The notes beneath the pieces were generated by a model. That model worked only from the letters and a program-made list of their open reading frames with translations. It ran no database searches and had not been told where the DNA came from. Shown here in pieces: positions 1 through 64,000 of a DNA stretch of 64,000 nt; position 1 is the first letter of the stretch; each line of letters begins with the position of its first letter. This stretch comes from Rheinheimera sp. MM224. Its GTDB lineage: Bacteria > Pseudomonadota > Gammaproteobacteria > Enterobacterales > Alteromonadaceae. The stretch is from the NCBI RefSeq assembly GCF_947090785.1, contig NZ_OX352320.1:1798001-1862000 (forward strand). The letters run 5' to 3'. The translations under genes and the position numbers were made by a program.

Positions 1-229
1 TCATGGTTAGCAGATCAAGTTCATAACCTAATCCGGGCAATAAATGTTCAATCCGGCTTATGGCCACAGCATCACCGGATAACAACATAATAAAAGTGAA
101 CTCATTGCCAAAAATAGCCATGCGGCTATCGACTATGTTGCAGTTACAATCCGTAACCAGGCGTGCAAGACGGCTAACCAGTCCTGTTCTGTCTGCACCT
201 ATTGCAGTGACGACCAATTGTTGTGGCAT
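1..229 (-). CDS. gcvR: Glycine cleavage system transcriptional repressor GcvR, C-terminal part missing
   Basis: The minus strand from 229 reads MPQQLVVTAIGADRTG and continues open to the window edge, giving 76 residues. This is the first ACT domain of the GcvR family, with the usual start of a strand, the phrase GADRTGLV and then a helix. GcvR has no DNA-binding domain. In Escherichia coli it binds GcvA and, with glycine, controls the glycine cleavage operon. The gene is divergent from dapA, an arrangement also known in E. coli relatives. The second ACT domain lies outside the window, so the reading is partial. Family assignment is firm. The regulatory role is taken from the family. Confidence 0.85.
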   Translation of the reverse strand, partial: MPQQLVVTAIGADRTGLVSRLARLVTDCNCNIVDSRMAIFGNEFTFIMLLSGDAVAISRIEHLLPGLGYELDLLTM

Positions 230-371
230 GCTAAGTTGATGTCTCTGAATGAAAAACGGCTGCGAAGTTTAGCATATTTCGCGTAAATTTCACCTGTGTG
301 ACAGTCCCTTGCTTGTGTTTGTTGTCGTGCGTCATTACCATAGGCAGCCTGAAAATTTTGGAGCCTTGAGC

Positions 372-1253
372 ATGTTTAGCGGAAGTATTGTTGCTTTAAT
401 CACCCCTATGGATACTGATGGTGCTGTGGATTATGGCAGCCTGAAGCGACTGGTGGATTTTCATTTAAGCAACCAGACCGACGCTTTGGTGATTATGGGG
501 ACTACAGGCGAGTCCGTTACTTTAAGTTTTGCCGAACAACGTCAGGTCCTCGAAGCGGTTCTGGCTCAGGTTGATGGCCGTATTCCTGTGATCGCAGGCA
601 ATGGTTCAAATTCAACTGCGGACGCGGTAGAAAAGACCAAAATTTTATCCGCCTTGCCTATTGCAGGTTTTTTGACTGTGACTCCTTATTACAACAAACC
701 TATGCAAAAAGGCATGATAGCTCACTATCAGGCTGTTGCCGCGGCAACAGATAAACCCGTTATTTTATATAACGTGCCAGGCCGCACCGGTGTGGATTTG
801 TTGCCTGAAACTGTGGCTGAATTGGCAAAAATATCGAATATCGTTGGTATTAAAGAAGCGACAGGCTCAATGGCGCGTTTGGTGCAATTACAAGCTTTAT
901 GTCCGGCAGATTTTTTATTATTCAGCGGTGACGATGCCACTTGCTGCGAATTTATGTTAAAAGGTGGCCACGGCGTCATCTCGGTGACTACTAACGTTGC
1001 GCCTGCTTTGATGTCACAAATGTCAAAAGCAGCATTAGAAAAAAATACAGAATTGGCACAACAGCTTGATCAGAAGTTACAAGGCTTACATCATCAGCTG
1101 TTTATCGAAGCCAATCCTATTCCAAGTAAATGGGCACTGCTGAAGATGGGGTTAATTGCTGATGATATGGCAAGATTACCTTTGACCCGGTTGGAACCAA
1201 TTCATCAAAGCGTAATCGAACAAGCGCTGAAACAAGCCCAGATTAATGTGTAG
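372..1253 (+). CDS. dapA: 4-hydroxy-tetrahydrodipicolinate synthase
   Basis: DapA condenses pyruvate with aspartate semialdehyde, the first committed step of lysine and diaminopimelate synthesis, in the cytoplasm. The 293-residue protein matches the family length. Visible landmarks are the TTGES substrate loop near residue 44, Tyr133 in YNVPGRTG and the Schiff-base Lys161 in GIKEATG. Both catalytic residues fall at the same numbers as in E. coli. I chose ATG 372, which gives the family's MF-GSIVAL start; the upstream extension to 309 has no family character. bamC follows after only 10 bases, the same pairing as in E. coli, so the two are probably cotranscribed. Confidence 0.97.
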   Translation: MFSGSIVALITPMDTDGAVDYGSLKRLVDFHLSNQTDALVIMGTTGESVTLSFAEQRQVLEAVLAQVDGRIPVIAGNGSNSTADAVEKTKILSALPIAGFLTVTPYYNKPMQKGMIAHYQAVAAATDKPVILYNVPGRTGVDLLPETVAELAKISNIVGIKEATGSMARLVQLQALCPADFLLFSGDDATCCEFMLKGGHGVISVTTNVAPALMSQMSKAALEKNTELAQQLDQKLQGLHHQLFIEANPIPSKWALLKMGLIADDMARLPLTRLEPIHQSVIEQALKQAQINV

Positions 1254-1263
1254 GAGTTTTATA

Positions 1264-2328
1264 GTGCAGTATTGGATCCCGGCAAGCTTAGTTGCCTCAT
1301 TGTTTATTTCTGGTTGCTCTTTGTTCCCTGAAGACGTTGTTGAGCAAAGCCCGGTGGAGACTAAGCCTTTGGCTGAGTTAAAGGTACCTGCCGGATTAGC
1401 GGCTGCAAAAAAACCAGCACAGTTTGATATTCCACCAGCTCCAAATGCGCCAGTGACTGAAGTTGAACTGAAATCCCCTATGCAGGTATTGGCGCTGGCT
1501 ACCAATAGCCGGGTGGAAGAAGAAGAAAAAGAAGCACGGATTTGGTTTGAGCGTTCTGAGTTTACAGGGGAGTTATTACCTTACCTGAAAACTAACGTGC
1601 TGGATTTCGGCAAAGAAAAACAAATCGAAATCACCCAAAAAGATCAGCAAGGCCTGGTATTTGAAACGGGTTGGGTGAGCCGTTTTGAAGAGGAAGGTTT
1701 CTGGTTGTGGAAAGATATGGTAGAGAAAGAACAGAGCCGTTTTCTGGTCGTTTTTGAACCTAAAACCCACGGTCGTACTGTAGGTCTTCGAGTGCAGTTG
1801 CTGGAACATCGTTATATAGACAACGATGCAAAATTATCCGCCATAGCGCAAAAACGCGAGGAAGTGTACTTCCTGAACCGTCTGGTGGATAAAGTTGCGA
1901 CGGTAGAATTGGCTCAGATCAAGCAGAAGAAAGCACAATCACGTCAAATCACTTTGACAACTGGCTTTGATGCAGAGGGTAATGCGGCCATGCTCACTGG
2001 ACAGTCTATCGATGCAGCCTGGCCTCAGTTAGAGTTGTTATTCGAACAAAATGGCTTTGTTGTGAATGATTTGGACAGAACAAAATACACCTTCTTCCTG
2101 ACGTATCAGGAACCAGAGTCTGGCTTCTGGGATTCGTTATGGGGCGGCGAGGAAACTATTAAGGTGCCTTTGACTCCTGGCAATTATCAGTTGGTACTGA
2201 CAAAATCAGAAGTAGGTACTAGTTTGAGCTGGCGTGATAGCGAAGGTAAAGTGATGTCTGCAGAGCAGGTCAGTGCATTGCATCAGGCCTTGGTTCAAAT
2301 TATCAAAAGAGATAATATTGAGCTGTAA
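1264..2328 (+). CDS. bamC: Outer membrane assembly lipoprotein BamC
   Basis: BamC is a lipoprotein subunit of the BAM complex, which folds beta-barrel proteins into the outer membrane. A GTG start at 1264 gives a short signal peptide ending in the lipobox ISGC, with the lipidated Cys at residue 18. A TAGGAG ribosome site sits 8 bases upstream and overlaps the dapA stop codon. The disordered proline-rich stretch after the Cys (residues 25-65) is typical of BamC, and two helix-grip-like domains follow. Length is 354 residues against about 344 in E. coli. A hairpin terminator lies 34 bases after the stop. An in-frame ATG at 1246 would overlap dapA and push the signal peptide inward, so I rejected it. 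Confidence 0.93.
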   Translation: MQYWIPASLVASLFISGCSLFPEDVVEQSPVETKPLAELKVPAGLAAAKKPAQFDIPPAPNAPVTEVELKSPMQVLALATNSRVEEEEKEARIWFERSEFTGELLPYLKTNVLDFGKEKQIEITQKDQQGLVFETGWVSRFEEEGFWLWKDMVEKEQSRFLVVFEPKTHGRTVGLRVQLLEHRYIDNDAKLSAIAQKREEVYFLNRLVDKVATVELAQIKQKKAQSRQITLTTGFDAEGNAAMLTGQSIDAAWPQLELLFEQNGFVVNDLDRTKYTFFLTYQEPESGFWDSLWGGEETIKVPLTPGNYQLVLTKSEVGTSLSWRDSEGKVMSAEQVSALHQALVQIIKRDNIEL

Positions 2329-2361
2329 ATCAGTAGTACTGAACTGCAGCTCGATCTAGTT

Positions 2362-2388
2362 AAAAAACCACCTGCGGGTGGTTTTTTT
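2362..2388 (+). terminator. Rho-independent terminator after bamC
   Basis: AAAACCACC, a TGCG loop and GGTGGTTTT form a perfect stem followed by a T run. It ends the dapA-bamC transcript. Confidence 0.9.
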
Positions 2389-2525
2389 ATGTGGTGACAT
2401 CCAGCTGCATGCTTTATTGCATCTGGTTGAAGCCACTGAGTCGTCTTGGCCGGATGCAGGAAAGATAAAATAACGCTATGATTAGGCTCATTTTAATGAC
2501 AATGCAGTAACGAAGAGGATAGCTG

Positions 2526-3161
2526 ATGCTGGATGTGCAGGATTATTTAAAAATTTTTATCGGCATCATCGCTATCTTAAATCCTCTTGGCGCATTGCCT
2601 ATGTATTTGTCATTAACTGCGGATCACAGCGAGCAAGACAAAAAACAGGTTGCGACTACAGCAGCCAAAGCGGCTACCGTGATTTTATTGGTCACATTAT
2701 TTTTTGGTGAGTTTATCCTTGGTTTTTTTGGCATCTCGGTGAATTCGTTTCGGGTCGGTGGTGGTATTTTAATTCTGCTGATGGCGATTTCGATGTTAAA
2801 CGCTCAAACCAGCGGTGCAAAAAGTACTGAAGCGGAGCGGTTAGAGGCAGCGCAAAAATCTTCTATTGCGGTGGTGCCGCTTGCTATGCCGATGCTGGCA
2901 GGCCCCGGAGCCATTAGTTCGATTATTTTATATGCCAACAGAGCTGAAGGTTGGCAACATTATTTAATTATTTCGGCAGAAATTTTACTTGTTGGCATTC
3001 TTCTGGCGATCCTGATGCGCTTATCAGGTAAAATAGCCAACAGATTAGGACAAACCGGCATGAATATTATCACCCGGGTGATGGGGCTTATTCTGGCGGC
3101 TATTTCTATTGAGTTTATCAGTCTTGGCTTAAAGGGAATTTTCCCTGTGTTGGCGGGTTAA
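2526..3161 (+). CDS. MarC family integral membrane protein (YhgN-like)
   Basis: This 211-residue protein has six hydrophobic segments and the MarC family layout, opening with a helix containing NPLGALPMYLSL and a second half containing PLAMPMLAGPGAIS. The repeated N-P and P-x-x-x-GPG patterns mark the two inverted halves of the fold. E. coli YhgN (197 residues) is the closest relative I recognise. The family was once linked to multiple antibiotic resistance through marC, a link later withdrawn, and no transport substrate is established. A GAGGAT ribosome site precedes ATG 2526. The gene stands between the bamC terminator and the DUF2066 gene, 26 bases away, which may share its transcript. Confidence 0.9.
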   Translation: MLDVQDYLKIFIGIIAILNPLGALPMYLSLTADHSEQDKKQVATTAAKAATVILLVTLFFGEFILGFFGISVNSFRVGGGILILLMAISMLNAQTSGAKSTEAERLEAAQKSSIAVVPLAMPMLAGPGAISSIILYANRAEGWQHYLIISAEILLVGILLAILMRLSGKIANRLGQTGMNIITRVMGLILAAISIEFISLGLKGIFPVLAG

Positions 3162-3187
3162 GGTTTTTAGCAGGTTAAGGGCAAAAG

Positions 3188-4326
3188 ATGCGATTACTTA
3201 TTACAGCTCTGTGTTTTATGTTGTGCCTCAGCAGTGCACAAGCAAAACAACTGACTGACTTGTATCAGGCTGTTGTGCCTGCGGGTCAAAGCCAAAGTGC
3301 CTGGCAACAGCAGGCGCTGGCTCAGGTATTGGTCAAAGTGACAGTCAATCCAGCAGTGGTAGAGCAAGCTGCGATTAAAGCTGAACTGAAAAACGCAGGC
3401 AACTATATTAAAACTTTTGCTGCTGTAAGTTCAGAGCAAGGTCCTGCGTTAAAAGTAGGATTGGATGAGCAAAAAGTACAACAGTTGTTAAGCCAGCACC
3501 AGATCGCGATTTGGGGCGCCAGACGCCCAGCCATAGTGCTGTGGCCTGTAGAGCAAACCCCTGAAAGCCGTGTATTTATGCAAGGTGCTGCGAACCCTGT
3601 ATTGACTCAATTGCAGCAGCAAGCGAAGGCTATTGGCTTGCCTCTTGAGCTACCTACCGCCAGTGACACTTATGTGCCAACCTTGTCGCAGGACGAGGTA
3701 TGGGCCGGCAACTGGCTGCTGATTGAACAAGCCAGTTTGCCATTTAATGCCGATCAGACCTTAATTTTACTTTTTGATCAGCCAACAGCTGGCCAATACC
3801 GATTAACCTGGCAGGGCTATGAGCAAGATCAACTGGTCAGCAATGAGTTAGTAGCAAGCTCACAACAAGAGTTGGCTTCTGCATTTTTAAGCAGTTTAAC
3901 GGCGCAACTGGCCAGTAAATTTGCAGTTCAACTCGGTAGCCAACAGGGCCAGACCGAGCTTGAGCTGGATATTGAAGGCTTAACTAATTTTGTCGATCAG
4001 GTCAAAGTACAACAAATGCTCAGCGCCATGTTGTCGGTCAAACAAGTGACAGTGCAGGAGCGCAAAGCGGATTTACTGAAGTTTAAAGTACAACTGGCGG
4101 CAGACCGCGGTGCTTTTATTAACTCCTTGTCGCTGGAACGTCGTTTGCAGTCTCTGCAAACTGCAGCTGAACAAACTGTTTCCGCAGAACCAACAGAGGC
4201 AACTGAAACTGCGGCGGAAACGGACGAGCTTTTTGCTGAAATGGCTGCCGAAATGGCAACAGAGCCAACCGCAGCATCGCCAGATGTTATGCCTTCCGTG
4301 CTGCGCTACAGGTATATCCCTAACTA

Positions 4327-4327
<1 letters not shown>
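3188..4327 (+). CDS. DUF2066 domain protein, exported
   Basis: The protein has 379 residues. It opens with a clear signal peptide cleaved after SSAQA near residue 19, so it is periplasmic or envelope-bound. The body matches the DUF2066 family common in gammaproteobacteria, whose function is unknown. The C-terminal 60 residues are rich in Glu, Ala and Thr and look disordered. The stop codon overlaps the hda start by one base (TAATG). DUF2066 and hda are often neighbours in this class, so translational coupling is likely, but no functional link to replication control is shown by the sequence. Confidence 0.85.
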
Positions 4328-6187
<1,860 letters not shown>

Positions 6188-6200
6188 GCGGGAGCAGATA

Positions 6201-8588
6201 ATGAAATTCAGTGAATCCTGGTTACGTGAGTGGGTCAACCCGCAGTTATCGACCAATGAGTTAGCAGAACAAATTTCGATGGCCGGTTTGGAAGTCGACG
6301 GTGTCGAGCCGGTTGCCGGTGAATTTAGCGGTGTAGTTGTGGGCCATGTGGTTGAATGTGGTCGTCATCCTGAAGCCGACAAATTACAAGTAACCAAAGT
6401 TGATATTGGCACTGGTGAATTATTAGATATCGTCTGTGGAGCCGCCAACTGCCGTCAGGGCTTAAAAGTTGTGGTTGCGACAGTAGGCGCTGTATTGCCT
6501 GGCGATTTTAAAATTAAAGCCGCTAAGCTACGTGGTCAGCCATCGAACGGTATGTTGTGTTCTTTATCGGAGCTTGGCATGGCTGAAAGTTCAGAAGGCA
6601 TTATTGAACTGCCTGCTGATGCGCCGCTGGGTCAGAACATTCGTCAGTACCTGACGTTAGACGACAATGCCATTGAAGTGGATTTAACACCAAACCGTGC
6701 TGATTGTTTAGGCTTAAAAGGTTTAGCCCGTGAAGTGGGGGTGTTGAATAACCTGGACGTCAAACAGCCTGACATTGCCGCTGTTGCTGCAAGTATCAGT
6801 GACGTCAAAGGCATTCAGTTGTCTGCGCCACAAGCTTGTCCACGTTATTTAGGTCGTGTGATTCGTAATATCAACACAGCTGCTGTCACGCCTTTGTGGA
6901 TGGTAGAAAAATTACGTCGCTCTGGTATCCGTTCTATTGATGCTGTGGTGGACGTGACTAACTTCGTCTTGCTGGAGTTGGGTCATCCGATGCACGCTTT
7001 TGATTTAGCAAAAATCGAAGGTGATATTGATGTGCGTATGGCCAAAGACGGTGAAAAGCTGGTGTTGCTGGATAGCAACGAAGTGACGTTAAAAGCCAAT
7101 ACGCTGGTGATTGCGGATAGTCAAAAAGCCTTAGCAATGGCTGGTATCTTTGGTGGTTTGCACAGTGGTGTGACGAAAGACAGCAGCGACATTTTCCTTG
7201 AGAGCGCATTCTTCTCTCCGGTTGAAATGGCAGGTGTGGCCCGTCAATACGGTTTGCACACTGATGCTTCACACCGCTATGAGCGTGGTGTCGACCCTGA
7301 ATTGCAACGCACAGCGATGGAAAGAGCAACAGCCTTGTTGTTAGCTATTGTCGGTGGTGAAGCAGGCCCTGTGGTTGAAGCTGTGTCAGAGGCGCACGTA
7401 CCAAAATCGGCACAAATTGCGTTAACCCGCACTAAGCTGGATCGTATTTTAGGTATTTCTATTGCGACTGAGACCGTCACTGAGATTTTCCAGCGTTTAG
7501 GGATGCAGGTTCAGGCATCTACTGACGAGTGGCAGGTGACAGTACCAAGCTACCGTTTTGATATTTCTATACCGGAAGATTTAATTGAAGAAGTGGCGCG
7601 GGTCTATGGCTACAATAATATTCCTAATGTAGCACCACAAGCTGCGCTTGCGATGAGCAAACATCAGGAAAGCCGTATTTCCGTTCACAGCTTACGTGAT
7701 TTGCTGGTCGCTCGTGGTTATCAGGAAGCTATTACTTATAGTTTTGTTGATCCTAAAGTGCAGGAAACCTTGTTCCCGGGTCAGGCTGCTCTGGTGTTGC
7801 CAAACCCAATTTCCGTTGATATGTCGGCGATGCGGTTAAACCTGTGGCCAGGTTTATTGCAAGCAGTGCAATACAATCAGAATCGTCAGCAAAACCGTAT
7901 TCGTTTATTCGAATACGGCCTGAAATTTATCCCTGATGCCAATGCTGAAGGTGGTGTACGTCAGGTGCCGGTTTTAGGTGGTGTGATTGTTGGCAGTTAT
8001 GGCAATGAGCACTGGACTATCGCAGAGCGGGCCGTTGATTTTTATGATGTTAAAGGCGATGTGGAAGCGCTGTTAAGCTGCACTTCAGCTACAGAGTGTT
8101 TTACTTTCGCTACAGGTCAACACAGCGCCTTACATCCGGGTCAAACTGCCCAGTTAAACCGGGATGGCAAAGCTGTAGGTGTGCTTGGCGCCTTGCATCC
8201 GGAAGCGGAACGTAAACTTGGTATTAAAGGAAAAGCCTTTTTATTTGAAGTAGAGCTTGAAGCATTTGGTGATAAACACATTGTTTTAGCTCAGGAAACT
8301 TCAAAATACCCTGCAAACCGTCGCGATTTAGCTATTGTTGTGAAATCTGATGTGCGTTTTTCAGATATCCTTGCTACTATTAGAAAAGTTGGCGGAAATC
8401 AATTAGTTGACCTAAAATTGTTTGACGTCTACACAGGGCAGGGTGTTGCTGAGGGCTATAAGTCATTAGCGATAGCTTTAACCTTGCAGGACAAGGCGCG
8501 GACGCTTGAAGATAAAGATATCCAACAGGTTATCTCTTCTGTGGTCGAGGTGCTGAGCAAAGAGTTCAACGCAACGTTGAGGGATTAA
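6201..8588 (+). CDS. pheT: Phenylalanyl-tRNA synthetase beta subunit
   Basis: PheT is the beta chain of the synthetase. It carries the editing site and tRNA-binding domains. At 795 residues it equals the E. coli length. Domains in order are an EMAP/tRNA-binding domain (about 40-150), the B3/B4 editing domain (about 210-370), B5 (about 400-470), the inactive class II-like core, and the anticodon-binding FDX-ACB domain (about 700-795, opening with [11 protein letters not shown]). A GGGAG ribosome site precedes ATG 6201. ihfA begins two bases after the stop, so the three genes form the same pheS-pheT-ihfA operon as in E. coli. Confidence 0.97.
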
Positions 8589-8590
8589 GA

Positions 8591-8887
8591 ATGGCGCTTA
8601 CCAAAGCCGATTTAGCAGAACGTTTATTTACCAAGTTTGGCATCAGCAAGCGCGATGCAAAATTAATAGTCGAATCTTTTTTTGAAGAGATCCGCATTGC
8701 TTTGGAAGCAGGCGACCAGGTAAAACTGTCAGGTTTTGGTAATTTCGACCTGCGAGTAAAAAACCAAAGACCAGGTCGCAACCCAAAAACAGGTGAAGAT
8801 ATTCCTATCTCCGCTCGTTGTGTGGTGACCTTCAGACCGGGTCAGAAGTTAAAAAGCAGAGTCGAAGTAGGCACCGCCAAGAAATAA
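8591..8887 (+). CDS. ihfA: Integration host factor alpha subunit
   Basis: IHF alpha pairs with IHF beta to bind and sharply bend specific DNA sites in recombination, replication and transcription. The 98-residue protein has the HU/IHF fold: two N-terminal helices ([13 protein letters not shown]), a beta body with GFGNFDLR, and the arm with the DNA-intercalating proline in [14 protein letters not shown]. The sequence is typical of IHF alpha rather than HU. It is the last gene of the pheST operon, and a terminator follows 20 bases later. Confidence 0.97.
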
Positions 8888-8907
8888 TTTCTTGTCGTTC
8901 TGTGTAT

Positions 8908-8940
8908 AAAAGGAGTGTTCCGCGAGGGCGCTCCTTTTTT
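8908..8940 (+). terminator. Rho-independent terminator after ihfA
   Basis: AAAAGGAGTG pairs with CGCTCCTTTT across an 11-base loop (one G-T wobble) and runs into T residues. It ends the pheS-pheT-ihfA operon. Confidence 0.85.
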
Positions 8941-9158
8941 ATTTCTATCGATCCGACGCGACCATGGATGAGTTATCTTCTCCATGTGAATAGGTTGGTT
9001 ACATAAAATCACATGTTTAATTAAAAATGATTAAATGTAAAATTTATATAATAAAAATATAACATTAATATAAAGAGTAATCGCTATGCCTTGCTAAGTT
9101 TGGAGCCGCAGGATGCAACTTCACATCATGGACTTCAACACTCTTACAAGGTACACAT

Positions 9159-10748
9159 ATGAAAAATAGAAACAAAGTACTGTTACTGGGAACTGCTGGT
9201 TGTTTTGCATTATCTTTAACTTCAGTGGCTGTTGCTGCTGCGGTGGATACAGGGCCAGAGTTTGTTACAGCTGCAGATGTTGCTGCAATTGATCCAAGTG
9301 ATGACAGTACCAGCCGTTATATCGTCAAATATAAAGACGGCACTTTCAGCACTTTACAAAGCGGCGCTCAGGCTGTTTCTGAATTTTCTGAACAAAGAGC
9401 AGAAACCTTAGCGCGTAGATACAAAGGGAAAGTTGTCAAACATTTAAGCTCGGTCAAATCCAGCGTACTGGAATTAAATCCACGTCAGTTAAAAGCTATG
9501 GTTTCCGACCCTGAAGTGCAGTACATCGAAGTGGATCAAAAGCGTTATTTGTTTGATGTGATCACGCCGATGGCACAAAGCACTCCTTATGGTATTCCTA
9601 TGGTTCAGGCCAATTTGGTCAGCGATGCCAATGCTGCTAACGCCAAGGTCTGCGTTATTGATACAGGCTATACCTTAAGCCACCCGGATTTACCTAACTC
9701 TGGTGTCAGCGGTTTTGCCTTTTCAGGCCATGGTAACTGGTCATCGGATGGCAACGGTCACGGCACTCATGTCGCCGGTACTATGGTGGCGCTGAACAAC
9801 AACGATGGTGTGATAGGGGTTTTACCTTCAGCTCAAGCCGATGTACATATAGTAAAAATATTTAATGATTCAGGAAACTGGACTTTTGCTTCTGATCTGA
9901 TTGACGGCATAGAGTCTTGCCAAACAGCAGGCGCCAAAGTCGTCAATATGAGTTTAGGCGGCAGCAGTTCCAGTCAAACTGAACAAACGGCGATGACCAA
10001 TTTTTATAACAGCGGTATGTTGTTGATTGCGGCGGCAGGTAATGCCGGTAATACCAGTTTGTCGTATCCTGCCTCTTATAATGACGTAGTGTCAGTGGCA
10101 GCTGTAGATTCTAACCGCAATCTGGCCAGTTTCTCTCAGCGCAACGCTCAGGTGGAATTGGCAGGCCCAGGTGTTGCAGTGAATTCCACCTGGAATAATG
10201 GGGGTTACAACAGTATTAGCGGCACCTCTATGGCTTCACCTCATGTCGCTGGTGTGGCAGCTTTAGTCTGGAGCAACCATCCACAATGTACTGCACCACA
10301 AATCCGCAGTGCTTTACAGGCCACAGCGCAGGACAGAGGTACAGCCGGGCGGGATAACTCTTTTGGTTTTGGTATAGTTCAGGCCAAAGCTGCAGTGGAT
10401 TATCTGACTGCCAATGGCTGTAGTGGTGGCGGTGGTGGCAATCCTCCACCCACAGGGGGCGAAACCTTCCCTAACTTGAGTGCCAGCACTGGTACCTGGT
10501 TACGGGGTTCTTACGTTATCCCATCAGGTGTCAGCACCTTAACCTTTACCATCTCAGGCGGTACTGGTGATGCGGACTTGTATGTGCGCTTTAACAGTCA
10601 GCCGACGGAAAGCCAATACAACTGCCGTCCATACTTAAATGGCAATGCCGAGCAATGCACCATCAACAATCCACAAGCCGGAACCTGGCATGTGGGCGTG
10701 AAGGCGTATACGACTTTTAGTGGTGTAACCATGAGTTACTCCTACTAA
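9159..10748 (+). CDS. Secreted subtilisin-like serine protease (S8) with PPC domain
   Basis: This is an extracellular protease precursor of 529 residues. In order it has a signal peptide (about 1-27), an I9 propeptide (about 50-128, with RYIVKYKDG) and the S8 catalytic domain (about 140-415). The triad is Asp168 in VIDTGY, His201 in GHGTHVAGT and Ser357 in GTSMASPH. A GGGGGNPPP linker near 428 leads to a pre-peptidase C-terminal (PPC) domain of about 90 residues containing GDADLYVRF. The PPC domain is normally trimmed after secretion. Cysteine pairs suggest disulfides. The gene stands alone between terminators, and its upstream 150 bases are strikingly AT-rich. The target substrate is unknown. 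Confidence 0.93.
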   Translation: MKNRNKVLLLGTAGCFALSLTSVAVAAAVDTGPEFVTAADVAAIDPSDDSTSRYIVKYKDGTFSTLQSGAQAVSEFSEQRAETLARRYKGKVVKHLSSVKSSVLELNPRQLKAMVSDPEVQYIEVDQKRYLFDVITPMAQSTPYGIPMVQANLVSDANAANAKVCVIDTGYTLSHPDLPNSGVSGFAFSGHGNWSSDGNGHGTHVAGTMVALNNNDGVIGVLPSAQADVHIVKIFNDSGNWTFASDLIDGIESCQTAGAKVVNMSLGGSSSSQTEQTAMTNFYNSGMLLIAAAGNAGNTSLSYPASYNDVVSVAAVDSNRNLASFSQRNAQVELAGPGVAVNSTWNNGGYNSISGTSMASPHVAGVAALVWSNHPQCTAPQIRSALQATAQDRGTAGRDNSFGFGIVQAKAAVDYLTANGCSGGGGGNPPPTGGETFPNLSASTGTWLRGSYVIPSGVSTLTFTISGGTGDADLYVRFNSQPTESQYNCRPYLNGNAEQCTINNPQAGTWHVGVKAYTTFSGVTMSYSY

Positions 10749-10770
10749 CACTCAAGAACCTTTCTGATGA

Positions 10771-10799
10771 AAAAGCTGCGTCATAAGGCGCAGCTTTTT
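10771..10799 (+). terminator. Rho-independent terminator after the S8 protease gene
   Basis: AAAAGCTGCG and CGCAGCTTTT pair across an 8-base loop, ending in a T run. The T run merges with the start of the 83-bp repeat. Confidence 0.9.
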
Positions 10800-10965
10800 A
10801 CATTTTGCTGTCCTTGCAAAATGCCTGTTCAGGCCATCGTCACTTCGTTCCGATGTTAACAATCGCTCCCGGCGATTGTTTTACATTTTGCTGTCCTTGC
10901 AAAATGCCTGTTCAGGCCATCGTCACTTCGTTCCAATGTTAACAATCGCTCCCGGCGATTGTTTT
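10796..10965. repeat. 83-bp palindrome-rich intergenic element, tandemly duplicated
   Basis: Two head-to-tail copies of an 83-bp unit lie at 10796-10878 and 10879-10961, differing at one base (G in the first copy, A in the second, within TTCCxATG). Each unit holds a perfect 8-bp hairpin CATTTTGC/GCAAAATG (7-base loop), a 5-bp GCCTG/CAGGC hairpin, and a perfect 9-bp hairpin AACAATCGC/GCGATTGTT (5-base loop). The first copy also has CATCG/CGATG. No coding role is apparent. It resembles a REP/BIME-type extragenic element. No other copy was seen in this window. Confidence 0.85.
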
Positions 10966-11011
10966 GTGACAAAAGTAGCTCTATCTGATGATCAAAAATT
11001 TTCTCTTGCAG

Positions 11012-11040
11012 TGATCCAATGAACCTGCTGATCTGTAAAC
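11012..11040 (+). promoter_or_regulatory. Candidate ECF sigma (sigma-E/ChrR type) promoter of the photolyase-cfa operon
   Basis: TGATCC at 11012-11017 is followed by exactly 18 bases and then TAAAC at 11036. This matches the pattern TGATCC-N18-TAA known for the sigma-E promoters controlled by ChrR in Rhodobacter sphaeroides, whose regulon includes photolyase and cfa genes. The implied start of transcription, near 11047, leaves a leader of about 35 bases before the first gene. The link is inferred from motif plus gene content. The sigma factor itself is not in the window. Confidence 0.6.
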
Positions 11041-11081
11041 AATTATAGTCATCTCCGTGATTTTTTCTGTGAGTCCTTATT

Positions 11082-12023
11082 ATGAGTATCCAAATCGGTG
11101 TCAGCGCTTGTGTGCTTGGGCAAAAAGTGCGTTTTGATGCCGGCCATAAAGCATCTGAATTCTGTAACAGCACTCTTGCTCCTTTTGTATCTTATGTCCC
11201 TGTTTGCCCTGAACAGGCAATAGGCTTAGGTGTGCCTCGTCCTGCTATTCGTTTGCAGCTTAATGCTGCTCAGCAAGTACGGTTGGTCAACAGCAAAGAC
11301 AGCAGCATTGACCACACAGACACTATGCTGCAATTTACCGAGAAACTGTTGCCGGAGCTGAAGCAACTCTCTGGTTATATTGTCTGCGCCAAGTCCCCTA
11401 GCTGCGGCATGGAGCGGGTACGGTTAAATGATCAAAATGGCCACCAGTTGGGTAAAGTTGGAGTAGGTGTTTTTACGCAGCAATTGATGCATAGCTATCC
11501 CTGGTTACCTGTAGAGGAAGATGGCCGTTTGCTTGATAGCAACCTGAGAGAAAACTTTGTTACCCGGATATTTGCCTGCCATGACTATCAGCAGATGCTT
11601 CAATCTGGTTTTACTGTGGGCAAGTTAGTGACTTTTCACAGTCGCTATAAATTTTTGGTGATGGCGCATAGCCCAGTGGCGTACCGTGAATTAGGCCGCT
11701 TAGTGGCGCAAGCGAAATTGTTTGCTCCGGATGAATTGGCGCAGCGTTATTTACTGGATTTAATGCAGGCTTTAAAGCAACAAGCCACCCGTAAGCAGCA
11801 AGCCAATGTGTTGATGCATTTGCAGGGCTTTTTCAAGAAGATGCTGACAAGCGCTGCCAAGCAGGAGCTTTTGGCCCTTATTCATAAATACCGTCAGGGC
11901 CATTTGCCTTTGTTGGCACCTTTAACCTTATTGCGTCACCATTTGGCTCAGCATCCCCATCAGTATGTAGCGGCGCAGCAGTACCTGCAGCCGTTCCCTG
12001 ACGAACTGGGATTACGCGCCTGA
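11082..12023 (+). CDS. DUF523-DUF1722 fusion protein (YbgA-like)
   Basis: The 313-residue protein joins two domains. DUF523 (about 1-150) has conserved cysteines in VSACVLG, VCPEQ and SPSCGM, suggesting a metal or cluster site. DUF1722 (about 185-305) corresponds to E. coli YbgA, which also precedes the photolyase gene. The biochemical role is unknown. A recurring link with photolyase hints at light or DNA damage stress. The stop overlaps the phr start by one base (TGATG). It is the first gene of a six-gene operon behind the candidate ECF promoter. Confidence 0.9.
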   Translation: MSIQIGVSACVLGQKVRFDAGHKASEFCNSTLAPFVSYVPVCPEQAIGLGVPRPAIRLQLNAAQQVRLVNSKDSSIDHTDTMLQFTEKLLPELKQLSGYIVCAKSPSCGMERVRLNDQNGHQLGKVGVGVFTQQLMHSYPWLPVEEDGRLLDSNLRENFVTRIFACHDYQQMLQSGFTVGKLVTFHSRYKFLVMAHSPVAYRELGRLVAQAKLFAPDELAQRYLLDLMQALKQQATRKQQANVLMHLQGFFKKMLTSAAKQELLALIHKYRQGHLPLLAPLTLLRHHLAQHPHQYVAAQQYLQPFPDELGLRA

Positions 12024-13456
12024 TGAGTAACACAGCATTTTCTTTAGTCTGGCTGCGTAATGATTTACGTGTTTATGATAACCAAGCCTTATTGGAAGCC
12101 TGCCAGTCAGGTTTGCCTGTAGTGGCGCTTTTTATTGCCACACCGGATAGCTGGCAGCAGCATTTTATGGCGCCGATAAAACAAGATTTTATTCGTCGTC
12201 GTGTACAGCAGTTGCAGACTGAACTTGCAGCTTTGAATATCCCTTTGCTTGCGATTGAGGGTAGTCATTATTCTTCTATCCCAGAACTGATGCAGCAATT
12301 GATAGATGCTGGAGCAGAAGCCTTGTACGGCCACACTGAGTATGAACTACGTGAGTGTGTGCGTGATCGTAAGGTCAGCGATACCTTCGCCAATGCGGGT
12401 AAAGCCTGTTTTTGGTTTGACCGCAAAGCCGTGATGCCACCAGGTTCAATCCTTAGCAAAACCGGCGGCATTTATCAGATTTTTACGCCTTTTAAGAAAA
12501 CCTGGTTGGCGCGTTTGCGTGAAGCGGGTGTGCGCTGCTTCCCTAAGCCTAAAGCTTTAGTAGAAACAACGCTGCAGTTGCCACAATTGCCTTTAATGAA
12601 ACAAGGGGATGGCAGTTCGCTGGCTTATGCTGTGGATGAACTGCATGTACTGGAACAGATGCGGCAGTTCTGTCGGGATAAAGCAGCGTATTATCAAACA
12701 GAACGCGACTTTCCGGCGGTGGATGGAACATCTTCTTTATCGGCTTATCTTGCGATAGGCGTTATTTCAGCGCAGCAGTGCATAAGCCGTTTGCAATTGG
12801 AAGCTGCGAATGACTGGGACAGAGAAAAATCCGGCGCTGAAGTCTGGTTATCTGAGCTGGTATGGCGGGATTTTTATCATCATATTTTAATGGCCTTTCC
12901 GGATCTGATTAAACACAAAGCCTTCCAAAAAGATACGGACGCTATTGTCTGGCCGAATAATCAACAGCTGTTTCAGGCCTGGTGTGATGGACAAACCGGT
13001 TATCCAATAGTGGATGCTGCGATGCGCCAGCTGAATCAAACCGGCTGGATGCACAACAGATTACGTATGATAGTGGCGAGTTTCCTGGTGAAAGATTTAC
13101 ATATCGACTGGCGCTGGGGTGAACAGTATTTCATGTCGAAGCTGATTGATGGCGACTTCGCCGCTAACAATGGGGGCTGGCAATGGGCTGCATCAACAGG
13201 CACGGATGCTGCGCCTTATTTCCGTATTTTTAATCCAGTCACTCAAAGTGAACGTTTTGACCCGGATGGCGTATTTATAAAACGTATGCTGCCGGAACTT
13301 GCTGACGTGCCCAAAAAACAGATCCACTGGCCCCATCCTTTGCCGATGTGGAGTGACTATGTCAAACCTGTTGTGGATCACAGTAAAGCACGGCTGAAAA
13401 CCTTAGAGTTGTTCCACACTGTTAAAAAACCGCAGGATGTACTGGATAATGAATGA
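12023..13456 (+). CDS. phrB: Deoxyribodipyrimidine photolyase
   Basis: The enzyme uses blue light to split cyclobutane pyrimidine dimers in DNA. The 477 residues fit class I CPD photolyases (471 in E. coli). The N-terminal alpha/beta antenna domain starts LVWLRNDLRVYDN. The C-terminal FAD domain includes ELVWRDFYHH near residue 285, the signature around TGWMHNRLRM, and DGDFAANNGGWQW with the electron-transfer tryptophan region. All family landmarks look intact. It overlaps the gene before it by one base, and the NTF2-like gene after it by eight bases, which argues for cotranscription. Confidence 0.96.
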   Translation: MSNTAFSLVWLRNDLRVYDNQALLEACQSGLPVVALFIATPDSWQQHFMAPIKQDFIRRRVQQLQTELAALNIPLLAIEGSHYSSIPELMQQLIDAGAEALYGHTEYELRECVRDRKVSDTFANAGKACFWFDRKAVMPPGSILSKTGGIYQIFTPFKKTWLARLREAGVRCFPKPKALVETTLQLPQLPLMKQGDGSSLAYAVDELHVLEQMRQFCRDKAAYYQTERDFPAVDGTSSLSAYLAIGVISAQQCISRLQLEAANDWDREKSGAEVWLSELVWRDFYHHILMAFPDLIKHKAFQKDTDAIVWPNNQQLFQAWCDGQTGYPIVDAAMRQLNQTGWMHNRLRMIVASFLVKDLHIDWRWGEQYFMSKLIDGDFAANNGGWQWAASTGTDAAPYFRIFNPVTQSERFDPDGVFIKRMLPELADVPKKQIHWPHPLPMWSDYVKPVVDHSKARLKTLELFHTVKKPQDVLDNE

Positions 13457-13898
13457 AAATAACGCGACAGAACGGCTGGAACGTTTTTTAGATTTTTACA
13501 ATAACTTAAGCCAGAACAACTTAGGTTCATTGCCTGAACTCTATGCCTGCAATGTGGAGTTTATTGACCCTGTGCATCATATGCTGGGGCTGGAGCAGTT
13601 GCAGCAGTATTTCTCTCACGCTTACGCACGTTTAAGCAGTTGCCACTTTGTTGCTACCTCAAAAATTGCCAATCAGGATCAAGGCTGCCTGAGTTGGGTG
13701 ATGACTTTTACTCATGAAGCCATAGGCAATGGCAAGGCGATTTCTGTGCATGGTTGCTCCGTCGTGCACTGGAATAGTGACGGAAAAATTGCCTACCACA
13801 GAGATTATTACGATTTAAATGAAATGGTGCTGGAGCATATTCCGCTGCTGGGTTGGGTCACTAAAAAAATTAAACAAAAAATGGCTAAGGAAGGGTAG
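13449..13898 (+). CDS. NTF2/SnoaL-like protein
   Basis: The small 149-residue cytoplasmic protein has the cone-shaped NTF2-like fold pattern: an N-terminal helix pair, the phrase VEFIDPVH and C-terminal strands with KIAYHRDYYDL. Members act as small-molecule isomerases, cyclases or binding partners, so no exact function can be read. I chose ATG 13449 inside the end of phr; an in-frame ATG at 13437 is also possible. It sits between phr and an FAD oxidoreductase in the candidate photo-oxidative stress operon, where similar NTF2-like genes are common. Confidence 0.82.
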   Translation: MNENNATERLERFLDFYNNLSQNNLGSLPELYACNVEFIDPVHHMLGLEQLQQYFSHAYARLSSCHFVATSKIANQDQGCLSWVMTFTHEAIGNGKAISVHGCSVVHWNSDGKIAYHRDYYDLNEMVLEHIPLLGWVTKKIKQKMAKEG

Positions 13899-13900
13899 AA

Positions 13901-15154
13901 ATGAAAATTGCAGTAGTAGGCGGCGGTATTTCCGGCATGATTAGCTGGTATTTGTTGCAGCGCCAGCATGATGTCACTTTATTTGAAGCGGGCTCTTACC
14001 TTGGTGGCCACACGGCGACAGTAGATGTGAATGTGGAAGGTAAAGAGTACGCTATAGATACGGGCTTTATTGTATTTAATAACTGGACTTATCCACTCTT
14101 TAATAAGTTTTTAGACGAGCTTAAGGTGGAGTCACAGCATACCCAAATGAGTTTTTCGGTGAAAAAAGCCGATACAGGGCTGGAATACAATGGCCACACT
14201 CTGGCGACTTTATTTGCCCAGCGCCGCAACCTGTTTCGCCCTTCGTTCTGGCGTATGCTGCTGGATATTGTCAAATTTAATAAACTGGGTAAGGAGTTGC
14301 TGGAGCAAAACCATCCGGATCTGGATTTACTGATAGATGAGTTTCTGGCCAAACATAATTTAGGCCTCGAGCTTCGCAATGACTACTTATTGCCTATGGG
14401 GGCCGCTATTTGGTCCTCTGGTCTTGCCGATATGCCTTCTTTTCCTCTGCGTTTTTTCCTGCAGTTTTTCAAAAACCATGGCTTGCTAAATGTAGCGGAT
14501 CGGCCGCAGTGGTCGGTGATTAAAGGCGGCTCAAGAGAATACGTGCGCGCTTTATTAAATACACTGAATCCTGCACAGGTAAAACTCAATAGTCCTGTAA
14601 AATCTGTAACACGTGATACAGAGGGGGTCACTCTGGAATTTACCGATGGCCGTAGTGAGTCTTTTGATCAGGTGGTCTTTGCCTGCCATAGCGATCAGGC
14701 GTTGGCCTTATTAAAAGACCCTAGCGAAGCAGAGCGACAAATTCTGGGCGGCATCGCTTATCAGAAAAACGAAGTGATATTACATACCGACCAGCGCATT
14801 TTACCTAAACGTAAAGCAGCATGGGCGGCATGGAACTACCATCTGACCAATGCTGCATCCAGTCATGCGACTTTGAGTTACAACATGAATATTTTGCAGG
14901 GTATAGAAGCCCCTGTCACTTTTGTGGTGACACTGAATCACGGCCATGCCATTGATCAGAGTCGAATTTTAAAACGTTTTCAGTACGACCATCCGGTATT
15001 TAATCACTGCACTATTGCTGCGCAGCAACGCCGCAGTGAAATTAATGGCGTGAATAACAGCTGGTTTTGTGGTGCCTACTGGTATAACGGTTTCCATGAA
15101 GATGGGGTGCGTAGTGCTGTGGATATAGCCAGAGCCATGGGAGTGGAATGTTGA
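13901..15154 (+). CDS. FAD-dependent amine-oxidase-like oxidoreductase
   Basis: The 417-residue protein starts with a Rossmann dinucleotide motif, VVGGGISGM (residues 5-13), then an acidic residue in TLFEAGSYLGGHTATV, as in FAD-binding amine-oxidase and desaturase-like enzymes. The C-terminal WFCGAYWYNGFHEDGVRSA stretch closes the FAD site. No substrate is established. Homologues sit with DUF1365 and cyclopropane synthase genes, so a role in modifying lipid acyl chains is the best inference. The gene begins two bases after the NTF2-like stop and overlaps the DUF1365 gene by seven bases (ATGTTGA). Confidence 0.87.
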   Translation: MKIAVVGGGISGMISWYLLQRQHDVTLFEAGSYLGGHTATVDVNVEGKEYAIDTGFIVFNNWTYPLFNKFLDELKVESQHTQMSFSVKKADTGLEYNGHTLATLFAQRRNLFRPSFWRMLLDIVKFNKLGKELLEQNHPDLDLLIDEFLAKHNLGLELRNDYLLPMGAAIWSSGLADMPSFPLRFFLQFFKNHGLLNVADRPQWSVIKGGSREYVRALLNTLNPAQVKLNSPVKSVTRDTEGVTLEFTDGRSESFDQVVFACHSDQALALLKDPSEAERQILGGIAYQKNEVILHTDQRILPKRKAAWAAWNYHLTNAASSHATLSYNMNILQGIEAPVTFVVTLNHGHAIDQSRILKRFQYDHPVFNHCTIAAQQRRSEINGVNNSWFCGAYWYNGFHEDGVRSAVDIARAMGVEC

Positions 15155-15906
15155 TCCCATCAGGTCATGCGATATTAACGGGTGAAGTAGGGCATAAACG
15201 ATACTTACCCAAAGTGCATGGTTTTGACTATCAGGTGCATTACTTCTGGCTTGACCTGGACGAGCTGGACCGTATACCGGCAAAAGGCTGGTTATGGTCA
15301 AAAGCGCGTTTTGCGGCTTGTAGTTACCGCCGCTCTGATTATTTGCCAGGTGCAGAAAATTTAACTCAGGCCGTCAGGCAAAAACTGTTGGATTTAGGTT
15401 TTGACACTGCTGTGGCTAAAGTCTGCATGATGAGCCCGCTGGCAAACTGGGGTTATTACTTCAGCCCTCTGACTTTGTATTACTGCTTTGATGAGACAAA
15501 ACAACTGATTGCGTTAGTGGCTGAAGTCAGCAATACACCGTGGAATGAACGGCACTATTATCTGGTGCCAGTGGATAGCGCGGAAAAATCGCATTACCAA
15601 CACGACAAAGCTTTTCATGTGTCGCCTTTTAATCCGATGGATATGCAATACCACTGGACTGTTGTGGCAAATTCAGCTCAACTGGAATTAGCAATTACTA
15701 ATTTTAAAGCACAACAGAAGGTATTCAGCGCCTGGTTTCATTTGGTCAGTAAGCCATTTAGTCTACGCGAGCTGAAAAGTTTACTGATCCGCCGTCCATG
15801 GCAAAACGTACAAGTGATGACACGAATTTATTGGCATGCAATAAAACTGCTGGTCAAAGCAGTGCCTGTGTATGGCCACCCTAAGTCAAAGGAAACACCA
15901 AGATGA
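15148..15906 (+). CDS. DUF1365 domain protein
   Basis: The 252-residue protein shows the DUF1365 pattern: an early GEVGHKRYLPKVHGFDYQVHY segment with conserved His and Tyr, then PLTLYYCFD and a later FNPMDMQYHW stretch. The biochemical activity of DUF1365 is unsettled. Its constant partners are the FAD oxidoreductase and Cfa-type methyltransferase flanking it here, which suggests one pathway acting on phospholipid acyl chains. Start and stop overlap both neighbours (7 and 4 bases), a strong sign of translational coupling. Confidence 0.88.
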   Translation: MLIPSGHAILTGEVGHKRYLPKVHGFDYQVHYFWLDLDELDRIPAKGWLWSKARFAACSYRRSDYLPGAENLTQAVRQKLLDLGFDTAVAKVCMMSPLANWGYYFSPLTLYYCFDETKQLIALVAEVSNTPWNERHYYLVPVDSAEKSHYQHDKAFHVSPFNPMDMQYHWTVVANSAQLELAITNFKAQQKVFSAWFHLVSKPFSLRELKSLLIRRPWQNVQVMTRIYWHAIKLLVKAVPVYGHPKSKETPR

Positions 15907-17147
15907 CGGTTTTGATCACCGAACAATGTCCTTTTCAAAATTTACGCTGGTTTGATAAAACCTGTCGCAAACTGGTGCTGAACCATTTAAGTCAGTTGCA
16001 TTATGGCGCCATTTTATTAGTTGAAGGTCAGGAAAAAACGCTGCTGGGCGATGCAAAGGGCGAGTTGCAATGTACGCTGACCGTATTGGATCCGGATTTT
16101 TATCAAAAAATGATGTTCGCAGGCTCAGTAGGTGCGGGTGAGTCTTATATTCTCGGTCAGTGGCGCTGCGATAATTTAACAGTGCTGGTGCAGTTGCTCG
16201 CCCGTAACTCATCGCTGCTGGATAAGCTGGAGTCGGCATGGGCGCGTTTAAGTAAACCTGCGCTAAAACTGCTGGACTGGCGTAATCGCAATACCAAAGA
16301 GCAATCACGCAAAAACATTTCTGCGCATTACGATTTAGGTAATGCCATGTATCAGTTGTTTTTAGATCCAAGCATGATGTATTCCAGCGCAGTGTATGAA
16401 ACGGACAGCTGCACGCTGGAACAGGCGCAGTTGAATAAACTTAAATCTATTTGCGATAAGCTGCAGTTAAAACCAACAGATCATCTGATAGAAATTGGTA
16501 CAGGCTGGGGCAGCATGGCGATATTTGCCGCCCGTAATTACGGCTGTCAGGTGACTACAACCACTATTTCGCGTGAACAACACGACTATGCGGCAGAAAA
16601 AATCCGTGAAGCAGGGCTGGAGTCACAAATCACTTTGTTATTTCAGGATTACCGCGATTTAACAGGGACTTATGACAAGCTTGTCTCTATAGAGATGATA
16701 GAAGCCGTCGGTGATGAGTTCTTAGATCAATACTTTGCGAAATGCTCAAGTTTACTCAAAGAAGATGGGTTGATGGTATTGCAGGCTATTACCATTGCCG
16801 ATCAACGTTACAGTCACTATGTCAAAGAAGTCGACTTTATAAAGCGTTACATCTTTCCTGGTGGTTGCTTGCCTTCGATTCAACGCATGAGTAATGCAGT
16901 GGCTGATTACACTGATTTAGTGTTACGTCAGGTGCAGGATATAGGCCTGGATTACGCCCGCACCTTGCAGGATTGGTGTCATAACTTTATGGCGTCACGG
17001 GATAAACTGCATCAGTTGGGTTATGACGATCAGTTTATCCGGCTTTGGCATTTTTACTTGTGTTACTGCGAAGGTGGCTTTTTGGAAAGAGCGACCAGTG
17101 CAGTGCATTTAGTGTTCACCAAACCTATGAACAGGAACAAAATTTAA
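15903..17147 (+). CDS. cfa: Cyclopropane-fatty-acyl-phospholipid synthase family protein
   Basis: The enzyme transfers a methylene group from S-adenosylmethionine to a double bond of a membrane acyl chain, or does a related methylation. The 414 residues match the family (382 in E. coli). Landmarks are HYDLGNAMYQLFLDPSMMYS near residue 145, the SAM loop EIGTGWGSMA near residue 198, and FIKRYIFPGGCLPS near residue 318. The start overlaps the DUF1365 stop (ATGA). In this cassette the product could be an ordinary cyclopropane ring or another modified acyl chain; the sequence does not decide which. It is the last gene of the operon. Confidence 0.92.
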   Translation: MTVLITEQCPFQNLRWFDKTCRKLVLNHLSQLHYGAILLVEGQEKTLLGDAKGELQCTLTVLDPDFYQKMMFAGSVGAGESYILGQWRCDNLTVLVQLLARNSSLLDKLESAWARLSKPALKLLDWRNRNTKEQSRKNISAHYDLGNAMYQLFLDPSMMYSSAVYETDSCTLEQAQLNKLKSICDKLQLKPTDHLIEIGTGWGSMAIFAARNYGCQVTTTTISREQHDYAAEKIREAGLESQITLLFQDYRDLTGTYDKLVSIEMIEAVGDEFLDQYFAKCSSLLKEDGLMVLQAITIADQRYSHYVKEVDFIKRYIFPGGCLPSIQRMSNAVADYTDLVLRQVQDIGLDYARTLQDWCHNFMASRDKLHQLGYDDQFIRLWHFYLCYCEGGFLERATSAVHLVFTKPMNRNKI

Positions 17148-17212
17148 CTTTTCGTTGCTTAATAAAGCACGGTCGTTTATAACTTTCTACGGATTAATGT
17201 AGTAGAGTCTGT

Positions 17213-19612
17213 ATGACGACCGTGATCACTTCCCAGCCTCAAACTGATATCAGTGTCCTTCACGCTCAACTCCAGCAGTTACAGCAAGAAAATGCCAGAC
17301 TAAGCTTAATTAATCAGTTTGCCATTGATCTGCATGAGTTGACGGGCGCGGATGACATTCTTAATTATGCTGCGAAACATGTCGTGGCAGGCTTAGGTTT
17401 TGTCGATTGTGCCATTTTTATACTGGCTACCGATGGCGAGACGCTGGTGCGTAAAGCTGGTACCGGTACTCGTGATTTACCCTCTCATTTAGGCATTTCT
17501 GAGCTGAAAGTAGGGGATGGTCTGGTCGGCTACGCTGCCAGTATCAAACAATCTGTATTGGTCTCTGATACCAGAGATGATCCCCATTATATGGCTGATT
17601 TAGTGCCGAGTTTATCTGAACTCGTTGTGCCTATTATGGATGGAGAAGACCTGCTGGGAGTGCTTGACTGTGAGCACTCGCAAATTAACTATTTCAGTGT
17701 TGAGCATCAGCAAATTCTGGAAGTAGTAGCCTCTATTCTGGCCAGCAAACTTCGAAAGTCGCAGATGCTGGACACTCTGGAATCATCGGTCAGTAAACTT
17801 GAATACGCTGAGCGATTACAAAAAGCCTTGTACGAAATTGCCTCTTTCTCCTATTTTGCCAACGACTTCTCCAGCTTTTACAAGCGACTCCATCAAATTG
17901 TTAACTCGCTGATTTATGCGCCGAATTTCTTTATTGCTTTGTTTGATGATGAAACTCAAACCTTACAGTTCCCTTATTTTGCTGACACTGAAGATGAAAT
18001 AGACCCTAATCAGGTGTATGGCTCTGACGTACTGGAACACAGTCTGACAGGACATGTGTTTCGCTCTAAACAGCCGCTGCTGATTTGTCGTCAGCAAATG
18101 GCCGATTTTGACCGTGAACACAAAGTCCGCACTTATGGCTCTGAACCTGAATCCTGGCTTGGTGTGCCTTTCCAGTCCAGTGATACAGTACGTGGTGTGG
18201 TGGTGGTGCAAAGTTATGTCGCCAACATTCAGTACAGTGAGCGTGACCTTGAGCTGATGATCTTTGTCTCCCAGCATATCTCCAATGCTCTGGAACGGGT
18301 GTTTTCCGAAAAACGTTTGCAACATCAGGCATTGCATGATGCTCTGACTGCTTTGCCAAACCGCAGTTTATTGATGGACCGTATTGGCCAAGCCTTTAAG
18401 CGTATGCAACGTTTTCCTGCTAATCATCTAGCCGTGATGTATTTAGATTTGGACCGCTTTAAAACAGTGAATGATACCTTGGGCCATCAGGTCGGCGACG
18501 CCTTTCTTATTCAGGTAGGGCGGGTCCTAAAGCTTTGTATGCGTCAGACCGATACGCTAGCCCGTCTGGGCGGCGATGAGTTCGCAGTGGTGCTTGAAGA
18601 TGTCGCCAGCCTTGCTGATGTGACGGATGTGGCACAACGAATTATTCAGGCGCTACAGCAGCCCTTACTGGTCGGTGAACATATGTTGTTGACTTCCTGC
18701 AGTATTGGCATAGCGCTGGCAAGTTCTGAGGATCAATTGCAGTCGGCTGATGAGCTTATTCGTCGCGCTGATATCGCTATGTATCAGGCCAAACAAGATG
18801 GGCGCGGAGTCTACCGAATTTATTCCTCTGATATGAAAGTGGAGGAGAGTCAGGAGTTCAGATTAGGTCTGGAAATCAAAGCCGCTTTGGCAAAACAGCA
18901 TTTTATGCTGCATTATCAGCCTATTATCAGTTTGGATACGGACGATACCATAGGTTTTGAAGCGCTTATCCGCTGGACTCATCAAAGCCGTGGCGCTATC
19001 ACACCAGATGAGTTTATTCCTTATGCTGAGAAAAATGGCCTGATAGGTTTGATTGACCACTATGTCTTGCGACAGAGCATTGAGCAGATCAGGCTGTGGC
19101 GGCAAAATTACGCTATGCCATTTTATGTCAGTGTCAATGTGTCAGGTCTGGCATTTTCTGAACCTGACTTTGCTGCCGCTGTGATCCAGAAACTGGCTGA
19201 AGCGGATGTACCAGCCCGTTATCTGGCGATTGAGATCACAGAGCGAGCGTTGATTGAAAATATTGAGCAAGCGCGTTTGTGCTTAAAGCAGCTGCGCCAG
19301 CATGGAGTGAAGGTGCTGCTGGATGACTTTGGTACAGGCTATTCCAGTTTAAGCTACCTGAACGAATTTAAGCTGGATGTGCTGAAAATCGACCGCTCTT
19401 TTATTGCCAATATGAAACCCCGTATTCAGGACAATCCTGTAGTCAATACGGTGATAGCTCTGGCAAAAACGCTGAATTTAAAGGTAGTGGCAGAAGGGGT
19501 TGAAACCAGTTTACAGCGGCAGTTATTAAAAGAATTGGGCTGTGACGCCGGGCAGGGTTATTGGTTTGCTAAGGCTCTTCCAGCGAGCGATGCCATCAAA
19601 TGGCTACGTTGA
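17213..19612 (+). CDS. GAF-GAF-GGDEF-EAL cyclic-di-GMP signalling protein
   Basis: The 799-residue cytoplasmic protein has no membrane segment. It carries a short N-terminal coiled coil, two GAF sensor domains (about 30-180 and 205-355), a diguanylate cyclase domain and a phosphodiesterase domain. The cyclase signature GGDEF is intact at 453-457. The EAL signature is intact at 583-585, and the later DDFGTGYSSL and KIDRSF motifs are present. Both activities are therefore possible, with GAF ligands probably deciding the balance. The gene is a single unit 65 bases after cfa and convergent with the cvfB-type gene. The ligand is unknown. Confidence 0.94.
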   Translation: MTTVITSQPQTDISVLHAQLQQLQQENARLSLINQFAIDLHELTGADDILNYAAKHVVAGLGFVDCAIFILATDGETLVRKAGTGTRDLPSHLGISELKVGDGLVGYAASIKQSVLVSDTRDDPHYMADLVPSLSELVVPIMDGEDLLGVLDCEHSQINYFSVEHQQILEVVASILASKLRKSQMLDTLESSVSKLEYAERLQKALYEIASFSYFANDFSSFYKRLHQIVNSLIYAPNFFIALFDDETQTLQFPYFADTEDEIDPNQVYGSDVLEHSLTGHVFRSKQPLLICRQQMADFDREHKVRTYGSEPESWLGVPFQSSDTVRGVVVVQSYVANIQYSERDLELMIFVSQHISNALERVFSEKRLQHQALHDALTALPNRSLLMDRIGQAFKRMQRFPANHLAVMYLDLDRFKTVNDTLGHQVGDAFLIQVGRVLKLCMRQTDTLARLGGDEFAVVLEDVASLADVTDVAQRIIQALQQPLLVGEHMLLTSCSIGIALASSEDQLQSADELIRRADIAMYQAKQDGRGVYRIYSSDMKVEESQEFRLGLEIKAALAKQHFMLHYQPIISLDTDDTIGFEALIRWTHQSRGAITPDEFIPYAEKNGLIGLIDHYVLRQSIEQIRLWRQNYAMPFYVSVNVSGLAFSEPDFAAAVIQKLAEADVPARYLAIEITERALIENIEQARLCLKQLRQHGVKVLLDDFGTGYSSLSYLNEFKLDVLKIDRSFIANMKPRIQDNPVVNTVIALAKTLNLKVVAEGVETSLQRQLLKELGCDAGQGYWFAKALPASDAIKWLR

Positions 19613-19671
19613 CTGTACTGGAATTGGATTGGCATTTGAAACGGACGCGGATAAACCGCGCCCCTACTATG

Positions 19672-20505
19672 TTAAACCAGGCGAATTGCTTCTGCTTCAA
19701 TCACTATTTTGCCCGCTTTGTATAAAGCGCCAATCGCTTGTTTAAACATCTTTTTACTGACGCCAAACTCACCATAAATCTGCTCCGGTGTGCTTTTATC
19801 TGATATCGGCAAGCTGCCACCTTTGTGTTTTAAGCGCTCTAAAATCACATCAGTAAAAGCCTGGGCTTTTTCGTAACCAGGTTTATCCAGCATTAAATCA
19901 ATACGGAAATCATCACGCATTTTTTGCACATAAGCTGTGCCTTTGTAGCCGATACGCAGTGGTTTAAAGACCTGATTTTTATACAATAAACCCCAGTGCT
20001 GATGATCCACCACCACTTTATAGCCCAGGTCGGTTTGTGACGCGACATAAAACTGCACTTCATCGCCTGGTTGGTAATCCGGCGTGTCTTTGCCTATGTA
20101 TCTGTCCAGTTTGGCAGAGGCGACAATACGGTTACTTTTATCGACATAACAGTACACCAGATAATATTTATCCAGCTGCATCGGGATCTGTTGTTCGCTA
20201 AAAGGCACCAGTAAGTCTTTTTTCAGACCCCAGTTTAAAAAGGCACCTACTTTGGTGATAGCCACAGCTTTGAGCTGTGCCACCTGACCGACCATCACAT
20301 AAGGTTTTTCTGTGGTAGCAATCAGCTGATCTTCAGAGTCCAGATACAGCAGTACTTCAAGCACTGTACCAATTTCAGTTCCTGCGGGCACATAACGTTT
20401 AGGTAATAAAATATCACCCCAGCTTAAGCCATCTAAGTACACGCCAAATTCGACCTGTTTTTTTACCGCCAGTTTGTTTAGTTTGCCTAAGGCGAGTTGG
20501 GTCAT
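19672..20505 (-). CDS. CvfB-type S1 RNA-binding protein
   Basis: The 277-residue protein resembles the CvfB/YitL family. It has an N-terminal region of S1-like OB folds (VEFGVYLDGLSWGDILLPKRYVP, GAFLNWGLKKDLLVPFSEQ) and a C-terminal winged helix (SDKSTPEQIYGEFGVSKKMFKQAIGALYKAGKI in part). Staphylococcal CvfB binds RNA and affects virulence gene expression; the role in gammaproteobacteria is not defined. I chose ATG at 20505 because the upstream in-frame extension has no family character. The YaeQ-type gene ends 4 bases upstream on the same strand, suggesting an operon. Confidence 0.9.
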   Translation of the reverse strand: MTQLALGKLNKLAVKKQVEFGVYLDGLSWGDILLPKRYVPAGTEIGTVLEVLLYLDSEDQLIATTEKPYVMVGQVAQLKAVAITKVGAFLNWGLKKDLLVPFSEQQIPMQLDKYYLVYCYVDKSNRIVASAKLDRYIGKDTPDYQPGDEVQFYVASQTDLGYKVVVDHQHWGLLYKNQVFKPLRIGYKGTAYVQKMRDDFRIDLMLDKPGYEKAQAFTDVILERLKHKGGSLPISDKSTPEQIYGEFGVSKKMFKQAIGALYKAGKIVIEAEAIRLV

Positions 20506-20509
20506 GTGA

Positions 20510-21076
20510 TTACTCCGATGCCAGCAAAGCTGGGTTTGACTGTTGAATAAATTGTAGTTGGACCTGTACGCTCTGGGCTGCATTGCCAAACCAGACCTGG
20601 CCTTCATTAATGGTGCATTGCAACTGCATAGTACGGTCGCATAATTTTGCCAGCTCTACTGTGTCAGTTGGAGAAACGGCCACTATGGTCAGGTTTTTTA
20701 ACTGACTTAGCGCTTTTTGCTCAGAGCTGTACCATTTATCCACTGCAGTACCGCCGTAAGCGATTAATAACAGCTGCTGAGTTTTATGACTGGCTCGGCG
20801 TAAACGTTTTTCTTCCGGTAAACCCAGCTCAATCCACAACTGAAAGTCACCGGTCAGATTTTGACGATACAAAGCCCCTTCATCGTCGTCGGAAATGCCT
20901 TTACCAAAGGTTAAATCTTCATGGGCACACAAAGCAAAAGCCAGCAGACGTAACATCATACGCTCTGTGGTTTCAGAAGGGTGCTGGGCTAACGTCAGGT
21001 TATAGTCCTGATAATGATGGCGCGACATGTCGGCCACAGCAAGGCTTGCTTTAAAAATGGTTGCCTTTAAGGCCAT
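20510..21076 (-). CDS. yaeQ: YaeQ family protein
   Basis: The protein has 188 residues, close to E. coli YaeQ (181). The start MALKATIFKASL at 21076 is the family start, so the upstream MFRGFV extension is dropped. Known YaeQ structures have a PD-(D/E)XK nuclease-like core. Here the candidate core residues lie in GDFQLWIELGLPEEKRL. No nuclease activity has been established for the family as far as I know. Old suggestions of an RfaH-related role are not supported by this sequence. It lies just upstream of the CvfB-type gene on the same strand. Confidence 0.92.
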   Translation of the reverse strand: MALKATIFKASLAVADMSRHHYQDYNLTLAQHPSETTERMMLRLLAFALCAHEDLTFGKGISDDDEGALYRQNLTGDFQLWIELGLPEEKRLRRASHKTQQLLLIAYGGTAVDKWYSSEQKALSQLKNLTIVAVSPTDTVELAKLCDRTMQLQCTINEGQVWFGNAAQSVQVQLQFIQQSNPALLASE

Positions 21077-21166
21077 AACAAATCCGCGGAACAAATCAAA
21101 AGGGCGCTAGTGTACCTTGTTCGTCGGAATAATGCAGCTGGTGTGAATAGCCTGAGATGGAGTGAC

Positions 21167-21367
21167 TCAGGCTTGTAGTTGATGATGCTGCTTTTGCCGC
21201 AGTGCTATACGGTTCCATGCTTTCTCATGAAAAAAGTAAGCGACAGTATTGATGGCTGGCTCTATGGTCGCCACTAAACCACCCACCAGCAGATCTCCGG
21301 TTAATAAATAGGTGACGCTAAAAGCAACGCTAAAATGTAGTACAGCAAAAGTCATAGTTTTTAACAT
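21167..21367 (-). CDS. DUF2061 small membrane protein
   Basis: This 66-residue protein has one or two hydrophobic helices (AVLHFSVAFSVTYLLTG and GLVATIEPAINTVAYFF) and then the family ending HEKAWNRI. DUF2061 proteins are small inner-membrane proteins of unknown function found in many proteobacteria. It is monocistronic, 90 bases before the yaeQ gene on the same strand, and divergent from the DCC-type gene. Confidence 0.85.
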   Translation of the reverse strand: MLKTMTFAVLHFSVAFSVTYLLTGDLLVGGLVATIEPAINTVAYFFHEKAWNRIALRQKQHHQLQA

Positions 21368-21519
21368 GATGTGGCTCCAGATACCTTAATGTGGAAGGAG
21401 CTTAGCCTGCAGCGCTTTTCATCGAAAACGAATTAATCCAATCGCCGCTATCGTTTTTTTTGTTCAGCCGATCCTGAAACGATGCTTGAACGTATTGTTT
21501 TGGCTAACAGGAGCATAAA

Positions 21520-22188
21520 ATGAATTCACTGGAAGTTTTTTATGATGGCGGTTGTCCCTTGTGCCGGCGAGAGATTAATTACTTTCGCGCACTGAAAAGT
21601 AGGGTGCCTATTATCTGGCTGGATTTAACGGATTTACATGCACAGCTGCCACCAGAGCTGGACAGATGCAGTGCGCTTGCGCGTATGCATGTGCGGGTAA
21701 ACGGTCAAGTCTATTACAAAGGTGCTGCAGCTTTTGCTACGCTCTGGTCGCAGTTTGCCTATTGGCGTATGCTTGGACTCTTACTCAAAGTACCACCCGT
21801 CACCTGGTGCGCTGACAGGCTTTATAGCTTCTTTTTTGAGAATAAGGCCGCAGGTCCAGCGCTGGGTGCAAAAACAGGAGAAACCCTGATGGGGTTAGAT
21901 TGTCGTGAGCTGTTGGATGTCAAAGAGTACGAGTTTTTAATCAACTGGTTTATGCGTAAGCAGAAGCAGCACCAGCTAGCTGAATTGGAAGAACCCTACA
22001 GCTATGATGGGTATTCCTTATATGACCAGAAAGTGAACCAGCTGATTGCCGAAGCGACCATTGCTTTTGTGGAGACCTTTCAGCGGGAAGCTCCGCCTCT
22101 GGTCTTTACCAACTTATTTCATCTGGCAGAGCTTGAATTGCAGGGCAAACGTGATCGGATCCTCAAAGCACCCAAAAGTTTGCAATAG
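21520..22188 (+). CDS. DCC1-like thiol-disulfide oxidoreductase family protein
   Basis: The 222-residue protein opens with the family signature YDGGCPLCRREI, a thioredoxin-like C-x-x-C site at residues 14-17. This DCC domain spans about 1-125. The C-terminal 95 residues, from the Arg-Lys-Gln stretch onward, are an extension not usual in the short DCC proteins, and I recognise no domain in them. A cytoplasmic redox role is inferred; no partner is visible. A bidirectional terminator separates it from the convergent yejM-type gene. Confidence 0.85.
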   Translation: MNSLEVFYDGGCPLCRREINYFRALKSRVPIIWLDLTDLHAQLPPELDRCSALARMHVRVNGQVYYKGAAAFATLWSQFAYWRMLGLLLKVPPVTWCADRLYSFFFENKAAGPALGAKTGETLMGLDCRELLDVKEYEFLINWFMRKQKQHQLAELEEPYSYDGYSLYDQKVNQLIAEATIAFVETFQREAPPLVFTNLFHLAELELQGKRDRILKAPKSLQ

Positions 22189-22202
22189 AGACAATGAATA
22201 AA

Positions 22203-22224
22203 AAAACCACCTCGCGGTGGTTTT
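22203..22224. terminator. Bidirectional Rho-independent terminator
   Basis: AAAACCACC, a TCGC loop and GGTGGTTTT form a perfect 9-bp stem with A and T runs on both sides. It lies between the convergent DCC-type and yejM-type genes and can serve both. Confidence 0.88.
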
Positions 22225-22240
22225 ATTATTCATTTTATAA

Positions 22241-23746
22241 CTACTGTTGCTGCACCCGTTTTAATGCATCGGTCAGTTGTGGAATATCCAGCTTTTCATT
22301 CAGTGGTACTAAGGTTCCAGCTGACCAGACGCCATAACTGCCATCGTCACGCACCAGAATCATTTTATCTTTTTTAAAGCTCACCATCTGGTGAGGCAAT
22401 AAATTCAGCTTCGGGTAAGTGGAAGGCTTAAACCAGTTATCCCCAGGCCAGTTGCTGTGACAGCCAATTTGAGCCAGCAGAGTAGGGATCAAATCCAGAT
22501 GTTGAGTCACTGTATTGGATAAAGCGCGATTTAGTGCAGGCCAGCTGCTGTAAAGCTGTGCTGGTGCCAGATCAAACTGTGACTCTGCTGCGCTCATAGT
22601 TAACACCAACAGATTGTCCGTACTGCTTACAGCTAATTCTGCGCTTAAATCACGACTGAATTTCACTTTCACTGGCGCAGCTGCATTTTCCGATAAGGAT
22701 AACCAAGGCAGTAGTTTTTGAAATTCCGCATCGCTGGCACTGATACTCAGCTGTCCGGCAGGTAGCTGTTCCATCCAGGCTGGAGCCTGTTGCAAAGCGG
22801 CTACCATGTCTTTATTCAGCTGCATACTGCCATAAAGTAAGTTCAGCAATGCACTTTGAGTGTCTACTGGTGCAAAGTGTTGCTGATGGGCTTTAAACTT
22901 TTTTTGCTCCAAAAGTTCAATATCAGCTGCAGACAAAGAGGGAAGGATCAGTACAGTCACAGCTTCGCTTTGCTGACTGATACATTGTAAAGCTTCAGGC
23001 TCACGCCAGTTGCTTGGGCGCTGCAATTGCTCTGCTTTGCTTTCTTTTAAACGGGATAAATCCAACACATTGTATTTAGCTAAGAAGGTATTGGCAGTGG
23101 CCGGATAAGTAAAAGGCAGCACATTGTCTTGTTTCATCACATCCAAATCCAACTGTGCATCAGCCCAGATGTGCAGAGTATGGCTGGCGACAAAGCAGCC
23201 CAAAAACAGATAAAGCGCGGGTTGCCCTACGCCAGAGGCTTGCAGACGTGGTACTTTTTTCCAACAAAAGTTACTCAGCACCAGCTCTATCGCCAGCAAC
23301 AAGGCTGAAACCACAGTGGTGATCAGAATAAAATTACGCAGGTTAGTGACGACCTGTTGACGTAGTAAATCAATAGTTTGTTCGCTCGATGCGCTGCCGA
23401 CATGGTAGCCAAGCGCCTGATAGACGTAAGCATCAAAAATCAGTGCCACCAGTCCAACAGTTGCTAAAGCTGCGGCTATACCCCGCACATGGCGCTGGTA
23501 CGGAAAAATAAGAGTGACAGGGAATATAGTCAGAATAAAAAACAAGAAACATAAAAATGCGGTATGGCCCAGCCAGTTGGTCAGCAGATAAAACCAGCCA
23601 GTGATGCTTTGTGGCAGAGGTTCAGCCCACCAGTAAGCTGCGGTGATCACCAGTGCCAGCAGGATATTAAAAAAAGTAAACCAATGGCCCCAGTTTAGCA
23701 GGCGGTTTACTTTATTGACCAATGACAGGTTTTGTTCCAGCACCAT
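22241..23746 (-). CDS. yejM: YejM/PbgA-like DUF3413 inner-membrane protein with shortened periplasmic domain
   Basis: E. coli YejM (PbgA/LapC) senses lipopolysaccharide in the inner membrane and restrains LapB-driven LpxC breakdown. This 501-residue protein keeps five N-terminal membrane segments (about 20-210) typical of DUF3413. The periplasmic part (about 215-501) is shorter than in E. coli (586 residues in all) and highly diverged. The alkaline-phosphatase-like core is only faintly visible (VTVLILPSLSAAD, LLNLLYGSMQ), with no catalytic Thr or metal ligands I can place. ATG 23746 was chosen over an upstream extension. The gene follows yejL by 4 bases, the usual pairing. It may have the sensor role, which needs no catalysis. 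Confidence 0.82.
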   Translation of the reverse strand: MVLEQNLSLVNKVNRLLNWGHWFTFFNILLALVITAAYWWAEPLPQSITGWFYLLTNWLGHTAFLCFLFFILTIFPVTLIFPYQRHVRGIAAALATVGLVALIFDAYVYQALGYHVGSASSEQTIDLLRQQVVTNLRNFILITTVVSALLLAIELVLSNFCWKKVPRLQASGVGQPALYLFLGCFVASHTLHIWADAQLDLDVMKQDNVLPFTYPATANTFLAKYNVLDLSRLKESKAEQLQRPSNWREPEALQCISQQSEAVTVLILPSLSAADIELLEQKKFKAHQQHFAPVDTQSALLNLLYGSMQLNKDMVAALQQAPAWMEQLPAGQLSISASDAEFQKLLPWLSLSENAAAPVKVKFSRDLSAELAVSSTDNLLVLTMSAAESQFDLAPAQLYSSWPALNRALSNTVTQHLDLIPTLLAQIGCHSNWPGDNWFKPSTYPKLNLLPHQMVSFKKDKMILVRDDGSYGVWSAGTLVPLNEKLDIPQLTDALKRVQQQ

Positions 23747-23750
23747 AGAG

Positions 23751-23975
23751 TTATTGTTTCTTGCTGTTGACGGCGTCTTTGAGCGCCTGACCAAAATGAT
23801 TCGCCACATCCACACGCTGAGCGGCAGGGACACTGGTATTGATAATATGGCTGATGGTATTACCTAAACACATCAGACTCAGCTCGGTGCTGGCATCTTG
23901 CTGACGTAATTGGTCGAGAATACTGTTTACGATCTTTTCAATTTGGTTGGTCGAATACTTTGATACAATAGGCAT
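23751..23975 (-). CDS. yejL: DUF1414 protein YejL
   Basis: This 74-residue protein matches the YejL family (75 residues in E. coli) in length and sequence, with MPIVSKYSTNQIEKI at the start and NHFGQALKDAV near the end. It is a small helical protein of unknown function that is always found next to yejM and yejK. Here it heads the minus-strand pair with yejM and is divergent from yejK across a 71-base promoter region. Confidence 0.92.
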   Translation of the reverse strand: MPIVSKYSTNQIEKIVNSILDQLRQQDASTELSLMCLGNTISHIINTSVPAAQRVDVANHFGQALKDAVNSKKQ

Positions 23976-24046
23976 GAAGGTCTCTGCTCGAAATAAAATG
24001 GAACAGCGGGGAATACTAGCAGAATTAGCTGAGAACAGGAAAATAT

Positions 24047-25081
24047 ATGTCCGTTGATGTGTTGCATCTGGCAATAAATTTTATCGAAAGTACTGAAAGT
24101 GAGCAGTTGCAGGCGCAATTTCGTCAGGAGTTGGTGCCAGTTTCTCAATCTGTAGCGCATTTAATTGAACAATTGCACCTGGCCTACAACGGCAAACCTG
24201 CCAAAGGCTACGCTACCTTTTCTGATGATTTACAGGACAGAATGGCACTGCCTTTAGCGCAGTGGCAAGCGCAGGAACGCAGCTTTTTACAACTGGCAGA
24301 ACAAGCCACCAGCCAGCTCGTCGTGCAGCTGGTACAGCATCAAATTCAGGAAACCGGCTATTTTATGTTGTGTCACTATCGTTATCTGGCAACAGAATAC
24401 GTGCTGGTGACTTTATTAGGCAGCAAAGATCACTTCAGTGTGACACCGGAGTTATTACTTTCCACCGATCAGCACCTGGACATAGCCCGGATGCAACTGG
24501 CAGCCCGTATCGATTTAACCGAATACCAAACCAGCCCGGAGCAAAACAAATACATTTCCTTTATTCGTGGCCGGGCAGGGCGTAAAGTCGCCGACTTTTT
24601 CCTCGATTTCTTAGGCTGTGCCGAAGGCATGGTCGCCAAAGAGCAAAGCAAAGTGGTGCTGGCTTCTGTCGAAGAGTATTTGTCGGCCTCGGATTACGAT
24701 GCCAGCGAAAAATCTGCGGTGCGCAAGCAAGTCTATGAGTACTGTGAAGAGCAAACCAAACAAGGCCTGGATGTGCATTTGCAAGAACTGTCGGCCACCA
24801 TCGACAGCAGTGACGCCCGGGCTTTTACCGATTACTGTGCAGAACAAAATATCGAAGTGCCAGAGCAGTTTCCTGTGGATGTCAAAGAGTTAAAAACGCT
24901 AGTGAAGTTCTCAGGCGCTGGCGGTGGAGTTAGTATCAGCTTTGAACAAAAGCATTTAGGCGAACGCATCCGCTACGATATGGACAAAGATCTGTTGATT
25001 ATTCAGGGCGTGCCGCCGAACTTAAAAGATCAGCTGCAACGTTTCTTAAAAGGTTTTTCCAGCTTTGATAACAAAGGCTAA
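24047..25081 (+). CDS. yejK: Nucleoid-associated protein YejK (NdpA)
   Basis: YejK is found on the spermidine nucleoid in E. coli and has been reported to touch topoisomerases. The 344-residue protein is close to the E. coli length (335). It starts MSVDVLHLAINFIE, has the central family phrase KYISFIRGRAGRKVADFF, and ends with a segment on forming the C-terminal domain (ERIRYDMDKDLLII). It is divergent from yejL, as in many gammaproteobacteria, and convergent with a small hypothetical gene. Confidence 0.93.
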   Translation: MSVDVLHLAINFIESTESEQLQAQFRQELVPVSQSVAHLIEQLHLAYNGKPAKGYATFSDDLQDRMALPLAQWQAQERSFLQLAEQATSQLVVQLVQHQIQETGYFMLCHYRYLATEYVLVTLLGSKDHFSVTPELLLSTDQHLDIARMQLAARIDLTEYQTSPEQNKYISFIRGRAGRKVADFFLDFLGCAEGMVAKEQSKVVLASVEEYLSASDYDASEKSAVRKQVYEYCEEQTKQGLDVHLQELSATIDSSDARAFTDYCAEQNIEVPEQFPVDVKELKTLVKFSGAGGGVSISFEQKHLGERIRYDMDKDLLIIQGVPPNLKDQLQRFLKGFSSFDNKG

Positions 25082-25112
25082 AACGCTGCAGAGCACAGCG
25101 AATCGCTAAACC

Positions 25113-25379
25113 TTAATCACCGCTACTGCTGCCACCGCCATCAGATCCACCATCTGATGAGCTGTGGTGGTGGTCGGTATCCACTTGTTTAATCCGGCTG
25201 CCATCCGTGCCGCTGCCCGCCACTATAGTTCCGGTAACGCCACCTTCAGCGGTTTTTTTCTGTCCTACTTCTCTTTTGGGTTCTTCCTGCAGGCGTTTTT
25301 TGTTACGACGCATCAGCCACAGATTAGCCAGTACAAGACCAGCAATAATAAGAAGTGTCCACCAGAGGGTCACAGTCAT
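25113..25379 (-). CDS. Small single-pass membrane protein with Ser/Gly/Asp-rich tail
   Basis: The 88-residue protein has one N-terminal membrane helix (LWWTLLIIAGLVLANLWL), then a basic stretch (MRRNKKRLQEEPKRE) that would hold the rest in the cytoplasm. The tail has three His followed by Ser, Asp and Gly residues (DHHHSSSDGGSDGG). I recognise no family. It lies 3 bases after the M15 peptidase gene on the same strand, so it probably belongs to the dapE operon. Whether it is conserved cannot be judged here. Confidence 0.6.
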   Translation of the reverse strand: MTVTLWWTLLIIAGLVLANLWLMRRNKKRLQEEPKREVGQKKTAEGGVTGTIVAGSGTDGSRIKQVDTDHHHSSSDGGSDGGGSSSGD

Positions 25380-25382
25380 TTT

Positions 25383-26057
25383 TTATTCCTTACAAATGTT
25401 GCAAACATAACGCTGATAAATCAGTGGTATATGCTCGAGCAGCAGGGCTTTATCCGGTAACTCGCTTTGAGTGATGGCATCGAACAGCATAGTCTCGTCA
25501 AAGCAGTTTAAATAGTCTTCTGCCAAAGGACGGTAACTCAAATGCCAGGCTTCTTTTGCCACACCACCCTGATCTCGTTGATAAGGCCGGAAAAAGCCAA
25601 AGCCTGCTGCATGCTGATGCAGCCATTGATCCAAAACGTAAAAAGGCCCGCCTTGTTGATATTCAGCATCCAGTAACTGCACCTGATAATCTGCCGCTAC
25701 AGGGGCTTTGTCAAAAACATCCAGATCGGTGCCCCAATGATGGCGGCTGGCACCAGGTAAAGCAGAATAGAGTAAAATCGCTTCAATTTTAGCAAAGCCA
25801 TCTAACTGACTTATATCGACTTGCTGTTGCGCCTTGTTATAGACAGGGCGCTGGCCTGTGTATTTAGCCGTCCAAATTCGCGCTTGCTGAGCAAAAGAGC
25901 GATAGGAGGAGACCAGGGCCAACTCAATGCCATCGGCAGCAGCGGCCTGTTGCATCTGCATATAAGCGGCTTTGACTTGTGGCAATAATCGATGCCGCTG
26001 CTCCAGTTCAACCAGAGCAGTTTCATCAAAGCCTGTCAGAAGCTTGGCGACACTCAT
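25383..26057 (-). CDS. M15 family D-alanyl-D-alanine carboxypeptidase (VanY-like)
   Basis: The 224-residue protein has the M15B peptidase motifs: [13 protein letters not shown] (substrate Arg), [13 protein letters not shown] (zinc His and Asp) and EAWHLSYRP (Glu base and second zinc His). These enzymes trim the terminal D-Ala from peptidoglycan peptides. I see no clear signal peptide after the chosen ATG 26057, so its location is open. The start overlaps the dapE stop by four bases (ATGA). Pairing with the diaminopimelate gene dapE fits a shared cell-wall theme. Confidence 0.9.
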
Positions 26058-27187
26058 TTGGCAACCAGTTGCTGCAGTATATGTTGATACATATCGGCTA
26101 GAGGCTCTAAATCGGCCACTGCGACACATTCGTTAATTTTATGAATGGTGCCATTACAAGGCCCTAACTCCAGCACTTGAGCTCCTGTAGGAGCAATAAA
26201 ACGACCATCTGATGTACCACCAGTCGTCTCCAGTGATGGCGCATAACCTTTGACTTGTTGCACTGCATGCACAGCAGCTGCCACCAGTTCACCACTGTCG
26301 GTCAGGAAAGGCAGACCATTGAGGATCCAGTCGATGCTGTAGTTCAGTCCATGTTTTTCTAAAATGGCAAGCACCCGTTGTTGCAATTGTTCAGCTGTGA
26401 CTTCAGTGCTGTAACGGAAGTTAAAGGTTAGCTGTACATCACCTGGCACCACATTGGTGGCGCCAGTACCGGCATGGATATTAGAAATCTGAAAACTGGT
26501 GGCAGGGAAAAACGCATTGCCCTGATCCCACACAGTTTGGGCTAGTTCGGCCAACGCAGGAGCTGCTTTGTGAATAGGGTTATCCACCAGGTGTGGGTAA
26601 GCCACATGACCCTGAACCCCTTTGACAGTCAGATAACCTGTTAAAGACCCACGACGGCCATTTTTAATCACATCACCCAGAGTTTTAGTGCTGGATGGTT
26701 CACCCACTAAACACCATTTGATTTTTTCCTGACGGCTTTCCAGTACTTCAATGACACGTTTGGTACCATTGATAAAAGGGCCTTCTTCATCGCTGGTAAT
26801 TAAAAAGGCAATGTCACCTGTAAGTGTTGGATTAGTCGCTAAAAAGCGTTCTGTCGCCACCACCATGGCCGCCAGACTACCTTTCATATCGGCGGTGCCG
26901 CGGCCGTAGAGCATGCCATCACGAATTTCGGGTTCAAATGGCGGGCTGGTCCATTGATCCAGCGGACCAGTCGGCACCACATCGGTATGGCCTGCAAAAC
27001 AGAACAAAGGTTTGCCCTGACCTCTGCGTGCCCATAAATTGAGCGTATCTTCAAAAAACATCGACTCAATAGTAAAACCCAGAGCTTCAAGGCGTTTTGC
27101 CATCAGTTGCTGACACCCTGCATCTTCAGGTGTAACCGACTGGCGGCTGATTAAATCTTTGGTCAGGTCGAGTACGGCTGTGCTCAT
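26054..27187 (-). CDS. dapE: Succinyl-diaminopimelate desuccinylase
   Basis: DapE removes succinate from N-succinyl-LL-diaminopimelate in lysine and peptidoglycan precursor synthesis. The 377 residues match the E. coli enzyme (375). The two-zinc M20 motifs are clear: [10 protein letters not shown] (zinc His), [10 protein letters not shown] (bridging Asp) and [12 protein letters not shown] (Glu base and ligand), with a late ligand in the [10 protein letters not shown] stretch. Start and stop both overlap neighbours by four bases, so it is in an operon with the YffB-type gene before it and the M15 peptidase after it. Confidence 0.96.
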
Positions 27188-27537
27188 GCGGAGATCCCAA
27201 ATAAAGTCTGATACTGTTGTTCTGAAAAACCAAGATAAAACTTGCCATTGTGCTCAAGTACGGGTCTTTTGATTATCGCAGGTTGTGCCAGCATCAGCTG
27301 CACAGCTTTTTCTGCGGTCATCTCTTGTTTGTCCGCATCAGGCAAAGCTCTGTAGGTGGTGCCTTTGGTATTCAGCAACTGTTGCCACTCAAGTTGCTGC
27401 ATAAAATCTGCTAAGAGTTCAGCGCTGATACCGTCCTGACGATAATCAATATACTGATGAGGCAGATGCTGCTGTTCCAGATACTTGCGGGCTTTTTTAA
27501 TGGTGTCACAATTTTTAATGCCATAAATGCGGGTCAT
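27184..27537 (-). CDS. yffB: ArsC/Spx-like YffB family protein
   Basis: The 117-residue protein has the ArsC-like thioredoxin fold with a single redox cysteine in [12 protein letters not shown], and the later phrase [17 protein letters not shown] typical of YffB. E. coli yffB also sits directly upstream of dapE. The family was suggested to be a glutathione-dependent reductase, but the substrate is not known. ATG 27537 is the family start, so the upstream in-frame extension is dropped. It overlaps dapE by four bases. Confidence 0.92.
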
Positions 27538-27550
27538 AAAGCCATAAATC

Positions 27551-28078
27551 CTAAGCGCTAACCAATTGAATAGCCAACAAGTCATCCTGTAGCGCCTGAT
27601 GATAACCTGCACGGCAATGAATACTATGAATTTTGGGGTGAGGGGCAATACGTAAAAATAATCCAAAGCTTTGGCCTGGCTGACTTAGCAGCGCTTTATC
27701 GTAATGCAACAACTGTTGTCCTGCCTGTACATTGGTCTGTTCATTGACCAGCCAGTGGAAACCCACACCATGTTTATCCTGACAATACAGCGGAAAATCC
27801 AGTACCAGTTTCAAACCACTGGAATGGCTGAACTGAATAGACTGCCCCGTCTGATTTTTCCTGCTAAATACACCGCTAAAGGGGCTGTATAAGGTCGTGC
27901 CCCGTAATTCAAGCCATAACCCGTCGCCCTGTAAACCAGAAGATATAAGTACATCATGGCTGGCTATACGGTGATGACTAAATGCGTCAACCGGGCTTCT
28001 GATCCTTAACTTTAATTGCGGATCCAGACTGGTGTGCCAGTGCAACAGACTAAAAGGGCTGAACATGAGCAAAGACAT
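27551..28078 (-). CDS. PTS EIIA(Glc)-like protein lacking both active-site histidines
   Basis: The 175-residue protein lines up by eye with the glucose-type EIIA domain (Crr). GDGLWLELRG-TLYSPFSGVF matches Crr GDGIAIKPTG-KMVAPVDGTI, and GVGFHWLVNEQTNVQAGQQLL matches GEGFKRIAEEGQRVKVGDTVI, with no gap across the active-site segment. In that frame the Crr phospho-acceptor His is Asp94 here (LVLDFP) and the helper His is Gln79. Phosphotransfer is therefore unlikely, and a binding or regulatory role is more plausible. It lies 13 bases upstream of yffB and probably leads the operon. A second possible start is Met5. Confidence 0.72.
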   Translation of the reverse strand: MSLLMFSPFSLLHWHTSLDPQLKLRIRSPVDAFSHHRIASHDVLISSGLQGDGLWLELRGTTLYSPFSGVFSRKNQTGQSIQFSHSSGLKLVLDFPLYCQDKHGVGFHWLVNEQTNVQAGQQLLHYDKALLSQPGQSFGLFLRIAPHPKIHSIHCRAGYHQALQDDLLAIQLVSA

Positions 28079-28686
28079 TTAAAGGGGCATAGCCCGATAG
28101 TAACGAAAAAAACAGAATTTGGCGAAGATTTCCTATGTTCAGTTGTTTCATTATTTTTACAGCTATTTTCGGATGCCCCAGAACTTATACAGAGCAGGGG
28201 AGTCGAACAAAACAGTACATTTTTCTGGTTTGAACATAAAAATGTCATGAAAAGCTGATAAGTCGAGGTCAGTTTTAATGACAAAACGATGAAAGCCTTT
28301 TGTTTTCTTTGTTACTGTTGTCCACAGATTCTGTGGATAACTTTGTGTGTTGTTATGTTTAACTGACTTAATTCATTGAAATATAATGATAAATACTAAT
28401 GGCACAAAATTTGTTTAGTTTGCCCTTTCGCAAATAGTTATGCAAAGGCGGGAAAGTGATAGTTTTCGTCCTCAATCTGAAACTTTCTGCGTAAAACTTT
28501 TGAGCCCTTCGTGTTCTAAATATGTTACCGATTTTGGTGTTTTTTACAGGCGTTATAGAATATTTTCTGACATGGACGATTTTACCTTTAGTTTCTGCCA
28601 AAGCTGGACGATAGTAGATGCAGGGGGTAGACTCCGAACCAACGACTTTGTGGCATATCGACCTATTCTTAAGAGGAGTTCCTGCA
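28079..28686. other. Long intergenic region upstream of yfbV with a DnaA-box pair
   Basis: These 608 bases separate the divergent EIIA-like and yfbV genes. I see no convincing gene; short open frames on both strands lack ribosome sites and family character. The region holds an inverted pair of DnaA-type boxes (28318-28340), an AT-rich tract around 28355-28425, and near the end an AAGAGGAG ribosome site for yfbV. Promoters for both flanking operons must lie here, but I cannot place them with confidence. Confidence 0.6.
28318..28340. promoter_or_regulatory. Inverted pair of DnaA boxes
   Basis: TGTGGATAA at 28332-28340 is a perfect DnaA box on the minus strand (TTATCCACA). TTGTCCACA at 28318-28326 is a one-mismatch box on the plus strand. 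A 5-base spacer separates them. Together they could bind DnaA and regulate a flanking gene or titrate DnaA. No oriC genes are nearby. Confidence 0.5.
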
Positions 28687-29130
28687 ATGTCAGCTATGTT
28701 TTCGACACTCAAAGCGGGACTGCAGTACAGCCGTGACTGGCCTGTAGTACTTGAATTAAATTCAGTTTTTCCGGAAAACAAAGTTATCCGTATGACTGTG
28801 TTTGCACAAAAAACTTTACCAGTAGTAGCTGTGGTAGGAGCATTGGTGCAGTTTAATCAATTGGGTTCAAGCCAATTGCCTTTGATTTTGACCATGATGC
28901 TGTTCATTTTGTCTATGCCATTTCAAGGCTGGTATTGGTTAGGGAAGCGGTCTCAAACCGAATTACCGCCTGGCTTGAGTAGCTGGTATGGTGAAATTAA
29001 ACAAAAAATGCAGGCTCAGGGGCTGCAAACCCAAAACCCGCAACACAAGTTGCGTTATGCGGATTTAGCCTTGCTGTTAAAACAAGCTTTTGGGCAGTTG
29101 GACAAAACTTTCCTTCGCGACTGGCTATAA
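28687..29130 (+). CDS. yfbV: YfbV (UPF0208/DUF412) membrane protein
   Basis: The 147-residue protein matches YfbV (151 in E. coli). It starts MSAMFSTLKAGLQYSRDWP, has two central membrane helices (about 40-90), and a cytoplasmic C-terminal part with HKLRYADLALLLKQAF. In E. coli, YfbV was linked to insulating the Ter macrodomain of the chromosome. ATG 28687, behind an AGGAG site, gives the family start. The stop codon lies in the loop of a perfect hairpin. The gene is convergent with the CbiM-like gene. Confidence 0.92.
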   Translation: MSAMFSTLKAGLQYSRDWPVVLELNSVFPENKVIRMTVFAQKTLPVVAVVGALVQFNQLGSSQLPLILTMMLFILSMPFQGWYWLGKRSQTELPPGLSSWYGEIKQKMQAQGLQTQNPQHKLRYADLALLLKQAFGQLDKTFLRDWL

Positions 29131-29152
29131 GCCAGTCGTCTGCTTTATTTTT
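29118..29152 (+). terminator. Probable terminator overlapping the yfbV stop codon
   Basis: CGACTGGC and GCCAGTCG form a perfect 8-bp stem whose TATAA loop contains the yfbV stop. A T-rich stretch (CTTTATTTTTC) follows with a small gap, so it is plausible but not ideal. Confidence 0.6.
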
Positions 29153-29765
29153 CTGACAAGTAAATTCGTTGATAAAAGGTATAGACCCACTCTGGTTTGT
29201 AAATAACCAATAACGTCATGGCCATGCCATTGAGCAAAGCTTCAGGTAAAGCGGCCAACGGAATAAAAATCAGATAGCCTTCATACAACTGATGTGAGCT
29301 GTATTGGTCAGCCTGAAGCCAGGCTTGCAACAGCATAAAGACCACCAACCCCAGAGCGCTGTTTAAAAAGGCCGCGACAAAAAGATAGACGAATAATTGT
29401 CGCTGCAGATAATGAAAACACAACAAGTAAATCGCGTAGTTCAGAGCAAGCACCAACCAGCCACAAGCTAAAGTCCACAGCAGTTGATCAAGAGGCTGGG
29501 TGGTCATCAGCCACTGCAGCGCCATAACCAACAGAAAAAGCAAAGTGCTTAAACGAAAGCCAAATACCAATACTAAAGTGGTCAATGCCAGAAAATGGAT
29601 GGATAGAGCGTCCAGCACTATTGCATCGGTTTGCCACAACAATGCCAGCACACAGACGCTGGCCCCGGCTACAGGCCAGGGCACTGCTTTTTGCTGCAAA
29701 TCGCGCCAAAAGTCAGGGTTGAAGACTAAAGCTGCAATCAGCAGCAGGCAAAATGCAGCCAACAT
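29145..29765 (-). CDS. Multi-pass membrane protein, CbiM/COG3235-like
   Basis: The 206-residue protein is almost entirely hydrophobic, with about six membrane helices. The ending PLAALPEALLNGMAMTLLV resembles the last helices of CbiM-type permease subunits of energy-coupling factor transporters, and I recognise it as the short COG3235-like group. No ATPase or substrate gene is adjacent. The histidine-rich N-terminus needed for cobalt or nickel loading in true CbiM is missing, so metal transport is unproven. It begins 3 bases after xthA on the same strand. Confidence 0.65.
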   Translation of the reverse strand: MLAAFCLLLIAALVFNPDFWRDLQQKAVPWPVAGASVCVLALLWQTDAIVLDALSIHFLALTTLVLVFGFRLSTLLFLLVMALQWLMTTQPLDQLLWTLACGWLVLALNYAIYLLCFHYLQRQLFVYLFVAAFLNSALGLVVFMLLQAWLQADQYSSHQLYEGYLIFIPLAALPEALLNGMAMTLLVIYKPEWVYTFYQRIYLSEK

Positions 29766-29768
29766 AGC

Positions 29769-30581
29769 TTAGCTCAGATCAAAGGTTGACCAGACTGGTG
29801 CATGATCAGAAGGGCGCTCTGATGCACGCAGTTCATAATCTACGTCACTTTCTGTACATAAGGCGGCCAGTGGTGCTGTCGCCATTACTACATCAATACG
29901 CAGGCCTCTGTTGTCATCAAAACCTTTAGAGCGGTAATCAAACCAGCTGTATTTTTCAGTCGCTTGTGGGTGTAAAGCACGGAAGGTGTCGATTAAACCC
30001 CAGCCTTTTAAAGTGGCTAACATTTCACGCTCTTCAGGTAAAAATGAACATTTCCCTTCTTTTAACCAACGTTTGGCGTTGGCTTCACCTATGCCAATAT
30101 CTAAATCCTCAGGAGAGATATTGATGTCACCAATCACGGCCACATAATCGTCTGGGCTGTGGTGGCTGATTAAATACTGCTGTAAGTCTGCGTAAAACTT
30201 TTGTTTGGCCGGGAACTTGGTTTCGTGGCTACGGTTTTCGCCTTGTGGGAAATAACCGTTTAACAAGGTCAGGGTTTTACCGTTTTCCAGTGCGAAAGTG
30301 CCAATCAGCATGCGACGCTGTGCGTCAGGTGCATCCGTTGGGAAGCCGTATAACATCGACAGCGCAGGCTTTTTACTCAGAATAGCGACACCGTAATGGC
30401 CTTTTTGGCCAAAGTAATACAAGTGGTAACCAAATTTTTGCATCTCTTCGAGCGGGAATTCATCATCATGAACTTTGATTTCCTGCAAACCGACAAAATC
30501 AGGAGAATGTTTAGCCAGTAAAGCTTCGATTTGGTGGGGTCTGGCGCGTAAGCCATTTATATTAAAAGAGATAATTTTCAT
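29769..30581 (-). CDS. xthA: Exodeoxyribonuclease III
   Basis: ExoIII is the main AP endonuclease and 3' exonuclease of base excision repair. The 270 residues match E. coli (268). Motifs are intact: NINGLRAR at the start, GLQEIKV with the metal-binding Glu, [13 protein letters not shown], the catalytic [11 protein letters not shown] stretch and the terminal SDHAPV with the catalytic His. ATG 30581 gives the family start [13 protein letters not shown], and I dropped the upstream extension. The CbiM-like gene follows immediately on the same strand. Confidence 0.96.
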
Positions 30582-30649
30582 GGTGATTCTCTGGTCCATA
30601 TAAGAGTAAAAGCGTCTGAGCTGCATACTAGCATTTTGTCGGCCTTGGC

Positions 30650-31408
30650 GTGAACAGCTGCTTGCTCAGTCCGCCGACAAACTTTAAGCTATGGCTTTGT
30701 ATTGATGAGTTGGATGTTGTGAGTTCTGAGTTACCCGCCTACCAGTTAAAGTTTTCCGCCAAAAGGCGCAGTATTCAGCTGAAAATTCAGTCAGGCCAGC
30801 TATGGGTTTGTGCGCCTACAGGTTGCGATCTGCAATTTATTCAGCAGCTTATTCAGCAGAAAAAAGGTTGGATAGACAAACATCTGAGTCAGCAGCAACA
30901 ACCAGTCGAAGTGGGTTGGCTGGAACAGAGGCAAATTCCGTTGTTTGACGATAAATTGCAGCTGAAAATAGTGCAGGATTCGGTTAATCAATTTAGCCTG
31001 GATGGCGATTGTTTATGGCTGCAGTTGTCGAGTCGTAACAAAGCCCAAAGCCAGCAGAAATGGATGGAAAAGCTGGTCAGTGAGTTTTATCTGCAGCAGG
31101 CACAGCTGTGGTTTGAGCAACAAGTGCAGCAAGAGCAGCAGCGAATGTCGCTTAAAAGCCGTGAAGTGCGGGTTTGTAATTTTAAAGCCAAGTGGGGCAG
31201 TTGCGATTCATCCGGTGTGCTGAGTTTTAACTGGCGTTTACTGATGGCGCCACAGTGGGTGGCTCAGTATGTGGTGGTGCACGAACTGGCGCATCTGGTC
31301 TATATGAATCACAGCAAAAGCTTTTGGACTTTAGTCGGCAAGTTTAACAGTGATGCGGCCAAAGCCCGGCTCTGGTTGAAACAAAACCAGCATTGGATGC
31401 AGTTATAG
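30650..31408 (+). CDS. YgjP/DUF45-type zinc metallopeptidase
   Basis: The protein has about 252 residues. The zinc site is HELAHL (His211, Glu212, His215) with a further His221 in YMNHSKSF, preceded by the family phrase [20 protein letters not shown]. coli YgjP and yeast Wss1 belong to the same minigluzincin-like clan, the latter acting on DNA-protein crosslinks. The start is uncertain: GTG 30650 is the longest, while the family's core begins near Leu33 ([12 protein letters not shown]). It is divergent from xthA across 68 bases, which makes a DNA repair link attractive but unproven. Confidence 0.85.
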
Positions 31409-31439
31409 ATTTCAAAGTATTTAATTTTACCTTAAGGGT

Positions 31440-31468
31440 AAAAAAAGAAAGCCGGCCATAAGGCCGGC
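31440..31468 (-). terminator. Orphan minus-strand terminator hairpin
   Basis: GCCGGCC, ATAA and GGCCGGC form a perfect 7-bp GC stem. On the minus strand it is followed by TTTCTTTTTTT, the right order for a terminator. On the plus strand no T run follows. No minus-strand gene ends here, so it may end an unannotated RNA. The rest of the 310-base gap between the YgjP-type gene and deoC shows no gene. Confidence 0.6.
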
Positions 31469-31718
31469 AAAGTTTACATCTTGGGAGAATGGATAATTCA
31501 CCTAGTCAGACAGGCAGCCCCTGAAAAGATTCCATTTTATTTTTGTTTTTTTTGATCTGTGCACTTTGCTTTGCATTTTGTCGTATTCAAACACCAGTTC
31601 AGGCTTCCCAGCTGACGGTGTTTTCTGTTTTAATTCGTCACAACTTCAGGTTCAATCTGAACCGGATCAACAGCAAATTGGCCAGTCAGAGCCGATATTC
31701 TCTTTTCAGGACAATAAG

Positions 31719-32453
31719 ATGACAAACCCTCTGCGTATACAACAGCTGATGAAGCTGGTGGATTTAACCCGTTTAACGGATCAGGATACAGTGGCCGCCA
31801 TGCAACAGTGGCTGGAACAGGATTTAGCCGGTGCTGCAGTGCTGCCTGCTGCTGTTTGTGTATATCCAGAGTATCTGGCTCAGGTGAAAGATTTTCTGCA
31901 GCAACGAAAGTTCGAGCTGAAACTCGCAACTGTCGTAAATTTCCCATCCGGAGCTTTGTCGTTAGAACAGGTACTGGAGCAAATTAAAGCGGCGCTGGCC
32001 GCTGGTGCTGATGAAATTGACTGTGTGTTGCCTTATCAGAGCTTATTATTGGGCCATACGGAGCAAGTGCGTGAGTTTTTAGCCGCGGTGCGCAAGGCTA
32101 CAGAGGGTTTTTGTTTAAAAATTATTATTGAATCCGGTGAGTTAGTCACTTGTCAGCAGATCAGTAAAGCCGCTGAGTTGGTGGTGGAGTCGGGCGCAGA
32201 TTTTGTCAAATCGTCCACTGGCAAAGTCAAAGTAGGTGTGACCGAAGAAGCCGCCCGTATTATGTTAGCTGTGATAGCCGCATCTGAGCGTCCAGTGGGT
32301 TTTAAGGCCTCAGGTGGCGTACGCTCAGTGGAGTTTGCGTTAAAACTGGTTAGCTTATTTGAAGAGCTGACAGGTGAAGTGGCCACAGCCCGTTATATGC
32401 GTCTGGGGGCCAGTGCTTTACTAAATGATTTAAGCCAACAGCTGGATTACTGA
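31719..32453 (+). CDS. deoC: Deoxyribose-phosphate aldolase
   Basis: DeoC splits 2-deoxyribose-5-phosphate to acetaldehyde and glyceraldehyde-3-phosphate in deoxynucleoside breakdown. The 244-residue protein has the catalytic Lys164 in DFVKSSTGKV, Lys196 in GFKASGGVR and the DEIDCVLPY segment with the catalytic Asp. I chose ATG 31719; a 51-residue upstream extension has no family character and a poor start. Unlike E. coli, no other deo genes (deoA, deoB, deoD) are adjacent. The transcript ends at a hairpin that overlaps the opposing gene. Confidence 0.95.
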   Translation: MTNPLRIQQLMKLVDLTRLTDQDTVAAMQQWLEQDLAGAAVLPAAVCVYPEYLAQVKDFLQQRKFELKLATVVNFPSGALSLEQVLEQIKAALAAGADEIDCVLPYQSLLLGHTEQVREFLAAVRKATEGFCLKIIIESGELVTCQQISKAAELVVESGADFVKSSTGKVKVGVTEEAARIMLAVIAASERPVGFKASGGVRSVEFALKLVSLFEELTGEVATARYMRLGASALLNDLSQQLDY

Positions 32454-32464
32454 ATGTTGCCCGT

Positions 32465-32505
32465 TTACAGCCGCAAAAGTGTATTTAGCGGCTGTAACGT
32501 TTTTC
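32465..32505 (+). terminator. deoC terminator overlapping the 3' end of the opposite gene
   Basis: TTACAGCCGC and GCGGCTGTAA form a perfect 10-bp stem with a 13-base loop, followed by CGTTTTTC. The right arm encodes the last residues and stop of the response regulator gene on the minus strand. Confidence 0.85.
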
Positions 32506-34173
32506 TTCTTTGAGTTTATTAAACTGCTGCAATAGCTCCTGATGCCGCACCCTGTGGTGCTCTGGCAGTGGCATATTGTCGACTATCCTGAAGGTTTTGC
32601 GGCATTTCTCTGCCAGTTCCAGCGGCTTTTTCCGTTTCGGATCGGCCATCATCTGAATTGCGGTCTGGATATAGTTCAGCGCGCTGCCAGTATTCATTGG
32701 CGCTACTTCCAGCGCTTGTTCAAAGCGGATCAACGCCTGTTCGTAATTGCTTTCTTTATAGAACTGAATACCTTGTTTATTCAATTCATTAAAGCTGGCC
32801 TGACGACTTAACGAACGGTGTTGCTGTTCGCTGAATAATTTTTCCAGTGTCGGATCTATGGCGCCGGATAAGTTTTGTAGTTTTTGTGTCAGTGCTGATG
32901 CTTGTTCAAACTCACCGATTTGGTTCAGCAGCAGTACTGCGTCTGCCGCACAATGAGGGATCGGTGGAACTTCATCCGGTTTTTCGGGATCGATCTCCGG
33001 GTTCATTTGCGCCGTTACGCGATCAGAGACTGTGGCAAAGGTTTTTTTCGCCAGATACTGCTGGCCACTTAACGACTCCAGACGGGCCTGACACAAGGTT
33101 TCAAACAAGTCGAAGTCAAAATCACGAATGACGGTATCTTCACGTTTGGCTCTGTGAATAGCCATTAAGGCTTCTTGCTGGTATTTGTTACGCTGATTCA
33201 GCTCTTCAGATCGCGATGCTGCATCTATAACGGTGCGGATATAGTTCAGCAGATGCACCACTTCCTGGCGGGCTGCGCGACGGGTGATTTCGTATATTTG
33301 TTTGCTGGCCTGTACCAGACTGGCCAAATCATCCATGTCTCTGGCTATATCCATCAGCAGGTTTTGTCTGCTGACTGAAAATGGCGAAATCACTATAGCC
33401 TGAGAGATGACGATCATTGCCTCTTCCATCAAACCCTGAGCTATTAAATTACGGGCTTTCAGGTCATAAGCTTCGGCAAAATATCTGTTGGTATCTATGG
33501 CTTCGTTACACAGCTCCAGACTTTCTTCAAAACGCTCTTGCTCAAAGCAAAGACGGGCCTGAAGTAATAAAGCCCAGTTGGTTCTGCTAAATGACAGGGT
33601 CTCTGACAATAAAGCCTCAGCTTCATCGTACTGTTTTAATTTTAAATGGGTTTCAGCTTGAATACGACCACATAAGGAATGATAACGACCAGTTTGTTCA
33701 CGTTCTTGCTTACAGGCTTCGATCACGAGCTCAGGCTGATCGTCAAACATGGCCTGATAAATAGGGGCCAGCTGTTTCTTTCGGTTTTGAATTTTAACCA
33801 GACGAGTGCGTAATACACTTTGCGAAAAAGGTTTGATGATGTAATCGTCAGGCTCAACTTCAATAGCTCCGACCACCATAGGCACCTGATTTTCACCTGT
33901 CACTATCATATAAACAGCGCCAGGGTGCAGCAGTTTTTTCTCGCGTAAATCTTCTAATAACTGACGGCCGTTTTTACCTGAACCTAAGTTGTAATCCACA
34001 AACAACACATCGTAGGAACCATGCATGCACTTCCATAATGCCTGTTCGCCTGTTAAAACGAAGGCGATATTGGTTGCACCCATCGAATACAGTATGCCTT
34101 TGAGCAATAACTGGAAGGGACGTTGGTCATCAACAATAAGGACTCGAAGATTTTCGAGAGTTTTGTACGACAT
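32485..34173 (-). CDS. Response regulator with C-terminal TPR repeats
   Basis: The 562-residue protein has a CheY-like receiver domain (about 9-130) with the acidic pair Asp15/Asp16, phosphorylatable Asp60 in LFVDYNLGSG, and the conserved Lys in DYIIKPFS. The rest is a long TPR-rich helical region (repeats visible near 190-260 and 440-510) for protein contacts. There is no DNA-binding or enzyme output domain. Similar proteins in marine gammaproteobacteria are of unknown function. No histidine kinase is adjacent. Its last codons overlap the deoC terminator. The tRNA-Tyr gene lies upstream on the same strand. Confidence 0.88.
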   Translation of the reverse strand: MSYKTLENLRVLIVDDQRPFQLLLKGILYSMGATNIAFVLTGEQALWKCMHGSYDVLFVDYNLGSGKNGRQLLEDLREKKLLHPGAVYMIVTGENQVPMVVGAIEVEPDDYIIKPFSQSVLRTRLVKIQNRKKQLAPIYQAMFDDQPELVIEACKQEREQTGRYHSLCGRIQAETHLKLKQYDEAEALLSETLSFSRTNWALLLQARLCFEQERFEESLELCNEAIDTNRYFAEAYDLKARNLIAQGLMEEAMIVISQAIVISPFSVSRQNLLMDIARDMDDLASLVQASKQIYEITRRAARQEVVHLLNYIRTVIDAASRSEELNQRNKYQQEALMAIHRAKREDTVIRDFDFDLFETLCQARLESLSGQQYLAKKTFATVSDRVTAQMNPEIDPEKPDEVPPIPHCAADAVLLLNQIGEFEQASALTQKLQNLSGAIDPTLEKLFSEQQHRSLSRQASFNELNKQGIQFYKESNYEQALIRFEQALEVAPMNTGSALNYIQTAIQMMADPKRKKPLELAEKCRKTFRIVDNMPLPEHHRVRHQELLQQFNKLKEEKRYSR

Positions 34174-34276
34174 TCAGCAAACCTATCGATTCAATTATCG
34201 CAAGTGTTGATAATATGTTGGATTTTAGCAAGGAAAATTTAGCGACTTATTCTGGAACTATAACGCAGGAAGAGAA

Positions 34277-34361
<85 letters not shown>

Positions 34362-34472
34362 ACAAGTGTGGTGCGCATCTTATCAAAAAACATTTTGATG
34401 TAAAGGAAATTACTCAACTTTTTCGTCTGACTGCCGATAAAGCAAACAATATGATGTTTTTGTGTAGATTTT

Positions 34473-34931
34473 ATGCTGATTAATGAGTGGCAAACCGGTA
34501 TTCGGTTAAATGAGGCGATACAGCAACACCGGCTTAGTGATTTTTCACTCTGGCTGGCATTTTTGTCGCCTGCAGTTGAAGAGTTTGCTCAGTTTTATAC
34601 CCCAGATACCCAAAGCGCCAGATTTCAGCCTGATTTGTATCAACAGTTGGGCATACAGCAAGCACGGCCTTTTGCATATTTACCAGAAGATGAAGTTCAT
34701 TTAAAACAGCAAGCCACAGCTTTTCAGCAAGGTGGTGCCGTTGCTTTGCATTTAATGCAGTGTCTGCAAGGTGCGCCTTTAGTGATGGAAGATAATAAGC
34801 AGAAGCTGCCGGATGAGGTGAAATCAGGTTTAAGTTTGCATGCAAGACGTCACCTGGTGCAGCAAAAACCAGAGATGATGGTGGCTGATCCTACGGCTTT
34901 GTATGAGATTTTAAATCAGCTGCATGCCTGA
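34473..34931 (+). CDS. Conserved hypothetical protein, possibly VC2046/SO_2500 family
   Basis: The 152-residue soluble protein has no signal peptide or membrane segment. It opens MLINEWQTGIRLNEAIQ, has a helix with DFSLWLAFLSPAVEEFAQF, and a C-terminal SLHARRHLVQQ stretch. The layout and length resemble the small VC2046/SO_2500 family of Vibrio and Shewanella, but I hold this name with low confidence. No function can be given. It is convergent with ychJ, eight bases away. Confidence 0.6.
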   Translation: MLINEWQTGIRLNEAIQQHRLSDFSLWLAFLSPAVEEFAQFYTPDTQSARFQPDLYQQLGIQQARPFAYLPEDEVHLKQQATAFQQGGAVALHLMQCLQGAPLVMEDNKQKLPDEVKSGLSLHARRHLVQQKPEMMVADPTALYEILNQLHA

Positions 34932-34939
34932 TAAGGCGG

Positions 34940-35446
34940 TTATCTTTGGTGCTGACATTTTTTAAATTTAAGGCCACTGCCACAAGGGCAGGCATCATTG
35001 CGGGATATTCGAGTCGCAGGATGTTCTGTTAATACACCACTGCAATACATCCAGTGGCCTTGCTCCAGCTCAAAATCTGACACTTCATCCAACACTTCCA
35101 GCTTATCGCCGACCAGATAAGAGGCAATAAAATGCACCTGAGTAGCGGTTAACTTAGTATCGTCAATAATCTTCAGGCCAATAAAACGCACTGCTTTGGC
35201 AAAATCCGCTATATCAGCGAGGTTGTGCTCAGCCCGGGCTTTGGAATGATAGGTATGCAGAATGTAGTGATAACACTGCGGGTTTTTATCATGATGGCAA
35301 TAGGCGCTGTAACGCGACCGCATCAGTTGCTGTGGGTTTTGTGCGAAGGCCTGATCACAGATCAGCGGCTCACAACAGGCGGTAAAACTTTTACCTGAAC
35401 CGCAATAACATAAAGATGACAACTCAGCCGCCAATGCAATACTCAC
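34940..35446 (-). CDS. ychJ: YchJ family SEC-C motif protein
   Basis: The 168-residue protein has a SEC-C zinc-binding motif at each end. The N-terminal one is CYCGSGKSFTACC and the C-terminal one is CPCGSGLKFKKC. Between them is the NTF2-like YchJ core (RSRYSAYCHH, IGLKIIDDT). YchJ proteins are widespread, and their role is unclear; the SEC-C motif elsewhere binds zinc and SecB or ribosomes. Length matches E. coli YchJ (152) with small insertions. It is convergent with the preceding hypothetical gene. Confidence 0.92.
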   Translation of the reverse strand: MSIALAAELSSLCYCGSGKSFTACCEPLICDQAFAQNPQQLMRSRYSAYCHHDKNPQCYHYILHTYHSKARAEHNLADIADFAKAVRFIGLKIIDDTKLTATQVHFIASYLVGDKLEVLDEVSDFELEQGHWMYCSGVLTEHPATRISRNDACPCGSGLKFKKCQHQR

Positions 35447-35586
35447 TCTGCTTTTGATGATCCAATCAAAGTTTCACTAAATACTTCAATAAAACCATCT
35501 ACAAAAACCTTAATCAGGCCCTAGTGTAAGCAAAATGGCAGTCAGGGCCAAGCCAGTTGTATTTTTAGCTGGGCTTGTGGCCTGAA

Positions 35587-36057
35587 TTAGTGGCTTACCG
35601 CAATACGCGTGTTGGTAGTCTGGGCCTGTACTGCATCACTGCTTAACTGATAAAAGCAGGTTTGATGCTGCTCAGCCAGTTGTTGATAATGCTGCAACGA
35701 GCTTTCGCTGAACTGATCTTGCCAGACTACAACAGCACTACAGGTACTGCTGCTTAACGCATCGCCTAATACTGTATGGATATTGCTGATTTGTTTTTGC
35801 TGGATCACCAGTACTTTGGACATGTCTAAATCGAAACCACTGAAGGTTGATTTATCAGGCAGTTGGTTTGGTGCCAGTAACAGCACCCAGCCAGATTGTT
35901 GTTGGTGCTGCTGAATAATAAACAGCAATTCAGGTAATGCCAGTTGGCCAGCAGTGACCTGCAATTTTTGATAAAACGCGGTTTGACCGGTTTTATGCTG
36001 TAACTGGTTTTGGCCAACTGAAGGGTAGGCGTGAACTGCTTTGTTTAAATTCAACAT
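35587..36057 (-). CDS. sulA: SOS cell division inhibitor SulA
   Basis: SulA binds FtsZ and blocks septum formation while DNA damage is repaired. The 156-residue protein aligns by eye with E. coli SulA (169) along the core: QSGWVLLLAPNQLPDKSTFSGFDLDMSKVL against the E. coli RWQLWLTPQQKLS region, then VLGDALSSSTCSAVVVW against VRALRTGNYSVVIGW. The upstream sequence carries two abutting LexA boxes 16-46 bases before the start, which strongly supports the call. A GGAGC ribosome site precedes ATG 36057. The Lon-sensitive C-terminal His seen in E. coli is echoed by the final Ser-His. Confidence 0.88.
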   Translation of the reverse strand: MLNLNKAVHAYPSVGQNQLQHKTGQTAFYQKLQVTAGQLALPELLFIIQQHQQQSGWVLLLAPNQLPDKSTFSGFDLDMSKVLVIQQKQISNIHTVLGDALSSSTCSAVVVWQDQFSESSLQHYQQLAEQHQTCFYQLSSDAVQAQTTNTRIAVSH

Positions 36058-36072
36058 GGTGATGCTCCAATA

Positions 36073-36103
36073 CTGTTTGCATGTACAGTGTATGGATATA
36101 CAG
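36073..36103 (-). promoter_or_regulatory. Two abutting LexA (SOS) boxes upstream of sulA
   Basis: CTGTTTGCATGTACAG at 36073-36088 is a perfect CTGT-N8-ACAG box. GTGTATGGATATACAG at 36088-36103 is a second box with one mismatch (GTGT for CTGT). They share one base. They lie directly upstream of sulA and give tight LexA repression. Confidence 0.9.
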
Positions 36104-36182
36104 TAGTTTTCTGTTGTTTAAAAAGCAAGCTCTTTTTTCAAAGTTTTTGGCTGTTTTTTACTCTTTCTTCAAAAGTGATTTG

Positions 36183-36698
36183 TTACTCATTGTTTTGTAA
36201 CGTTATTTTCTCAAAGCGTTCAGCAGCCAATTGCTGGGCCTGCTGCTGGTCAATGAGTGTTAGGTGTTTACACAGTACTGTACAAGCCTGTTGGGCTGTA
36301 CTGTCTTGCTGTAAAGCCGCCAGAATAAACCAGCTGTAGGCGAACACTGCCGACTTAGGCACACCTGCACCTTTTAAGTAGCAATGGCCTAATTGAACCT
36401 GAGCCTGCAGATGGCCAGTGTAAGCAGCGCGGCAATAATAAGTCGCGGCCTGATACAGCTCTTGCTGCGCAGAACATGCCAAAGCCTGCTGAAACAGCTG
36501 TTCAGCGTCAGGTTGAGCATGAGCTTCGTTTTGCATCGCTACCGCATCGTTTTGCGGCAAATACGACAACATGCTGCCTGGTGACTGCAACAAAACCTGT
36601 AATAACTGCTGATGTTCTTTTAATTTGGCATCGACTTCGGCCAAAGTTAAATCATCAATACCGGTAAACTCCGAGCTTAAAAGTTGTGACGTAGTCAT
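36183..36698 (-). CDS. Sel1-repeat protein
   Basis: The 171-residue soluble protein has a low-complexity N-terminal half and one or two Sel1/TPR-type repeats (AATYYCRAAYTGHLQAQVQLGHCYLKGAGV and the following SAVFAYSWFILAALQ, given here in part as the landmarks YLKGAGV and AYSWFILAA). Sel1 repeats mediate protein contacts. The product has no signal peptide. It lies upstream of sulA on the same strand with a 125-base gap that includes the LexA boxes, so sulA has its own promoter. Function unknown. Confidence 0.75.
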   Translation of the reverse strand: MTTSQLLSSEFTGIDDLTLAEVDAKLKEHQQLLQVLLQSPGSMLSYLPQNDAVAMQNEAHAQPDAEQLFQQALACSAQQELYQAATYYCRAAYTGHLQAQVQLGHCYLKGAGVPKSAVFAYSWFILAALQQDSTAQQACTVLCKHLTLIDQQQAQQLAAERFEKITLQNNE

Positions 36699-37083
36699 AA
36701 ATACAAAATCCGGTTCTGAAAAAGCGCGTTATTAGACCCAAGCCACAGGGCAGGGTCAAGCGAATGAGTCAGCTTTGTGCCGCCATCTGTCAGATTTCTG
36801 ACGTTCAAGGCAAGCGCAACCCTATTCCTTGCCAGAATCAAGCCAAAATAGTGCAAGGAGTAGAGCAAAAGCCCATCCTGTCGCAAAAAAAGCTTGGCCA
36901 AATTAATTGAAGTTGCAGCAAGGCGACAAGCGAAAGAGTCCCCATGAACATAGAAACACTATGTGATTGGGGCTATTGAGTAAGGTCAACGCAGCTGTGG
37001 CTTCAAGTAAGCAGACCATAGTCATATGGTTGTCACACAGCCTTCTTACACTTCACATATTAAAGTTGTAAGAGCGCAGTACC
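36699..37083. other. Intergenic region with small hairpins, no gene seen
   Basis: These 385 bases separate the divergent Sel1-repeat and EAL-CBS-GGDEF genes. I see no gene. Two small hairpins stand out. One is GTCAG-ATTT-CTGAC near 36791. The other is a longer one near 36943-36972 in which CCCCA pairs with TGGGG around an inner stem ACATAG-AAACA-CTATGT. Neither has a T run. Promoters for both genes should be here but I cannot place them. Confidence 0.5.
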
Positions 37084-38850
37084 ATGTGGACAGATGAAAG
37101 TTACAGGCAAGAACTGGTCAGTATTTTACAGCAGCGTAAGTTGCAGCCGCTGTTTCAGCCTGTACTGGATTTTAACACCGGTTATATACAAGGTTATGAA
37201 GCGCTGATCCGCGGCCCATCCGACAGCCCACTGCATTCTCCTTTAGTGTTATTTAAAGTGGCGCATCAGTGCCAGTTATTACCTGAACTGGAAATGTTGT
37301 GCCGCGAGCTGAGTATCGCTGCTTTTGCCGCCGCTGGTGTGCAGGGCGATTTGTATCTCAACGTCAATCCGCTGCTGTTGTTGTCGAACGATCACCCGTC
37401 CGGTTTGACTCTGGCTTTGTTAGACAAATACCAGTTAAACCCAAGCCGGGTGGTGATTGAGCTATCAGAGCAGTATCAGGTGGATGATTCCACCGTATTA
37501 ATTAATGCAGTGCATCATTACCGTGAACTGGGTTTTCGTATTGCCATCGATGATTTAGGCAGTGGTTTTTCCGGTTTAAAGCTCTGGTCTGAACTCAAAC
37601 CCGATTTGATTAAAATTGACCGCTATTTTATCAGTCAGGTGCATGCCGATCCGACCAAAAAAGAATTTGTCCGCAGCATTATTGCGCTGGCGAAAAGCAC
37701 TGGCTCGGCTGTGGTGGCTGAAGGGATTGAAACCCGTGAAGAGTTGCTGCTCTGTCAGGAGCTAGGCGCAGATTATGGTCAGGGCTATTTATTAGGCCGT
37801 CCTAATGCGGTGATGAGCTCCGTAGTCACCGGCAGTTATCAGCTCAACCCAAATCAGGGCAGTACGCCGCCGAATTCGACCGAACAGGTAGGGGCCTTAT
37901 TATTATCCGTGCCCGCTGTAGCCAGTGTCACTACTGTTGCGCAGTTGTTTGATTTATTTAGTAAAAACCCGCAGTGGTCCAGCCTCGCCATAGTGGAAGA
38001 TGACCAGCCTGTTGGCATAGTGCAAAAGTCGGTGTTGTTTGAGCTGTTCTCCAGCCCTTATGGCCGCGCTTTGTATGAAAAGAAAAGTGTGAAAGCACTG
38101 ATGGATAAAGATGCTGTGATAGTTGATGAGAACAGCACTTTGGATCAATTGAGTCAGCAGGTGACGGATCAGGACGACGAAGGCAGCTGGTATTTTATTG
38201 TCACCCGCGATCAAAAGTATCTGGGTTTAGGTTCTGTGCGTGCATTGCTGAAACGTATCACCGAAAGCAAATTACAAAATGCGCGTTACGCTAATCCTCT
38301 GACCTTGTTGCCCGGTAATGTGCCGATTTACCGTGAAATTGATGGTTTATTACAACGACGTAAAAGCTTTCACATAGCCTATTTTGATTTAAACGACTTT
38401 AAACCCTACAACGACACTTATGGCTACAGCAAAGGCGATTTAGTCATTCAACTGGTGGCTGAGCTATTAACCAGCATAGCGGGCGCTGGTGGTCATTTTG
38501 TTGGTCATGTCGGTGGCGATGATTTTGTCGTGATCTTCACCAGTGAAAACTGGCAGGAGTTGTGTCAGCAGGTGCTGAATGAGTTTGCTGAGCGGGTGCT
38601 GTTTTATTATGAAAGCGCCCATGTGCAGGCTGGTGGTATTCGCAGTCAGAATCGCAGTGGTGAGCAGGTGTTTTATCCTTTACTCAGTCTGGCAGTTGGG
38701 GTAGTGTCACCCGACCCGAGGTTATGTATTTGCCATCATGATGTTGCGGCTTTAGCCAGTGATGCCAAAACACAAGCGAAAAAACCACAGGGCAACTTTT
38801 TGTTTATTTCACGCCGACGTGGGCCTGGCTTGAGTGGATTAGTAAATTAG
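37084..38850 (+). CDS. EAL-CBS-GGDEF cyclic-di-GMP protein
   Basis: The 588-residue cytoplasmic protein puts the phosphodiesterase first. The EAL domain (about 1-250) has an intact EAL at 39-41, IDDLGSGFSGL, KIDRYF and YGQGYLLGRP. A tandem CBS pair (about 275-405) may bind adenine nucleotides. The GGDEF domain (about 410-570) has the variant GGDDF at 477-481, so cyclase activity is uncertain. This EAL-CBS-GGDEF order is a known architecture that may link nucleotide state to c-di-GMP turnover. It is monocistronic. Confidence 0.93.
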   Translation: MWTDESYRQELVSILQQRKLQPLFQPVLDFNTGYIQGYEALIRGPSDSPLHSPLVLFKVAHQCQLLPELEMLCRELSIAAFAAAGVQGDLYLNVNPLLLLSNDHPSGLTLALLDKYQLNPSRVVIELSEQYQVDDSTVLINAVHHYRELGFRIAIDDLGSGFSGLKLWSELKPDLIKIDRYFISQVHADPTKKEFVRSIIALAKSTGSAVVAEGIETREELLLCQELGADYGQGYLLGRPNAVMSSVVTGSYQLNPNQGSTPPNSTEQVGALLLSVPAVASVTTVAQLFDLFSKNPQWSSLAIVEDDQPVGIVQKSVLFELFSSPYGRALYEKKSVKALMDKDAVIVDENSTLDQLSQQVTDQDDEGSWYFIVTRDQKYLGLGSVRALLKRITESKLQNARYANPLTLLPGNVPIYREIDGLLQRRKSFHIAYFDLNDFKPYNDTYGYSKGDLVIQLVAELLTSIAGAGGHFVGHVGGDDFVVIFTSENWQELCQQVLNEFAERVLFYYESAHVQAGGIRSQNRSGEQVFYPLLSLAVGVVSPDPRLCICHHDVAALASDAKTQAKKPQGNFLFISRRRGPGLSGLVN

Positions 38851-38944
38851 TCAGGGATTAATCAACTAAACCACTGGCTAGACCAATTCAACACGCCTGC
38901 TGAGGTACACTGCACCACTTCGATAGTCGTCAGGACGGGGATCC

Positions 38945-39655
38945 ATGTTTTTACAGCAGTTTATTAGTGAGCATAACCACGAAGTCAGTTTTAGCCGTCA
39001 GCAGGCCTGCCGTTTTGCCAAGGAAGTGGCCACAGATTTTAACCCTATCCACGACGCCGACAGTAAAAGATTCTGTGTGCCAGGTGATTTGTTGTTTGCC
39101 CATATGGTCAGCAAACACGGTTTAGCGCAGAAGTTACATTGCACCTTCGCTGGTATGGTCAGCTCAGATGTATTGCTGCATTCAGAACAACAAGGCGATG
39201 AATGGCGCTTGTGTGATCAGCAGCAAAAAAATTACTTAATTTTGCGCCAGCAAGGCGAAATCTTCCACGATTTGGCTTATATCGAGTCTTTAGTGAAAGA
39301 CTATGTACGTTTCTCTGGTCAAAACTTCCCACATATTCTGCAGCCTTTAATGAAGCAGCATCAGGTGATGATTAACCCTCAGCGTCCACTGGTGATTTAC
39401 GAAAGTATGACGCTGGAATTCAACCGTTTTTCTGCTACCTCACCTGAATTACGTTTAGCCCACAATGGCTTAACAGTCGAAGGTAAACGTGGTTTAGCCC
39501 GCTTAGGTTTTGAGCTGGTGGAAAATGGTGAAGTGATAGGCCGCGGCGAAAAACGTATGATTTTAAGCAGCCTGCAGCCTTACGAAGAAACCGTGATGCA
39601 GCAAATGGTCGATTTCTACAACGAGCGTAAAACTCAGTTTCAGCACGCGGTTTAA
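38945..39655 (+). CDS. DUF3581 protein with hotdog-like motif
   Basis: The 236-residue soluble protein matches the DUF3581 family of gammaproteobacteria. Early on it carries VATDFNPIHDAD (about residues 28-39), which resembles the D-x-N-P-x-H active-site phrase of MaoC-type hydratases with a hotdog fold, and then GDLLFAHMVSKHG. A thioester or lipid-related role is possible by analogy only. ATG 38945 follows a GGGGATCC stretch. No functional partner is adjacent; the YciI-type gene is 87 bases downstream. Confidence 0.82.
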   Translation: MFLQQFISEHNHEVSFSRQQACRFAKEVATDFNPIHDADSKRFCVPGDLLFAHMVSKHGLAQKLHCTFAGMVSSDVLLHSEQQGDEWRLCDQQQKNYLILRQQGEIFHDLAYIESLVKDYVRFSGQNFPHILQPLMKQHQVMINPQRPLVIYESMTLEFNRFSATSPELRLAHNGLTVEGKRGLARLGFELVENGEVIGRGEKRMILSSLQPYEETVMQQMVDFYNERKTQFQHAV

Positions 39656-39742
39656 GCCTGTAATTTTGGCGCAGCTGGCTTGGATTGAATCAGCGCTTCT
39701 GCTAAGGTGCCGCGAAATAAACCCTTTAAGTTGAGGTCGCTG

Positions 39743-40042
39743 ATGTATTACATGATTTGTTCAGAAGATGTGCCAAATAGCCTGCCACTGCGTAAGCAAG
39801 TGCGTGAACAGCATTTAGCACGTTTGCAGGAGTTAAAAGCTCAGGACCGTTTATTGATTGCAGGCCCTCTGCCAGCAGTGGATCTGGAAGACCCGGCTGA
39901 AGCAGGTTTTACCGGTTCTTTAGTGGTGGCGCAGTTTGAGTCTTTAGAACAGGCCAAAGCCTGGGCCGCTGCCGATCCATACATTGCAGCAGGTGTGTAT
40001 GCCAATTCAGTGGTGAAGCCATTTAAAAAAGTGTTGCCTTAA
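39743..40042 (+). CDS. yciI: YciI family protein
   Basis: The 99-residue protein matches E. coli YciI (98). It is a small ferredoxin-like fold protein with the conserved Arg-rich helix ([15 protein letters not shown]), GPLPA and a late [12 protein letters not shown] phrase. The His-Asp pair here (EQH and AADP) fits the family's proposed active site. The biochemical role is unknown, though some relatives act as chlorophenol hydrolases or dehydratases. ATG 39743 is the family start. A terminator follows. Confidence 0.93.
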
Positions 40043-40074
40043 GTTTTGGCCACTTGATTAAATAGCTCTAAAAG

Positions 40075-40102
40075 ATCCCCGACCATGTTCGGGGATTTTT
40101 TT
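40075..40102 (+). terminator. Rho-independent terminator after yciI
   Basis: ATCCCCGA and TCGGGGAT form a perfect 8-bp stem with a 6-base loop, then a T run. Confidence 0.9.
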
Positions 40103-40139
40103 ATTTTTACAGCCTATTCTGTGATTACAAAACCAGGTG

Positions 40140-40940
40140 TTACTGCGGTAGGAGAGAAGCTGGTGCTGGCAAACTAAATTGATACTCTGCCAGTTGATAA
40201 CGCTGAACTATGAGGCCAAGTTCGCCATTGTCGTATAAATGTTGCCAGGCTTTTGCCAGTTGCTCTAGCTGTTGTTGACTCAGTGTGTGTCGGTTAAAAC
40301 CAAAATACACCGGGCTTTGATAGACCTCAAACAAAGGTTCTAAGCCGACTGTCGACAAGCCCGCCTGTTTTTTCCAGTAGTGATAAGCCACTATATCTTC
40401 AAGCACTCCATGCACACGACCATTCAGTAGCAGTGCCTGTTTATCTTCATTGCCACGAATAAAGACAAAACGGGTACGATTTTTGGCATCGTTTAAAATA
40501 CTGTCCAGCTCATCGCCATAATAAGCGCCATTGAGTAAGGCGACAATGCCTGAGGTGCCGCTGCGCTTAAGTTGTGTCAGATTGGTTAAACCCGGGAAAG
40601 CCTCTGTTTTACCCACCAGATAAATAACTTCCTGCTGATGTGGACCAATAAAAGCAAATTGTTGACTGCGCTCGGCGTTGTAACTTAAGTGGCTTAACAC
40701 ATCCAGCTCGCCCTGCTCGATCAGCTTTAACGACCTCAACCAGGGGCTATGAATAAACTCCAGAGTACAACCTACTTCCTTTGCCAGGCGGCTCAGCAAC
40801 TCAACATTCAGGCCGCTCCAGCTGTCATCCTGCTGAATAATATAAGGTGCAAAGCTGGTTTCAATACCCATACGTAAGGTGCAGCTTTCAGAGCGGAAAC
40901 TCAGCAGTAAACAGACTATGGCGGCAAGAAAAAGCTTCAT
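40140..40940 (-). CDS. Periplasmic amino-acid-type substrate-binding protein (SBP family 3)
   Basis: The 266-residue protein has a signal peptide (about 1-18) and the type II periplasmic binding fold of SBP family 3: MGIETSFAPY at the start of lobe I, a WLRSLKLIEQGELDVLSHLSY segment and AFIGPHQQEVIYLVG at the hinge. No ABC permease or ATPase gene is adjacent. Stand-alone proteins of this kind in marine bacteria are often orphan, and the ligand is unknown. The gene is convergent with yciI and divergent from the methyltransferase. Confidence 0.88.
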   Translation of the reverse strand: MKLFLAAIVCLLLSFRSESCTLRMGIETSFAPYIIQQDDSWSGLNVELLSRLAKEVGCTLEFIHSPWLRSLKLIEQGELDVLSHLSYNAERSQQFAFIGPHQQEVIYLVGKTEAFPGLTNLTQLKRSGTSGIVALLNGAYYGDELDSILNDAKNRTRFVFIRGNEDKQALLLNGRVHGVLEDIVAYHYWKKQAGLSTVGLEPLFEVYQSPVYFGFNRHTLSQQQLEQLAKAWQHLYDNGELGLIVQRYQLAEYQFSLPAPASLLPQ

Positions 40941-41129
40941 AAAGCCCTTAATAAGGCAGCGAAGGTATAACCCAACTATATACTCGGTAGTGGCAACTTG
41001 CCTGACAAATCAGTTATGCAGGTACAGGGTTTTATCCGGTTCATTATTCAATTACTTTTAAAAACAAACAAATACAGTTACCTTTTATTCAGGTTTTTGA
41101 AAAACTCTCTGTTATAGAAGGAATTGGTA

Positions 41130-41957
41130 ATGCTGACTAAAGTACTAGGTTTGAGCGTGTTTCTGCTGCTAAGCCAAAGCAGTTTTGCCGCCACTGCGGA
41201 TGCTGGCATCAGTATCAGTCAGGCTTTGCAGCACGAAGCCCGCACTGCAGAAAATAAAAAACGTGACGCTGCACGTAAGCCGGAGCAAACATTGGCGTTT
41301 TTTGAAGTGACGCCAGAAAGCACGGTAGTGGAAGTCTGGCCTGGTTCTGGTTGGTATACCGAAATTTTAGCGCCGTTACTGGCCGAAAAAGGCAAACTCT
41401 ACGCTGCCCATTATTCCGATAAATTCACCATGCTCTCCGCTGACTATATGCAAAAAGGCCGCGCAGAATTCAAAGCAAAACTGGCATCGCACCCCATCTA
41501 TAAAAATGTCACAGTGACAGACTTTGCACCTTTGGCTGATATCGACATAGCGCCAGCAGGCACTGTGGATCTGGTGCTGTCTATCCGCAATCAGCTCTAT
41601 CTATTTGATGGCGAAACCTCGTTAAAACATGCGTTAGACAACTTTTATAAAGCGCTGAAACCAGGTGGCGTATTAGGGGTAGTAGCGCCGCGTCTGCCAG
41701 ATAATTTAATCAATACAGACTGGAAAAAAACCGGTTATGTGCCAGAGCAGTTATGGTTAAAACTGGCCAAAGAGGCCGGATTTAACTTCGAGGCAAGTAG
41801 CGACATGCTACTCAACCCAAAAGACACCGCCGATCACCCATCAGGCATTTGGTCTTTACCACCCACTATGGCTGGAACTAAAGAAGAAAAAGCTAAGCAT
41901 CTTGCTATTGGCGAAGTAAACCAGATGGTGCTGAAGTTTAGAAAGCCGCTGGTGTAG
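41130..41957 (+). CDS. Exported SAM-dependent methyltransferase-like protein
   Basis: The protein has about 275 residues. It carries a signal peptide (LGLSVFLLLSQSSFA, cleaved near residue 20), then a Rossmann methyltransferase-like fold with VVEVWPGSGWYTEILAPLL as motif I and ALKPGGVLGVVAPR as motif post-II. It resembles COG4798-type predicted methyltransferases. An exported enzyme using SAM is odd because SAM is cytoplasmic, so the fold may have another use. I prefer ATG 41130 behind AGAAGGAA over a TTG two codons earlier. It is a single gene upstream of the SatD-like island. Confidence 0.82.
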   Translation: MLTKVLGLSVFLLLSQSSFAATADAGISISQALQHEARTAENKKRDAARKPEQTLAFFEVTPESTVVEVWPGSGWYTEILAPLLAEKGKLYAAHYSDKFTMLSADYMQKGRAEFKAKLASHPIYKNVTVTDFAPLADIDIAPAGTVDLVLSIRNQLYLFDGETSLKHALDNFYKALKPGGVLGVVAPRLPDNLINTDWKKTGYVPEQLWLKLAKEAGFNFEASSDMLLNPKDTADHPSGIWSLPPTMAGTKEEKAKHLAIGEVNQMVLKFRKPLV

Positions 41958-42030
41958 GGTGGTTGCCTGAATGGTTGTGTTCGTTGCAGGTTGCATTCGC
42001 CGCAAAGCGGCTAATGCTAAAGGGGTAGGC

Positions 42031-42148
42031 TTAGCCATAAACAGCTAATTCTCTATTTTTAGCCAAAAAAGGCTAACCCTCTATTTTACTTAATTCCTGC
42101 AATTAGCCAAAAATAGCTAAATTTGATTTTTTAGCTAAAAATGGCTAA
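42031..42148. promoter_or_regulatory. Four 18-bp palindromic operator-like sites (TTAGC-N8-GCTAA)
   Basis: Four sites with perfect 5-bp inverted arms lie at 42031-42048, 42059-42076, 42103-42120 and 42131-42148, start-to-start spacings 28, 44 and 28. The spacers are A-rich (CATAAACA, CAAAAAAG, CAAAAATA, TAAAAATG). A half-site TTAGCCATAAACC recurs inside the SatD-like gene at 42188, and GGCTAATGCTAA appears at 42009. They lie just before the SatD-like start and could be its autoregulatory operator. Confidence 0.8.
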
Positions 42149-42180
42149 ATTTGTATCTGGATGTAAAAAGGAGTTTTAAT

Positions 42181-42831
42181 GTGGAGCTTAGCCATAAACC
42201 TATCGCAGTGATCAGCGGGGACATTGTTAACTCAACTAAGTTAACCTCTGAGCAGTTTGAAAAACTACTTAAACGAATCAAAGATATTCAAACATGGATC
42301 AGCGTAGGGAATTCATCAAATGCGCACAGTATTGAGCGTGGTGATGAGTTTCAGTCCGTGGTACATGATATTGAATGCGCTCTGAGATACACCATCATTT
42401 ATCGAATTGGTATTAAAGCGCTTGGCAAAGAATTTGATAGTCGCATTAGCTTTGCTATTGCTTCTAATGCAGATCTGCGTGAGTCGGTCTCTGAATCAAT
42501 GGGGAAAGCATTTGTTCTTTCCGGGCGTGGATTAAAAGCCTTGAAGAGCGACAAGTTAGTTTTTAACTCTGACCGCTTTGAGCTCACTGAACACTTTGAT
42601 TTGCTCTTTAAGTATCTTGACAGACAACTCACTGAATTAACCTCGCGCCAATGTGAAGTCATGCTTCCTATGCTCCAATCAAACGAAGGGTTGTCGATTA
42701 ATGAGTTAGCAGAAAGGCTTGATGTCGCTACTGCCACTGCGAGTAAGTCACTTAAAGCTTCAGGTTGGCCGCTGATCAGTGAACTGAATTGGCGGTTTAT
42801 TAACCAGGTGGCGGGGCTCAAGTATGTCTGA
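42181..42831 (+). CDS. SatD-like protein with C-terminal winged helix
   Basis: A GTG start at 42181 behind AAAAAGGAG gives 216 residues. The N-terminal two thirds match what I recognise as the SatD family. Asp14 in ISGDIVNST and Asp55 in ERGDEFQ sit where class III nucleotide cyclases carry their two metal-binding aspartates, and RISFAIASNADL resembles the cyclase RVRIGIHTGE region. Residues about 155-216 look like a MarR-type winged helix (SINELAERLDVATATASKSL). The gene overlaps the DUF3307 gene by eight bases. No member has a proven enzymatic role to my knowledge; cyclase similarity is my inference. Codon use looks different from neighbouring genes. Confidence 0.75.
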   Translation: MELSHKPIAVISGDIVNSTKLTSEQFEKLLKRIKDIQTWISVGNSSNAHSIERGDEFQSVVHDIECALRYTIIYRIGIKALGKEFDSRISFAIASNADLRESVSESMGKAFVLSGRGLKALKSDKLVFNSDRFELTEHFDLLFKYLDRQLTELTSRQCEVMLPMLQSNEGLSINELAERLDVATATASKSLKASGWPLISELNWRFINQVAGLKYV

Positions 42832-43588
42832 TTTTTTTAGTGTTCTAATACCCTTCATGCTGATGCACATCATCTGCGACTTTTACTTGCAGCCAAAGCT
42901 ATGGGTCGAAGCCAAAAAAGCGAGCACTTATCGCTCACTTGAGTTATACCTTCACTCACTACTACATGGCGTTGCTTCATTAATTCCTGCAGTGATCTTA
43001 GCTGTTGATTGGCGCACCGCTGCTTGCGTGGTTGTTATAGTTGCAGTAAGTCATTTTATTATCGATCTGTGGAAAGTAAGTACACCACGTGGTGAGACAT
43101 TTTCCTATTTTGTTATTGACCAGACTTTGCATCTGTCGATATTAACGGTCATTGCTTTTCATATAGCAGACAGTGTAACGATTGAAGCAGTGCTAAAACA
43201 TGAGAACTTCCAGGATGCAGTGATGCTGCTTTTTGGTTACCTTCTCATTCTCAAACCAACATCAATTGTGATTGCCAGCATCTTAAAAAAGTATCCAATA
43301 TCAGGTAGCGCTGGAGACGACACTACTCAAGTCAGTGGTATTGTCGCTGGTGGCGAGTTGATTGGTTATTTAGAACGCTTGTTAATACTGACTTTTACCC
43401 TTGTGGGCAGTTATGAAGCTGTGGGGTTCGTATTGGCAGCCAAGTCAATATTTAGATTTGGTGAATTGAACAAAACAAACGACCGAAGCATGACTGAGTA
43501 TGTGTTGATTGGATCATTGGTATCGGTGGTGATCACAACATTAGTGGGAACCTTATTGTCATTTGGTTTGGAGGTAAAAATTAAGTAG
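42824..43588 (+). CDS. DUF3307 integral membrane protein
   Basis: The 254-residue protein has about six or seven hydrophobic segments. Polar pairs sit inside or next to helices: HIICDFYLQ near residue 15, HSLLHG near residue 45, SHFIIDLWK near residue 78 and DQTLHLS near residue 98. Such His/Asp pairs recall membrane-bound metal-dependent hydrolases of the YdjM/DUF457 kind, though the match is only by pattern. DUF3307 genes are commonly paired with SatD-like genes, as here with an eight-base overlap. Function unknown. The next gene, recC, is 246 bases away and has its own ribosome site. Confidence 0.82.
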   Translation: MSDFFSVLIPFMLMHIICDFYLQPKLWVEAKKASTYRSLELYLHSLLHGVASLIPAVILAVDWRTAACVVVIVAVSHFIIDLWKVSTPRGETFSYFVIDQTLHLSILTVIAFHIADSVTIEAVLKHENFQDAVMLLFGYLLILKPTSIVIASILKKYPISGSAGDDTTQVSGIVAGGELIGYLERLLILTFTLVGSYEAVGFVLAAKSIFRFGELNKTNDRSMTEYVLIGSLVSVVITTLVGTLLSFGLEVKIK

Positions 43589-43834
43589 GCGAAAGGCTAT
43601 TTGGCTGCTTATGGCTTAATGCCTCAATAAGTTCGAATCTTAAGGGATAGCTGCCTTCTGTTTACCTCAGGTTGTTCTTGGCAACCTAACCTTGTTATCG
43701 TTGTTAGGATAAGCTGTTCCTGCGACAACCCCATATTTCCAACAAAACCCAATAGGCGTATGCAACTCACTGTGGCAAAATCAGTTTTATAGCTTAAACA
43801 GCAAACTAATAAAGACTAACGGAGTACTGTCGCA

Positions 43835-46800
43835 TTGGCACTTGAGCCTGGTTTTTTAGTGATCCATTCCAATCAGCTGGAGCAGCTGCGCTCGCTTCTG
43901 GTGCAGTTTTGTCAGCGGTATCCGCTCTCGCCTTTAGAGCTTGAACAGGTGCTGGTGCAAAGTAACGGTATAGCGCAGTGGCTGAAACTGGCTTTTGCCG
44001 CGTCCCCTGATGAAGCAGATCCCTATGAGCGTGGTTTGGGGATAGCCGCTGCTATGCAGGTGCAGTTGCCGGGTCGTTTTATCTGGAGTATGTATCAGTT
44101 GGCGCTGCCAGAGCAGCAACTGCCTGATTTATCGGTCTTTAGTAAAGACAGTTTACGCTGGCGTATTTTCCGTTTATTGCCTGCTTTAGTCACACAAGAT
44201 GAATTTGAGCTGCTGCGCCGTTTTATCATTGACGATAAAGATCAGCAAAAACGCTCACAGCTGGCGCTGAAACTGGCGGATTTATTTGACCAGTATCAGG
44301 TATATCGTGCCGACTGGCTGGCTGATTGGGCCAAGGGGCTGTATCGCCTGGCGCAAATGGATGGTGACGCTAAAGTGATGCCTGATGATCAGCTGTGGCA
44401 GGCCAAACTCTGGCAGGCGATTTTGGCAGAACTACCAGCAGAACAGCAGCAACAAAGCCGGTTTTCCTTGCATCAGGCCTTTTTACAGCAAGTAAAAAGC
44501 TGGAAAAAAGCGCCAAAGAATTTACCACGCCGCGTCATTATTTTTGGTATCTCGTCATTACCGCAACAGATGCTGGAAGTCTTGTCGGCACTTGCGCCTT
44601 ATTGTCAGATTTTATTGGCGGTATTAAACCCTTGTCAGTTGTATTGGGCTGATATTATTGCCGAAAAAGACAAAGTCAAAGCAGCACAAAGACGTCAGCC
44701 GGAAAAGACCGGTTTTTTACCTTTTGCCAGTGCCGAGCAGTTATCAGGCCAGGCCCAGCCTTTGCTGGCGGCCTGGGGCAAACAGGGGCGGGATTATATT
44801 CGTTTGCTGGATCAGTTTGACGAAACTGCCGCTCATAAAGAGCTGTTTGCCCATCAAAAAGTCGATTTATTTGAATCGCCCAACACCAGCCATTTATTAG
44901 GTCAGTTGCAGGACGATATTTTGCAGCTGCGGTCCATCACTGAAACCCAAAGCCAATGGCCAGCTTTAACAGCTGAAGCGGCGCGCAGCATCAGCTTTCA
45001 AAAAGCCCATAGTCCACTTCGCGAAGTAGAAATTCTGCATGATCACCTGCTGCAGCTGTTTGCCCAAAAACCAGAGCTTGGCGCTAAAGATGTGATGGTG
45101 ATGGTGCCGGACATTAATTTGTATGCGCCTCTTATTGAAGCCGTATTTGGCAAAGTGCCGATGGGCGATTTGCGTTATATCCCTTACAGTATTTCCGATC
45201 AAAACAGCAAAAAGCAGCAGCCGTTGTTGCAGGCTTTAGAAGTGCTGTTAAGCCCCGAGCAGCAACGCTTAAACGCCAGTACCGTATTCGATATGCTGGA
45301 TATCAGTGCCTTACAGCAACGTTTTGGTTTAAAAGCTGCCGCTTTACCCAAGATAAAACAGTGGATTGAAGGGGCTGGTATTCGCTGGGGGCTGGATCAG
45401 CCGCATCGTCAGCAACTGGGTTTGCAGCATGGTTTTGAGCAAAACAGCTGGCTCTTTGGTATTCGTCGTATGCTGCTGGGGTATGTGGCGGGCGATACAG
45501 CGCCCTGGCAAGGTATAGCGCCTTATGCCGATGTGGCAGGTTTAGAAGCCGCTGAACTTGGCCCTGTGCTGGTGCTGCTGCAAAAGATTAACGAGCTATG
45601 GCAACAACTAGCGGTAAAACGCAGCCCCGCCGATTGGCATTTGTTATTTACTCAGCTGCTACAAGACTTTTTTGCGCCTGACGAGCTGGAAAGTCAGCAG
45701 CTGGTGCAGCAGTTACAACAGCAACTGCAAAGTTGGCTCGACAACACTACAGGCGCTGAACTTGAAGAAAAGTTGAGTTTACAAATTGCCCGTCAGGCTT
45801 TGTTAGAACCTATGCAGGCCGGTGGCTTGCAGCAGAAGTTTTTTAGTGGTCGTGTTAATTTCGCCACTTTGCTGCCGATGCGCTCCATACCTTTTGCGGT
45901 GATTTGTTTATTAGGCATGAACGATGGCGCTTATCCTCGGGCGCAGCAGCGACAGGATTTTGACCTGATGGCGCTGGATTATCGCAGTGGCGACAGATCG
46001 CGCCGTGATGATGACCGTTATTTATTACTCGAAGCTTTATTATCGGCCCGCCAGCAGTTTTATATCAGCTGGGTAGGTTTTAGCGTCTTTGATAACAGCG
46101 CCCGCGCGCCTTCAGTGCTGGTCAGTCAGCTGCGTGATCATTTGTCTACAGGCTGGGTTATGGCCGATGATTCTGATTTATTGGATCAAATCACTGTTGA
46201 ACACCCGTTGCAGCCTTTTAGCCGCCGTTACCGTGAAGCAGGATCGAATCTTGTTAGCTATCAGCAGGAATGGGCCAGCTTGCATCAAAAAATCGGTGCG
46301 GCAGAGCAGGGCGAGGCACTTGAAAAGCTTGACGATTTACACTGGACTTTAAAACAAGCCAGCGATTTTATGCGTGAGCCGGTGCGGTTCTTTTTTAATG
46401 AACGTTTAAAAGTACGGTTGGAATTGCCGGAACTCGCAAGTATTAACGATGAAGTTTTTGCTTTGGATCCGCTGGAACGTTGGCAAATGCAGCAGCAGTT
46501 GGTGGCTGAGTTAAAACGTAGTGTTGAACAAAATGGCCAGTGGCAACAACAGGCGGAGCAACAGCTGGAGTTATTCCGCTTGCAGGGCCGTTTGGCTGTG
46601 GGTTCGGGCGCTGCGTTAATGCAACAGGACTTAGTGGCAGGGCTGGAAGAACTAGCAGCTGGCTATCAGGAGTTTTTAACTGCTTTCCCAACAGCGGACA
46701 CAGGTTTTTATCCGCTGAGTTTTGTTTGTCAGCACGGCGAGCTGGTTGAGCATTTAACAGGTTTTAGGCGCAGCGCTGATAACGCAGCTTTGGCTTATGC

Positions 46801-47284
46801 CGAGCTATTGCCTACAGCTTTGATTAAAGACCGCAGCCTTGTCTGGCGGAACTTAGTTGCGCCTTATCTGAAGCTGCTTTTATGCTGCGCCAGCGGTGTG
46901 CCGCTTACGCTTTATGTGCTCTCCAGAGTGGGGCAGTTAGTAGTGCAACCTATTGAAAAACAACAGGCAGAACAGCAGCTCACTCAGATCCTGCAGTTAA
47001 TGCAACAAGGCTTATCTGCGCCTTTAGCACTGGAGTTTAATGTTGGTGTTGAGCTTGTGAAGCAATTGGAAAAAGGTGCGGCTTTGGATGACAAACTGCT
47101 GTCGAAGCTGGAACGTGTGTATATAGGCGATGACTTCAATTCAGGAGCTCTGCAACGTAGCCCTTATTTGCAGCGAGCTTTTGCGCAGTTTGATGCACTT
47201 TGGCAAAAGGGTCAGTTAGAGAAAAATGCTATGGCTTTATATGGGCCATTACTCGCCGTCAACTACAGCGAGGTGTCGGCATGA
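43835..47284 (+). CDS. recC: Exodeoxyribonuclease V gamma subunit RecC
   Basis: RecC is the channel subunit of RecBCD. It recognises Chi sites and holds a dead helicase fold. The 1149 residues match E. coli RecC (1122). Visible landmarks are the start FLVIHSNQLEQL, QSNGIAQWLK, RRVIIFGISSLP, SPLREVEILHDHLL, MNDGAYPRAQQRQDFDLMA and the PVRFFFNERL stretch. The TTG start at 43835 follows an ACGGAG site 10 bases upstream. It overlaps recB by four bases (ATGA). No ptrA gene lies between recC and recB, unlike E. coli, which is the usual state outside enterobacteria. Confidence 0.95.
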   Translation: MALEPGFLVIHSNQLEQLRSLLVQFCQRYPLSPLELEQVLVQSNGIAQWLKLAFAASPDEADPYERGLGIAAAMQVQLPGRFIWSMYQLALPEQQLPDLSVFSKDSLRWRIFRLLPALVTQDEFELLRRFIIDDKDQQKRSQLALKLADLFDQYQVYRADWLADWAKGLYRLAQMDGDAKVMPDDQLWQAKLWQAILAELPAEQQQQSRFSLHQAFLQQVKSWKKAPKNLPRRVIIFGISSLPQQMLEVLSALAPYCQILLAVLNPCQLYWADIIAEKDKVKAAQRRQPEKTGFLPFASAEQLSGQAQPLLAAWGKQGRDYIRLLDQFDETAAHKELFAHQKVDLFESPNTSHLLGQLQDDILQLRSITETQSQWPALTAEAARSISFQKAHSPLREVEILHDHLLQLFAQKPELGAKDVMVMVPDINLYAPLIEAVFGKVPMGDLRYIPYSISDQNSKKQQPLLQALEVLLSPEQQRLNASTVFDMLDISALQQRFGLKAAALPKIKQWIEGAGIRWGLDQPHRQQLGLQHGFEQNSWLFGIRRMLLGYVAGDTAPWQGIAPYADVAGLEAAELGPVLVLLQKINELWQQLAVKRSPADWHLLFTQLLQDFFAPDELESQQLVQQLQQQLQSWLDNTTGAELEEKLSLQIARQALLEPMQAGGLQQKFFSGRVNFATLLPMRSIPFAVICLLGMNDGAYPRAQQRQDFDLMALDYRSGDRSRRDDDRYLLLEALLSARQQFYISWVGFSVFDNSARAPSVLVSQLRDHLSTGWVMADDSDLLDQITVEHPLQPFSRRYREAGSNLVSYQQEWASLHQKIGAAEQGEALEKLDDLHWTLKQASDFMREPVRFFFNERLKVRLELPELASINDEVFALDPLERWQMQQQLVAELKRSVEQNGQWQQQAEQQLELFRLQGRLAVGSGAALMQQDLVAGLEELAAGYQEFLTAFPTADTGFYPLSFVCQHGELVEHLTGFRRSADNAALAYAELLPTALIKDRSLVWRNLVAPYLKLLLCCASGVPLTLYVLSRVGQLVVQPIEKQQAEQQLTQILQLMQQGLSAPLALEFNVGVELVKQLEKGAALDDKLLSKLERVYIGDDFNSGALQRSPYLQRAFAQFDALWQKGQLEKNAMALYGPLLAVNYSEVSA

Positions 47285-50200
47285 GCGCAGCTATAGCCAA
47301 TCTGGATTTATTGTCCTTTCCGTTATCCGGCAGTCAGCTGATTGAAGCCAGTGCAGGTACGGGCAAAACATTTACCATAGCGGCTTTGTATTTACGTTTG
47401 GTATTGGGGCATGGCACCAGTAAAGCCTTATTGCCACCCGATATTCTGGTGGTAACTTTTACTGAAGCTGCCACCCAAGAGCTGACCGAACGTATAGGCC
47501 AGCGTTTAGCAGACGCTGCCCGTTATTTCCGCGAACAAACAAATGAAGCAGATCCATTTTTACAAAGTCTGCGCAGCGAATTTACCCCAGAGCAGTGGCC
47601 CCATTGCGCTTATCAGCTGGAGCTGGCGGTGCAGTATCTGGATGAAGCGGCCATTTCTACTATTCACGGCTGGTGTAATAAAGTACTGGCCGAATTTGCA
47701 CTCTCCAGCGGTTATTTGTTTGAACAAAACCTGGTGACAGACGTTGAGCAGTTGCAGCTGGATGTGATCCGCGATTACTGGCGCAATTTTTATTACCCAT
47801 TGCCGGAAGAGCATATAGCCACAGTCTGGCAACAGCTGCAAAACCCTGAAACTTTGCGCAAAAAAATTCTGCCGCTGATAAGCCATCTGTCGTTATTTAC
47901 AGAACCCGCGACACCAGCTGTGTTATTGCCTGAAGTGAAAGCGCAGCGTAAGCAAAAACTGGCAGAGCTTAAAGCACCCTGGAATAACTGGATCAGCGAA
48001 ATCCGCATTTTGCTGCATGGTGCTATTGAGCGTAAAGAGGTGGATGGCCGCAAATTGCAGGCGCGTTATCTCGACAGCTGGCTGGCAAAATTAGTAGCTT
48101 GGATCACCGATGCCGAAATGGTTGATCCGGATTTACAAACAGGCCAAAGCCGCTTAACGCCAGAAGGTTTAAGTGAAGCGTTTAAAGGCCCAGTTCCGAA
48201 TCATCCGGCTTTTGAGGCTATGGCAAAACTGGCCGATGAACTGGCAGCTTTGCCGGATCCACAGCAGGATTTAGTGCTGCATGCGGCCTTTTGGTTTGCG
48301 CGGCGTTTCCATCAGTTGCAGTTAGAACGCTCTGAACTTGGTTTTGATGAGCTGCTAAGCCGCTTGCAGCAGGCGCTGCAAAAAGATCAGGGTGGGCTTC
48401 TGGCCGAACGTTTACGGCGTAAATTCCCGCTGGCCTTGATAGATGAATTTCAGGATACCGATCCTGTGCAGTATCAGTTATTTGATGCGATTTATCAGCT
48501 AAATGAAAACAGAAGCGATTGCGGTATTTTATTGATAGGCGACCCAAAACAAGCCATTTACGCCTTCCGTGGTGCTGATATTTATAGTTATTTAGCCGCC
48601 AAACAAGCCACAGCAGGAAGGCATTTTCAACTGCCAAAAAACTTTCGTTCTACCCACGAAATGGTCAGCGCGGTTAATCACTTATTTAGTTATGCCGAAC
48701 AGCGCGCTTTAGGCGCTTTTGTATTAGGCCGACCAGATTTATTGAGTTTTTATCCGGTAGAAGCTCAAGGGCGTAAAGAGAGCTTTGTGGTGGATCAAAG
48801 CCCGGCCACAGCGCTGGAGTTTTGTATTAAAGAGTCCCCCGATGGCAAGCCTTTTAGTAAAGCAGCCTGTTTAGCAGAAATGGCGCAGGCCTGTGCTGAG
48901 CAAATCGCAGTGTTTTTAACCGGCAGTGCTGCAGGCAATACAGGTTTTGTGAAAGAGGCTCAGTTCACAGCACTTAAAACCAGCGATATAGCGGTTTTAG
49001 TCAATAACCAGCAGGAAGCCAATGCCATTAAAAAGGCCTTGGCAGAGCGTGCTTTGGCCTCTGTGTATTTATCCGATAAAGGCGCTGTATTTGAAAGCCC
49101 GGTGGCACTGGATTTATTGCTATGGCTACGCGCTTGCGCTGAGCCTCAACGAGAAGCTTTGGTACGCTCGGCTTTATCGAGCTGGAGCTTATCATTAAAT
49201 TATTCCGAGCTTGAACAGCTGCTGCAGGATGAACTGTTGTGGGAGCAGCAACTGGCGCGTTTTGCTACTTATCAGCAACTCTGGCAACAGCAAGGTGTGC
49301 TGGTGATGTTATGGCAACTGATGCGTGATTTTGGTGTAGCTGAGTTTTTACAGCAGCAGCCATCAGGCGAAAGGCTGCTGACCGATATTCTGCATTTGGC
49401 TGAACTGTTGCAACAACGCTCGATGGAGCTGGAAGGTCCGGCTGCGCTTATTCGTTATCTGGCTGAGCATTTGGCGGGGCAAGGTGATTTAGCGGCTGAG
49501 CAGCAAAAACTGCGGTTAGAAAGCGATGAAGCCCTGATTAAAATTGTCACTATTCACAAATCCAAAGGCCTGGAGTACCCGCTGGTATTTTTACCTTTTA
49601 TTGCCTTAGCCCGCGCTGTGGATGCCGGCAAAGGTCCTGTCACTTACCATCAGGACGGTGAGCTTACCGTGGTGTTACAAGCCAACGAGCAGCAAGCCCA
49701 ACAAGCAGAGCGGGAACGTTTAGCCGAAGATATGCGTAAATTGTATGTGGCCTTAACCCGGGCGCGGCATTATTGCTGGGTGGGGCTGATGCCGGTCAAA
49801 GAGCAAAGCGCTATAGGTTACTTGTTATCTGATGATGCGCTAGTGTCGCCTGTGGCTTTGCCAGAGCAGTTATCGCCTTTACTGACACAGCCTGATATTC
49901 GTTTGGTCGACAACTTATCAGAGCAGCGGACTCAAGTCGCAGTGATGGATCAGGCGGGCGAGCTGTTGCCTTATGCCCAAATGACCCGTTCAGTGAAAGA
50001 GCTGTGGTGGATAGCCAGTTACAGCGCTTTGCTGGAGCAACATCAGCATGACAGTAAAGCAGCTGAGCTGTATCAGGAATTAGCACCAGAGCAATTGCAG
50101 GATGATGTTGAACCAACAGGATCAAAGGCCGTGACTTTGGCTCAGGGTTTTGTCCGTGGCAGTCAGGCCGGTACTTTTTTACATGATGCGTTGGAGTGGG

Positions 50201-50961
50201 GGGCGGTTCAGGGCTTTGATCTATTGGCGCAGCAGCCGGATTTATGGCAACAAGGCCTCACTCCTTTAATGCAGAAATATGGCTTATTGCAGCAACTGCC
50301 AGAGCATAGATGGCAAATCCGGTATTGGGCTGAGCAACAAGCACCTTATCCTGAAACTGACCATGTAGCCGAAGCCTTAGTGCCATTGCAGCAGTGGCTG
50401 ACGGAGCTTATTCAAACGCCTCTCTGGCAGAATAACAAAACCAGCTTAAGCAGTCTTACCGAAGGGAGTTACAGGGCTGAACTAGAATTCTGGTTGGCAG
50501 TACAGCACTGCAGCAGTGCGCAGCTGGACGCCTTAGTGCAGCAGTATCTGTGGCCTGAATTGTCACGGTCAGCGCTTCGCACCACCCAGCTGCAGGGCAT
50601 GCTGAAAGGTTTTATCGACTTAACTTTAGAGCAGGATGGCCGCTATTGGGTGCTGGATTATAAATCGAATTATATAGCCGATGGGCAATACGACAGCCCT
50701 GCCTTAATACAACAGATGTTGGCGCACCGCTACGACGTGCAGGCGGCTTTATATGCAGTGGCCATCCATCGCTTATTGCAAAGCCGTTTGACGGACTATA
50801 AGCCAAAAGAACATTTAGGCGGCGCTTTGTATTGGTTCCTGCGTGGTGGTGAGGCGACAAACAAAGGTGTGCTTGCTGTGGATATTCCGTTGGAGTTGGT
50901 GAACAAGCTTGACGCTCTGCTGCAAGGTCAACTGGTTGCTAAGGAGCTGGCCCATGTCTGA
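47281..50961 (+). CDS. recB: Exodeoxyribonuclease V beta subunit RecB
   Basis: RecB is the 3'-5' helicase and the only nuclease of RecBCD, and it loads RecA after Chi. The 1226-residue protein has the UvrD-type Walker A EASAGTGKTFTIAAL (about 22-36) and Walker B LIDEFQDTDPVQYQLF. Motif III is GDPKQAIYAFRGADI, motif V is TIHKSKGLEYPLVFLP, and the VALTRARHYCWVG stretch is motif VI. The C-terminal nuclease has GMLKGFIDL and WVLDYKSN with its catalytic Asp and Lys, and GTFLHDALEWG further upstream. All motifs look intact. It overlaps recC by four bases and recD by eight. Confidence 0.97.
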   Translation: MSAAIANLDLLSFPLSGSQLIEASAGTGKTFTIAALYLRLVLGHGTSKALLPPDILVVTFTEAATQELTERIGQRLADAARYFREQTNEADPFLQSLRSEFTPEQWPHCAYQLELAVQYLDEAAISTIHGWCNKVLAEFALSSGYLFEQNLVTDVEQLQLDVIRDYWRNFYYPLPEEHIATVWQQLQNPETLRKKILPLISHLSLFTEPATPAVLLPEVKAQRKQKLAELKAPWNNWISEIRILLHGAIERKEVDGRKLQARYLDSWLAKLVAWITDAEMVDPDLQTGQSRLTPEGLSEAFKGPVPNHPAFEAMAKLADELAALPDPQQDLVLHAAFWFARRFHQLQLERSELGFDELLSRLQQALQKDQGGLLAERLRRKFPLALIDEFQDTDPVQYQLFDAIYQLNENRSDCGILLIGDPKQAIYAFRGADIYSYLAAKQATAGRHFQLPKNFRSTHEMVSAVNHLFSYAEQRALGAFVLGRPDLLSFYPVEAQGRKESFVVDQSPATALEFCIKESPDGKPFSKAACLAEMAQACAEQIAVFLTGSAAGNTGFVKEAQFTALKTSDIAVLVNNQQEANAIKKALAERALASVYLSDKGAVFESPVALDLLLWLRACAEPQREALVRSALSSWSLSLNYSELEQLLQDELLWEQQLARFATYQQLWQQQGVLVMLWQLMRDFGVAEFLQQQPSGERLLTDILHLAELLQQRSMELEGPAALIRYLAEHLAGQGDLAAEQQKLRLESDEALIKIVTIHKSKGLEYPLVFLPFIALARAVDAGKGPVTYHQDGELTVVLQANEQQAQQAERERLAEDMRKLYVALTRARHYCWVGLMPVKEQSAIGYLLSDDALVSPVALPEQLSPLLTQPDIRLVDNLSEQRTQVAVMDQAGELLPYAQMTRSVKELWWIASYSALLEQHQHDSKAAELYQELAPEQLQDDVEPTGSKAVTLAQGFVRGSQAGTFLHDALEWGAVQGFDLLAQQPDLWQQGLTPLMQKYGLLQQLPEHRWQIRYWAEQQAPYPETDHVAEALVPLQQWLTELIQTPLWQNNKTSLSSLTEGSYRAELEFWLAVQHCSSAQLDALVQQYLWPELSRSALRTTQLQGMLKGFIDLTLEQDGRYWVLDYKSNYIADGQYDSPALIQQMLAHRYDVQAALYAVAIHRLLQSRLTDYKPKEHLGGALYWFLRGGEATNKGVLAVDIPLELVNKLDALLQGQLVAKELAHV

Positions 50962-52843
50962 TTCAGAATTATTGGAACTGCAGATGCAGGGTAAAGACTG
51001 GCGTGCTTTGGATAAAGCCCTGGTGACCTTTTTTCGTGAGCAACAAAAACTACCGGCTGCGCTTGCGCTATTGATTGGCCAGTGCAGCTTTGCGCTCGCT
51101 CAAGGCCATTTGTGTTTACCGCTTAAACGTATGCCACAGTATTCTGAACAAGAATGGCAGGCTTTGATGGCGCTTTATCCGGATTTGATTCAGCTGAATG
51201 ACGCTGGTAATCAGCCTTTTGTTTATGCCAATAACGCTTTGTATATGCGCCGTTATTTTAGTTATCAGCAGCATATAGCGTTTTATCTAGAGCAGAGTAG
51301 CGAGCGCAGCCAACAGCTGCGACAGGCTATCAATCCGGCATTGCTGAATCAGTTGTTGGATCCGTTATTTCCTGCAACCGCAGCAACACAAGCTGCACCT
51401 GACTGGCAACGTTTGTCCTGTGCTATCGCAGCCAGCAGTAGTTTTAGTGTGATTACTGGCGGGCCTGGTACTGGCAAAACCACCACTGTCGTTAAGTTGC
51501 TTTTGGTGTTGCAGCAATTACAGCAACAACAAGGTGCAGCGCCTTTGACCATTCAGCTGGCCGCTCCTACAGGCAAAGCAGCGGTGCGGCTTCGAAGCTC
51601 CATTCGTAATACGCTGGACAAACTGCCAGCATCGGCAGAGATAAAAGGCCAGGTACCTACAGAGGTTTCGACCTTGCATAAGCTGCTGGGGGCTCGCGCA
51701 CAAAGCCGGCAATTTAAGCAAAATGCACTGGAGCCTTTGGCGCTGGATTTATTAGTGGTGGATGAAGCCTCAATGCTGGATGTGGAGTTGATGGCGGCTT
51801 TATTGTCAGCCTTACCAGCTCATGCGAGGTTGATTTTATTAGGGGATAAAGATCAGCTGGCTTCAGTGGAAGCTGGAGCTTTAATGGCCGAACTTTGCCA
51901 ATGGGCAGAGCAGGGGCATTATTTGCCTGAAACCGTAGCCTGGTTAAATCAACTATCTGCAGCTGCTATACCAGAGTCATTAATCAGCCAACAAGGCAAA
52001 GCGCTGGAGCAACAAATAGGGATGCTCAGAGTCAGCCACCGTTTTGATCCACAAAGTGGCATCGCCAAATTAGCCAATGCAGTCAATAGCGGGCAAAGCG
52101 CTGAAGTTGCCGCCATTTGCCGCGCTGATTATGCCGATCTGCAGTATCTTGAGGCGGCAGAGTTCAGGCAGCTTAAGCAATTGGTGTTGACGGGACAGGC
52201 GAAAAAGCAAATACCAGATGCAGCTGGTTTTAGTTTTTATCTGCAGACAGTAGCGCAAAGCCCTGCTTTGGATGCGTCAGATCACCTGATTGATCAATGG
52301 GCGCAACAGGTGCTGGCGGATTTTTCTGCCTTTCAGCTATTATGTGCTGTACGTCAGGGCCCGTTGGGTGTTGAGCAAGTCAATCTAAGCGTAGAGAAGA
52401 TGTTGCATCAAGCCGGACTGATTCAGCAGAGCAGTCAATGGTACGCTGGTCGTCCAGTGATGGTGACGCAAAACGATTATGCGCTGGGACTGATGAATGG
52501 CGATGTGGGCATCTGTTTATTGCGGCCATACCAGGGCAAATTGATGCTGGCTGTGGCTTTTGCATCAGAGGATAGCAGTAAAGCTGTGCGTTGGGTTTTG
52601 CCAAGCCGGTTGCAGCAAGTCGAAACCGCCTATGCCATTACTGTGCATAAATCTCAGGGGTCGGAGTTTCGTCATGCGGTGCTGGTATTACCGGATCACT
52701 TCAGCCCGGTACTGACCCGCGAGCTGATTTACACCGGAATTACCAGAGCGGCGAAACTTTTTAGTTTTGTGTGTGCCAAACCGGACTTGTTGGCCTTAGC
52801 GATTGAGCAGAAGGTGCAACGTCATGGGGCTGTCAGGCTGTAA
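50954..52843 (+). CDS. recD: Exodeoxyribonuclease V alpha subunit RecD
   Basis: RecD is the fast 5'-3' helicase of RecBCD. The 629 residues match E. coli (608). The Walker A motif is GGPGTGKTTTVV (about 177-188), Walker B is VVDEASMLDVELM, motif III is LLGDKDQLASVEAGA, and motif VI is YTGITRAAKLFSFV near the end. ATG 50954 sits inside the recB end, overlapping by eight bases. With recC and recB it forms one operon. No neighbouring gene suggests an anti-phage fusion; this is the ordinary housekeeping enzyme. Confidence 0.96.
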   Translation: MSDSELLELQMQGKDWRALDKALVTFFREQQKLPAALALLIGQCSFALAQGHLCLPLKRMPQYSEQEWQALMALYPDLIQLNDAGNQPFVYANNALYMRRYFSYQQHIAFYLEQSSERSQQLRQAINPALLNQLLDPLFPATAATQAAPDWQRLSCAIAASSSFSVITGGPGTGKTTTVVKLLLVLQQLQQQQGAAPLTIQLAAPTGKAAVRLRSSIRNTLDKLPASAEIKGQVPTEVSTLHKLLGARAQSRQFKQNALEPLALDLLVVDEASMLDVELMAALLSALPAHARLILLGDKDQLASVEAGALMAELCQWAEQGHYLPETVAWLNQLSAAAIPESLISQQGKALEQQIGMLRVSHRFDPQSGIAKLANAVNSGQSAEVAAICRADYADLQYLEAAEFRQLKQLVLTGQAKKQIPDAAGFSFYLQTVAQSPALDASDHLIDQWAQQVLADFSAFQLLCAVRQGPLGVEQVNLSVEKMLHQAGLIQQSSQWYAGRPVMVTQNDYALGLMNGDVGICLLRPYQGKLMLAVAFASEDSSKAVRWVLPSRLQQVETAYAITVHKSQGSEFRHAVLVLPDHFSPVLTRELIYTGITRAAKLFSFVCAKPDLLALAIEQKVQRHGAVRL

Positions 52844-52961
52844 ATCTGTAATGCTAGTGTTATATCCATAATAATTAGAGTTGCATCTTTAGCACGGACA
52901 TCGATAATAACGCGCTTCAGCAAGGGTCGCTATGCTGGCCGAACACAATAAGGGAGTTGTC

Positions 52962-53777
52962 ATGGATTTTTGGTTGTTATTTAAAGCTTTTATTCTGGGT
53001 ATAGTTGAGGGTTTAACTGAATTTTTACCCGTATCCAGTACAGGTCATTTGATTGTAGTTGGTGATTTGATTGGGTTTTATAACGAAGGCAAAGTGTTTG
53101 AAATTGCTATTCAGTTAGGTGCTATTCTGGCCGTGGTATTTGAATACCGTCAGCGTTTTATCAATGTGGCGACAGGCATTACGCACGATAAAAAGGCTCA
53201 GAATTTTGTAATGAATTTGTTTGTCGCTTTCCTTCCTGCCGCCATCATTGGCTTGTTGTTTATTAAATACATTAAGTTGTATCTGTTTAACCCTATTACT
53301 GTCGCGACTATGCTGGTGCTGGGTGGTTTGGTGATTTTGTATGCGGAGCGCCGTACTCATCAGGTGAAAATTCATGATGTAGACGACATCACCTGGAAAG
53401 ATGCGTTAAAAGTAGGTTGTGCGCAGATCATCTCGATGATCCCCGGCACCTCACGTTCTGGCTCAACCATTATTGGCGGTTTGTTTTTTGGTTTTGATCG
53501 TAAGGTAGCGGCAGAGTTTTCGTTCTTTTTAGCTGTGCCAACCATGTTTGCTGCGACCTTCTACGACTTGTTTAAACACCGTGATGTACTGGCCTTTGAT
53601 CAGGCGCCAATGTTTATCGTAGGTTTTGTCACAGCCTTCTTCAGCGCTTTGTTAGCGGTAAGAACTTTTGTACGTTTTGTATCAAACCACAGCTATGAAA
53701 TTTTTGCCTGGTACCGTATCGCCTTTGGTTTGGTGATCCTCGCGACCTGGTACTTTGGTTGGGTGAGCTGGTCTTAA
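52962..53777 (+). CDS. uppP: Undecaprenyl-diphosphatase UppP (BacA)
   Basis: UppP removes a phosphate from undecaprenyl pyrophosphate, recycling the lipid carrier for peptidoglycan and O-antigen synthesis. The 271 residues match E. coli (273). Motifs are [18 protein letters not shown] (catalytic Glu region) and [15 protein letters not shown] (Ser and Arg). Several membrane helices are present. ATG 52962 follows AGGGAG. A bidirectional terminator lies after it. It stands next to the polysaccharide genes that use the same carrier. Confidence 0.96.
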
Positions 53778-53836
53778 CAAGCTCTGTTAAGGGATACCAC
53801 AACAAGGCTGTCGGCAGTTGTGGCAATGTACATAAT

Positions 53837-53863
53837 AAAAAGGGCACCTAAAGTGCCCTTTTT
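53837..53863. terminator. Bidirectional Rho-independent terminator
   Basis: AAAAAGGGCAC, CTAAA and GTGCCCTTTTT form a perfect stem flanked by A and T runs. It separates the convergent uppP and polysaccharide pyruvyl transferase genes. Confidence 0.9.
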
Positions 53864-53891
53864 GCTGTCTACCCGTTCGTTTCGGATGAAC

Positions 53892-55070
53892 TTAACGGCC
53901 TAAGTATTTATCCAGAGTTTTGTATAAACCCTGCCACATAGTTTGGTTTTTCTGCTTCAGTTTGGCGGCGTTTTCTGCCAGACGAGGCGCGATTTCTTCC
54001 TGTTCAGCCAGTAACTGACTGACTTTTTGCGTCAGGCTGACCGCAGAGAGTTTTTCCAGGCAATAATCCGCCATACCAAAATCAGACATCATCGCATGGT
54101 ACTTGTGGCTCCAACTGGTCGCAATACAAGGCACACCCTGACTCAACGCATTAATAGCACCGTGGAAACGCGAGCTGATGGCAACAGAGCTTTGGCCGAT
54201 AAAGGCTTTAACGGCTAATGGGTCTTCAATCTGAATAATTTCACAAGGGGCTAAGCGGGCAATTTCCTGACACAACAGCTGATCTTCTTTGCCTTCATGA
54301 TTGACCAGTACCACAGCGTAGCCTAATTCCACCAGCTGATTGGCCGCAGCAGCAAAAGCTTCAACATAGTTAGTGCGCTCCGCTTCAGCATTGGCGTGGT
54401 TAAATTTCGACACCACTTTGCTGTTTGGAATAAGAGCCGCAAATTTGCCTTCAATTTCAGGCAAAGCTGTAGTGCTGTGGCCTTTTAAACCGACGGTAAA
54501 ATCAGGCGTTAACTTCACAGTATCCGGCAGATTGGCTTCACAGCTTTGTAAATGGCTGAAGGACACCGGGTCGCGCACATAAATCAGTGCTGCGCTGTGA
54601 ATAATGTCACGCATCGCTGCTTTACTTTCGTCGCTGCTAAAAGGACCAAAGGCTTGAGGCATAAAGACAAAAGGCTTGCCTGCTTCTTTAAAACGTTTTA
54701 CTTCACGGGCAGTATTTTGCAGAAACTTCAAAGGCCACTGGTCGCCATAGGCAAAACCGCTGGCTTCTAAAATGACGTCAACATCACGTTCTGTCACCAT
54801 GCCGTAACGCTTCATCAGGTTGCGTAATGAGCCTGGTAATTTGCCAAACCATGGCGTTAAATCCAGGGCTTTGCGGCGGAACGATATTTTTTGCCATGCG
54901 CCTAATAGAGCACGCTCACGGTAGGGCAGGTTAGGGCCAGGTGATAACACCAGCTCTGTGTTGTTTAAGGTTTTTAAACCCTGTAAACAGGCCAGCAGCA
55001 TCAGGTACGCGCCTTTATTGCGGAACTGCACCCCTTTGATTTCGACTAATAAGGCTTTTGATTCAGACAT
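53892..55070 (-). CDS. Polysaccharide pyruvyl transferase family protein
   Basis: The 392-residue protein belongs to the PS_pyruv_trans family, which adds pyruvate ketals to sugars from phosphoenolpyruvate. Landmarks are KGVQFRNKGAYLMLLACLQG at the start and a C-terminal SSRFHGAINALSQGVPCIATSW stretch, both typical of the family. It has no membrane segment and should act in the cytoplasm on lipid-linked sugars. It overlaps the nitroreductase gene by eight bases and is the last gene of the four-gene minus-strand operon. Confidence 0.88.
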   Translation of the reverse strand: MSESKALLVEIKGVQFRNKGAYLMLLACLQGLKTLNNTELVLSPGPNLPYRERALLGAWQKISFRRKALDLTPWFGKLPGSLRNLMKRYGMVTERDVDVILEASGFAYGDQWPLKFLQNTAREVKRFKEAGKPFVFMPQAFGPFSSDESKAAMRDIIHSAALIYVRDPVSFSHLQSCEANLPDTVKLTPDFTVGLKGHSTTALPEIEGKFAALIPNSKVVSKFNHANAEAERTNYVEAFAAAANQLVELGYAVVLVNHEGKEDQLLCQEIARLAPCEIIQIEDPLAVKAFIGQSSVAISSRFHGAINALSQGVPCIATSWSHKYHAMMSDFGMADYCLEKLSAVSLTQKVSQLLAEQEEIAPRLAENAAKLKQKNQTMWQGLYKTLDKYLGR

Positions 55071-56100
55071 AAGTTAATAACTCCGTAGCGGTTTTCTTCT
55101 CGGAGTGAGGGATCAACGCCTGCGGATCAGGGTAACCCACAGCAATCAGCATCACGACTCGTTCGAAAGGTTGTAATTTCAGTAAGCGGCCAATTTTGGC
55201 TTCGTAGTTTTCGATATCAGGCCAGTTGATGGAACACGAGGCCAGGCCCATGGTTTCCAAAGCCAGCATCAGTTGCATATTGGATAAGCTGGCGTCGATA
55301 TAAATCACATGGCGGTCGCGCTCAAATGGATAAGCACTTAAATCCCCGACCACAGCAAGCAGGGCAGGAATGCCATTGGCGTAACCCACAGTGCCCATAG
55401 GTAAATTCGCCAGCTTTGTCAGCATCTCGCCTTCTGTCGCTGCAATATAACGAAATGGTTGACGGTTACAGGCACTTGGCGCCTGAGCTGCAGCGGCAAC
55501 CGCTTGTTCCAGAACGGCTTTAGGTACGCTCTGAGGTAAAAAAGTACGGACTGAACAACGCTGTTGGCACAAGATTAAAAACTGCTCGTAGCTGATGTCA
55601 GCTCTGGGTCTTTGTTCGTAAGGGGCTGGTGCAGAAGGACGGCTTTGTTCTAAACGTGGGGTGATCTGGGCTTTTAATGCGGCGAAAGTAACAGGTTGAC
55701 TGGCACCTTCAGGCCATTGTGTAACAGAAAAATAGCTATCCATCACATCGTGGCAGTATTTCAGCAGCACTAAATCTAAGGCCTGATGATCGGCCAGCAG
55801 GTTTTGTAATGCAGTTAAAGTTTCGTCAATATAGTCCAGCGCAAACAAAGACTTGCGCGGCACCATGCTTAAACCTTTCTCCAGCCTGTGAATATTCCGG
55901 CGTAAAATAACTGTCGCTATGCTGCTGCTTTCTTCATGCAGGTGATAGTGATGACGGCCCGCCGCTGTGGCATGTTGCTCACGGCGAAAATGCGGGTTAA
56001 AAAATGCATAATACAGCGTTGCCGCCAGACGGCTTTTTGCTGCATAAGGTAATAATACCTTGTCGAGCTTTTGCCTGATTTGTTGGAGTTGTTTTTTCAT
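55063..56100 (-). CDS. Nitroreductase-like protein with N-terminal extension
   Basis: The 345-residue protein has a nitroreductase FMN-binding domain in its C-terminal half (about 180-345), with CSVRTFLPQSVP, APSACNRQPFRY and a later IGRLLKLQPFERVVMLIAVGYP. The N-terminal 170 residues form a helical, positively charged domain that I cannot name. Nitroreductase-like genes do occur next to pyruvyl transferase genes in polysaccharide loci, but no reaction is established for them. ATG 56100 overlaps the flippase stop by four bases. Confidence 0.82.
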   Translation of the reverse strand: MKKQLQQIRQKLDKVLLPYAAKSRLAATLYYAFFNPHFRREQHATAAGRHHYHLHEESSSIATVILRRNIHRLEKGLSMVPRKSLFALDYIDETLTALQNLLADHQALDLVLLKYCHDVMDSYFSVTQWPEGASQPVTFAALKAQITPRLEQSRPSAPAPYEQRPRADISYEQFLILCQQRCSVRTFLPQSVPKAVLEQAVAAAAQAPSACNRQPFRYIAATEGEMLTKLANLPMGTVGYANGIPALLAVVGDLSAYPFERDRHVIYIDASLSNMQLMLALETMGLASCSINWPDIENYEAKIGRLLKLQPFERVVMLIAVGYPDPQALIPHSEKKTATELLTYV

Positions 56101-57434
56101 ACCGTCTCTTTCTCTACCACCACACCGGAGGCTTTTACCTTCATCAGTTGCCATAACTGACGACGGGTTCTTCCGGAAAAAAATAAAAAGAAAAATGAAG
56201 CGTAGGCGTAAGAAATCAGCGTTGCCCAGGCTGCACCATCAATGCCCATAATGGGAATAAGCCACCAGTTCAGCAGCACGTTCAACACTGCGCCTATGCC
56301 ATGACTAGCTAAAGATAAAGGCTCCTGACCGGTAATAATTAAATGCTGCCCAATCAGGTAACGGATAAAGATAAACACACCAGCCCAGATATGGATTTGC
56401 AGTACTGAAATACCTGCATTAAATTTCTCACCAAAAATCAGTGGTACTAAAGGTGGCGCTACAATAAATATAATGACCGCGATGCTTAACGCCATCGCAA
56501 AAAAGTAACCACAATATTTTCGCAGCAACAACAGATAACCTGACCAACTGCTCTGATGGCTTTTCAGCAACTCAGGATAATACCGCACTGCTAAAGTCGC
56601 TGGTATGACATACCACAGTTCAGAAATACGGCTGACAGCGGCATAAACACCTGCAGCTTCAATATCAATCAGACGTTCGATCATAATCAGATCGATACGC
56701 AGATAAACCACAGATAAAATACCTGAAACCCATAACCAACTGGAACGGCGCAACAACTCTTTACCATGTTGCCAGTTAAACCAGGCTGGTGTCAGACGAC
56801 CATGCTGTTCTGTCGAATTTGTCGGACTTTTGTTATGGCCTTTATAAATCTGGTACTGCAACACACCTACGGCCGCAAACTCCAGACCTACTATCCAAAA
56901 CAAAGCGCCAATGCCCATGCCATACCAAAGCACAGCTAATTTGGCGATAAGTCCTAAAATACCTAACCCCAGCTTGCTGTAAGCGAGAGTACGGAAATGG
57001 CCTAAATAATTCTGGTGGTACTCAAATAAAATAAAAGCGTTAAACAGCTGGCCGACAAAAAGTACAGCAGCACCCAGCTGATAGGGTTCAAACTCTGACG
57101 GTAAATACCAGCTGAAGCCAATAAACATCAGAGCTGCGAACACAAAGCCTGCTATTAATCGAAGCCAGGTTGCGGTAAATAAGATTTGCTGGCCTGTGCG
57201 TAGGTCTGGTGCGGATTGCACCGACTTTTGCACCAGATTATTTAAACCTAAATTGGCTAAGGGTGCTAAAAATGCACTCCAGGTCATGACAATAGAGTAA
57301 TAACCTGTGGCTTCAGGGCCCAGCATCCGTGCCACTATAATGGTGATTAACGCACCAGCCGCCAGCTTGACTAAACGCTCACCTAATAAAGCAACTGCTT
57401 TAGCTTTAGCGACTTTTACTAAAAACTTAACCAC
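56097..57434 (-). CDS. Oligosaccharide flippase (Wzx/MATE-type), first copy
   Basis: The 445-residue protein has twelve or more membrane helices and begins like a polysaccharide transport protein (LGERLVKLAAGALITIIVARMLGPEATGYYS, family phrase ARMLGPEATG). Such proteins flip lipid-linked sugars across the inner membrane. The start is GTG at 57434, overlapping the wecA stop by eight bases. A second, different flippase gene begins at 63522 on the other strand, so this one may serve a different unit. Confidence 0.9.
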   Translation of the reverse strand: MVKFLVKVAKAKAVALLGERLVKLAAGALITIIVARMLGPEATGYYSIVMTWSAFLAPLANLGLNNLVQKSVQSAPDLRTGQQILFTATWLRLIAGFVFAALMFIGFSWYLPSEFEPYQLGAAVLFVGQLFNAFILFEYHQNYLGHFRTLAYSKLGLGILGLIAKLAVLWYGMGIGALFWIVGLEFAAVGVLQYQIYKGHNKSPTNSTEQHGRLTPAWFNWQHGKELLRRSSWLWVSGILSVVYLRIDLIMIERLIDIEAAGVYAAVSRISELWYVIPATLAVRYYPELLKSHQSSWSGYLLLLRKYCGYFFAMALSIAVIIFIVAPPLVPLIFGEKFNAGISVLQIHIWAGVFIFIRYLIGQHLIITGQEPLSLASHGIGAVLNVLLNWWLIPIMGIDGAAWATLISYAYASFFFLFFSGRTRRQLWQLMKVKASGVVVEKETV

Positions 57435-58494
57435 GTCGTTTCGCTTTGTAACGTTTTATAGCACGGGTAATACGCCAAATATGCTGCAAAGTGTATGAAT
57501 AAACACTGAACACTATCAGGAATAACAGCAACATAATTAAATCAGGCACCATCAGGTATTCGCCAATGACACCCACTGTCGCTAACATGCAGGAGAAGGT
57601 ACTGATCACGACCAGTGCCTGACGGGAATTTAAACCAAGACGCAGGAAGATATGATGTAAATGTTCACGGTCGGCTAAAAAGGGCGACTGACCTTTACGA
57701 ATACGGCGCAGCATAATAGCTACCATATCCATCAGGGGTACTGCGATGACCCATAATGCGGTGACTGGGCGAAAACTGGCTGTATCGCTTTGGGTGCCGA
57801 TAATCAATAACCAAATGACGGTTAAACCAATCAGCATGCTGCCGGCATCACCCATAAAGATTTTGCCTTTGCCTTTCCCTACCACGTCGAGGTTAAACAG
57901 CAGATAAGGAATAAGCGCGAATACCAGCACCATAGGCAAGACCGCATGTTCCAGCTGGCCACCCATGCCCATCATTAAGGTGACAGAGACAAAGGTCACA
58001 CCACTAAGCATGCCTGCCAGACCGTCTATGCCGTCAATCATATTAAAAGCATTAATAGCGGCGATAACGGCAATCAAGGTCACAGGAATGCCTATATAAC
58101 CTAAAGTGACATCGCCGAGTGAAAATAAGTTACCTAAATTACCCAAATGCAGTTGCAGGCCGTACACCATGGCAGAGCCTATGAGCAGTTGGACACAAAG
58201 CCGTAATTTGACGCTTAAGTCCATAAAGTCATCAAATACACCCAGAATGACAATAGTGCCACCGCACAGCAAGTAGTAGTAGTGAATATTATCTGGTAAG
58301 CCAAACCAGGCCAGAGTCAGACCCACGCCAGTGAATATCGAGATACCGCCTATTAACGGCACTGAACCTGTGTGCTGCTTGCGGCCTGCAGGTTTATCCA
58401 CCAGCCCCACTTTGACAGATAACGGGATCAGAATAAAAATGGCGGTTAAGGTAAGGACAAAGGTGGTAATAAACAGCTGCAGATGTTCTGTCAT
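57427..58494 (-). CDS. wecA: WecA-like undecaprenyl-phosphate N-acetylhexosamine phosphotransferase
   Basis: The enzyme moves GlcNAc-1-phosphate (or a related sugar phosphate) onto undecaprenyl phosphate, the first step of O-antigen or ECA units. The 355 residues match the PNPT family (E. coli WecA 367). Motifs are DDFMDL (Asp pair), NAFNMIDGIDGLAG, GDAGSM and HLHHIF. About eleven membrane helices are seen. It is the first gene of the minus-strand operon, divergent from the plus-strand glycosyltransferase operon. The exact sugar is not shown by the sequence. Confidence 0.93.
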   Translation of the reverse strand: MTEHLQLFITTFVLTLTAIFILIPLSVKVGLVDKPAGRKQHTGSVPLIGGISIFTGVGLTLAWFGLPDNIHYYYLLCGGTIVILGVFDDFMDLSVKLRLCVQLLIGSAMVYGLQLHLGNLGNLFSLGDVTLGYIGIPVTLIAVIAAINAFNMIDGIDGLAGMLSGVTFVSVTLMMGMGGQLEHAVLPMVLVFALIPYLLFNLDVVGKGKGKIFMGDAGSMLIGLTVIWLLIIGTQSDTASFRPVTALWVIAVPLMDMVAIMLRRIRKGQSPFLADREHLHHIFLRLGLNSRQALVVISTFSCMLATVGVIGEYLMVPDLIMLLLFLIVFSVYSYTLQHIWRITRAIKRYKAKRRG

Positions 58495-58798
58495 GTGATT
58501 TCCATCGGGTTTTTGGCCTGAAATAATGCGAATTGGCTCAAACGAAATTGGCCTGATTATAGGTGAAGAAATCAGGGCTGACTATGGCGTGTCAGAGATA
58601 AAATTGAAAGGAATAACGACTTTGTTTGAAAATAATGCTCTAATTGTTATTTCTGTCACACTTGTTGTGGCAATGTCAGGTTTTGACTTATTTTTACGCT
58701 GTGAATCAAGACGTTGGCATTCCCTATTTATTGAAGCGCCGCTGCGGTTTTTGGTTTTTACAAACCAGAACTCCAGCTGTTGATGCAGGATACCCGCT
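58495..58798. other. Divergent intergenic region of the polysaccharide locus
   Basis: These 304 bases separate wecA and the GT4 gene. They must hold promoters for both operons, but no clear -35/-10 pair, JUMPstart or ops element was seen. Short open frames here lack family character. Confidence 0.5.
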
Positions 58799-59851
58799 GT
58801 GACCAAAGCAGTATTGATTATCACCAATATGGGGCCTAAGCCCTCTGCACCTTTTCAGGGACAGTTTGTTAAAAATCAGATGCTGGCGCTGAAAAAACGT
58901 CAGGCTTTGGCTTATTTCTATATGAGCTGGCATAACGACAGTCTGGTAAACCGCTTGCTGAAATACCCAGTGCTGTTTTTACAATTTTTCTGGTCTTATA
59001 TTCTTAGCTTTAAAAGCTTTGATGTGATTCATGTGCACTTCTTTTATCCGACGATTTGGCTGGCTTTGGTCTACAAATACCTGCGCAAGCCTTCGGTCAA
59101 AATTGTGGTCACCTGCCATGGCAGTGATATTTACCATTATCAGCCTTTTAATGCGTTGTATCGTTGGTGTTGTGGTGCTGTGGACCAGTGGATTTTTACC
59201 AGTGAAAAACTTCAAAGCAAAGCCTTTACCCTTGCTCCGAAAGCTGTAGTGTTGTCCGCTGGTATAGCTCAGGTCTATGCAGATGCAACGCAATTAAGCA
59301 GAGCTGATAAGGATATCGATCTGCTTTATGTAGGGGCATTGGATAAAAACAAAGGCATGGACAGATTAATAGCGCTGTTGCCTCAAGTACAAGACAAAAA
59401 AATCTGTGTGATTGGCACTGGCCCTTATCAGGCCAAATTTGAACAATTAACCCAAGACTATCCGAATTTACAGCTTGAAGCTGGTCAAACTGCAGAGCAA
59501 TTAAAGGCGTTTTATCAGCGCAGCAAATGTTTTTTAAGCTTGTCACGTAATGAATCTTTTGGCTTGGTGATGACCGAAGCTATGGCATGTTACACCCCTG
59601 TGATTGCAACCTTAACGGATGGCTCGGCAGAGCAGTTGGGGGTAGATTCATTTTGGGTGATTGAGCAGACAGATGAGCAGCTTTTACAGCAGCAGTTGCT
59701 GAAAAAAATTCAGCAGCTATTAAGTTTGTCAGACTCAGACTACACCGCATTGCAGCACTTGGGTCACCAGCATGCAAAAGACTGTCTGGTGGACGATGTA
59801 GCTGCAAAAATACAAACACTGTATCAGGCTCTGAAGCCTGAACAACGATGA
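58799..59851 (+). CDS. Glycosyltransferase family 4
   Basis: The 350-residue protein has the GT-B fold of family 4. The N-terminal acceptor half contains HFFYPTIWLALVYKYL and VVTCHGSDIYHY. The donor half contains LLYVGALDKNKGMDRLI, GTGPYQAKFEQL and ESFGLVMTEAMA with the retaining E-x7-E motif. Donor and acceptor sugars are unknown. A GTG start at 58799 follows AGGA. The stop overlaps the WecG/TagA gene by four bases (ATGA). Confidence 0.9.
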   Translation: MTKAVLIITNMGPKPSAPFQGQFVKNQMLALKKRQALAYFYMSWHNDSLVNRLLKYPVLFLQFFWSYILSFKSFDVIHVHFFYPTIWLALVYKYLRKPSVKIVVTCHGSDIYHYQPFNALYRWCCGAVDQWIFTSEKLQSKAFTLAPKAVVLSAGIAQVYADATQLSRADKDIDLLYVGALDKNKGMDRLIALLPQVQDKKICVIGTGPYQAKFEQLTQDYPNLQLEAGQTAEQLKAFYQRSKCFLSLSRNESFGLVMTEAMACYTPVIATLTDGSAEQLGVDSFWVIEQTDEQLLQQQLLKKIQQLLSLSDSDYTALQHLGHQHAKDCLVDDVAAKIQTLYQALKPEQR

Positions 59852-60600
59852 TAGAGAAAAAGGTAAATACAACCATGGCAATACAACCTGAAGTGGTACC
59901 GGTAGGTGGCATTGGGGTAATGGCGTTCAGCAACATGGCTGCGCTGGTGAATTATGTGATTCAGGACGACGGTACTGTTTTTTCCGGTTCAGCTATTGCG
60001 ATGAACCCAGAGAAAGTCATTGCAGCCAGTAAAAATCCGGAACTGATGGCTATTCTGAATAAAGCCGATATCCGTTATGCCGATGGTATGGGCGTGGTTA
60101 AAGTGATGCGGCGTAAATTGGGCCGCAAAGTGGAACGTATTCCTGGCTGTGAATTATGGCAAGCCTTAATGGCTAAAGCAGCAGTGACTAAAACACCGGT
60201 ATTTTTAGTAGGTGCTAAACCGCAGGTGATGGCTGAAACTGTGGAAAAACTGACGGCTATGGGCGTGAATGTCGTGGCCTCCCAGGACGGTTATTTTAAA
60301 GATGAAAATGAACTGATCAGCCGTATTGCTCAAAGTGGTGCCCGTATTGTGACAGTCGCTATGGGATCTCCAAAGCAGGAATTGTTTATTGGTAAATGTC
60401 AGCAGCAATTGCCAGATGCTTATTACATGGGCGTTGGTGGTACTTATGATGTATTCACAGGTCATGTGCAACGGGCTCCGGCCTTGTGGTGTAAATTACA
60501 TTTAGAGTGGGCCTATCGGCTACTGTCACAGCCGTCCCGTATTGGTCGTCAGACAAATTTGCTGACGTATGCCTGGTTATTCTTGACCAACAAACTCTGA
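59848..60600 (+). CDS. WecG/TagA/CpsF family glycosyltransferase
   Basis: The 250-residue protein matches the WecG/TagA/CpsF family (GT26), with FSGSAIAMNPEKVI, RYADGMGVV with the catalytic Asp, AMGSPKQELF and GVGGTYDVFTG. These enzymes add ManNAc-type sugars to lipid-linked GlcNAc, consistent with the WecA-type gene nearby. The start is uncertain: ATG 59848 overlaps the previous stop, and a second ATG at 59875 lies behind AAGG. It is the second gene of the plus-strand operon. Confidence 0.93.
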   Translation: MIEKKVNTTMAIQPEVVPVGGIGVMAFSNMAALVNYVIQDDGTVFSGSAIAMNPEKVIAASKNPELMAILNKADIRYADGMGVVKVMRRKLGRKVERIPGCELWQALMAKAAVTKTPVFLVGAKPQVMAETVEKLTAMGVNVVASQDGYFKDENELISRIAQSGARIVTVAMGSPKQELFIGKCQQQLPDAYYMGVGGTYDVFTGHVQRAPALWCKLHLEWAYRLLSQPSRIGRQTNLLTYAWLFLTNKL

Positions 60601-60630
60601 TAAAAACGATTAAAAACAGAGAGAACTATA

Positions 60631-61536
60631 GTGCAGCAACAGTCCGATTTACCTTTGATCAGCGTCTATATGCCCACGTTTAACAGGGTAGATATGGTGC
60701 AACGTGCGATTCGCTCCGTGCTGGCGCAGGATTACCCTCATCTCGAACTTTTAGTGGTCGATGATGCGTCTACCGATACCACCTGGGACACCTTAAACCG
60801 GGTTTATGCAGATGAGCCTCGTGTTCGTTTGTTCCGACAGGATAAGGGGCAGGGCGCTTGCGCAGCTCGCAATTTGGCGATTGCTGAAGCCAAAGGTGAG
60901 TTTGTCACCGGCCTTGATGATGATGACGAGTTTTTACCCAATCGTCTGAGTTCGTTGTATCAGGCATATGACGATCAATATGCCTTTGTCTGCTCAAGCT
61001 ATTTCTGGGATTACGGCACTATACGCAAACAGTTGTATCCGGAATCGGCCATAGTGGGTCTGAACGAACTGTTGGATGTGCACTGTTTATCCAATCAAGT
61101 GTTAGTGAAGCGCAGCCGCATGCTGGCTCAGGGTGGTTTTGATATTGGCCTTGCTGCATTTCAGGATTACGACATGTGGATCCGCTTGGTCGCAGCCTAT
61201 GGCAAAGCCTTGCGTCTGGCGGAAGCGACTTATGTGGTGCATGTAGGGCATGAGCTGGGACGTATTACCACCTCACCTAAACGTCTGGCTGCACAAAGTT
61301 ATTTTGTGGAAAAACATCTGCCGTTGATGAATGAGCGTAATAAACAGAACCAGCAGTTTTACAGGCTGGTGATGGAACAGCAGCAGCTCTCTTTTGGCCG
61401 TTTGTTGTTTTTCTGTCGTTACGGCTTATGGGCAACTAAAATCCGTTATTACCTGAAACAAAAATTACAGTGGGCGATTAAATTCCGCCAGCAGCTGTTG
61501 AGCAAAGGCATTAAAGGATTGTTTTCGAAAAAATGA
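60631..61536 (+). CDS. Glycosyltransferase family 2
   Basis: The 301-residue inverting glycosyltransferase has a GT-A fold: VYMPTFNRVDMVQRAIRSVL at the start, LLVVDDASTDTT for nucleotide binding, and the D-x-D-type metal site in VTGLDDDDEFLPNRL (about residue 93). The C-terminal part is basic and amphipathic, as for membrane-associated enzymes. Donor sugar unknown. The GTG start at 60631 follows AGAGAG. The stop overlaps the Wzz-like gene by four bases. Confidence 0.92.
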   Translation: MQQQSDLPLISVYMPTFNRVDMVQRAIRSVLAQDYPHLELLVVDDASTDTTWDTLNRVYADEPRVRLFRQDKGQGACAARNLAIAEAKGEFVTGLDDDDEFLPNRLSSLYQAYDDQYAFVCSSYFWDYGTIRKQLYPESAIVGLNELLDVHCLSNQVLVKRSRMLAQGGFDIGLAAFQDYDMWIRLVAAYGKALRLAEATYVVHVGHELGRITTSPKRLAAQSYFVEKHLPLMNERNKQNQQFYRLVMEQQQLSFGRLLFFCRYGLWATKIRYYLKQKLQWAIKFRQQLLSKGIKGLFSKK

Positions 61537-62243
61537 GTCAGAATTTATTAGCCCATGCCAATTTTGTCAGCCTGAGCGCTGTATTGCTTAAGCGTTTTTG
61601 GTTGTTGTTATTAGCTGCTGCTGTATTGGGCGCGGCAGCTTTGTATATATTCCAGCTCAGTACAGCTGTGCGTTATCAGGCCGTTGCTGTGGTGACCTTA
61701 ACGGATTGGCAAACCGAACGTTTAACACGGCGTGATGATCCAAATGATAAAAACCCGGCCAATGTAGGCGGAGCCTCCGCAGATGCGGTTTCCAGAGCCT
61801 TATTGTGGTTAAAAGACCCGGATTTTTTTCAGTCGCTGGCTCGTTCAGCCAATGCTGAACAATTGAGTGTTGAACACAAAAGACGTGGCAATCTGGTGAC
61901 ACTGAAATGGAGCAGTAACTCGGAAAAAAGCGCTGAAAAAGAATTGGCTTTAGTCATCAAGCAATGGGATCAGCGTTGGCGTCAACAATTTATCCAGCAA
62001 AAACAACAAGAGTTGCAGACTTTGCAGCAGCTTCAGACTAATGAGCTGGTGCAACAACAGCAAAACCGGCTGCAGTTTGAGCTGGATTATGCAAAACAGG
62101 CTCAACCTTTTGCGCTGCACCAATTACAAAGCCCTGAAGCGCCTGAACAAAGTAAAGGTCCTGCTTTATGGCTGATGTTACTTTTTGGCGCCTTTTTTGG
62201 GTTTAGCTGCGCTTTTATTCTGTTGATGTTATGGCGGCTTTAA
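61533..62243 (+). CDS. Wzz-like chain length determinant protein
   Basis: The 236-residue protein has a membrane helix at each end (about 20-45 and 210-235) with a periplasmic loop between. The loop has a long glutamine-rich coiled coil (about 145-195), and the second helix follows a Pro- and Gly-containing stretch (SPEAPEQSKGPALW). This layout is the Wzz/PCP type that sets chain length of O-antigen or capsule. It is shorter than E. coli Wzz (about 325), and no tyrosine kinase domain follows. It overlaps both neighbours. Confidence 0.78.
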   Translation: MSQNLLAHANFVSLSAVLLKRFWLLLLAAAVLGAAALYIFQLSTAVRYQAVAVVTLTDWQTERLTRRDDPNDKNPANVGGASADAVSRALLWLKDPDFFQSLARSANAEQLSVEHKRRGNLVTLKWSSNSEKSAEKELALVIKQWDQRWRQQFIQQKQQELQTLQQLQTNELVQQQQNRLQFELDYAKQAQPFALHQLQSPEAPEQSKGPALWLMLLFGAFFGFSCAFILLMLWRL

Positions 62244-63535
62244 TGCGGCTTTCGACTTATTTCCAGCAGGTACAAGCGCTGGATAAATTGATCCTGTTGC
62301 TTTGCAGCTGTTACCTGCTGGTGGATGCTTGTAATGGTTTTTTATTAAATCAGTTTGGCCGCAGCTTTGGTTTGTCTGCGCTGTATAAAGTGCTGATGCT
62401 GATGTTGATGCTGGTTTCATTAAGCCTTCGCACCGGCAAGGCATTTTTACTCTTTCCAGCACTTTTTGTGTTGTTATTACCAGGTGCTTTTTACAGCTGG
62501 CTGCAACTTGGTGGCTCTTTGGCCGCAGATTTGGGGCTAATACTGAAACTGATTTCGCCGCTGATTGCATTTTATTATTTGCTGAGCCTGGCGCAACTGG
62601 ACAAAGACTTTGCGCAGAAGTCCCTGCATCAGATTTTTGTGCTGAACTACCTGATTGTGCTGGTGAATTTTATTCTCGGCGCCTTAGGTTATGGCTACAC
62701 CTCTTATTTGCCTCAACAGCATCTGACCCAAGTGGATTTAGGCAGCAAAGGTTTTTTTAATGCAGCCAACGAGCTTTCAGTGGTGCTTCTGGTGTTATCT
62801 GCCTGGCTATTGCAGTACTACTGGTGGCAGCAAAAGCTGATTTTTCTGGCTGTGGCTGCAACGTCTGTCTGGTGTGCCAGCTTAATGCTAACCAAAACAG
62901 GGTTATTAGGCAGCCTTATTTTAGTGCTGTTGATCCCTCTTATGCCCTGGTTCATTCGTCTGAACTGGACACGTTTGGCACTGGCGATGTTGTTGCTGTT
63001 AGCGTCTGCCGCTCTCGTCATTTGGCAGGCTCCGCTGCTGTTAAGTCAGCTAGGCCTTGCTGAGAAATTACAGCATATTTATCAACAACAAGGTTTATTA
63101 GGTGTGCTGTTATCGTCCCGTGACAAATATGCAGCCGAAATCTGGCAGGTGGTCAGTTTTTATTACAGCGATGCACATCGTTTGTTTGGTGTAGGTTTAA
63201 TTGGGGTATCGGAGCATCTGTGGAAGTTTTGGGCTGAGTCTGATCCTTTTGATTTGTATATTTTTTATGGTGTAGCGGGTTTGATGTTTTCCAGCTGGAT
63301 TTTTATAGGTTTTATCGCTCAGAATTTAAGGCTATGCAGGCTGTTTTCCTCCGATCTGGCGGCGACCTTAGTGCTGTTAAATCTGTTGTTGCTGATGGTG
63401 TCCTGTATTGCGGGTCATGTCATTAGCTCCGGAATGTTGTGGCCGGTCTGGGGATTTATCAATGCGGCAGCTCTGATCCGTTGCCAGTCACAGGCCAAGC
63501 CAACAGAGACGGAGCTTGTGCATGTTACGCAGTGA
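62231..63535 (+). CDS. O-antigen polymerase/ligase-like membrane protein
   Basis: The 434-residue protein has about eleven membrane helices and the Wzy/WaaL layout, with a large periplasmic loop (about residues 275-330, LQHIYQQQGLLGVLLSSRDKYAAEIW in part: SSRDKYAAEIW) before the last helices. Arginine and His in this loop fit the family. Whether it polymerises units or ligates them to a lipid cannot be read. The start is either ATG 62231 or ATG 62243 on the preceding stop codon. Confidence 0.82.
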   Translation: MAALMRLSTYFQQVQALDKLILLLCSCYLLVDACNGFLLNQFGRSFGLSALYKVLMLMLMLVSLSLRTGKAFLLFPALFVLLLPGAFYSWLQLGGSLAADLGLILKLISPLIAFYYLLSLAQLDKDFAQKSLHQIFVLNYLIVLVNFILGALGYGYTSYLPQQHLTQVDLGSKGFFNAANELSVVLLVLSAWLLQYYWWQQKLIFLAVAATSVWCASLMLTKTGLLGSLILVLLIPLMPWFIRLNWTRLALAMLLLLASAALVIWQAPLLLSQLGLAEKLQHIYQQQGLLGVLLSSRDKYAAEIWQVVSFYYSDAHRLFGVGLIGVSEHLWKFWAESDPFDLYIFYGVAGLMFSSWIFIGFIAQNLRLCRLFSSDLAATLVLLNLLLLMVSCIAGHVISSGMLWPVWGFINAAALIRCQSQAKPTETELVHVTQ

Positions 63536-64000
63536 TTTTGCCCGTAAGCTGCTCAATAACAGTCTGGCTCATGGCTTGAACTTTGGTTCGCGCTGGTTAT
63601 TAAATCTGGTGGTTGCGCGGCAACTGCTGGCGAGTGATTTTGGTGTCTTCAGTTATGTCTATATGCTGGCGAACCTGTTTTTTCCAACCATAGCCTTTGG
63701 TGTCAGTTTTTACCTGATCCACTACTCAGCCAAACAGCAGCAAATCAGTTTGTTGTTCAACAGCCTGGTACTGAGTTTTATCGTGTTTTTGCTGTTGTGT
63801 CTTGGCGTGGTCGGTATCGATTATTGGATCAATGACAGCGTGCCTTATTATCTGTACCTGCTGAGTTTGTTGATTGGTTTGGTCTGGGCTATCAGTCAGG
63901 CCATATTCTGTTACCTCAAAGGCCGCCAGCAATTTTTTGTCGAAGTAAAGTCACAGTTTGTCGGCGCCTTAAGTTTGCTGGTGGTGGTTGCTTTACTTTT
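63522..64000 (+). CDS. Second polysaccharide flippase, cut by the window end
   Basis: ATG 63522 overlaps the polymerase/ligase stop by 14 bases and leads to 159 residues open to the window end. The start MLRSDFARKLLNNSLAHG and the helices that follow (WLLNLVVARQLLASDFGVFSYVY) match flippases of the polysaccharide transport family. It differs in sequence from the first flippase at 56097. The C-terminal two thirds lie beyond the window. Confidence 0.85.
   Translation, partial: MLRSDFARKLLNNSLAHGLNFGSRWLLNLVVARQLLASDFGVFSYVYMLANLFFPTIAFGVSFYLIHYSAKQQQISLLFNSLVLSFIVFLLLCLGVVGIDYWINDSVPYYLYLLSLLIGLVWAISQAIFCYLKGRQQFFVEVKSQFVGALSLLVVVALL

Follow-up and report, generated by a model that had tools for sequence, protein, structure and literature searches.

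A phase-locked palindromic array upstream of cyclase-fold SatD-like genes, probably read by the SatD-like protein itself

Four palindromes precede a SatD-like gene in the window (the whole 64-kb stretch of Rheinheimera DNA analysed here) and very probably form the dedicated operator of that gene, at which bound protein would repress both the SatD-like gene and the adjoining DUF3307 gene. The original prediction of such an operator is right in its main point, but its scope is larger: comparison of sequences across loci points to a clade-wide, phase-locked architecture with a co-evolving recognition code, attached to a cyclase-fold, probably self-repressing SatD-like protein.

The palindromic array and its distribution

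Site 1 (TTAGCCATAAACAGCTAA, 42031..42048), site 2 (TTAGCCAAAAAAGGCTAA, 42059..42076, 28 bp from site 1), site 3 (TTAGCCAAAAATAGCTAA, 42103..42120) and site 4 (TTAGCTAAAAATGGCTAA, 42131..42148, 28 bp from site 3) are perfect 5-N8-5 palindromes without assigned strand. The predicted form, TTAGC-N8-GCTAA, and the predicted starts at 42031, 42059, 42103 and 42131, with steps of 28, 44 and 28 bp, are all exact. The four sites fall inside 118 bp, and the entire genome (4.64 Mb, one contig) contains six perfect matches to the pattern, namely these four and two singletons, of which one lies inside a 246-codon open frame and the other outside any frame of at least 120 codons. Read backwards, the pattern has three matches in the whole genome, and no chained array was found in the other 360-bp tiles of the 64-kb window. 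A half-site at 42188 had also been noted. Its 12 bases are indeed present just after the GTG start codon (42181-42183), but a role as an additional array site is not supported: among 38 TTAGC-type loci, it occurs there only in the window and in L121-L123, which are the three nearest relatives at 97-98% identity, so that the half-site is most likely a coding coincidence. One of these relatives, L122, carries a degenerate middle site with eight of ten arm bases, its last five sites being separated by steps of 28, 28, 27 and 28 bp, and the 44-bp gap of the window may be the trace of a decayed five-site array.

In four overlapping genome sets, a SatD-like protein was recovered from 77/196 genomes at the level of the family, 13/22 at that of the genus, 56/394 at that of the order and 9/369 at that of the class, two of these nine belonging to the window's family. 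The pooled 186 loci, which include 36 named loci and three of six plasmid records, comprise 152 distinct loci after removal of 33 duplicates and of L062, which has no N-terminus. Within 360 bp upstream of these genes, 5-bp inverted repeats with a gap of 8 occur 451 times, in 141 loci, compared with 73-115 for odd gaps and 65 (in 52 loci) for gap 8 inside the gene; the excess also seen at gaps 4, 6, 10, 12 and 14 is that expected for co-centred palindromes. When no spacing constraint is imposed, neighbouring sites are 28 bp apart in 188 cases and 29 bp in 57, and the next most frequent step, 51 bp, occurs six times. The first reading expected the upstream regions of orthologous SatD-like/DUF3307 pairs to hold such sites, and they do: an array of 5-bp arms, 8-bp spacers and 28/29-bp steps is present in 131 of 152 loci at a score of 5, and in 118 at a stricter score of 7. 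Chained arrays arose in 0.2% (score 5) and 0% (score 7) of shuffles (n=3040) and in none of the 152 loci inside the gene, while a grid of other spacings passed in at most two loci. Chains consist of two sites in 52 loci, three in 68, four in eight, five in two and nine in one. In a free scan, the literal TTAGC string catches 39 of the 152 loci only, because the arms diversify whereas spacer and phase are fixed.

The array is absent at a score of 5 from 21 of the 152 loci, several of which are degenerate, truncated or masked. The start of L016 aligns abnormally, the upstream region of L136 is largely N, an ACAAC-like group (L075, L076, L079) and others have visible sites that score low, and two degraded sites can be discerned by eye in L131. 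All seven class-scan loci outside the order lack the array (0/7), and it is therefore taken, from these sequences, to be a feature of this clade. One of the seven, L087, has a pair of ATATC-N12-GATAT palindromes, which are wider and lie 28 bp apart, and a Segatella copri plasmid (L132, Bacteroidota) carries a SatD-like/DUF3307 pair with weak TTGAT-type repeats upstream at 28-29 bp. Long rows of GTAAC sites are seen upstream of the SatD-like gene of L116, with nine sites at 29-bp steps, and in L171, with nine sites at mostly 29-bp steps and two kinds of inner spacer in alternation. Within the 22 genus genomes, exact matches to a two-site pattern occur in six only, each with a TTAGC-type SatD-like gene (83-100% identity); all other matches deviate at two or three bases, and the two-site pattern read in reverse has no match.

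The SatD-like protein and its recognition helix

The SatD-like gene (42181..42831, forward strand) starts with GTG after a GGAG and encodes a class III cyclase-fold domain followed by a C-terminal winged helix. The codons of residues 181-193 (42721..42759, forward strand) include those of the recognition helix, which spans residues 184-193 in the predicted model (mean pLDDT 95.7). The nearest named copies, in R. faecalis and R. soli, share 98% protein identity. Conservation was followed in 102 representatives with less than 90% identity, in which 29 near-identical accepted loci (at least 90%) had been collapsed; L132 passed the array criterion but does not figure in the covariation tests, for which 101 were used. 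The cyclase fold of the N-terminal domain is indicated by the model and by Foldseek and VIA-align matches, and both metal aspartates align with those of Ma1120, D14 being kept in 101/101 and D55 in 99/101 representatives. The class III transition-state motif comprises an asparagine and an arginine, which we equate by eye with positions 112 and 116. Position 112 is asparagine in 2/101 representatives only (V, I or T in 96/101), and arginine 116 is kept in 68/101. Since the motif asparagine is not kept, and the arginine only to this extent, the modelled domain is called cyclase-like and its catalytic activity is putative. The motifs TGD, RGD.FQ and SGR are near invariant in the SatD-like set. 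In two loci of one genus, L081 and L082, D55 is replaced by S and DUF3307 is missing, with the array retained; a link between active site and DUF3307 is possible from these sequences.

The winged helix noted in the first reading is seen again in Pfam searches, in profile matches to MarR-type chains (best E 0.0037) and in the helices of the model, the best Pfam match being HTH_24 (E 3.8e-4; 20.4 bits vs. a cut-off of 21.9). The protein also matches PF16264 (E 9.6e-5) over positions 2-57 of a model 211 positions long, with a score of 22.5 bits that does not reach the curated cut-off of 29 bits, and it is therefore named SatD-like rather than SatD. Twelve of 33 alignment members match PF16264 at E 0.01 or better, and some close homologues have the domain assigned to them in precomputed annotation.

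Sixteen arm types occur over the 101 representatives, and particular arms tend to accompany particular helices. TTAGC is found with ATATASKSLK and close variants, GTAAC with SRVNVTKLLN, GTAAT with SRVNITHLLN, GCAAC or GCAAT with TRQNISNRL, GCAAG with TRQNISERL, GCAAA with TRQNVATHL and TCACA with NRSNVSRIL; the helix IPQSRVSERL is found mostly with ATACG, but with GTATA in L178. One arm can be paired with different helices, GTAAC also occurring with RVSINRS-type helices. Without control for the tree, K189 is the column most strongly associated with the whole arm, and S190, A185, K192 and A183 are in the first ten; columns outside the helix (H49, P163, M107, L21) are also high, which speaks against the operator reading. 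To take relatedness into account, changes were counted on a tree of the N-terminal domain by itself (midpoint root, parsimony), with 22 whole-arm changes over 200 branches. Of 207 columns, K192 co-changes best with the whole arm (p 2.9e-6; 10 of its 20 residue changes coincide), followed by K189 (p 2.1e-5; 9 of 19). Both belong to the recognition helix and survive correction for 207 columns; L176 and H49 come next. Uncorrected for relatedness, R184 accompanies G at the outermost arm base in 60/63 and T186 accompanies G at the fourth arm base in 24/24. Single-base tests were weaker and mixed, with T186 first for base -6 and other columns first for -9, -8 and -5. When prediction of the exact arm was restricted to proteins with less than 35% N-terminal-domain identity, the nearest helix was correct in 21%, compared with 8% for the nearest N-terminal domain and 3% by chance; below 45% identity, the corresponding fractions for helix and domain were 0.33 vs. 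0.23, and with looser cuts the helix has no advantage over the N-terminal domain.

The earlier suggestion that the SatD-like protein reads its own array is upheld by the tree test, in which arm changes follow its recognition helix, and strong computational evidence favours this predicted recognition. It is improbable that some other host regulator binds the array and that the SatD-like protein is the regulated gene only. Regulators commonly act in trans, as is generally known, but the arms shift with the SatD-like recognition helix even on a tree from which that domain is omitted, and self-recognition is for that reason preferred over an unrelated regulator; in addition, exact two-site arrays in the 22 genus genomes are at SatD-like genes only, and the array travels with the gene pair between genera.

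Promoter elements, the DUF3307 partner and the mobile cassette

Site 4 sits within the spacer of a promoter-like sequence on the forward strand, TTGATT-17-TAAATT (42123..42151), which was read from sequence and has 8 of 12 consensus bases. This weak match is below the threshold of a plain promoter scan and so was not listed there; a promoter-like sequence is placed alike in relatives. Over the 101 representatives, TTGACA hexamers with at least five of six bases peak at -36 (nine) and -8 (eight) relative to the last site, the median count being one; these two peaks are separated by 28 bp, and each falls in the gap that precedes a site. At +15, the matching -10 position, six are counted compared with a median of two, fewer than at the non-pairing peaks at +9 (13) and -19 (10), so that the hexamer pattern appears to fit promoter occlusion only in part. 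Autorepression by the SatD-like protein is likely, because promoter-like elements lie between the sites. A SatD-like protein, most likely as a dimer, would occupy each 18-bp palindrome, with one winged helix to each 5-bp arm. The 28-29-bp repeat sets half-sites every 13-16 bp in alternating orientation and would suit side-by-side, cooperative binding along the DNA. Promoter elements between and within the sites would then be covered by the bound protein, leading to repression of the SatD-like and DUF3307 genes. More speculatively, the cyclase-fold domain may sense or make a nucleotide, with relief of repression or an action on DUF3307 as the outcome.

There is little likelihood that the palindromes work as RNA hairpins, in attenuator or leader structures, instead of as DNA sites: the array stretch does fold more stably as RNA than shuffles (z -4.35) and one site has a terminator-like tail, but the strict 28/29-bp phase, constant 8-bp spacer and changing arms have no obvious RNA reason, the promoter-like hexamers between sites would leave the upstream sites untranscribed, and the arms follow the DNA-binding helix.

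The DUF3307 gene (42824..43588, forward strand) overlaps the end of the SatD-like gene and encodes a multi-pass membrane protein whose match to PF11750 (E 1.2e-29, 103.3 bits) is above the curated cut-off of 23; of 47 aligned members, 44 match with an E-value of at most 0.05. The protein has hydrophobic segments and a confident all-helical model (mean pLDDT 90.2), for which structural matches are weak. A DUF3307-like open reading frame is next after the SatD-like gene in 148/152 loci, and of the four loci without one, L176 runs into the end of its contig and L077 is a truncated locus. A hand comparison of 98 family genomes identified DUF3307 in 34, the SatD-like gene in 32 and both in 31, and no array was present at three DUF3307 genes of a single genus that have no SatD-like gene beside them. 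In 47 aligned members, H15, D19, H77, D81, D99 and H103 of the N-terminal half are near invariant and E184, R185, K207, R211 and E225 are invariant; the conserved residues suggest a buried polar or metal site.

The array and both genes make up an accessory cassette (42012..43743, forward strand) between a methyltransferase-like gene and recC. Homology to a SatD-less relative (L209), whose RecC is 93% identical, stops at 42011 and restarts at 43744, and the corresponding interval holds Phd/YefM antitoxin and ParE toxin genes instead of the cassette. In 35 copies elsewhere, DNA homology starts at 42031-42033 in five, at 42098-42103, within five bases of site 3, in 25, and later in five; in 19/35 it ends at 43584-43595, at the DUF3307 stop. 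Matches are present on six plasmid records, including a Vibrio lentus plasmid typed conjugative (90.7% protein identity). As judged by DNA homology, the array and the two genes are transferred as one cassette, across genera. The region 41957-43835 next to recC is a variable site among the relatives examined, with the SatD/DUF3307 cassette in G000, G920 and G923, an IS66 transposase in G111 and same-looking toxin-antitoxin open reading frames in G933, G192, G157 and G921, the Pfam assignment to Phd/YefM and ParE being for G921 only.

The plasmid records and the nine-site row of L116, with its 29-bp steps, are what might be expected if the array served a mobile element in partition or recombination, as an iteron- or centromere-type site, with repression secondary, and it is general knowledge that plasmid partition-operon sites of this kind double as operators. 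Such an origin is nevertheless a slim prospect: there is one match per genome among the matches listed, the window copy lies within a single 4.6-Mb contig, the partner is a membrane protein, the family matches show no NTPase and the array is at one cassette end only.

Relation to known systems and significance

PF16264 denotes SatD, the secretion and acid tolerance protein D, and an acid-tolerance label is carried in passages of SatD texts (PMC11323703, PMC10326533, PMC5786311). The passages of these texts contain no mention of an operator, and a cyclase fold is not mentioned in the SatD literature passages. The window protein shares the PF16264 match of the SatD family, yet falls under the curated cut-off. 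In the relevant part of one report, satD of streptococci is called essential in the tested strains of S. pyogenes and is nonetheless accessory, being present in 178/249 genomes (PMC11323703). Among the 5.39 million papers searched, few of them from subscription journals, DUF3307 appears in one only, in a jumbo phage gene table (part of PMC8504454).

The protein differs from class III cyclases such as Ma1120, and from the wider palm fold (GGDEF, Cas10/Cmr2), in that a winged helix is attached and the motif asparagine is not kept. The layout recalls Pycsar, in which a cyclase gene stands beside a membrane effector gene, since here a cyclase-fold gene adjoins a DUF3307 membrane-protein gene. However, unlike the pyrimidine cyclase and PycTM of that system, the cyclase-fold protein bears a DNA-binding domain and has its own predicted operator array. 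A PADLOC search gave no match for DUF3307 and only weak ones for the helix-turn-helix portion of the SatD-like protein (best E 0.0058), and no common defence setting was seen among the cassette neighbours; no evidence for a role against phages emerged. The cassette also resembles autoregulated toxin-antitoxin operons: the first gene is DNA-binding, with a palindromic operator (here predicted), a sister genome has a Phd/YefM-ParE pair at this location and, suggestively only, satD of S. pyogenes is essential yet accessory in the account noted above (passages of PMC11323703). It differs from such operons in that DUF3307 has no toxin family match among its profile matches.

The SatD-like family gains a concrete role to test, in which a DNA-binding protein with a cyclase fold has an operator code of its own. 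Sixteen arm types found in nature, together with the corresponding helices on a constant scaffold, provide a data set for work on DNA recognition, and cooperative assembly could be studied on the strictly phased arrays, which range from two to nine sites. With the essential-yet-accessory streptococcal satD, as described in passages of PMC11323703, the question becomes one of a repressor and its partner.
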